Positions 1 through 32,023 of a stretch of DNA of 32,023 nucleotides are shown here, in pieces. The stretch comes from Candidatus Galloscillospira excrementipullorum (GTDB taxonomy: Bacteria; Bacillota; Clostridia; Oscillospirales; Feifaniaceae), in contig DVNV01000021.1 of NCBI GenBank assembly GCA_018714125.1, positions 1 through 32,023 of the forward strand. The letters run 5' to 3'. Each line of letters begins with the position of its first letter. Within the stretch, counting starts at the first letter, position 1. The notes under the pieces were generated by a model. It ran no database searches, was not told the DNA's origin, and saw nothing but the letters and a program-made list of their open reading frames with translations. The translations under genes were made by a program, and so were the position numbers.

Positions 1-147
1 TTCTCTTTTGATTTTTACCAAGGCCTTCTTCTTAATAAAGAGGCCGTCGCTCGAAGACGTCTGTCCTGATTGTCCTCCCTTCAAAGGCACTAGGCCGCTC
101 CTTTTATGGCAATTTTTCCTGTTTGATAAAAACTTTCTGCAAAGCCG

Positions 148-176
148 TTGCATTCACACAAAAAGAATGCTACACT
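148..176 (+). promoter_or_regulatory. Sigma-A promoter of the first MFS gene
   Basis: A -35 TTGCAT (148-153) and a -10 TACACT (171-176) are separated by exactly 17 bases. The MFS start codon lies 60 bases downstream of the -10. A second, poorer TTGACA occurs at 186-191 without a convincing -10. No gene is evident in bases 1-235. Confidence 0.6.
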
Positions 177-235
177 GGACAAAGTTTGACAAATGATAAA
201 ATTCCAAATGATTAAATCAGGAGGGAAACTGTCTC

Positions 236-1543
236 ATGCAACAGAGTAAACCTAAATTTTTTTATGGATGGGTCGTTGTCCTGGGCTGTCTGTGCATTCA
301 GGCAGCGGCTGTCGGCATTATCTCCAATACCCTTTCGGTTTTTATCGTCCCCTGCTGCGAAGACCTGGGGGTAGCTCGCGGTACCTTCACGCTTTACAAC
401 TCCTTTGCCATGCTGGGCGGCCTCTTCATGAGCCCCCTGTGGGGTGAGTTCTTCAAGAACCACCGCTTCAAGCCCTTTATGCTTATCGGCTGCTGCATCA
501 TCGGCGCCTGTATGTTCGGCTACTCCAGAGCCACCAGTGTTTACCACTTCTATGCCATTGCAACGGTCAAGGGCATCTTTTCCGGTATGCTGACCGGCGT
601 GCCCATCGCGCGTATTCTCTCCAACTGGTTCATCGAAAAGCGCGGCACCGCCATGGGCATCGCCCTGGCAGGCTCCGGCCTTGCCGGCTCGATCATGACC
701 CCCATCGTCTCTGCCACCGTTGAGGCCTCGGGCTGGCGTTCCGGCTTTGTGCAGCTGGCCGTCGTTTTCCTCATCATCACGGTTCCTGTTATCTTTTTCC
801 TGATTCGTGAAACCCCCCAGGAAATGGGCCTCAATCCTCTCGGCTGGGAAAAGCAGGCCACTCAAAAGCATGAAACGGCACCTGTTGCCTCCATCTCCGG
901 CATGACGCGCGCCCAGGCCCTCAAGTCCAAAACCTACTGGTGCTATGTGCTTGGCCTCTTCCTCTCCTCGGCCTGCGGAATGGGCGTGCAAAACAACATC
1001 ATCGGCCATCTGACCGACAACGGCTTCGACGCCTCCTATGCCGCCAGCGTCTTCTCCATCACCATGCTGGTGCTGGTGCCCGGAAAAATCCTGGTGGGCC
1101 GTATGTATGACACCGTCGGCATGAAGCTGACCACCTCCGTGCTGGCACTGACCCTGTCGGGCTCCGCCGTCTTTCTGTGCTTTGCCACCAGATCCCCCCT
1201 GCCCATGATTTTTGCCGTGGTGTTCGGCTTCGCCAACGCCATTCAGACCATGCAGATGCCCTACATCACCGGCCGTATCTTCGGAGACAGGGAATACACC
1301 AGAGTGTACGGCGTGTGCCAGCCCTTTGTCAGCATGGGCAGCGCCATCGGCGTGCCGCTCTCTGCCGCCGTGTATGACATGTTCGGTTCCTACGTCCCCG
1401 GCTTTTTGGCCATCGCCGTGGGCGGCGTGCTCATCATGATGCTCATGCTGGGCGCCTTCACCTTCTCGCCCAGAGAGCTTGAAAAGTGCGACGCCATCAA
1501 CGACAAGATCGACGCGGCCAAAACCGCAACCCCGGCAAATTGA
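236..1543 (+). CDS. MFS transporter, oxalate/formate antiporter-like (OFA/MCT type)
   Basis: A 435-residue polytopic membrane protein of the major facilitator superfamily with about 12 hydrophobic segments. The N-terminus reads FFYGWVVVLGC, the hallmark shared with the four other MFS proteins of this window and with OFA/monocarboxylate-type carriers. An inter-domain loop lies around residues 195-225, and a motif-A-like GRMYDTVG stands between the eighth and ninth segments. Family knowledge suggests exchange or symport of small organic anions across the cytoplasmic membrane, but the substrate cannot be read from sequence. The ATG at 236 follows AGGAGGG at about 219-225. The gene stands alone with its own promoter and a following terminator. 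It is the only MFS gene here on the plus strand and is separated from its paralogues by the dnaA region. Confidence 0.88.
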   Translation: MQQSKPKFFYGWVVVLGCLCIQAAAVGIISNTLSVFIVPCCEDLGVARGTFTLYNSFAMLGGLFMSPLWGEFFKNHRFKPFMLIGCCIIGACMFGYSRATSVYHFYAIATVKGIFSGMLTGVPIARILSNWFIEKRGTAMGIALAGSGLAGSIMTPIVSATVEASGWRSGFVQLAVVFLIITVPVIFFLIRETPQEMGLNPLGWEKQATQKHETAPVASISGMTRAQALKSKTYWCYVLGLFLSSACGMGVQNNIIGHLTDNGFDASYAASVFSITMLVLVPGKILVGRMYDTVGMKLTTSVLALTLSGSAVFLCFATRSPLPMIFAVVFGFANAIQTMQMPYITGRIFGDREYTRVYGVCQPFVSMGSAIGVPLSAAVYDMFGSYVPGFLAIAVGGVLIMMLMLGAFTFSPRELEKCDAINDKIDAAKTATPAN

Positions 1544-1591
1544 CAACGCCCCGCCTGCGCCGGGCGGTTTTCCCCCTCGGCAAGCGGCAGC

Positions 1592-1632
1592 AAAAAAGCC
1601 TGCAAGCCCCTTTGGGCCTGCAGGCCTTTTTT
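1592..1632. terminator. Bidirectional intrinsic terminator
   Basis: Arms at 1598-1609 and 1614-1625 (12 bp, one mismatch) enclose a 4-base loop. They are flanked by A6 on the left and T6 on the right, so the hairpin can end the plus-strand MFS gene and the converging minus-strand PAP2-like gene. Confidence 0.8.
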
Positions 1633-1676
1633 GTCGTTTTCCTCTTCCTCTTTTGTCAGTGCCAGACCCCTGCCGG

Positions 1677-2318
1677 CTATGAAAACCTCGGAACCCGCAG
1701 CACGGCGATGGTCACAAAAAGAGACCCCACCGAGATGGCGCCGCCCAGCAGGAACTGGGCCAGCGTGTGGCGCTTGAGGCGCAGGCTCGACCAGCAGACC
1801 ACCGAAAAGGTCAGCAGCCCCCAGGGCAAAACGCCGCCCCCCAGGAAGTAGGTCATCCCCGCCACGGGGCCCGCCACGGCGCAGGCATGGCCGCTTGCCG
1901 CAACGTGAAGGAATTTGCTGCATACCGCAATCCCCACGCCCGAAATGACATACACAACATAGATGGTCAAAAGCATGTCGGTCGCGTGCGTAAAGCAGAC
2001 GTAAATGATGCCAAACAGATAGCCCAGCACCGACATCAAAATCGCCAGGCTTCTCTGTCCCTCCCGCCCTCTGCCCCGGTACCTCGGGATGGCCGGCTGC
2101 AGGGGATAGGCCAGCACGGGAAACACCGATAAAAACAGCACCGCAAGCAGATAGGCGGCTCGGGAGCCAAATTCCAGTCCCCGCTTGAAATAGAGCGAGG
2201 AGACCAGCGTGAACGCCCCCACCGGGGGAATGGTGACGACCCGGATGACCTTGGCCAGCCGGTCTGCAAAGGTGGGGGATTTTGGCGTTGCAGGGGTTGT
2301 CGGAGTGGTGGAAGTCAT
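1677..2318 (-). CDS. PAP2-like integral membrane protein (possible lipid phosphatase)
   Basis: A 213-residue protein with about five or six hydrophobic segments after a Thr/Pro-rich N-terminus. Residues 142-144 read SGH, as in PAP2 motif C2. Residues 184-188 read HTLAQ followed by LLGG, resembling the HTxxQ form of motif C3 seen in dolichyl-pyrophosphate-phosphatase-like members. The usual motif-C3 arginine appears to be serine, so catalysis is uncertain. The family removes phosphate from lipid phosphates or diphosphates at the membrane. The ATG follows AAAGGAG with 6 bases between. It is divergent from the vWA gene and convergent with the first MFS gene. It could instead be an inactive PAP2 relative. 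Confidence 0.6.
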   Translation of the reverse strand: MTSTTPTTPATPKSPTFADRLAKVIRVVTIPPVGAFTLVSSLYFKRGLEFGSRAAYLLAVLFLSVFPVLAYPLQPAIPRYRGRGREGQRSLAILMSVLGYLFGIIYVCFTHATDMLLTIYVVYVISGVGIAVCSKFLHVAASGHACAVAGPVAGMTYFLGGGVLPWGLLTFSVVCWSSLRLKRHTLAQFLLGGAISVGSLFVTIAVLRVPRFS

Positions 2319-2392
2319 GAATCTCTCCTTTCCAAAACGGGGCAGCCGTTCAAACCGGCAAAAAAATCTCCCGATTCTCCTGTGATTGTATT

Positions 2393-2422
2393 ATCATAGC
2401 GGCAAACAAACCCTTTTGTCAA
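2393..2422 (-). promoter_or_regulatory. Promoter of the PAP2-like gene
   Basis: Read on the minus strand, a perfect -35 TTGACA (2422-2417), an 18-base spacer and a -10 TATGAT (2398-2393) precede the gene by about 75 bases. Confidence 0.6.
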
Positions 2423-2486
2423 GCAACCAATTTGCGGGAGGCTTTTCCAAAAGGGACGTTGAATCAGGATTTTTTTCTGTCGAAAT

Positions 2487-2544
2487 TTGTCACGTCTGCA
2501 CCTGCCGGCATATTCTGGGGTGAGCCTTCGGGCTCGGAAAGGAG
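2487..2544 (+). promoter_or_regulatory. Possible promoter and 5' UTR hairpin of the vWA gene
   Basis: A weak candidate promoter is TTGTCA (2487-2492), 18 bases, TATTCT (2511-2516). Directly before the ribosome site a tight hairpin GAGCC-TTCG-GGCTC (2522-2535) with a UUCG tetraloop is followed by AAAGGAG (2538-2544), 9 bases from the ATG. The hairpin could stabilise the transcript 5' end or modulate initiation. Confidence 0.4.
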
Positions 2545-2553
2545 CTTTTCAAT

Positions 2554-3918
2554 ATGGGTGTAACCAACTCCAATAAAACCGCCAGCCTCACTCAAATCAA
2601 CTGTGACGGCACCTTTGATGTGACGCTGGCCCTGACCGCCACACCCGATATCACCACAAACCCCACCGACATTGTTTTGGTTCTTGACCGCTCCGGCAGC
2701 ATGGAAGGTAGCGCCCTGGCCAACCTCAAGCTGGGCGCAAAAAAATTTATCCAAATCATTGACCAGGCCACCGACGGCAGTGGGGACGGCCAAATCGGTT
2801 CAGGCAGCCGTATCGGTATCGTCAGCTTTGCCGGCACAGCCTCCCAGGACACTGCCCTCATCACCTCGGTGGCTGCCCTTGATGCTGCGGTGGATAACCT
2901 CTCTGCCGGAGGCCTCACCAATCACGCCGATGCCTTTTCGGTCGCAACATCGCTTCTGGGCACCCCTTCCTCCAATGCCAAGGTGATGGTGATGTTCACC
3001 GACGGGAATACCACTGCCGGCGGCAACCCAAGCCCCGCCGCGGCCGCAGCCCGGGCGCAGGGCATTGTCATCTACGTTATTGGCCTGATTGGTTCCGACG
3101 GAATCGATATTTCCGCCCTCAACAACTGGGCCACCGACCCCGACACCTCGCACGTCGCCGTCACGCCAGACGAGGCCGACCTTGAAACCCTCTTTGAAGA
3201 CCTTGCCGCAAACATCAGCAAGCCGGGGGCAACCTCCATCCTCATTGACGAGACGGTGGAGCAGGATTTTCAAATCCTGAGCCTTTCGCAGCCCGTCAAG
3301 GGCTCAGCCATGCTGACCGGGGAACGCACTCTGACCTGGAGTATCCCGGAGCTTGGCGTCACTTCCTCCGAAGGGGCTTCCCTGACCTTTACCGTGAAGC
3401 ATGTCGGCACCACCGGCGGCACAAAAAAAATCAATCAGTCGGTTTCCTATCATGACGACCAAAATAATGTCGTCACCTTTCCAGAGCCCTCGGTTGACGT
3501 CGACTGCACCCAAATCGTGGTGCCTGAGCCCTGCCCTCAGCCTGTTGAGCTGACGGCGGAAGGCTGCCGCGATACTCTCGTCGCGGACGCGGGAGAAATC
3601 AGTCTGCAGTCCCTGGGCCGCATTCTTGAGCTCAGCGTCACCATCCGCAATGTCTGCCCCCGCAAGCGCGTCGGGCTGGCCGTCTTGCTCAGTGAACAGG
3701 ATGAATCCGGCATCGAGCATGCCCGAGGAACAAAAATTCTCACGGTTCCGGCCCATGATTCCTCCGGCTGCCGGGATGTGCTGGTCAAAGGCATCAGATT
3801 TGTTTTGCCCGAAGACCTCAATGTCTCCGGCTGCGGCTTTTGTAAAAACCGCAGCTTTAAGGCACGCTTTCTTGCCAATCTGATCGATTCGGATTTCGTC
3901 TGCCCCTTTTCCTCTTAA
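2554..3918 (+). CDS. vWA domain protein with cysteine-containing C-terminal domain
   Basis: A 454-residue protein. Residues about 38-215 form a von Willebrand A domain with a complete metal-binding MIDAS: DRSGS at 45-49, Thr122 and the FTDG Asp150. Residues about 220-315 look like a beta-rich, DUF11/Ig-like segment (conserved TWSIPELG). The last 120 residues form a separate domain with several cysteines. There is no signal peptide, membrane helix, LPXTG or SLH anchor, so secretion by the general route is not supported. vWA domains bind protein ligands through a divalent metal. The role here is unknown; a spore-coat or assembly scaffold role would be a guess. The start is fixed by AAAGGAG 9 bases upstream. 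It is a single gene followed by a terminator. Confidence 0.75.
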   Translation: MGVTNSNKTASLTQINCDGTFDVTLALTATPDITTNPTDIVLVLDRSGSMEGSALANLKLGAKKFIQIIDQATDGSGDGQIGSGSRIGIVSFAGTASQDTALITSVAALDAAVDNLSAGGLTNHADAFSVATSLLGTPSSNAKVMVMFTDGNTTAGGNPSPAAAAARAQGIVIYVIGLIGSDGIDISALNNWATDPDTSHVAVTPDEADLETLFEDLAANISKPGATSILIDETVEQDFQILSLSQPVKGSAMLTGERTLTWSIPELGVTSSEGASLTFTVKHVGTTGGTKKINQSVSYHDDQNNVVTFPEPSVDVDCTQIVVPEPCPQPVELTAEGCRDTLVADAGEISLQSLGRILELSVTIRNVCPRKRVGLAVLLSEQDESGIEHARGTKILTVPAHDSSGCRDVLVKGIRFVLPEDLNVSGCGFCKNRSFKARFLANLIDSDFVCPFSS

Positions 3919-3984
3919 GTTCCGGTTGTCAGTTCACCCACTCACTTTTCCACATTTCTCACTCACACTCACTCATCCTTTCAA

Positions 3985-4015
3985 AAAGGGGGGCCAAAGC
4001 TTTGGCTCCCCATTT
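3985..4015. terminator. Intrinsic terminator after the vWA gene
   Basis: A stem built on GGGGCCAAAG / CTTTGGCTCCCC, with one bulged base, is preceded by A5 and followed by ATTTT. It can work in both directions. Confidence 0.65.
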
Positions 4016-4030
4016 TACCTGCATGCCTAT

Positions 4031-4080
4031 GCCAGGGACCGGCCGCCGGGGATAAAAGTCCCCGGCGGCCGGTCCCTGGC
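4031..4080. repeat. 22-bp perfect GC-rich hairpin downstream of gyrA
   Basis: The arm 4031-4052 is the exact reverse complement of 4059-4080, with a 6-base loop TAAAAG. It lies between the converging vWA and gyrA genes. No U-tract follows on either strand, so it is not a textbook terminator. It may protect 3' ends, act as a terminator of atypical form, or bind protein. Confidence 0.85.
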
Positions 4081-4134
4081 TCTTTGCTTCGTCCTTTGAA
4101 TTTTCAAAAAAACCCATTCAGACGCTTGATGTTT

Positions 4135-6717
4135 TTAGAAGTCCTGCGGGCTTGGCGTGCCGGGCTCCTGTGCGCCGGCATCGCCGGCTTCAGGGGCTTG
4201 CTCCGGCTCTGAAGGGCTGCTGTTTTCCCCCTCCTGCGGCTCCCCTTCCTCCGGCGCAGCGTCGGGCTCCTTGTCCGCCCTTGTGATGGTGACAAGGCTG
4301 ACCCCTTCGTCAAGCCTCATGACGCGCACACCCTGCGTGACGCGCGAGTAAATCGGCACTTCGGCCACGTCGATGCGGATGACCACGCCGTCGTTTGTCA
4401 CCAGCATGAGGTCGTCGGCCTCGTCCACCATCTGCACGCCGGCCACAGGCCCCGTCTTGTCGGTGATGTTGTAGTTGAGAATGCCCTTGCCGCCGCGATT
4501 TTGCAGCTTGTATTCGCTGATTTCGGTGCGCTTTCCATAGCCCTGCTGCGTCACGGTGAGAAGCGTGGCCCCGTCGCGCACCACCTGCATGCCGATGACG
4601 CTGTCGCCCGGCTCGAGGTCGATGCCGCGCACGCCGTGCGCCGGACGGCCCATCACGCGCACGTCGCTCTCTCTGATGTGGATGGCCTTGCCGCCCACGG
4701 TGGCCAGCATGAGCGTGTCGTTCCCGCCTGTCAGGCGCACGTCGGCAAGCTCGTCTCCCTCCTCAAGCAAAATGGCAATCAGCCCGCCCTTGCGCGCCGT
4801 GTCGTATTCCGACAGCGCCGTGCGCTTGATGGTGCCCTTCCTGGTAATCATGGTCAGGTATTTTCCCTCTTCAAAATCGTCCAGATGCAGCACGGCGGTA
4901 ATCTTCTCGCCCTGCTCCAGGGGCACCAGGTTGACCATGTTGGTGCCCTTGGCTGCGCGTCCCGTCTCGGGGATGTGGTAGCCCTTCATGCGGTAAACGC
5001 GGCCCTTGTCGGTGAAAAAGAGCAGATGGCTGTGGGTGCTGGCGATGAAGATGTCCTCCACGAAATCCTCCTCGCGCGTGGACATGGCGTTGACCCCTCT
5101 GCCGCCGCGCCTCTGTGCACGATAGGCAGACACCGGCTGCCGCTTGATATATCCCAGGTGGCTGCGCGTAATCACGCAGTCCTCCTGCTCGATGAGGTCT
5201 TCCAGGTCAATCTCGTCATTGTCAATCTCAATGGAGGTGCGGCGCTCGTCGCCGTATTTCTCCTTGATGGCAAGCGACTCGCGCTTGACAATGTCCTGCA
5301 CCAGCGTCTCGTCAGCCAGCACCCGGCGAAACCAGGCGATGCGCTCGGTGAGCTCCTGGTATTCGGTTTCGATTTTCTCGCGCTCAAGCCCCTGGAGCCT
5401 GCGCAGCTGCATTTCGAGAATGGCCTGGGCCTGCACCGTCGAAAGTGCAAAGCGCTCCATCAGGCGGGTGCGCGCGTCGTCATAGCTCGAGCGGATGATG
5501 CGGATAATTTCGTCGATGTTGTCCACGGCGATGCGCAGGCCCTCGAGCAGGTGGGCCCTCTCCTCCGCCTTTTTGAGGTCAAAGCGGGTGCGCCGCACCA
5601 CAATCTCCTCCTGAAAGAGGATATACTGATGCAAAATCTCTTTGAGGCCCAGCGTTTTGGGCTGTCCGTCGACCAGCGCCAGCATGTTGAAGGAGCAGGT
5701 GTCGGAGAGCTGGGTATAGTTGAGCAGCTGGTTGAGCACCACCTGGGGATTGGCGTCGCGCTTGAGGTCGATGCGGATGCGCATGCCGTTTCTGCCTGAT
5801 TCGTCCTCCAGATAGGAGATGCCCTCGATGCGCTTGTCCTTGACGCACTCGGCAATCTGCTCGAGCAGGCGCGACTTGTTGACCTGGTAGGGAATCTCGG
5901 TCACAATGATGCGGGATCTCCCGTCTTTGTCCTCCTCGATTTCGGTGCGCGCCGTCACGCGGCAGCGCCCTCGCCCGGTGGCGTAGGCGGCGCGGATGCC
6001 GGCCACGCCCTTGATGATGCCCCCGGTGGGGAAATCCGGCCCCTTGACAAAGTTCATGAGCTCGTCAAGCGTGCAGTCGGGATGGTCAATCTGGTAGACC
6101 ACGGCGTCGATAACCTCTCCAAGGTTGTGAGGCGGAATGTAGGTGGCCATGCCCACGGCGATGCCCGACGAGCCGTTGACCAGCAGGCAGGGGAAGCGCG
6201 CCGCCAAAACGGTGGGCTCCTTGAGGCGCTCGTCGAAGTTGGGCATGAAGTCAACGGTGTCCTTCTCGATGTCCGAAAGCATCTCGGCGGCGATGCGGCT
6301 CATCCTGGCCTCGGTGTAACGGTAGGCGGCGGGCGGGTCTCCGTCGATGGAGCCGAAGTTGCCGTGCCCGTCAATCAGGGGATAGCGCAGCGAAAAGTCC
6401 TGCGCCATGCGCACCAGCGCGTCATAGACCGAGGCGTCCCCGTGGGGGTGGAAGCGGCCCAGCACGGCGCCCACCGTGGTGGCCGCCTTGCGGAAGGGCT
6501 TTTCATAGACCAGCCCGTCCTGGTACATGGTATACAGGATGCGGCGATGCACCGGCTTGAGGCCGTCCCTCACGTCGGGCAGGGCACGCGATATGATGAC
6601 CGACATGGCATATTCAATATAGCTTTTCTTCATCTCGGCGTTGATGTCCACCGGGAGAATGGTCTGGTGCTCGTAGTTGGCGGGCCTGCCCTCCTGATGC
6701 TGCTTCTTTTTGCTCAT
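4135..6717 (-). CDS. gyrA: DNA gyrase subunit A
   Basis: GyrA of 860 residues; with GyrB it forms the A2B2 topoisomerase that introduces negative supercoils. The breakage-reunion domain carries the catalytic Tyr134 in RYTEARM. The quinolone region reads [10 protein letters not shown], with Ala95 at the place of E. coli Ser83. The GyrA-box QRRGGRG (in the middle of the protein) opens the C-terminal beta-pinwheel needed for DNA wrapping. The last 40 residues are an acidic, Pro/Glu-rich tail. The ATG follows GGAG 8 bases upstream. It is last in the dnaA-to-gyrA block, 284 bases after gyrB. That gap is GC-rich, and I see no gene in it. Confidence 0.98.
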
Positions 6718-7001
6718 ACTTGCTTCTCCATTCCGCCGCTTTGCGCCTTTTGTCCCCTCTCACGCCTTCGCACAAGCGGCTTGCACGAAAGCAACGGCCA
6801 AAGGCCTTCCGCTCCCGGGGCGGGGCGGCGCCTCTCCTGCTGAAAAATTGAAGGAGGGTTTTTGCCTGCCGCACGCCTCACGGGCTGCGCACAGGCCCCC
6901 TCTTTGACATTTTTCCCTGCTGCGCGCATCAAAATCCCGATGCGCCCCTTTTCCCTCTTGCAGGCCGCGCCCCTGCACGGCGCGCGCACTGCCCCGTTGC
7001 G

Positions 7002-9185
<2,184 letters not shown>

Positions 9186-9470
9186 TTATAGATATCTCTT
9201 CTTTTCATCCATGACATACTCCCCTTCTTCCAGCCGTCGCTGGAGGGTGGAGGGGGCAATGGCGGAAATATAGATACGCTCGACGCCGCTCTCCCTGGTG
9301 AGGATAAAGCTCTTTGGCAGCTCGGAGGAGACGTTGGTAATCTGGCTTTGCCGCTCGGCCCTGCCGAGGTAATCGCGCGTGATTTCCCCTGTGGTGGTGG
9401 TTTCCAAATCAAAAATCCCAATCACGTCCTTGGCGCGCACCAAAACGTCTTTTCCCAGGTGAAGATACAA
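9186..9470 (-). CDS. remB: RemB (YaaB), DUF370 extracellular-matrix regulator
   Basis: A 94-residue protein beginning MYLHLGKDVLVRAKDVIGIF, typical of DUF370/RemB. Its position between recF and gyrB is that of B. subtilis yaaB. The RemA/RemB family has been linked to biofilm-matrix gene control by DNA binding; its role in Clostridia is less clear. Initiation is at TTG 9470, with AAAGGAG (9486-9480) 9 bases upstream. The gap to recF is 31 bases, implying co-transcription. A 15-bp inverted repeat, ATAACT-AAA-AGTTAT, spans the stop codon. Confidence 0.88.
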   Translation of the reverse strand: MYLHLGKDVLVRAKDVIGIFDLETTTTGEITRDYLGRAERQSQITNVSSELPKSFILTRESGVERIYISAIAPSTLQRRLEEGEYVMDEKKRYL

Positions 9471-9501
9471 AAGAGCTCTCTCCTTTCGTAATTTTTTTTG
9501 G

Positions 9502-10629
9502 TCAGGCGGAAGGCGGCGGGTCCAGCCGGGTCACACGGCCGTCTGCCACCGAAAAGGCGGTCACTTTTTTGGAGGGCCTTGCCCTCCCGCAGTTTGTGAT
9601 GAGCACCTGACGGGCCCCAAAGCTGCTTTTGACATACTGCTGCCGTGCGCGGTCGAGCTCACTCATGACGTCGTCCAGCAGCAGAATGGGGCTCTCCCCC
9701 ACCGTCTGCTCCACCAGCTCGCACTCGCCCAGCTTGAGCGAGAGCACCACGCTGCGCTGCTGGCCCTGCGAGCCGAACAGCCTTGCGCTGCGCCCGTCTA
9801 TCAAAAGCTCCATATCGTCCCTGTGGGGGCCGACCATGCACATGCCGCGCTCCATTTCAAGAGGCATTTCCCGCCTGAGCTGCTCCAAAAGGAGGCTGCG
9901 CAGCTCGGAAAGCGAGGTGATGAGCGCCTCGTCGGGCGCGCCGCAAAAGGCGCGGTATTCCACAAAGAGCGTCTCCTTGCCGTGGGAGAGGCGCGCATGG
10001 TGAGCTGCTGCGGCGGCAGACAGTTTTCTGACATAGCTGCCTCGCTGCAGCGTGATATAGCTTCCAAGGTCCGCCAGCCTTTCATTCCAAACTTCCAGCA
10101 TGTCTGGCAGGCTTGAAGAAAAGCCGCTTTTTTTGAGCAGCATGTTTTTTTGCGCAATCACGCGCGAATAGCTCTCCAGCGCGCTCTGGTATTTGGGGCG
10201 GAGCTGGGAGATGGCCGTATCCAGAAAATGACGGCGCTGCTCCGGCCCCTCCTTGACCAGGTCCAGATGTCCCGGCTCAAAGAGCACGGTGCAAAACTGC
10301 GAGGCCAGCTCGCCGTTTTTGCGGATGGGCACGCCGTTCAAAAGAATACTCTTGCGGGCGTCAGCAGAGAGCTGCAGCTCCAGCGTCTGGTCCCGGCCAA
10401 AGGCGTGGTAGTGCAGCAAAACCCTTGCCGCCGTCTCGTCAAAGGCGATGTAGTCGCGCTCCCGTCCCTGACGAAAGCCCTTGGGGCAGGAGAGCAGAAA
10501 AACCGATTCCAGCAAATTGGTCTTTCCCTGGGCGTTTTTGCCGTAAAACACATTGACGCCGGGAGACAAAAACACGCTCTGACATCCCAGATTGCGAAAG
10601 TGCCGCAGCGACACCTCCCTGACAAACAT
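9502..10629 (-). CDS. recF: DNA replication and repair protein RecF
   Basis: A 375-residue SMC-like ABC ATPase that loads RecA at gaps together with RecO and RecR. Walker A is GKNAQGKT at 30-37. The C-terminal signature is GSQGQQRSVVLSLKL, and Walker B is PILLLDDVMSELD. The length is normal. ATG 10629 follows GGGGAG with about 7 bases between. It lies 27 bases after the S4 gene and continues the dnaA operon order. Confidence 0.97.
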   Translation of the reverse strand: MFVREVSLRHFRNLGCQSVFLSPGVNVFYGKNAQGKTNLLESVFLLSCPKGFRQGRERDYIAFDETAARVLLHYHAFGRDQTLELQLSADARKSILLNGVPIRKNGELASQFCTVLFEPGHLDLVKEGPEQRRHFLDTAISQLRPKYQSALESYSRVIAQKNMLLKKSGFSSSLPDMLEVWNERLADLGSYITLQRGSYVRKLSAAAAAHHARLSHGKETLFVEYRAFCGAPDEALITSLSELRSLLLEQLRREMPLEMERGMCMVGPHRDDMELLIDGRSARLFGSQGQQRSVVLSLKLGECELVEQTVGESPILLLDDVMSELDRARQQYVKSSFGARQVLITNCGRARPSKKVTAFSVADGRVTRLDPPPSA

Positions 10630-10656
10630 CGCGCCTCTCCCCTTTGCCCGCCCTCT

Positions 10657-10938
10657 TCAGGGCGAAACTTTTTCTTCCGGCCCTTCCGGCCTGCGAAGGG
10701 GCGCCGCCTGGAGCTCAAAGAGCTTTCCTGCGGCAGTCACCCGGTCTCCCGGGTGCAGCTTCTTGCCCCGCACGGTGACAACCTCGGAATTGACGCGCAC
10801 CCCGCCCGAGCAAATCATCTCCTTGGCCTCGCCCCCGGTGAGGCAGGCGCCGGCCAGCTTCAAAAAGGAATCGAGTTTGATGTATTCCGTATGGACGGGA
10901 ACCTGCGTCACACGGACGCGTGCGGTGACTTTTTTCAT
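10657..10938 (-). CDS. yaaA: S4-domain RNA-binding protein, YaaA type
   Basis: A 93-residue protein with an S4 fold: IKLDSFLKLAGACLTGGEA, then GGVRVNSEVVTVRGKKLHPGD. In B. subtilis and Clostridia this small RNA-binding protein lies between dnaN and recF, and a link to ribosome assembly has been suggested for the family. I chose ATG 10938 because AAAGGAG sits about 9 bases upstream. The longer open frame from 11004 has no ribosome site and its extra residues are not S4-like. Confidence 0.9.
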   Translation of the reverse strand: MKKVTARVRVTQVPVHTEYIKLDSFLKLAGACLTGGEAKEMICSGGVRVNSEVVTVRGKKLHPGDRVTAAGKLFELQAAPLRRPEGPEEKVSP

Positions 10939-11009
10939 GGGCAATAAACTCCTTTGCAAAAAACACGTCCGCCGCCCTTTGGAAAAAGTTTTCCACTTTT
11001 TCACAAATT

Positions 11010-12116
11010 CTAATCCACTCTCAGGCGAACCGGCAAAATGAGAAACAGAAACCTGTCGTCCTCCATGGGACGCAGCACCATGGGCGCAAGGCTTGTGGCA
11101 AGCTGCATGCGCACCTCGCTCTCGCCCGTGTTTTTGAAGGCGTCGAGCAAAAAGCGGTTGTTGAAGCCAATCTCCAGGGGAGGCTCGTTGTAGTCGAGCA
11201 TGAGCTTGTCGCTCACGCTGCCGATGGGGGTCACGCAGGTCAGCTTCATCTCCCCGTTTTGGAAAAAGAGCCTCACGGGGGAACGCTGTTTTTCACTGAT
11301 TAAGAGGGAGGCGCGGTCAAGGCAGTCCAAAAACTCCTTGACGTTGACCGTTAAGGTGAACATGGGAATCTTGGGGAGGGCGTTTTTGTAGTTGAGAAAC
11401 TCCCCTTCGATGGTCCGCGTGACAATCACGATGTTTTCGCTTTCAAACACCACGCTGCGCTTCGAGGGCCAGATGGTGACTTCGGTGTCGCTGTCGGTCA
11501 AAATGCGCGAGAGCTCAAGCAGCGTCCTTCCCGGCACCACAAACTGCATGGGCTGCTCCACCGGAACTTGCAGCTTCTCCCTGCGGATGGCCAGACGATA
11601 GCCGTCCACCCCCACCACCTCGAGCTCGTCGTCCTCCAGATGGAAGAGGCACCCGGTGTGCACCGGCTTGCTGTCGCTCTGGGAGACCGAAAAAACAGTC
11701 TGCAAAATCATGGAGCGCAGCGTCTTCTGGTCCATGGAAAAGCAAAAGCTCTCCTTTTGGAAGTTGACGGGCGGATAATTCTCGGCCCCGATGCCGATGA
11801 GGTTGAACACCGAATATCCCGCCGTGATGGTGACTTCGTCGCCCTCCGTCTCCACAAAGACCTCCCCTTCGGGCAGCTTTTTCAAAATGTCGCTGAAGGT
11901 GGAGCAGGGCAGCACAAATTCGCCCGTGTCCTTTGTCTGCGCGGGAATGGAGCAGCGAATGCCGGTTTCCATGTCGTACCCCGTCAGCTGCAGGCAGCCG
12001 GGTGACAGGGAGAGCAGCAGCCCTTCCAGAACCGGAAGGGAGGAGCGTCCCAAAACAGCGCGGGAGGCGGTGGCTACCCCTTGCGCCAAAACGGCGCGGT
12101 CGCAGGTGAATTTCAT
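11010..12116 (-). CDS. dnaN: DNA polymerase III beta sliding clamp
   Basis: A 368-residue protein matching the usual clamp length and starting MKFTCDRAVLAQGVATASRAV. The three repeated clamp domains are recognisable, and the C-terminus ends in the typical PVR segment (LILPVRLRVD). It forms the ring that tethers polymerase III and recruits repair and initiation regulators. ATG 12116 follows AAGGAGG with about 10 bases between. It is downstream of dnaA across the presumed origin. Confidence 0.97.
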   Translation of the reverse strand: MKFTCDRAVLAQGVATASRAVLGRSSLPVLEGLLLSLSPGCLQLTGYDMETGIRCSIPAQTKDTGEFVLPCSTFSDILKKLPEGEVFVETEGDEVTITAGYSVFNLIGIGAENYPPVNFQKESFCFSMDQKTLRSMILQTVFSVSQSDSKPVHTGCLFHLEDDELEVVGVDGYRLAIRREKLQVPVEQPMQFVVPGRTLLELSRILTDSDTEVTIWPSKRSVVFESENIVIVTRTIEGEFLNYKNALPKIPMFTLTVNVKEFLDCLDRASLLISEKQRSPVRLFFQNGEMKLTCVTPIGSVSDKLMLDYNEPPLEIGFNNRFLLDAFKNTGESEVRMQLATSLAPMVLRPMEDDRFLFLILPVRLRVD

Positions 12117-12234
12117 GATTGAATGCCCTCCTTGACGTGGCGTTGGCTGAAAGCGAGTAAAAGCTCCCTTTGGCGAGGTCTTTTATTTGCTTTTGCAATG
12201 TTGTGCAATGGTCCTGAAAGGGGAAACCCCTTTC

Positions 12235-12445
12235 TTCAATGAAGGATATATCAAAACAGTAGCAGCAGTAGGGGGTGTGGAAGCTGTGGAAAAGGGGAAT
12301 TTTCCCTTCCGGGAGGTGGGAAAAGGGGCCTTTTTGGGATGGGGACAGACTGTGAAAAAAACGGGGAAACTGCTTTTTGTCTGAAAGAGGGCCGGGGCAT
12401 GGGTGGAAAAGCCCTTGTGGAAAACATTTCTTTTGTGGAAAACCT
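12235..12445. other. Candidate replication origin (oriC) between dnaA and dnaN
   Basis: The 407-base dnaA-dnaN gap has no gene. It has an AT-rich stretch (12235-12256), five trinucleotides CAG-TAG-CAG-CAG-TAG (12257-12271) resembling DnaA-trios, a GGGG cluster (12272-12275), and two abutting DnaA-box-like 9-mers, TGTGGAAGC (12276-12284) and TGTGGAAAA (12285-12293). Further boxes TGTGGAAAA lie at 12416-12424 and 12434-12442, 18 bp apart in phase; GGTGGAAAA is at 12402-12410 and TGTGAAAAA at 12351-12359. All face the same way. The boxes differ from TGTGGATAA by one base. The order trio, G cluster, box matches the unwinding module described for B. subtilis oriC. Confidence 0.65.
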
Positions 12446-12523
12446 GCCCTGGCATTCTATATATTCCCGTGTTTTTTTTCGCCTTTTTTAAGAAAAAAGA
12501 GCCCAAAGGCAAAATACCGCCTT

Positions 12524-13870
12524 TTAATACTCCCCTGCCGCCTTGATGTTTGCCATGATTTCGTCCACATCGCTCTTGAGATGGGGATTGACCTTCATCT
12601 CATCTTCCACCTTGTGGATGGAGTGCATGACGGTGGTGTGGTCCCTGCCGCCGAAGACGTCCCCAATCTGGGTCAGCGATACGGCCGCCATTTCCCGGAT
12701 GGCATACATGGCAATCTGCCTTGCCATGGCGATTTCGGCCGTGCGCTTTTTGCTGCACAAATCCTCTGCCGTCAGCCCGAAGTAGGAGCTGACTTCGCTG
12801 AGCACCCGGTCGATGAGCACCGGCACCGTCACATTGTCGCTGAGCACGTCGCGGATGGCGTTTTGCGCGGCGGCAATGTTGATTTCCACATGGTCGAGAA
12901 TGAGCAGCGCCTTGAGCTTTTTAATGGCTCCTTCGAGCTGCCGGATGTTCTTTTTGAGGCGCTGCGCAATGTAGTCGGCCACCTCGGGAGAGAGGTCGAC
13001 GCCAAGGTCCTTTGCCTTGCGGTTCAAAATGGCAATGCGGGTCTCAATGTCGGGCGGCTGGATGTCGGCAATCAGGCCCCACTCGAAACGGGTGCGCAGA
13101 CGCTCCTCCAGCGTTTTGATTTCCTTGGGCGGCCGGTCGGAGGTCAGGACAATCTGCTTTTTTCCCTCGTAGAGCGTGTTGAAGGTGTGGAAAAATTCCT
13201 CCTGCGTCGACTCCTTGCCGCCGATAAACTGAATGTCGTCAATGAGCAGCATGTCAAGATAGCGGTACTTCTCGCGGAAAATCTTTCTGGCCGCAACGCC
13301 CTGGCTGATGGCCTCCACCATTTCGTTGGTAAACTCGTCGCCCTTGAGATACAGCACCTTCATCGAGGGGTTTTTCGCCCTCACGCTGTTGCGGATGGCG
13401 CACAAAAGGTGGGTCTTGCCAAGGCCTGAGCCGCCATAGATAAACAGGGGGTTGAAGGAATCCTCCGTGTGGTTGGCAACGGCGCGGCAGGCCGCCTCGG
13501 CCAGCTTGTTGGAGCCGCCGACAATAAAGTTTTCAAAGGTGTAGTCATCCTGGCTCAGCGAGTGGCTTGTGATGTCGTCCACATCCACAATGCGCTCGGC
13601 AATGCGCTTGCGCTGCTCCTGCTCCTCCTCGCTGTAGATAACTACCTCCAAAGAAAAGCCCACCAGTTCCGTAAGAAATGCGGTGAGCTTGTCTCCAAAA
13701 CGGTTGATGATGATTTCCTTTTGAAAATCGCTCGGTACCTGCAGCTTGAAACACTTGGAGTTCATGGCCAGAGGTTGCGCACCGGCAAACCAGGTGTTTG
13801 CCGCCGTAGGGGTGTAGGCGTCGCTGATTTTCTGATAGACGGCATTCCACACGTCCTGCACTGAGTTCAT
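12524..13870 (-). CDS. dnaA: Chromosomal replication initiator DnaA
   Basis: A 448-residue AAA+ initiator. Domain I is at about 1-80 and a short linker follows. Walker A GGSGLGKT is at 146-153, Walker B LLIDDIQF near 208-215, and the C-terminal DNA-binding helix-turn-helix has the DnaA signature GGRDHTTVMHS. It binds DnaA boxes and opens the origin. ATG 13870 follows GAGGGAG with 6 bases between. It is first gene of the minus-strand replication block and has its own promoter upstream. An accessory island begins roughly 240 bases further upstream, where rpmH would normally be. Confidence 0.98.
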   Translation of the reverse strand: MNSVQDVWNAVYQKISDAYTPTAANTWFAGAQPLAMNSKCFKLQVPSDFQKEIIINRFGDKLTAFLTELVGFSLEVVIYSEEEQEQRKRIAERIVDVDDITSHSLSQDDYTFENFIVGGSNKLAEAACRAVANHTEDSFNPLFIYGGSGLGKTHLLCAIRNSVRAKNPSMKVLYLKGDEFTNEMVEAISQGVAARKIFREKYRYLDMLLIDDIQFIGGKESTQEEFFHTFNTLYEGKKQIVLTSDRPPKEIKTLEERLRTRFEWGLIADIQPPDIETRIAILNRKAKDLGVDLSPEVADYIAQRLKKNIRQLEGAIKKLKALLILDHVEINIAAAQNAIRDVLSDNVTVPVLIDRVLSEVSSYFGLTAEDLCSKKRTAEIAMARQIAMYAIREMAAVSLTQIGDVFGGRDHTTVMHSIHKVEDEMKVNPHLKSDVDEIMANIKAAGEY

Positions 13871-14106
13871 AGTCGTCTCCCTCTATAACAATAGGTCAGT
13901 CTTTCCTTTATAGCCTATTATATCTCTATATATAAGTATAATATAAATTATAGCATAGAAGCATCCTGATTGCAACGAAAACACCGGAGCCGGCCTCTGC
14001 CCTCTTTCCTGAAAAAGGCCCAAAATATAAATATAAATCGTTTTAAAAAGACAAAAAAATACAAACAGTTTTTTTTAATCTCCCTTTTTTCCGGCCGGAA
14101 GAGAAA
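13871..14106. other. Gene-free AT-rich dnaA upstream region
   Basis: Apart from the dnaA promoter this stretch contains two AT-rich blocks (13908-13953 and 14022-14077) and a CCGGCCGG palindrome near 14092. No DnaA-box-like sequence was found here, so the AT-rich blocks could serve as a secondary unwinding region but are not diagnostic. Confidence 0.4.
13947..13975 (-). promoter_or_regulatory. dnaA promoter
   Basis: On the minus strand, -35 TTGCAA (13975-13970), a 17-base spacer and a perfect -10 TATAAT (13952-13947) precede dnaA by about 77 bases. The leader between them is very AT-rich. Confidence 0.72.
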
Positions 14107-14154
14107 AAAAGCCCCCGCCTTCTGATAGTTCCCATAGGTACATTTTCTGAACCT
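14107..14154 (+). repeat. Left inverted repeat bounding the accessory island
   Basis: This 48-bp segment matches the reverse complement of 20274-20324 in three blocks: a 16-base block AAAAGCCCCCGCCTTC (14107-14122), a 12-base block CCCATAGGTACA (14131-14142), and TGAACCT (14148-14154). The spacers differ by a few bases. Compared with the right copy it lacks the final palindrome arm, and similarity stops abruptly at 14154, a likely junction. Confidence 0.75.
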
Positions 14155-14171
14155 TGTGAATTGTCAGGCAC

Positions 14172-14201
14172 ACAGGCGGACAGCTTCCGCTGTCCGCCTG
14201 T
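14172..14201. terminator. 13-bp perfect hairpin
   Basis: Arms 14172-14184 and 14189-14201 pair perfectly around a TTCC loop, just inside the left island boundary and downstream of the minus-strand response-regulator remnant. No strong U-tract follows in the minus direction. Confidence 0.5.
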
Positions 14202-14207
14202 TGTGTT

Positions 14208-14395
14208 TTATGCCAGCAATCGCTTGATTTCTTCAATATCTGTATCCAGAATGATGATGTCATAGATACCGGAAAGCGCGCAGTCCAGGCCGTATTCTCC
14301 GTCGTGTGCCAGATCGACAATGTAGTTGTTTTTTTCTAAAACCTGCGCACAGCCTGCGCCATGTATTCTTCATCTTCCACCAGCAAAATCCGCAT
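14208..14395 (-). pseudogene. Response-regulator receiver remnant (frameshifted, truncated)
   Basis: From ATG 14395 the frame reads MRILLVEDEEYMAQAV, the start of an OmpR-type receiver domain, then stops after a one-base loss. In the next frame it continues AQVLEKNNYIVDLAHDGEYG and reaches the phosphoacceptor region IIILD. There the usual MLPxxDG is replaced by TDIEEIKRLLA and a stop. So both a frameshift and an internal deletion have destroyed it; no DNA-binding domain or partner kinase is nearby. It is evidence of decay inside the island. Confidence 0.72.
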
Positions 14396-14418
14396 ATTCC
14401 GCTGCCACCTTTCTGAAA

Positions 14419-14604
14419 TCAATTCAGTATAGCGGTCAAACCTTTAAGAAACCTATAACCACTCAAATGTTGTAGAGAATCATAACCGCAGTCTACCAAG
14501 ATCACATCCCTGTTACCGAACAGTACCACGGGGTGCAAATGCTGCTGCATTTTCTGAAAAGTATAACATAGGTTCAGCACCTGATATCGTTTATCCAATG
14601 ACAT
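14419..14604 (-). pseudogene. N-terminal remnant of an MBL-fold hydrolase
   Basis: About 60 residues. The first 42 resemble the start of a metallo-beta-lactamase-fold hydrolase: a strand, then PVVLFGNRDVILVDCGY. The metal-binding HxHxDH motif is absent, because the frame then runs into unrelated residues and stops. The start overlaps the end of the upstream GNAT gene (ATG 14604, or GTG 14607). Probably nonfunctional. Confidence 0.5.
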
Positions 14605-15061
14605 CACTCCTTAACCGAGCTGGAGACTGATAGATGCGCATGGTTTCGCCGTCTTCACTTTTCGCCATGCATATAAATTCCCAATCGTATCGTTCATAAA
14701 ACGAAGTATGATCCGTCAGCAGATACAGGGTATGGATATTCCATTTTACCATATCATCGCATACAAATTGAAGCAATCTACCGGCAATTCCTTGCTTCCG
14801 CCATGCTTCCTCCACAAATAATGCACACAGATTGGGGGAGATATCTTTCCTGTCATGAAAGTCATTTTCGATGACACCAACACCTCCGATGATTTCTGCC
14901 TGGTGGACGGCAAGATACCATTGGGGAATCGCGGTATTCCTCTCCAAACACGCAAGCATACTTTCTTCATACGCCGCTTGGGGAACACCCCATTTTGCAT
15001 GGAACCATGCGGCAGCTTTTTTGATATATTCTCTGTGCTCTCTGAGCATTAAGATTTCCAT
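14591..15061 (-). CDS. GNAT family N-acetyltransferase
   Basis: A 156-residue protein with the GNAT acetyl-CoA loop RKQGIAGRL, preceded by the LCALFVEEAWR beta-strand/helix, and a C-terminal SFYERYDWEFI segment typical of the fold. It would transfer acetyl from acetyl-CoA to an amine or peptide; the acceptor is unknown. AAGGAGG stands some 12 bases before ATG 15061. It is 17 bases after a second acetyltransferase gene, so the two form one transcript. Its base composition is AT-richer than the flanking core genes, consistent with acquisition. Confidence 0.85.
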   Translation of the reverse strand: MEILMLREHREYIKKAAAWFHAKWGVPQAAYEESMLACLERNTAIPQWYLAVHQAEIIGGVGVIENDFHDRKDISPNLCALFVEEAWRKQGIAGRLLQFVCDDMVKWNIHTLYLLTDHTSFYERYDWEFICMAKSEDGETMRIYQSPARLRSDVIG

Positions 15062-15078
15062 AACAACACATTGCCTCC

Positions 15079-15501
15079 TTAGGACAAGGTTTTATACATC
15101 CATATATGCGGGCAGTATTCTTCCAGAAACTCCTGTCCTATTGCTGTATATCCTTGCTTTTCGTAAAACTCTTTTACACGAACCCGAGCGGCAAGAAACA
15201 GTTTATTTGCTTTTGATGCAATCACTTGCTTTTCGCATTCTTGGACAAGCATCAGACCCAGAGACTGACCACGGAAGGCTTTTCGGACTGCAACTCTTCC
15301 CAGAACATAAGAGTTTCTCTCCTGGTCCCAATAAAAGCGGCAGGTTCCAACCGGAACTTCTCCGTTGAACACCACAATATGCCGAGCCTGATGGTCGATC
15401 TCATCAAACTCCTCCACAAACCCCTGCTCCTCCATAAATACTTCCTTCCGGATCGATGCGGCCTCTGTCGGCAGTGCAGGATATACCTCCATGTGTAACA
15501 T
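15079..15501 (-). CDS. GNAT family N-acetyltransferase, ElaA-like
   Basis: A 140-residue GNAT with the N-terminal pattern RKEVFMEEQGFVEEFDEIDHQARH typical of the ElaA/YjcF group (in sequence: RKEVFMEEQG then DEIDHQA), the acetyl-CoA loop FRGQSLGLML, and the terminal EFYEKQGYTAIG. Its substrate is unknown. GGGGGA is 8 bases before ATG 15501. It is the first gene of a two-gene acetyltransferase operon. Its leader contains a terminator-like hairpin, so read-through may be regulated. Confidence 0.85.
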   Translation of the reverse strand: MLHMEVYPALPTEAASIRKEVFMEEQGFVEEFDEIDHQARHIVVFNGEVPVGTCRFYWDQERNSYVLGRVAVRKAFRGQSLGLMLVQECEKQVIASKANKLFLAARVRVKEFYEKQGYTAIGQEFLEEYCPHIWMYKTLS

Positions 15502-15525
15502 ATCTGTTCCCCCTTATATAAAAAT

Positions 15526-15584
15526 AAGCATTGAAACCTATTCCTTCCGCAATTGCGGCCCTGACAGAACTGGCTTCAATGCTT
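15526..15584 (-). promoter_or_regulatory. Attenuator-like leader hairpin of the GNAT operon
   Basis: On the minus strand the 13-base arm 15584-15572 pairs with 15538-15526 (one G-T), enclosing a second perfect palindrome, CCGCAATTGCGG (15547-15558). A T-rich run, ATTTTTAT, follows immediately. It lies between a promoter and the first codon, the layout of a transcription attenuator. Confidence 0.5.
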
Positions 15585-15632
15585 CCGATGTCTAACCCCG
15601 GGGAGTAAGACAAGCATACAATATTTTCTAAG

Positions 15633-15661
15633 ATTCTACTATAGCTACCGCAAAAAATCAA
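15633..15661 (-). promoter_or_regulatory. Promoter of the GNAT operon
   Basis: On the minus strand, TTGATT (15661-15656), 17 bases, TAGAAT (15638-15633). The leader to ATG 15501 is about 125 bases. Confidence 0.55.
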
Positions 15662-15779
15662 GTGTTTATGGATGTCCTTTGGGGACAGTTCTATGCAGCG
15701 ATCTTTACGATTTGTCTATTCCCATCAGCCCCAACAAATGATATAATCAAAAAATATTGAATGAAAGGAGCGTGTTTTT

Positions 15780-15875
15780 ATGAAGAGCATGAACACAAGA
15801 GATGGATATTGGGAGAAAATGGGCGGTCATCGGGATACGGGTTGTATTTGTACTGTTTACCAAGTAAAATCATAA
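15780..15875 (+). CDS. Possible 31-residue small ORF
   Basis: ATG 15780 follows AAAGGAG with 8 bases between and opens a 31-codon frame (start MKSMNTRDGYWEKMGGH). A TATAAT at 15732-15737 lies upstream without a clear -35. I do not recognise the peptide; it may be a truncated gene start, as residues in another frame follow to 15961. Confidence 0.3.
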   Translation: MKSMNTRDGYWEKMGGHRDTGCICTVYQVKS

Positions 15876-16018
15876 ACAGAAACCATAATTCAATCTATCT
15901 TCGTCCTTTCGTCCGGTTTTACATGACGGATCAAAAGAAAGAAATATGTGCTGCCACATGACTTTGGGCAGGGACATGATCTGAACAAAATCTATATGTA
16001 TAATAGTCACTTCACAAG

Positions 16019-16047
16019 TTGACGAACCGAAGATTGTCTGATAAGAT
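16019..16047 (+). promoter_or_regulatory. Promoter of the CNNM transporter operon
   Basis: TTGACG (16019-16024), 17 bases, TAAGAT (16042-16047). It gives a leader of about 190 bases before TTG 16242. Confidence 0.5.
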
Positions 16048-16084
16048 ATGGAACATTACAATGAAAGGAGAAGGTCTTCAACTT

Positions 16085-16177
16085 ATGGATGACGGTGACA
16101 GTAACGCCCCCGCCAAGCCTCCCTCGTACAATTATGAACAGAATCGAATGAGACATGGCCTGTACTTTCGCGAATAA
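16085..16177 (+). CDS. Possible 30-residue leader peptide
   Basis: ATG 16085 follows GGAGAAGG by about 10 bases and encodes 30 residues starting MDDGDSNAPAKPPSYNYEQ, ending 64 bases before the transporter start. It lies wholly inside the predicted leader. After it a short GACA/TGTC hairpin is followed by T5. It could be an upstream ORF affecting expression; no homolog is recognised. Confidence 0.3.
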   Translation: MDDGDSNAPAKPPSYNYEQNRMRHGLYFRE

Positions 16178-16241
16178 TGTGACAGGTCGTGTCTTTTTGC
16201 GCTTTTTTCTGTAATTGTTATGATTTGAGGAGGTACTTACA

Positions 16242-17597
16242 TTGGAAAATTCTATCTTATTTATGATTTTACTGCAGGTGCTTCTGATCCTGCTCAACGC
16301 AGTCTTTGCCTGTGCGGAGATTGCCGTAATTTCTATCAATGACGCCAAGCTGGCCCGAATGGCAGCGGAGGGAGACAAACGGGCCATACGACTGGCTCGT
16401 CTGACCAGCCAACCGGCCCGCTTTCTCGCCACCATCCAGGTGGCCATCACTCTGTCCGGATTCCTGGGCAGCGCCTTCGCGGCGGAGAACTTTTCGGACG
16501 GCCTGGTCAATTGGCTGGTAGGCTTGGGCGTAGGCGTTCCCGCTGCTACCCTGGATGCCATCGCCGTGGTTATTATCACTCTGATTTTGTCCTACTTTAC
16601 TCTGATCTTTGGTGAGTTGGTTCCCAAGCGATTGGCTATGCGAAAGGCAGAGTCCCTGGCTCTGGGAATCTCCGGCCTGATCTCCGCCATTGCCAAGCTG
16701 TTTGCCCCCATCGTGTGGTTCCTGACCGTTTCCACCAATGCCGTCCTCCGCCTGCTTAGCATTGACCCCAACGCCGAGGAGGAGACCGTCAGCGAGGAGG
16801 AGATCCGCATGATGGTAGACGTTGGCACCCAGAAAGGCACCATTGACCATGAAGAAAAGCAATTTATCCAAAATGTTTTTGAGTTTGACGACTTGACCGC
16901 CGGGGAGATTGCCACCCATCGAACCGATCTGACCATTCTATGGTTGGAGGAGAGCATGGAGGAGTGGGCTGCTACCATCCACAACAGCCGCCACACCCGG
17001 TATCCTGTGTGCGGAGAATCCGCGGACGATGTGGTGGGTATCCTCAATGCAAAAGATTACTTCCGTTTGACCGACCGGAGCCGGGAGGCCGTGCTGGAAC
17101 AGGCGGTGGAGACTCCCTATTTGGTACCGGACAGCGTCAAGGCAGATGTGCTGTTCCGCAACATGAAGGGCGGCGGCCATCCTTTGGCGGTGGTGCTGGA
17201 CGAATACGGCGGTATGACGGGCATTGTCACCATCAACGATCTTGTGGAGCAGCTGGTGGGAGATCTGGGCGAGGAAGATGTATGCAGAAGCGCCCTTCCC
17301 TTGATTGAGGCTGTGGACTCCAGCACCTGGAAGATCCGTGGAGAGGCACCTCTGGAGGAGGTCGCCCAGGTTCTTGGTGTCACGCTGCCCTGCGATGACT
17401 TTGATACCTTTAACGGACTGGTCTTTGGGGCCGTGGCCACCATCCCCGAGGATGGGGCCACTATTGAAGTGGAAACCGCCGGCCTGGTGATCCGGGTCAC
17501 TGAGATCCGAAACCATCAAGTGGTGATGGCGTTGGTTTGCCTGGCAAATCCGCAGGACACCGAAAAGCAGGAACATAATAGAGGTGAGCATGAGTAA
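16242..17597 (+). CDS. CNNM/HlyC-CorC family transporter (hemolysin-like)
   Basis: A 451-residue protein with the family's full architecture. A DUF21/CNNM membrane domain (about 1-150) has four hydrophobic segments and the hallmark FGELVPKRLAMRKAE. A CBS pair lies at about 200-330 (HTRYPVCGESADDVVGILNAKD; GGMTGIVTINDLVE). A CorC_HlyC C-terminal domain lies at about 345-435. Members are linked to Mg2+ or other divalent-cation transport; the old name hemolysin is not evidence of toxicity. It starts at TTG 16242, with GAGGAGG (16227-16233) 8 bases upstream. The stop overlaps the next gene by 8 bases (ATGAGTAA), implying translational coupling. Confidence 0.9.
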   Translation: MENSILFMILLQVLLILLNAVFACAEIAVISINDAKLARMAAEGDKRAIRLARLTSQPARFLATIQVAITLSGFLGSAFAAENFSDGLVNWLVGLGVGVPAATLDAIAVVIITLILSYFTLIFGELVPKRLAMRKAESLALGISGLISAIAKLFAPIVWFLTVSTNAVLRLLSIDPNAEEETVSEEEIRMMVDVGTQKGTIDHEEKQFIQNVFEFDDLTAGEIATHRTDLTILWLEESMEEWAATIHNSRHTRYPVCGESADDVVGILNAKDYFRLTDRSREAVLEQAVETPYLVPDSVKADVLFRNMKGGGHPLAVVLDEYGGMTGIVTINDLVEQLVGDLGEEDVCRSALPLIEAVDSSTWKIRGEAPLEEVAQVLGVTLPCDDFDTFNGLVFGAVATIPEDGATIEVETAGLVIRVTEIRNHQVVMALVCLANPQDTEKQEHNRGEHE

Positions 17598-18045
17598 TCT
17601 GTCGTTAAAACCTGTTACCGGCAAAAATCGCAGAGCTGCTGAGAAGTTGGAGGTGTTTCCACACCAGACAGGTTTTATCGAAAGTGTTGCGGACTGTATG
17701 AAAGAGGCGGATCAGCTGGCGGCGTGGCATCCCATGTGCATCTATGACAACGACACCATGATCGGTTTTACCATGTACAGAATGATCCAGGAGCCCGCCT
17801 ATACAAGACTTTGGTTCGACCGCTTGCTGATTGATAAGCAACATCAAGGTAAGGGCTATGCAAAGCCTGCGGTCCAGCTGATCCCACAGGAGATTCGCAC
17901 CCACTATCCCAATACAGATATTTATCTCAGCGTGTACGCAGAAAACCATTCGGCAATCGCTTTATATCGCTCCTTTGGATTTGAATTTACAGGTGAACTG
18001 GATACCAAAGGGGAAGAAATCATGATATATCGAAGTGCCATCTGA
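17590..18045 (+). CDS. GNAT acetyltransferase, polyamine (BltD/SpeG)-like
   Basis: A 151-residue GNAT. The pattern WHPMCIYDNDTMIGFTMY, then FDRLLIDKQHQGKGYA, then YAENHSAIALYRSFGF resembles diamine or spermidine acetyltransferases such as BltD/PaiA. QGKGYA is the acetyl-CoA loop. The acceptor is inferred from family likeness only. ATG 17590 (GAGG 5 bases upstream) is preferred to GTG 17584. It is coupled to the preceding transporter gene. Confidence 0.85.
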   Translation: MSNLSLKPVTGKNRRAAEKLEVFPHQTGFIESVADCMKEADQLAAWHPMCIYDNDTMIGFTMYRMIQEPAYTRLWFDRLLIDKQHQGKGYAKPAVQLIPQEIRTHYPNTDIYLSVYAENHSAIALYRSFGFEFTGELDTKGEEIMIYRSAI

Positions 18046-18126
18046 GAAAGGAGTTGAATCCTATATAAGCAGTATGTTTCGAGCAAAGCGTGATATAAAA
18101 GATTCCGATCTGCCGAAATTCTGGCC

Positions 18127-18858
18127 TTGATCCGAACAAAGAACGCAACGGGATTTGAGCTTCTCTATGCACGGTATTACCGATTCCTGTTCAGCACTGC
18201 CTATCTGGTGCTCCGGCAGGAGAGTGACGCCATGGACGCAGTACAAAACGCAGCGCTGCGGCTCTATACCATGGACGAAAGTCTCTTTCCCTCTAATCAC
18301 GAACTGGCCTGGCTCCATACGGTGGTCAAAAATGAAGCTCTGATGGCTCTGCGGAAAAAGAAGCCGGAGCATGATTCTGTGGATGAGCTTCCGGAGGTCC
18401 CTGTCCCAGAGCGGCAGCTCGAAATGCTGGAGGACATGGAGACGGTTCAGGCCATGCTGTCCTCCCTCGATCCCAAGCGGCAGAATGTGGTCACTCTGAA
18501 AGTCCTGGGTGGCCTGAGTCACAAGGAGATCGCCCAGCTGTTGTCCATGCCTGTGGGAACGGTCCAGTGGCTCTACAACACCTCCATCAAAAGCCTGCGG
18601 CGAACACTCACCGCTCTGGCCAGCGTGGCAGTCGTTTCTGCCAGTGGTCTTATATACCAGGCAACCCAGTATTTCTGTGACCCTGCCCAGGAGCCCGGCG
18701 GCGATTTTGGGATCAGCAGCATCCCGCCCGCAGAGCCGTCCCTGTCTCCCTGGTTTACGGTGTGGCTGGCCCTGCTGATCGTCTCCATTGTAGCCGGAAT
18801 TCTTTTTTTCAGATTTTCCGACAAAATCCCAACAAAGCGAAATCCTCGCCGCATCTAA
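18127..18858 (+). CDS. ECF-type sigma factor with C-terminal membrane segment; 5' end frameshifted
   Basis: The open frame from TTG 18127 gives 243 residues. Sigma region 2 is at about 10-50 (FELLYARYYRFLFS, DAMDAVQNAALRLY). Region 4 is at about 112-160 with helix-turn-helix GGLSHKEIAQLLSMPVGTVQ. A hydrophobic stretch at 161-177 and a membrane helix at 210-230 follow, a form known in Clostridia in which the sigma factor carries its own membrane tail. No ribosome site precedes the TTG. An ATG at 18074 reads MFRAKRDIKDSDLPKF and then hits a stop. One extra base near 18120 would join it to ALIRTKNATGFELLY, so the real gene probably began at 18074 and is frameshifted. The SLH gene follows directly. 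Confidence 0.75.
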   Translation: MIRTKNATGFELLYARYYRFLFSTAYLVLRQESDAMDAVQNAALRLYTMDESLFPSNHELAWLHTVVKNEALMALRKKKPEHDSVDELPEVPVPERQLEMLEDMETVQAMLSSLDPKRQNVVTLKVLGGLSHKEIAQLLSMPVGTVQWLYNTSIKSLRRTLTALASVAVVSASGLIYQATQYFCDPAQEPGGDFGISSIPPAEPSLSPWFTVWLALLIVSIVAGILFFRFSDKIPTKRNPRRI

Positions 18859-18901
18859 ATAGATGAACAGGCAAACGCCAAAACATCAAGGAGGATTTCA
18901 A

Positions 18902-19681
18902 ATGCGATTCAAACGATCCTGTTCATTGGGTGTGGCTGCGGCCATTGGTATGAGCGTCCTGGCGGGAGCTGCTGCCGCAAAGGAGATGACCACGGGACTT
19001 TCCTTTGACTTCAACCGGAACGACAGTGGATTTACCCCCATTTTTTCCGACTGCCCCAACGAGCACGGTGTGGAGGAGTTTTATGAGTTTCGCCCCGGCG
19101 AATATGAGTTCAATGAGATGGAGACCAAGGTCATTGCCCGGACCGATGAAGCAGGAACGGCGTACCTGATGATCGGCACCGGCTCCGGCTTCGAAGGGGT
19201 AACCTCTTACTATCTGGATGACATCTCCGTCAGATGGGCCGACACAAGCGAGGCTTCCGTCACCCGGGGAGACGCAGTCAAGATGCTATTTGACCATGCC
19301 CATCGGTGGGACGAGATCGTGGGGACTCCCACCTTCACGGATGTGGCTTGGGACGCTCCTTACGCTGAGGCAGTTGCCTGGGCCGGGCAGAACGGCTATC
19401 TGGGCGGCTACGGTAACGGTTTCTTTGGGCCAGAGGATGCCATGACTGTGGAACAGGCTATGGTGATGATCTATCGCCTGTTCGGAAGCCCTAAAGTGAC
19501 CGATGCAGACATTCTGGACCGGTACCCGGACGGCGGCCAAGTCTCTCCCTGGGCGCGGGACGCCGTTGCATTTGCCATTTCCAACAAGCTGCTGGAGCCG
19601 GGTGATGCGATCCAGCCCCAGTCGCCCATTACCATGAAGGCCCTGCGCTATGCCGTCGGTCAGATTGGCATGGCCGACTAA
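18902..19681 (+). CDS. Secreted SLH-domain protein
   Basis: A 259-residue protein with a signal peptide (MRFKRSCSLGVAAAIGMSV, cleavage after the AAAA run). The N-terminal beta-rich domain (about 30-115, SFDFNRNDSGFTPIF ... YYLDDISVRW) looks shortened compared with longer relatives. S-layer-homology repeats occupy about 119-255: FTDVAWDAPYAEAVAWA with GGYGNGFFGP, then DRYPDGGQVSPWARDAVAFA. SLH domains bind secondary cell-wall polymers, so it should sit on the cell surface. ATG 18902 follows AAGGAGG by 7 bases. The longer frame from 18863 lacks a ribosome site. It is 43 bases after the sigma gene and is a plausible target or partner. Confidence 0.85.
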   Translation: MRFKRSCSLGVAAAIGMSVLAGAAAAKEMTTGLSFDFNRNDSGFTPIFSDCPNEHGVEEFYEFRPGEYEFNEMETKVIARTDEAGTAYLMIGTGSGFEGVTSYYLDDISVRWADTSEASVTRGDAVKMLFDHAHRWDEIVGTPTFTDVAWDAPYAEAVAWAGQNGYLGGYGNGFFGPEDAMTVEQAMVMIYRLFGSPKVTDADILDRYPDGGQVSPWARDAVAFAISNKLLEPGDAIQPQSPITMKALRYAVGQIGMAD

Positions 19682-19751
19682 ACACCCAATCACGGTTTCA
19701 AACAAGTATTCTGCCTACGTCTTAAAGTACTACACAGCTATTCCTATAAAA

Positions 19752-20040
19752 TCAGGCATCCCTCTCCGCTTCTTTCGGAAAGGGATGCCTGTCTGTCTCA
19801 AAGTGATTCAACTCGTATGCCAATTCCCATGCCAATTGGAATGCGCAAAGGAAACTGTCCATGGAGCGTTCCTCTGTGATTAGGTTCTGTGCGTCCATGA
19901 TACGCAACACCGGCTTTCTCTCTGGCTTTTCCAATCTCTCAATAAGTTGTTGGTGGCAATCTTCAATTTCCTGCTCAGACTCGGTCATGGGCAGTGGCGT
20001 GTAAAATCTGTAGTAGAATTTTTTTCAGGGCGTTGTTCAT
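19752..20040 (-). pseudogene. Small hypothetical gene with an A7 frameshift
   Basis: AAGGAGG lies 8 bases before ATG 20040, which opens MNNALKK and then an A7 tract that shifts the frame to an early stop. Removing one A gives a continuous product of about 95 residues: MNNALKKFYYRFYTPLP, then TESEQEIEDCHQQLIERLEKPE and a C-terminal SMDSFLCAFQLAWELAYEL. The layout resembles a family of small proteins of unknown function common in accessory regions of gut Clostridia (DUF6809-like; tentative). Only the downstream part from 19988 is open in this sequence. The 3' end runs into a hairpin and may be truncated. Confidence 0.6.
19753..19791. terminator. Hairpin between converging genes
   Basis: The 11-base arms CAGGCATCCCT (19753-19763) and AGGGATGCCTG (19781-19791), with an inner TCCG/CGGA stem, lie after the SLH gene and overlap the last codons of the minus-strand small gene. 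Confidence 0.55.
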
Positions 20041-20262
20041 ATGCTCTACCTCCTTGTAGCAAGACACCATACCACAAGTCGGCGTGAAAAGCCACTGGAA
20101 TATTTCTATTTCAATAAATGCCTTATCATTGGTTTTGCAGACCATACACCGCTGTCCGCAGGTAGAAAACTTACCACTTTTGCGAGAGCCAGTAGTTATC
20201 TGCTCAATAAGAAATTAGGGCCTGCGATGTTCCACAAGCCCTAATCTTTCCCATACACGGCG

Positions 20263-20303
20263 TTAAGCCCCATAGGTTCACATTGTGTACCTATGGGGCT
20301 TAA
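20263..20303. repeat. 15-bp perfect palindrome inside the right repeat
   Basis: Arms 20263-20277 and 20289-20303 are perfectly complementary with an 11-base loop that itself holds CAC/GTG. It forms the inner end of the right boundary repeat; the left copy has lost one arm. Confidence 0.75.
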
Positions 20304-20324
20304 CCCTTGAAGGCGGGGGCTTTT
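20274..20324 (-). repeat. Right inverted repeat bounding the accessory island
   Basis: Read on the minus strand it repeats the left boundary sequence 14107-14154: the 16-base block (20324-20309), CCCATAGGTACA (20297-20286) and TGAACCT (20280-20274). It lies 17 bases from the lexA stop codon. Confidence 0.75.
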
Positions 20325-20341
20325 CAGAAAAAGGCACAATT

Positions 20342-20938
20342 TCACAGATGGTCCCGGAAGACAGCCACCACACGGCCTAAAATGACCAGCTCACGGGTGA
20401 AAATGGGGTCATAGGCATCATTTTCAGGCTGAAGGCGAAAACCGTCTGCTTCGCGGAAAAAACGCTTGACAGTGGCCTCTTCCTCCAGAAGGGCCACCAC
20501 GATGTCGCCATTTTTGGCTTCGGGTGTGCGCTCGACCACGACGAGGTCGCCGTCCAAAATGGCGGCGTTTTGCATGCTGTCCCCCCGGACGCGCAGGGCA
20601 AAGAGCTCCCTGCCGCGCGCAAAGTCTGCATCGACGGGAAGTGTGCCTTCGCGCTGCTCCACGGCCAGAATGGGGGCGCCCGCCGTCACCCGGCCCACGA
20701 CGGGGACGCGCACGGAGGGCCTTGCACGGTCGGGCAGGGAGATGGAGCGCTTTTGGCCGGGGTTGAACTCGATGCGGCCCTCTTCGGCCAGTTGGCGCAG
20801 GTGCCCGAAGGCGGAAGAGGGGGATTTGAGGCTGACCCCAAGGCAGATTTCGCGCACCGACGGCGCATAGCCGTGAAGGTCCAGATATTCACAGACAAAG
20901 TCATACACCCGCTGCCTGGTTTGTTCTCCTTTGCCCAC
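20342..20938 (-). CDS. lexA: LexA SOS repressor
   Basis: A 198-residue protein. The N-terminal winged helix (about 8-60, YAPSVREICLGVSLKSPSSAFGHL) is followed by the cleavage site TAGAP (Ala86-Gly87). The S24 peptidase domain has catalytic Ser121 in GDSM and Lys158 in ATVKRF. It represses DNA-damage genes until RecA triggers self-cleavage. GTG 20938 is chosen because GGAGGT (20950-20945) stands 6 bases upstream; the frame is also open to TTG 20956. A -10-like TATACT (20974-20969) lies upstream; no clear LexA operator was found there. Confidence 0.93.
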   Translation of the reverse strand: MGKGEQTRQRVYDFVCEYLDLHGYAPSVREICLGVSLKSPSSAFGHLRQLAEEGRIEFNPGQKRSISLPDRARPSVRVPVVGRVTAGAPILAVEQREGTLPVDADFARGRELFALRVRGDSMQNAAILDGDLVVVERTPEAKNGDIVVALLEEEATVKRFFREADGFRLQPENDAYDPIFTRELVILGRVVAVFRDHL

Positions 20939-21051
20939 CGTGCCACCTCCGAACAAGGTTTTTTTTTCAGTATAGCACAGAGGAAGGCAAAAAGAAAGAA
21001 CAAATTTTTGAAAATCCTGTGTCGGGGGATTTTGCGGCGTGAAGGGAGGGG

Positions 21052-22293
21052 TCAGTGCTTGCCGGCGCCCGGACGCACGGCGCGGGGGTTGTAGTTTTTG
21101 CGCAGCGAGGAGTTTGCCGCAAGGGCCAGCGACGCCATGGCAAGGCAGATAAACCCGAGATAGATGGGCCAGACGATGTCATAGGAGCCCGACATGTCAT
21201 ACAGGGCGCCGGTGATGGAGGGGCCAAAGCTCGAAAAGATGCCCGAGAGCATGGAGGAGATGCTGTAGATGGCCGAAAACTCCCTGGCGCCAAAGTTTTC
21301 AATGACCAAAAAGGAGGCGGGGACGGTGCCGATGGAGTAGCCAAAGCCAAAACAGACGGCAAAGACAAAGGGCATGATGGCAGAGCCCCGGCACAGCATG
21401 ATGGAGACCAGGGAGGCCACCATGCAAAGGCCGGACAGGATGGCGGCCCTTGCCGCGCCGACGCGGTCAAACACGGCGCCCAGCGCGATTTTGGCAAAAA
21501 TCATGACCACCATGACAACGCTGGACACGGCGGAGGCCGTGGCGGCCGAATAGCCGGTGTCGGTGAGGCAGGAAATTACATGGGGGTTGGTGCCCATGGT
21601 GGTGGCGCCGAAAACGGCGATGCCAAAGGCGGTCATGTAAAACTCGGGGGATTTGAGCGCCTGCTTTTTGGAGATGCCCACAGGCTCAAGGGGCTTTGCG
21701 TCCGGCGAGGTGCCGGAGTGGTTGTCAAGCGGGGTGAGGCCCATGTCGGAGGGCTTTTCGCGCAGCAGCACAAACACCGAGACAAAGAGCACCGCAAAGC
21801 CGGTCACGGCCAGCAGGCGGTAGCCCCAGCGCCAGCCGACATTCTGCACCACGCTCGAGAGGATGGGCGTCATGATGGCGGCCGTCACGCCCGAGCCCGA
21901 ATAGGCAAGCCCCATGGCAAGGCCCTTTTTGTCCACAAACCAGTTGCTGACCAGCGAGGCGATGGTCACGGTCAAGATGGGGGTCGACAGGAGGCCGTAA
22001 AGGACGGCCAGAGCGTAAAAGTGCCACAGCTTTGTGGCAAAGGAATAGCCCAAAACGCAAGAGCACACCACAAAAATGGAGACGCGCGAAAAGGGCAGCA
22101 TGGGGTATTTCTGATAGAGGTTTCCGTAGACCACCTGCATGAACATGCCGACGAAAGAGGCAATGGAGGCATAGAGCGTGAAGGCGCCGCGCGTAAAGCC
22201 GAGGTCTTCACAGACGGGCTTGATGAAAATGCCGTTGCAGTTGACAAACAGGCCGATGCTGGTGCCCATCATGAGAGCGCAGCCGAGAACCAC
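21052..22293 (-). CDS. MFS transporter, OFA-like; 5' end out of frame
   Basis: The open frame encodes 413 residues beginning inside the first membrane segment (MVLGCALMMGTSIG). Compared with its neighbours it lacks the FYGW start. Upstream, ATG 22354 (AAAGG 9 bases before) reads MQEKLSPP. If the C8 tract (plus-strand G8, 22331-22338) had one base fewer, it would continue GRPKLFYGWIVVLGCAL into this frame. So the full gene spans 21052-22354 and is frameshifted, by phase variation, mutation or sequencing error. It keeps the interdomain FAKIALGAVFDRVG motif. Substrate unknown. Confidence 0.8.
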   Translation of the reverse strand: MVLGCALMMGTSIGLFVNCNGIFIKPVCEDLGFTRGAFTLYASIASFVGMFMQVVYGNLYQKYPMLPFSRVSIFVVCSCVLGYSFATKLWHFYALAVLYGLLSTPILTVTIASLVSNWFVDKKGLAMGLAYSGSGVTAAIMTPILSSVVQNVGWRWGYRLLAVTGFAVLFVSVFVLLREKPSDMGLTPLDNHSGTSPDAKPLEPVGISKKQALKSPEFYMTAFGIAVFGATTMGTNPHVISCLTDTGYSAATASAVSSVVMVVMIFAKIALGAVFDRVGAARAAILSGLCMVASLVSIMLCRGSAIMPFVFAVCFGFGYSIGTVPASFLVIENFGAREFSAIYSISSMLSGIFSSFGPSITGALYDMSGSYDIVWPIYLGFICLAMASLALAANSSLRKNYNPRAVRPGAGKH

Positions 22294-22330
22294 AATCCAG
22301 CCGTAAAAGAGCTTGGGACGCCCCGTTGCC

Positions 22331-22338
22331 GGGGGGGG
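22331..22338 (-). other. C8 homopolymer at the frameshift of the MFS gene
   Basis: Eight consecutive C (minus strand) in codons 6-8 of the MFS gene. Seven would restore the frame. Such tracts are typical sites of slipped-strand variation and of sequencing error. Confidence 0.7.
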
Positions 22339-22395
22339 AGAGCTTTTCTTGCATGGGGTTCAGCCTTTCTTTTTTTATTTTTGTTCGCAAAAAAA

Positions 22396-22425
22396 AGTAT
22401 ATCATGGCGGCAAACGGCAGCACAA
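22396..22425 (-). promoter_or_regulatory. Promoter of the frameshifted MFS gene
   Basis: TTGTGC (22425-22420), 18 bases, TATACT (22401-22396) on the minus strand. The same gaTATACT with an 18-base spacer recurs before the next MFS gene. Confidence 0.5.
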
Positions 22426-22490
22426 GAGGGTTTGAGAACTATACGCAAAGATAAAACAGAAAGGCCGGGCGCCGGCCCGAAAGGGCAGGC

Positions 22491-22528
22491 AAAAAAGGGC
22501 AGCCTTCCCATCGGGAAAGCTGCCCTTT
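22491..22528 (-). terminator. Intrinsic terminator of the MFS gene at 22559
   Basis: The arms AAAGGGCAGC and GCTGCCCTTT (22494-22528), with an inner CTTCCC/GGGAAAG stem, are followed on the minus strand by a T6 run. Confidence 0.8.
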
Positions 22529-22558
22529 CAAGAAAAAGCAAGGCGGGAAAAAATATTT

Positions 22559-23836
22559 TTAATAGCGGCTGTAGCCCTTTTGACGGCTGATTTTGGCGGC
22601 TGCCGTCAGCGAGACCGTGGCGGCCACCGACACAACAATGTAGATGTTCCAGACATTCACATAGCTGCCAAAGAAGTCATACAGCGTGCCCGACAGCGAG
22701 GGGGCGTAGGAGTTGCCCAGGCTGGAAATCATGCTGGCAAGGCTGTAGATGGCGGCAAATTCACGGGTGCCGAAGTTTTGGCCGATGAGGTAGGAGTAGG
22801 GCACCGTGAGGGTCGAGTAGCCAAAGCCAAAGCACAGCGAGAAGACATAGGGCATGAAGGAGCCGACGCCGGCAAAGCGCAGGGCCACCACCGACGCCAG
22901 CATGCAGATGCCGGTGAGAACGGCCGACGGGACGGGGCCGATTTTGTCAAACACGGCGCCCAGCAGGATTTTGGCAAAAATCATGACCGTCATGACAAGG
23001 CTCATGGCGGTGGAGGCCGTGAGCTCGGAATAGCCGATGTCGGTCAGATAGGCAATCACATGGCCCGACATGCCCATGCCGGCCGTTCCCAGGCACAGCA
23101 TGCCCAGAATCTGGAGGTAGAAGGCAGGGGTTTTGACGGCCTGCCTGCGGGTGATGCCGGTCTGCTGCAGCACGGGGATGTGCGGGGTGTTTTCGCCAGC
23201 CCCTTCCCCGGGCTTGACGCCGTAGGGCAAAAGGCCCTTTTCGGCCGGGGAAACGCGGATGAGCAGCACGGCCGGCACCAGCAGGCAGAGCGACACCAGG
23301 CTCATGGTGCGGTATCCCATGCGCCAGCCGAAGTCGGCCACGATGGTGGAGAGCACCGGCGTCATGACGGCGGCCGAAACGCCCGAGCCCGCAAAGGCCA
23401 GCCCGGTGGCCAGGCCGCGCTTTTCCACAAACCAGTTGTTGATGAGCGTGGTGATGGAGATGCCGGCCAGCGTCATGGAGCCGGTACCGTAGAAAGCGGC
23501 CAGCGCGTAGAAGTGCCACAGCTTGGTGGACAGCGAATAGCCGTAAAACGCGCCGCAGCAAATGACCATGCCAAGCGCAATGAATTTGCGGATGTGCTGC
23601 GGATACCGGCGGTAGAGCTCGCCGTAGGCCAGCATGGCGAACATGCCCACAAAGCCGCCGATGGTGGAATAGAGCGTAAAGGGCCCCCGGTCAAAGCCCA
23701 GCTCCTCGCACACCGGCTTGACGAAAATGCCAAGGCAGTTGACGAAAATGCCGGTGCCGGCCGCCACCAGCAGCGTACAGCAAAACACAATGACCCAGCC
23801 GTAAAAGAATTTCTTTTTGGTTTTCGTTTGTTGCAT
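22559..23836 (-). CDS. MFS transporter, OFA-like
   Basis: A 425-residue, 12-segment carrier starting MQQTKTKKKFFYGWVIVFCC. It is closely similar throughout to the product of 24002-25288 (shared GTGIFVNC, GIFVKPVCE, FGFGYSTLTVPYSYLIGQNF), pointing to tandem duplication. The motif-A-like KILLGAVFDKIG lies between segments eight and nine. The family exports or exchanges organic anions; the substrate is unknown. It has its own promoter and terminator, so it is probably monocistronic. Confidence 0.9.
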   Translation of the reverse strand: MQQTKTKKKFFYGWVIVFCCTLLVAAGTGIFVNCLGIFVKPVCEELGFDRGPFTLYSTIGGFVGMFAMLAYGELYRRYPQHIRKFIALGMVICCGAFYGYSLSTKLWHFYALAAFYGTGSMTLAGISITTLINNWFVEKRGLATGLAFAGSGVSAAVMTPVLSTIVADFGWRMGYRTMSLVSLCLLVPAVLLIRVSPAEKGLLPYGVKPGEGAGENTPHIPVLQQTGITRRQAVKTPAFYLQILGMLCLGTAGMGMSGHVIAYLTDIGYSELTASTAMSLVMTVMIFAKILLGAVFDKIGPVPSAVLTGICMLASVVALRFAGVGSFMPYVFSLCFGFGYSTLTVPYSYLIGQNFGTREFAAIYSLASMISSLGNSYAPSLSGTLYDFFGSYVNVWNIYIVVSVAATVSLTAAAKISRQKGYSRY

Positions 23837-23878
23837 GGTTGTTTCTGCCTTTCCTTTTTAAAATGAGCCGCAAAAAAT

Positions 23879-23908
23879 AGTATATCATAAAGGGCAGGCT
23901 TCAAACAA
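23879..23908 (-). promoter_or_regulatory. Promoter of the MFS gene at 22559
   Basis: TTGTTT (23908-23903), 18 bases, TATACT (23884-23879) on the minus strand. Confidence 0.5.
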
Positions 23909-23944
23909 GCTCTTGTTTTTTGACTTTTTTGTGAAGAAAGAAAA

Positions 23945-23982
23945 AGAAAGCGGAGCCCGGCGCCGCAAGGCGCACGGACCCC
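23945..23982 (-). terminator. Probable terminator of the MFS gene at 24002
   Basis: A GC-rich stem around GCGCC-TTGC-GGCGC, imperfect further out, is followed on the minus strand by a pyrimidine run CTTTCTTTTTCTTTC. Confidence 0.5.
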
Positions 23983-24001
23983 GCCCGAAAGGGAAAAAGA
24001 A

Positions 24002-25288
24002 TCAGCGATACTGGTAGCCCCTGTCCTGCGCCGTCTTGGAGGCCAGGAACAAAAAGGTAAGCGCCAGGCAGGCCAGCACGAAATAAATCGTCCAAACCGG
24101 GTAGTAGGAGCCAAGCCTGTCATACAGCATACCGGTGAGAGTGGCCGCAATTCCGCCGCCCAGGCTTCCCAGGGTGCAGATCAGCGAATAGATGGAGGAG
24201 AATTCGCGGGTGCCGAAGTTTTGGCCGATCAGATAGGAATAGGGCACGGTCAGCGTGGAGTAGCCAAAGCCAAAGCACACGGAGAAGACATAGGGCATAA
24301 AGGCGCCTGCGCCGGCAAAGCGGATGGACAGCGTGGAGGCAATCATGCAAAGGCCGGTCAGAATGGCAGAGCGCACACTGCCGATTTTGTCGAACACGGC
24401 GCCCAGCAGGATCTTTGCGCCGATCATGATGGTCATGACAAGGCTCATGGCGGTCGAGGCCGTGAGCGGAGAATAGCCGATGTCGGTAAAATAGGAGATG
24501 GCGTGGTTGGAGATGCCCATGCCGGCCAGGCTCAGACAGAAGATGCCGATGGACTGGAAATAAAACGAGCTGGTCTTGACGGCCTGCGCGCGGGTGAGGC
24601 CGGTCTGCTCAATCACGGGGATCGACCGCTTGTCCTCCTCCGAGGGATGGGGCGTTACGCCATAGGGCAAAAGGCCCTTGTCAGACGGTTCAAGACGGAT
24701 GAGCAGCATGGCCGGGATCAAAATGATAAAGCTGACCAGGCTCATGGTGCGGTAGCCCATGCGCCAGCCGTAGTCGGTGACAACGGTGGTGAGCACCGGC
24801 GTCATGATGGCGGCCGAAACGCCCGAGCCGGCAAAGGCCAGGCCTGTGGCCAGCCCGCGCTTGTCGACAAACCAGTTGTTGACAAGGGTGGTCACCGAGA
24901 TGCCGGCCAGCGTGGTGGCCACGCAGCCGTAAATGGCTGACAGCGTGTAAAAGTGCCACAGCTTGCTCGACAGGGAATAGCCGAAAAAGACCAGGCAGCC
25001 GGTCAGCCCGCCGATCGCGATATACAGTCGGATGCGCCGTGGTTTTTTGCGGTAGAGCTCGCCGAACACCAGCATGGCCAGCATGCTCAGGACGCTGGTG
25101 ATGGTAGTGTAGAGCGTGAAGGTCCCTCTTTCAAAGCCCAGGTCTTCGCAGACCGGCTTGACAAAGATGCCGACGCAGTTGACAAAGATACCGGTGCCCA
25201 CGGCCATGAGCAGCGTGCAGCACAGCACGATAATCCAGCCGTAGAAAAATTTTTTGGGCGCCTTTTTGGGGGTTGCGGTTTGCTGCAT
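24002..25288 (-). CDS. MFS transporter, OFA-like (tandem paralogue)
   Basis: A 428-residue, 12-segment carrier, beginning MQQTATPKKAPKKFFYGWII. GGGAGG lies 6 bases before ATG 25288. Its interdomain loop (about 195-225) carries a charged PSEEDKRSIPVIEQTG segment, the region most different from its paralogue at 22559. It lies 367 bases downstream of the kynureninase gene and has its own candidate promoter, so co-transcription is uncertain. Confidence 0.9.
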   Translation of the reverse strand: MQQTATPKKAPKKFFYGWIIVLCCTLLMAVGTGIFVNCVGIFVKPVCEDLGFERGTFTLYTTITSVLSMLAMLVFGELYRKKPRRIRLYIAIGGLTGCLVFFGYSLSSKLWHFYTLSAIYGCVATTLAGISVTTLVNNWFVDKRGLATGLAFAGSGVSAAIMTPVLTTVVTDYGWRMGYRTMSLVSFIILIPAMLLIRLEPSDKGLLPYGVTPHPSEEDKRSIPVIEQTGLTRAQAVKTSSFYFQSIGIFCLSLAGMGISNHAISYFTDIGYSPLTASTAMSLVMTIMIGAKILLGAVFDKIGSVRSAILTGLCMIASTLSIRFAGAGAFMPYVFSVCFGFGYSTLTVPYSYLIGQNFGTREFSSIYSLICTLGSLGGGIAATLTGMLYDRLGSYYPVWTIYFVLACLALTFLFLASKTAQDRGYQYR

Positions 25289-25655
25289 GAGAATCCTCCC
25301 TTTTTTAATTGCGAAGGGAGAAAACGCCGAGAGTCTCCCTCCGAAAAGATAAAGAACAATGCCATTTTAGCAGAAAGCGTCTTAAAAATAAATGGAAACT
25401 GCCTTAAATTTTTATTTTTAGGGAAATTGCCGAAAAGCGGGGGCCTTCCTCCCCCGGGATTTGACACGGGACAGACTGTTGCTCTCAAGGCTCTTTTTTG
25501 CGTTTGGAAGCCTGCCAAGCGCGGCTTTATGCAGGGCTGCAAGGGCCTCTGCCGGCGCCCGGACGGCAGGGGCCTTGCCGCGCGGGGGCCGATCGAAGCC
25601 GCCGCCGCAAAGGCCGGGGGCCCTAAAAAGCCCCCGGCCTTTGCAAAGGGTGTTG
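25289..25655. other. Intergenic region: MFS promoter and kynureninase 3' hairpins
   Basis: It contains the MFS promoter TTTATT (25392-25387), 17 bases, TAAAAT (25369-25364), and a GC-rich stem near 25540-25575. A 15-bp perfect hairpin (25607-25621 with 25630-25644, loop of 8) comes right after the kynureninase stop. The hairpin has no U-tract on the minus strand. No gene seen. Confidence 0.55.
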
Positions 25656-26945
25656 TCAGGCAATGCTGCCAATTTTGTTTTCGTACTGTTCGTATTCACG
25701 CGTCTCCATGATGCGGATGATGCGCTCCACCATCTCGTAGATGTCCTCATACGAGGTATAGAAGGCGATGGGCGCCAGGCGGATGACGTTGGGGAAGCGG
25801 AAGTCGGGCACGATGCCGTTGTGCTTGATGGCCTCGTTGATGCGGATGGCATCGTCGTGCTCCAGCGCCACATGGCCGCCGCGCTTGGCGTCGTCCCTGG
25901 GGTTGCCCACCGAAAAGCCGTATTTGGTCAGCTTCTCGTCAATCAGATACATCAGGTAGGCCGTGAGGTTGAGCGACTTCTCACGCACGGTCTGGATGTC
26001 GGTCTCCCCATACAGCTTCAGGCTGCCGAAGATGGGCGCCATCGACAAAATGGGCTGCGTTCCGGTCTGCCAGCCCGAGGCGCGCAGCTCGTGCTCAAAC
26101 TCAAGGCGCAGCTCAAACTTGGTGTCGGCGCGGTTGCCGTGCCAGCCCGAGAGGCCCGGCTCGCAGGCAAAGTGCCTGCGGTTGATGTAAAGGCCCGCCA
26201 CCGTGCCGGGGCCGCCGTTCATGTACTTGTAATTGCACCACACGGCAAAGTCGGGGTCGATTTTCTTGAAGTCGTGCGGCACCGAGCCGATGGAGTGGCA
26301 CAGGTCAAAGCCAATCACAATGCCGCGCTCACGCGCAGCCTTGGCAATTTTTTCCATATCGACGAGCTGTGCGCTGCGGTAGAGCACGCTGGGCAGCAGC
26401 GCCAGGCAGACGTCGTCGGTAAAGGCGGCGATGACGTCGTCCTCGTTGATGAGCTTTCCGTCGCGGCTTTTGACGAACTTGAGGCACTGCTCGGGGTCGT
26501 AGCCGTGCAGGCGAATCTGGCTTTTGACGGCATAGTGGTCGGTGGGAAAGTTGAGATCGTCCATGACGATTTTGTTGCGCTCCGGCGTGGGATGATAGAA
26601 GGTGGCCACCGCCTGATGGATGTTCATGGTGGTGTTGGTGGACACCGTGACCTCATCGGCGTCGGCCCCGATGAGCTTTGCCAGGCCGGCACCCAGCGTA
26701 TCCTGATAGTCGAAGTAGGCAGTGCCGTCGGCACAGGGAGCCGACCACAGGCCGATGCCTTCGTTTTTCCAGGTCTCCAGAGCTTCAAGGACGTATTGTT
26801 CGGCGTCCTTGCTGCACAGGCCAAGGGAATTGCCGTCCATGTAAATGAGGCCCTCTTTTACATAGAATCTCTCTTTGAAATGACGCATGGGATCGGCGCT
26901 GTCGAGGGAGCGGGCAAATTCGCGGGTGGGTTCAAAGTGTCTCAT
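25656..26945 (-). CDS. kynU: Kynureninase
   Basis: A 429-residue fold-type I PLP enzyme. It hydrolyses kynurenine to anthranilate plus alanine (or the 3-hydroxy forms). MDGNSLGL is at 36-43, FDLCHSIGS (Asp214, His217) is at 213-221, and the PLP lysine is Lys240 in NYKYMNGGPG. WHGN and the substrate-site region follow. The length matches bacterial kynureninases. ATG 26945 is fixed by AAAGGAG 8 bases upstream; the frame extends to 27038 without a ribosome site. No tryptophan dioxygenase, formamidase or other pathway gene is in the window, so it probably acts on imported kynurenine. MFS genes flank it on both sides. Confidence 0.93.
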   Translation of the reverse strand: MRHFEPTREFARSLDSADPMRHFKERFYVKEGLIYMDGNSLGLCSKDAEQYVLEALETWKNEGIGLWSAPCADGTAYFDYQDTLGAGLAKLIGADADEVTVSTNTTMNIHQAVATFYHPTPERNKIVMDDLNFPTDHYAVKSQIRLHGYDPEQCLKFVKSRDGKLINEDDVIAAFTDDVCLALLPSVLYRSAQLVDMEKIAKAARERGIVIGFDLCHSIGSVPHDFKKIDPDFAVWCNYKYMNGGPGTVAGLYINRRHFACEPGLSGWHGNRADTKFELRLEFEHELRASGWQTGTQPILSMAPIFGSLKLYGETDIQTVREKSLNLTAYLMYLIDEKLTKYGFSVGNPRDDAKRGGHVALEHDDAIRINEAIKHNGIVPDFRFPNVIRLAPIAFYTSYEDIYEMVERIIRIMETREYEQYENKIGSIA

Positions 26946-27101
26946 GGCAAAATCTCCTTTCGTGTATTGGGAAAAAGACTGTGCCGTACCGCAGGGGGCG
27001 CCTACGAAAGGCGGACCGATGCCCCGTGCCTGCCGCACAGGCCGTGCAGGGCAGGGCTCCAGCCGGCAAGGCCGGCAAAAAGGGAGCCTGCCCGGGGAAA
27101 T

Positions 27102-28358
27102 CTATCTGTACTTGTAGCCCTCGCGCGCGCAGCGCGCCGCCGCAAAGGTCAGCGCCAGCGTGCAGACCACAGACAGAGCGAGATAGATGAGCCACACCGT
27201 GAGGTAGCCGCCGGTGGTGTCAAACACCATGCCGGAGAAGGGAGAGCCCAGGGCGCCGCCGATGCCGGAGGGCATGGTGCACAGGCTGTAGACGGCGGAA
27301 AACTCGCGGGTGCCGAAATTCTCCCCCACCAGATAGGCGATGGGAACCGACAGCGTGGCGTAGCCAAACCCGTAGACAAAGGCAAACAGCCACGGCATGA
27401 GGGGGGAGGAGCCGGCAAACAGCAGCAGCAGCACCGACAGCAGGAGCGACAGCCCCGTCAGCAGGCTGGTATACACCGGGCCAACGCGGTCAAACACGGC
27501 GCCCAGCACCACCTCGGCCAGCACCAGGGCCCACATCACCGCAGCCTGTACCGAGGAGGCGGTGGCGGAGGAGTAGCCGATGTCGGTGAGGTAGGCGATG
27601 ATGTGGGGCGTCATGCCCATGCCGATAAAGCTGACCAGCGTCAGCCCCAGCGTAAAGGCCCAGTAGGCGGGGGTTTTGACGGTCTGCGCCCGGGTCAGCC
27701 CCGTGGGCTGCCAGGTTTTGAGGTCCTTTGTCGACTGCTCGGCGCCGAGCGGCAGGAGGCCGCGCTGCGCCGGGCTCTCGCGGATGAAAAACAGGATGGC
27801 CGTGAGATAGAGGAAAAGCCCGGTGCCGGCCATGAGGCGGTAGCCCATGCGCCAGCCGTAGAGCTCGACGACCCGGGTGGCAATGGGGGTCATGATGGCG
27901 GCCGAGACGCCGCAGCCCGCCCAGGCCAGTCCGGTGGCCAGCGCCTTGCGCGACAAAAACCAGTTGTTGATGACGGTGGCGATGCCAAGGCCGGCCGTGG
28001 TGGTGGAAAAGCAGCCGTAGAGCGCGCCAATCACATAAAAGTGCCACAGTTTTGTGGCAAAGGAATAGCCGAAGATGCAGGCGCTGAGAATCAGCGAACC
28101 CAGCAGCATGAGCTTTCGGGCGGGGTAGCGCCGGAAGAGCTCGCCCCACAGCATGATGGTGCAGATGGAGGCAATGCTGCTCATGGTGTTATACAGGGTG
28201 AAGGCGCCGCGCGAGACATTCAGGCTTTCGGTGACGGGCTTGATGAAGATGCCGGCGCAGTTGGTAATCAGGCCGGTTGAGGCCCCGATGACGATGGAGC
28301 ATCCCAAAACCACCACCCAGCCGTAGTAGAACGGTTTTTTGGCCGTTGTTGTCTGCAT
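27102..28358 (-). CDS. MFS transporter, OFA-like, upstream of kynureninase
   Basis: A 418-residue, 12-segment carrier beginning MQTTTAKKPFYYGWVVVLGC. ATG 28358 is placed by homology to the paralogues. GGGGGA lies 11 bases upstream, while the open frame continues to 28517. It ends 156 bases before the kynureninase start on the same strand, so the two may share a transcript; that gap contains no obvious terminator. This makes it the likeliest partner of kynureninase as a kynurenine importer or anthranilate exporter, by inference only. A TACAAT -10-like sequence lies near 28423. Confidence 0.88.
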   Translation of the reverse strand: MQTTTAKKPFYYGWVVVLGCSIVIGASTGLITNCAGIFIKPVTESLNVSRGAFTLYNTMSSIASICTIMLWGELFRRYPARKLMLLGSLILSACIFGYSFATKLWHFYVIGALYGCFSTTTAGLGIATVINNWFLSRKALATGLAWAGCGVSAAIMTPIATRVVELYGWRMGYRLMAGTGLFLYLTAILFFIRESPAQRGLLPLGAEQSTKDLKTWQPTGLTRAQTVKTPAYWAFTLGLTLVSFIGMGMTPHIIAYLTDIGYSSATASSVQAAVMWALVLAEVVLGAVFDRVGPVYTSLLTGLSLLLSVLLLLFAGSSPLMPWLFAFVYGFGYATLSVPIAYLVGENFGTREFSAVYSLCTMPSGIGGALGSPFSGMVFDTTGGYLTVWLIYLALSVVCTLALTFAAARCAREGYKYR

Positions 28359-28528
28359 GACGCAAAAGTCCCCCTGCCTTGGTGTGCTTGCTCTGCCGGA
28401 AGATGCCGGCAGGTACTTGTATTGTAGCATGGGGATATCCCAAAGGGAAGAGAAAAGCCGCAATTTTGTCGGATGATTCCAAGGGGGCAGGCAGGCCCGG
28501 CGCGCAAAGGGGGCCAAAGGGCCAAAAG

Positions 28529-28572
28529 AGGCCGCCCGTGCAGGAATTTTCCCGCACGGGCGGCCTTCTGGA
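28529..28572 (-). terminator. Terminator-like hairpin downstream of serS
   Basis: Perfect 13-bp GC-rich arms around a 12-base loop. On the minus strand TCTTTT follows. Confidence 0.5.
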
Positions 28573-28594
28573 ATAAAAGCCTTCTTACTTGGAA

Positions 28595-28610
28595 TGTTTC
28601 ATGTGAAACA
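28595..28610. promoter_or_regulatory. parS-like ParB binding site
   Basis: TGTTTCATGTGAAACA differs at one central base from the consensus parS TGTTTCACGTGAAACA. It lies 2.4 kb from the parAB genes and 16 kb from the candidate oriC. Confidence 0.8.
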
Positions 28611-28759
28611 GAGAGGCGGCATGAACGCACACAGGCGCCTGGCACAGGGCGGCGCGGAGCCCTCCCCCGGCCGGCAGGTGTGCGAAGGGGCCTTCTCTTT
28701 TTCCCGGCAGATAGGGCGGCACAAGGGTGCGGCCCCCTTTTTTTCGCCGGGGTTGCCGC

Positions 28760-30031
28760 CTAGCGGATGACGTCGCAGCCCATATAGGGGCGCAGCGCCT
28801 CGGGAACGGTGACGCTGCCGTCTTCATTCTGGTAATTTTCCAGGATGGCGGCCACCGTGCGGCCGACGGCCACGCCCGAGCCGTTGAGCGTGTGCACGAA
28901 CTGCGCCTTGTCCTTGGGGGTGTTCTTGAAGCGGATGTTGGCGCGGCGGGCCTGGAAGTCGGTCATGTTGGAGCAGGAGGAAATTTCGGCATAGCGGTTG
29001 TAGGAGGGCAGCCAGACCTCGATGTCGTAGGTCTTGGCCGAGCCAAAGCCCATGTCCCCCGTGCACAGCACCACCGTGCGGTGAGGCAGGCCGAGCTGCT
29101 GCAGCACATATTCGGCGTCTGCCGTCAGGCTCTCGAGCTGCTGGAAGGAGTCGTCGGGATGGGCAAATTTCACCAGCTCCACCTTGTTGAACTGGTGCTG
29201 GCGGATGAGGCCGCGCGTGTCGCGCCCGGCAGAGCCGGCCTCGGCGCGGAAGCAGGCCGAATAGGCGCAGTATTTGAAGGGCAGCGCCGAGCCGTCCACG
29301 ATGGATTCGCGGTGGTAGTTGGTCACGGGCACCTCTGCCGTGGGAATCAGATAGTAGTCAAGCCCCTCGAGCTTGAACATGTCCTCGGCGAATTTGGGAA
29401 GCTGTCCCGTGCCGAACATGGAGTCCTTGTTGACCATGAAGGGCGGGAAGACCTCGGTGTAGCCGCGCGAGGTGTGGGTGTTGAGATAGAAGTTGATGAC
29501 GGCGCGCTCCAGACGCGCGCCAAGGCCCCGGTAAAAGTGGAAGCGCGCGCCCGTCACCTTGGCGGCACTCTCGGGGTCGAGAATGCCCAGGTCGCGGCCG
29601 ATGTCCCAGTGGGGCTTGGGCTCGAAGGAAAAGCTGCGCGGCTGCCCCCAACGGCGCACCTCGACGTTGTCGTCCGAGTTCGCGCCCACCGGCACCGAGG
29701 CGTCGGGCAGGTTGGGAATGCGGGCCAGCAGGTCGGTGATTTCGGCGTCCAGCACGGCCAGCTTGGCGTCGTCCTCCTTGATTTTGGCCGAGAGCTCGGC
29801 CATCTGCGCCATGAGCGCGTCAACCGGCTGCCCGGCCTTTTTCATGGCCGGAATCTGGCGGCTGGCCTCGTTTTGACGGGCCTTGAGCTGCTCGTTGTCA
29901 AAAATCAGGGCACGGCGCGCATCGTCGCGCTGCAAAACGGCGTCGATGTCGGCGTCATAGCTTGTGCCACGGTCGGCAAGACGGGTTTTGACGTAATCGG
30001 TTTGATTGCGAATGAGTTTGATATCGAGCAT
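28760..30031 (-). CDS. serS: Seryl-tRNA synthetase
   Basis: A 423-residue class II synthetase that charges tRNA-Ser. The N-terminal coiled-coil arm (about 30-100) clasps the tRNA. TAE is at 231-233, motif 2 [14 protein letters not shown] at 261-274, and motif 3 [16 protein letters not shown] at 383-398. The length is normal. ATG 30031 follows AGGAGG with a short spacer. It is 69 bases after parB on the same strand, a frequent Clostridia order (parA-parB-serS), probably one transcript. No T-box leader fits in the gap. Confidence 0.97.
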
Positions 30032-30100
30032 GGGGAGATTTCCTCCTTTTGTAAAATAGCGTTAAAAACCACAAAAATGCGCGCCCTCTAAGCGGGAAAC

Positions 30101-30970
30101 TCAAAGCTCCACCGGCAGCCCAAGCTGCTCCAGCAGGGCGCACAGGTCCTGATTGTCATAGTATTCGATTTCGATGCGGCCCTTTTTGGCGCCGGGACGA
30201 AGCTGCACCCTGCGGCCCAGACGGCCCGAAAGCGCCTCCCCGAGCTGCCGGGCATAGAGGTCTTTTGCGGGCTCGGGCGCGGGGCTCTCCCCTTCCCTGC
30301 CCGCCTTGGCGGCGGCAGACGCCAGCCGTTCGAGCTGACGCACCGACAGTCCCTGTTCACAGGCCTGAAGCGCCAGAGGCAGCGAGACGCTTTCGTCAAG
30401 CCCCACCAGCGCGCGCCCGTGGCCCTCGCTCAGCGCGCCCTCCTGCACCATGTCCTGAATGGTCTTGGGCAGCGAGAGCAGCCGAAGCGTGTTGGCGACG
30501 GCCGAGCGCGAGCGGCCCACCCGGGCGGCCACCTCCTCCTGCGTGAGGGAAAATTCGTCCATCAGCCGGCGGTAGCCCCCCGCCTGCTCCATGGGGTTGA
30601 GGTCTTCCCTTTGCAAATTCTCAATGAGGGCCACCTCGAGCACCCCCTGATCCTCCAGCTCCTTGAGCTGAACCGGCAGCTCGGTCAGCCCGGCCAGCCG
30701 GGCCGCGCGCCAGCGCCGCTCCCCGGCCAGCAGCTGATACCGGCCGTTTCCCATATCACGCACCAGCAGGGGCTGCAGCACGCCGTAGCGGGAGATGGAG
30801 TCGGCAAGCTGCTGCAGCTTCTCCTCGTCAAACTCCCGGCGGGGCTGGTCCTTGTTGGGCTCAATGGCTGACAACGGCACCATGCGCAGCCTTCCGCCCT
30901 CGACCTCTATGGAGCTTGCGTCAAAAAGAGCGTCGAGGCCCATGCCAAGTCCGCGCCGTGGTTTTGTCAT
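30101..30970 (-). CDS. parB: Chromosome partitioning protein ParB (Spo0J)
   Basis: A 289-residue CTP-dependent DNA clamp that loads at parS and organises the origin. The N-terminal segment is TKPRRGLGMGLDAL. The CTP-binding box is GERRWRA at 83-89, with ENLQREDLNPMEQA from 117. The parS-reading helix-turn-helix lies at about 141-164 (LTQEEVAARVGRSRSAVANT). The C-terminal dimer domain is at the end. ATG 30970 has GGGAGG 8 bases upstream and is preferred to GTG 30979. The linker at about 235-255 is Gly/Glu/Pro-rich. Confidence 0.96.
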   Translation of the reverse strand: MTKPRRGLGMGLDALFDASSIEVEGGRLRMVPLSAIEPNKDQPRREFDEEKLQQLADSISRYGVLQPLLVRDMGNGRYQLLAGERRWRAARLAGLTELPVQLKELEDQGVLEVALIENLQREDLNPMEQAGGYRRLMDEFSLTQEEVAARVGRSRSAVANTLRLLSLPKTIQDMVQEGALSEGHGRALVGLDESVSLPLALQACEQGLSVRQLERLASAAAKAGREGESPAPEPAKDLYARQLGEALSGRLGRRVQLRPGAKKGRIEIEYYDNQDLCALLEQLGLPVEL

Positions 30971-31073
30971 GCCAATCACCTCCCTGAAAACGTCGAACGT
31001 CTGGTAAAATACGAAACCGACGGCCCTGCGGCAGCCGCCGCCCGGCCGTCCTTGCCGGAAAAGCCCCGAATGC

Positions 31074-31838
31074 TCAGGGCTGCCTGCTCAAAAATTCCTG
31101 CGCAAAGGCCCGGTAGGCCTCCGCGCCGCGCGAATACTTGTCGTAAAGCCCGATGGGCAGCCCGTGGCTGGGCGCCTCGCTCAGCCTGACGTTGCGCGGA
31201 ATCACGGTGGCATAGACCTTGTCTGCAAAAAAGCGCTTGATTTCCTGCGCCACCTCCACCGTCAGGTTGAGGCGCCCGTCATACATGGTGAGCAGCACCC
31301 CTTCGATGGAGAGCTCAGGATTGTAGAGCTTTTTAATCTGCCGGATGGAATTGGTGAGCTGGGACAGCCCTTCCAGCGCGAAAAATTCGCATTGGATGGG
31401 CACCAGCACGCTGTCTGCCGCGTTGAGCGCGTTGAGCGTGAGCAGCTCGAGAGAGGGCGGACAGTCGATGAAAAGGAAGTCAAACCGGTGGCGCAGGGGC
31501 AGCAGCTTGTCCTTGAGGCGGGTGACGCGGTCGGGCTGTGCCACCAGCTCGATGGCCGCGCCCGCCAGGTTGTTGTCGGTGGGCAGCAGCGCCAGATGGT
31601 CGACCGGAGTGCGCACCAGCGCCGACGCCGCCGTATCCCCGCCGCACAGCACGGTATAGATGGTGCGGGTGAGCTTCTTTTTGTTGATGCCAAGGCCCGA
31701 CGTGGCGTTGCCCTGCGGGTCAAAGTCGCACAGCAGCACTTCCCTGCCCTGTGCGGCAAGCTCTGCAGCGAGATTGACGGCCGTGGTGGTCTTGCCCACG
31801 CCGCCCTTCTGGTTGGCGATTGCGATGATGCGGCCCAT
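31074..31838 (-). CDS. parA: Chromosome partitioning ATPase ParA (Soj)
   Basis: A 254-residue deviant Walker ATPase that drives origin segregation with ParB and, in Firmicutes, modulates DnaA. It begins MGRIIAIANQKGGVGKTTTA, with the deviant Walker A at 11-18 and CDFDPQGN at 37-44. The LFIDCPPSL strand follows. I start it at ATG 31838, which matches the family length; AAGGAGG lies 12 bases upstream, a long spacer. The frame is open to 31979 across a palindrome, which is unlikely to be coding. Confidence 0.96.
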   Translation of the reverse strand: MGRIIAIANQKGGVGKTTTAVNLAAELAAQGREVLLCDFDPQGNATSGLGINKKKLTRTIYTVLCGGDTAASALVRTPVDHLALLPTDNNLAGAAIELVAQPDRVTRLKDKLLPLRHRFDFLFIDCPPSLELLTLNALNAADSVLVPIQCEFFALEGLSQLTNSIRQIKKLYNPELSIEGVLLTMYDGRLNLTVEVAQEIKRFFADKVYATVIPRNVRLSEAPSHGLPIGLYDKYSRGAEAYRAFAQEFLSRQP

Positions 31839-31939
31839 GCGGGGCGGACGCCTCCTTCCTTCCGACATGCAGACGGATATGGCCCCAAAAGGGCCCGGTA
31901 TGTTTCCTATTATAACGCCGCCGCCCCCAAAATACAACA

Positions 31940-31977
31940 GCGAGGGAGAATGTTTCACATGAAACATTCTCCCTCGC
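31940..31977. promoter_or_regulatory. parS-like site within a 38-bp palindrome upstream of parA
   Basis: TGTTTCACATGAAACA (31951-31966) is one base from consensus parS. The symmetry extends outward to perfect 18-base arms (31940-31957 and 31960-31977) around a 2-base centre, followed by AAAGGCCGGCC. The position suggests it may also end transcription of the gene beyond the right edge of the window. Confidence 0.8.
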
Positions 31978-32023
31978 AAAGGCCGGCCTTATCGTAAGGC
32001 CCCCTGCCGCCCGCCCCGCAGGC

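Follow-up and report, generated by a model that had tools for sequence, protein, structure and literature searches.

The window very probably carries the bacterium's chromosome origin in its dnaA-dnaN gap, where we predict a basal unwinding system (BUS) of the kind described in Bacillus subtilis. Here, the window is the whole stretch of DNA analyzed, 32,023 bp, which is the entire contig G000:C4; the assembly has 99 contigs and 1.61 Mb. The elements of the gap, their order and spacing, their conservation, and the trio-reading residues of the partner DnaA were all observed directly and are described below. The element is a further example of a widespread and known type of origin; predicted BUS-like origins were found in 1755 of 2070 species (85%) in a published survey (PMC8287927). 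It adds a clear BUS for a genus that is represented by draft genomes only.

The genes around the gap fit an origin region. dnaA and dnaN are both on the minus strand and co-directional, with 407 nt between them. The window DnaA aligned from end to end with the protein of structure 8btg (phmmer E 3e-110), which we take, partly from its residue numbering, to be B. subtilis DnaA. We take the next open reading frame to be dnaN from its place after dnaA rather than from a family search; relatives of dnaN were found 3' of dnaA in 131 of 150 dnaA loci of the order. Family matches identified neighboring genes for a RemA-like protein, an S4-domain protein, parA and parB, and other neighbors are presumably recF, gyrB, gyrA and serS, based on reading of the open reading frames. 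An Rfam search of the window gave no match. Elsewhere in the window, four large minus-strand open reading frames (21052-25288 and 27102-28517) look by eye like paralogous MFS transporters, and a kynureninase-like gene (25656-27038) splits the series.

The gap has the parts of a BUS in the expected order. Read on the minus strand, which is the strand of the element and the sense strand of both genes, the gap runs TTTTCCACA, GCTTCCACA, CCCC, CTA CTG CTG CTA CTG and TTTTGATATATCC, as verified base by base (Table 1). Trio 1 is 13 nt from box A. On the plus strand the tandem boxes read TGTGGAAGC (12276-12284) and TGTGGAAAA (12285-12293), and this is the strand that DnaA would capture, on which the trios read 3'-GAT-GAC-GAC-GAT-GAC-5'. 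The AT-rich DNA at 12235-12256 is presumed to be the region of unwinding and helicase loading. An earlier note on this DNA had reported five trinucleotides with a central A, CAG-TAG-CAG-CAG-TAG, which we confirmed at 12257-12271. It had also claimed the B. subtilis order for the gap, and this held for the AT-rich DNA, the trios, the GGGG and the tandem boxes, but no second cluster of boxes turned up within 600 bp upstream of dnaA. Its description of the boxes as a variant of the standard box is fair and unremarkable, as TTTTCCACA is one mismatch from TTATCCACA.

Table 1. Features of the predicted origin and its flanking genes (window coordinates).
Feature	Position	Strand	Sequence or product	Remark
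dnaN	11010..12116	-	beta clamp, 368 aa	position after dnaA
AT-rich DNA	12235..12256	.		directly past the trios; GC 0.23 vs 0.57 in the window
Five DnaA-trios	12257..12271	-	CTA-CTG-CTG-CTA-CTG	+ strand CAG-TAG-CAG-CAG-TAG
GC-rich 4-nt spacer	12272..12275	-	CCCC (+ strand GGGG)	spacing kept in the genus
BUS DnaA box B, trio-proximal	12276..12284	-	GCTTCCACA	abuts box A; 3 mismatches to TTATCCACA
BUS DnaA box A, upstream member of the pair	12285..12293	-	TTTTCCACA	1 mismatch to TTATCCACA
Weak DnaA-box-like site	12351..12359	-	TTTTTCACA	2 mismatches
Distal DnaA box	12402..12410	-	TTTTCCACC	2 mismatches to TTATCCACA; 117 bp from box A
Distal DnaA box	12416..12424	-	TTTTCCACA (+ strand TGTGGAAAA)	131 bp from box A
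Distal DnaA box	12434..12442	-	TTTTCCACA (+ strand TGTGGAAAA)	149 bp from box A, centre to centre
dnaA	12524..13870	-	replication initiator, 448 aa	PF00308, E 6.6e-69

The published definition of a BUS comprises a DnaA box with at most two mismatches to TTATCCACA, an optional weaker tandem box with at most four mismatches, a spacer no longer than 16 bp, and a run of three or more NAN trios (PMC8287927). All of the published sequence features are present in the window gap: box, tandem box, spacer, at least three trios with a central A, and location in the origin region. The BUS score of the gap was 24.7, and the best of 40 dinucleotide shuffles reached 13.3 (z 9.4); a second run with 30 shuffles gave z 11.7; the score is home-made and was weighted after gaps had been read, and the z-values against shuffles are descriptive.

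A simple-sequence repeat that resembles trios by chance is an exceedingly unlikely explanation of the CAG/TAG run. Short CTG-type runs do arise by chance, and CCACA-N4-CTR-CTR-CTR occurs at two sites in the 1.61-Mb assembly, at the origin and once elsewhere (C2:36753), with none in the control. A chance repeat does not fit a BUS score far above that of the shuffles, nor a place, spacing and C-T pattern shared by all four genomes of the genus and by many other families of the order. The box TTTTCCACA had 48 sites genome-wide versus 32 in the control, and three of these are within 160 bp at the origin. Away from the origin, three boxes in a row (TTTTCCACA, TTATCCACA and TTTTCCACA) are found at G000:C36:53360-53389 (about bases 861-890 of L197), at a contig end with a probable rpsJ (by eye); this is a candidate site for titration of DnaA or for regulation.

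The element is conserved in the genus. We compared the window with three congeneric loci (L004, L005 and L006), in which DnaA is 96, 85 and 69% identical to that of the window. The trios, spacer, tandem boxes and upstream boxes were present in all four genomes, as the earlier note had proposed to check, even though mean column identity across the aligned gaps was 55% (MAFFT, independent of the trio score). Within the 15-nt trio block, C and T occupied the first two positions of all five trios in all four genomes, and the third base was only A or G (AGGAG, GAGAG, AGGAG and GGGGG). In the cryo-EM model of the B. subtilis BUS, DnaA captures two bases of each trio, the guanine and the central adenine, and Ile190 and Ile193 flank the third base (PMC10721633, in excerpt). 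Variation of the third base alone is as this two-base capture model predicts, at least as set out in those excerpts, and the freedom of the third base is thus seen among close relatives, in agreement with a structure that captures the first two bases. Based on the layout, the score against shuffles and the conservation in the genus, the proposal of an oriC candidate in this gap is borne out at the level of sequence. Points against reading the gap as an origin include the weak box B, with its three mismatches; the tandem boxes of L005, which are both weak (TTTTTCACC and TTGTCCACC); and the GC-skew minimum of the window, which is shallow and 3.5 kb off (see below).

The spacing of the distal boxes is also conserved. 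The earlier note had listed two further boxes 18 bp apart; both are present (12416-12424 and 12434-12442, 18 bp from start to start), and it overlooked a third at 12402-12410 and the weak site at 12351-12359. The three distal boxes face the same way and start at -171, -153 and -139 relative to trio 1 in the window, at -173, -154 and -140 in L004, at -168, -150 and -136 in L005, and at -172, -153 and -138 in L006. These offsets are constant within 3-5 bp across the four genomes while the intervening DNA is scrambled. The weak site TTTTTCACA was absent at the matching offset in L004, L005 and L006 and is probably outside the origin core. In B. subtilis, an upstream box is required, is active from 44 bp outward with helical phasing, and is proposed to act through a loop (PMC6669920, in excerpt). 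The window boxes, at 117, 131 and 149 bp from box A (centre to centre), all lie upstream by at least these 44 bp (PMC6669920). By analogy, the constant distal spacing fits an upstream-box role of the loop type, without proving it.

The residues of DnaA that read the trios are kept. In B. subtilis, N187, I190, I193, R202 and E228 contact or capture the trios, and alanine changes severely impair growth (PMC10721633, in excerpt). In the window DnaA, N187, I193, R202 and E228 are identical to those of B. subtilis, and I190 is replaced conservatively by V. The arginine of LRTRFEWG, taken as R264, is also kept, and domain IV has GRDHTTV as its DNA-reading motif. We take this motif to include E. coli residues 433-435, a numbering based in part on PMC5043019. 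We considered whether V190 is tied to GAC (CTG) trios. V was found in the CTA-only loci L007, L022 and L023, and I in the CTG-rich L049, so no I190V-trio rule was found.

By analogy with B. subtilis, the binding, loop, unwinding and helicase steps would proceed as follows. Domain IV of DnaA would bind the tandem boxes (12276-12293), and DnaA on the three distal boxes (12402-12442) would assist, probably via a DNA loop. From box B, ATP-DnaA would polymerize over the 4-bp spacer onto the plus strand, where domain III would capture the G-A pair of each 3'-GAT/GAC-5' trio and pull the strand out. The AT-rich DNA would then open toward dnaN, and the helicase would be loaded there.

The boxes might instead control transcription of dnaA and dnaN, with DnaA regulating its own gene and the trio-like repeat being incidental. 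DnaA has a second role as a transcription factor for dnaA (PMC8203912, in excerpt), and the boxes lie between two co-directional genes. However, they are downstream of dnaA, and the 400 bp upstream of the gene contain no box with one or fewer mismatches. Repression would also need neither trios that vary only in the third base nor a spacer fixed at 4 nt in all four genomes of the genus. We consider autoregulation alone very unlikely, and an origin of replication the better account of the gap.

GC skew agrees with an origin near dnaA in a congener and resolves it less sharply in the window. The earlier note had suggested skew as a check. In the congener G003 (scope: the first 53 kb of the 96-kb contig C12), the cumulative minimum was at 30,313 and trio 1 at 29,195, 1.1 kb apart. 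In the window, the minimum was at 15,735 (-544), 3.5 kb off, compared to -450 at 12,000 and -430 at 12,271, and the curve was flat between 12 and 16.5 kb. Because this minimum is shallow and broad, the skew of the window resolves the origin to a few kilobases only. The stretch at 14000-16100, beside dnaA, has a GC content of 0.43 (0.57 in the window) and two open reading frames that look GNAT-like by eye; its negative skew shifts the minimum off the origin. A clear skew turn was not found in a 20-kb stretch of G004.

The offset of the window minimum might also mean that replication starts at another site, such as one beside rpmH, and that the gap is a relic. rpmH is unlinked from dnaA in the genus: it is on another contig in G000 (C15), G003 (C11), G002 (C34) and G001 (C175), as it is in G004 (C51). 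In G015, another genome of the order, the two are linked, as its single contig starts with dnaA and has rpmH at its end, making them adjacent across the ends. Against an origin beside rpmH, no relic oriC1 cluster was found there: in none of the four genus genomes do the 600 bp before rpmH have more than two boxes (two or fewer mismatches). Additionally, the skew turn of G003 is close to its trios, and the trios are conserved. We therefore give almost no weight to an origin elsewhere and retain the dnaA-dnaN gap as the predicted origin.

The origin looks one-sided. In the genus genomes and G004, the 600 bp upstream of dnaA showed no box cluster (two or fewer mismatches): the counts were 1, 1, 2 and 1 in the genus and 0 in G004, compared to a chance rate of 1.56 boxes per 600 bp measured on the window. 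A cluster may lie farther than 600 bp upstream. We also looked at 25 other genomes of the order whose gap has two or more CCACA boxes and for which 400 nt of upstream sequence were available; 13 had no boxes upstream of dnaA and 8 had two or more. Since absence is common in this sample, the missing upstream cluster is not special to the genus.

BUS-like elements were found across the order. We searched 217 genomes, of which 199 had dnaA at E <= 1e-60. There were 150 loci with the dnaA end, 131 of them with dnaN after 19 without dnaN in reach were left out, and removal of L039, L051 and L143 (gaps below 90 nt) left 128 gaps to score. A BUS-like element was recognized at z>=5 in 61 of the 128 gaps and at z>=4 in 75; 53 were below z 4, and so the element is not recognized everywhere by this score. 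The low-scoring gaps may be due partly to box letters unknown to the score. Among the order gaps the letters differed by lineage: CCACA, CAACA, GAACA/AAACA and CCGCA. In two genomes of one genus (L045 in G025 and L166 in G144), the best BUS-like element is reversed and faces dnaA. The three loci left out (L039, L051 and L143, in G050, G008 and G080), from three genomes of one genus, have dnaA-dnaN gaps of 43, 3 and 10 nt, and their origin is probably elsewhere because the two genes almost abut.

We are evenly divided on whether, in the order, the BUS architecture has been kept while the box letters were repeatedly rewritten together with one residue of domain IV. On this reading, boxes change from TTTTCCACA to TTTTGAACA or TTTTAAACA where Asn, Ser or Thr stands at the position equated with E. 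coli Asp433, and G007, from the same family as the window, is among these cases; the window keeps the common pair, Asp with a CC box. Among the 126 of 128 loci with a readable residue, GA/AA boxes outnumbered CC boxes in 9 of 12 loci with N, S or T and in 8 of 114 with D or H (Fisher 2.7e-7, counting loci without correction for descent). Loci L105, L114 and L122 and the eight D/H loci count against co-change. On a FastTree phylogeny of DnaA with domain IV removed, six independent pairs on supported branches gave on average 4.8 same-way and 0.0 opposite changes (median sign-test p 0.06), so that the link is weak once descent is taken into account. The GAACA/AAACA boxes and the replacement of Asp in GRDHTTV by Asn, Ser or Thr occur together in L017, L020, L027, L028, L047, L048, L076, L084 and L133. 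T435S with CAACA boxes was a second candidate (14 of 56 versus 1 of 54 loci), yet only 0.4 of seven independent tree pairs changed the same way and 0.2 the opposite way, and this association is not supported. Outside the order, a search of 391 genomes of the class found TTTGAACA-N4-CTACTR in 16, where the spacer letters look random, and a stricter double-box GAACA pattern was found in none of 398 genomes of the phylum. Epsilonproteobacteria offer a precedent: the core of their box is shifted, and residues of domain IV are altered (PMC5043019, in excerpt). We found no literature on the DnaA box in Oscillospira and, judging by titles, none on the link between box and residue. If true, the co-change would be a natural series of switches in initiator-origin specificity; if confirmed, it would provide natural DnaA-box pairs for testing how box specificity evolves.

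In B. subtilis, the BUS is in the gap between dnaA and dnaN. The window origin resembles B. subtilis incC/BUS, as described in PMC6669920, PMC8287927 and PMC10721633, in its tandem boxes facing the same way, short GC-rich spacer, central-A trios on the captured strand, AT-rich DNA beyond them, conserved trio-contacting residues, and distal boxes more than 44 bp upstream (PMC6669920). It differs from B. subtilis in that three of the five trios are GAC, with C in place of T at the end, position 190 of DnaA is V, the distal boxes are 117-149 bp away rather than at 44 bp as for box 3, and the 600 bp before dnaA have no box cluster, whereas B. subtilis has one (PMC7561715, in excerpt). Clostridioides difficile oriC2 likewise has an unwinding region between dnaA and dnaN, in which a DnaA-trio lies next to boxes and AT-rich DNA. 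The C. difficile origin is bipartite, with clusters before and after dnaA that are both needed for melting in vitro (PMC7561715, in excerpt), in contrast to the window, with none within 600 bp upstream. Based on these comparisons, we conclude that the GAC trios, V190, the lack of an upstream cluster, and the distant array of three boxes are variations within the BUS kind.
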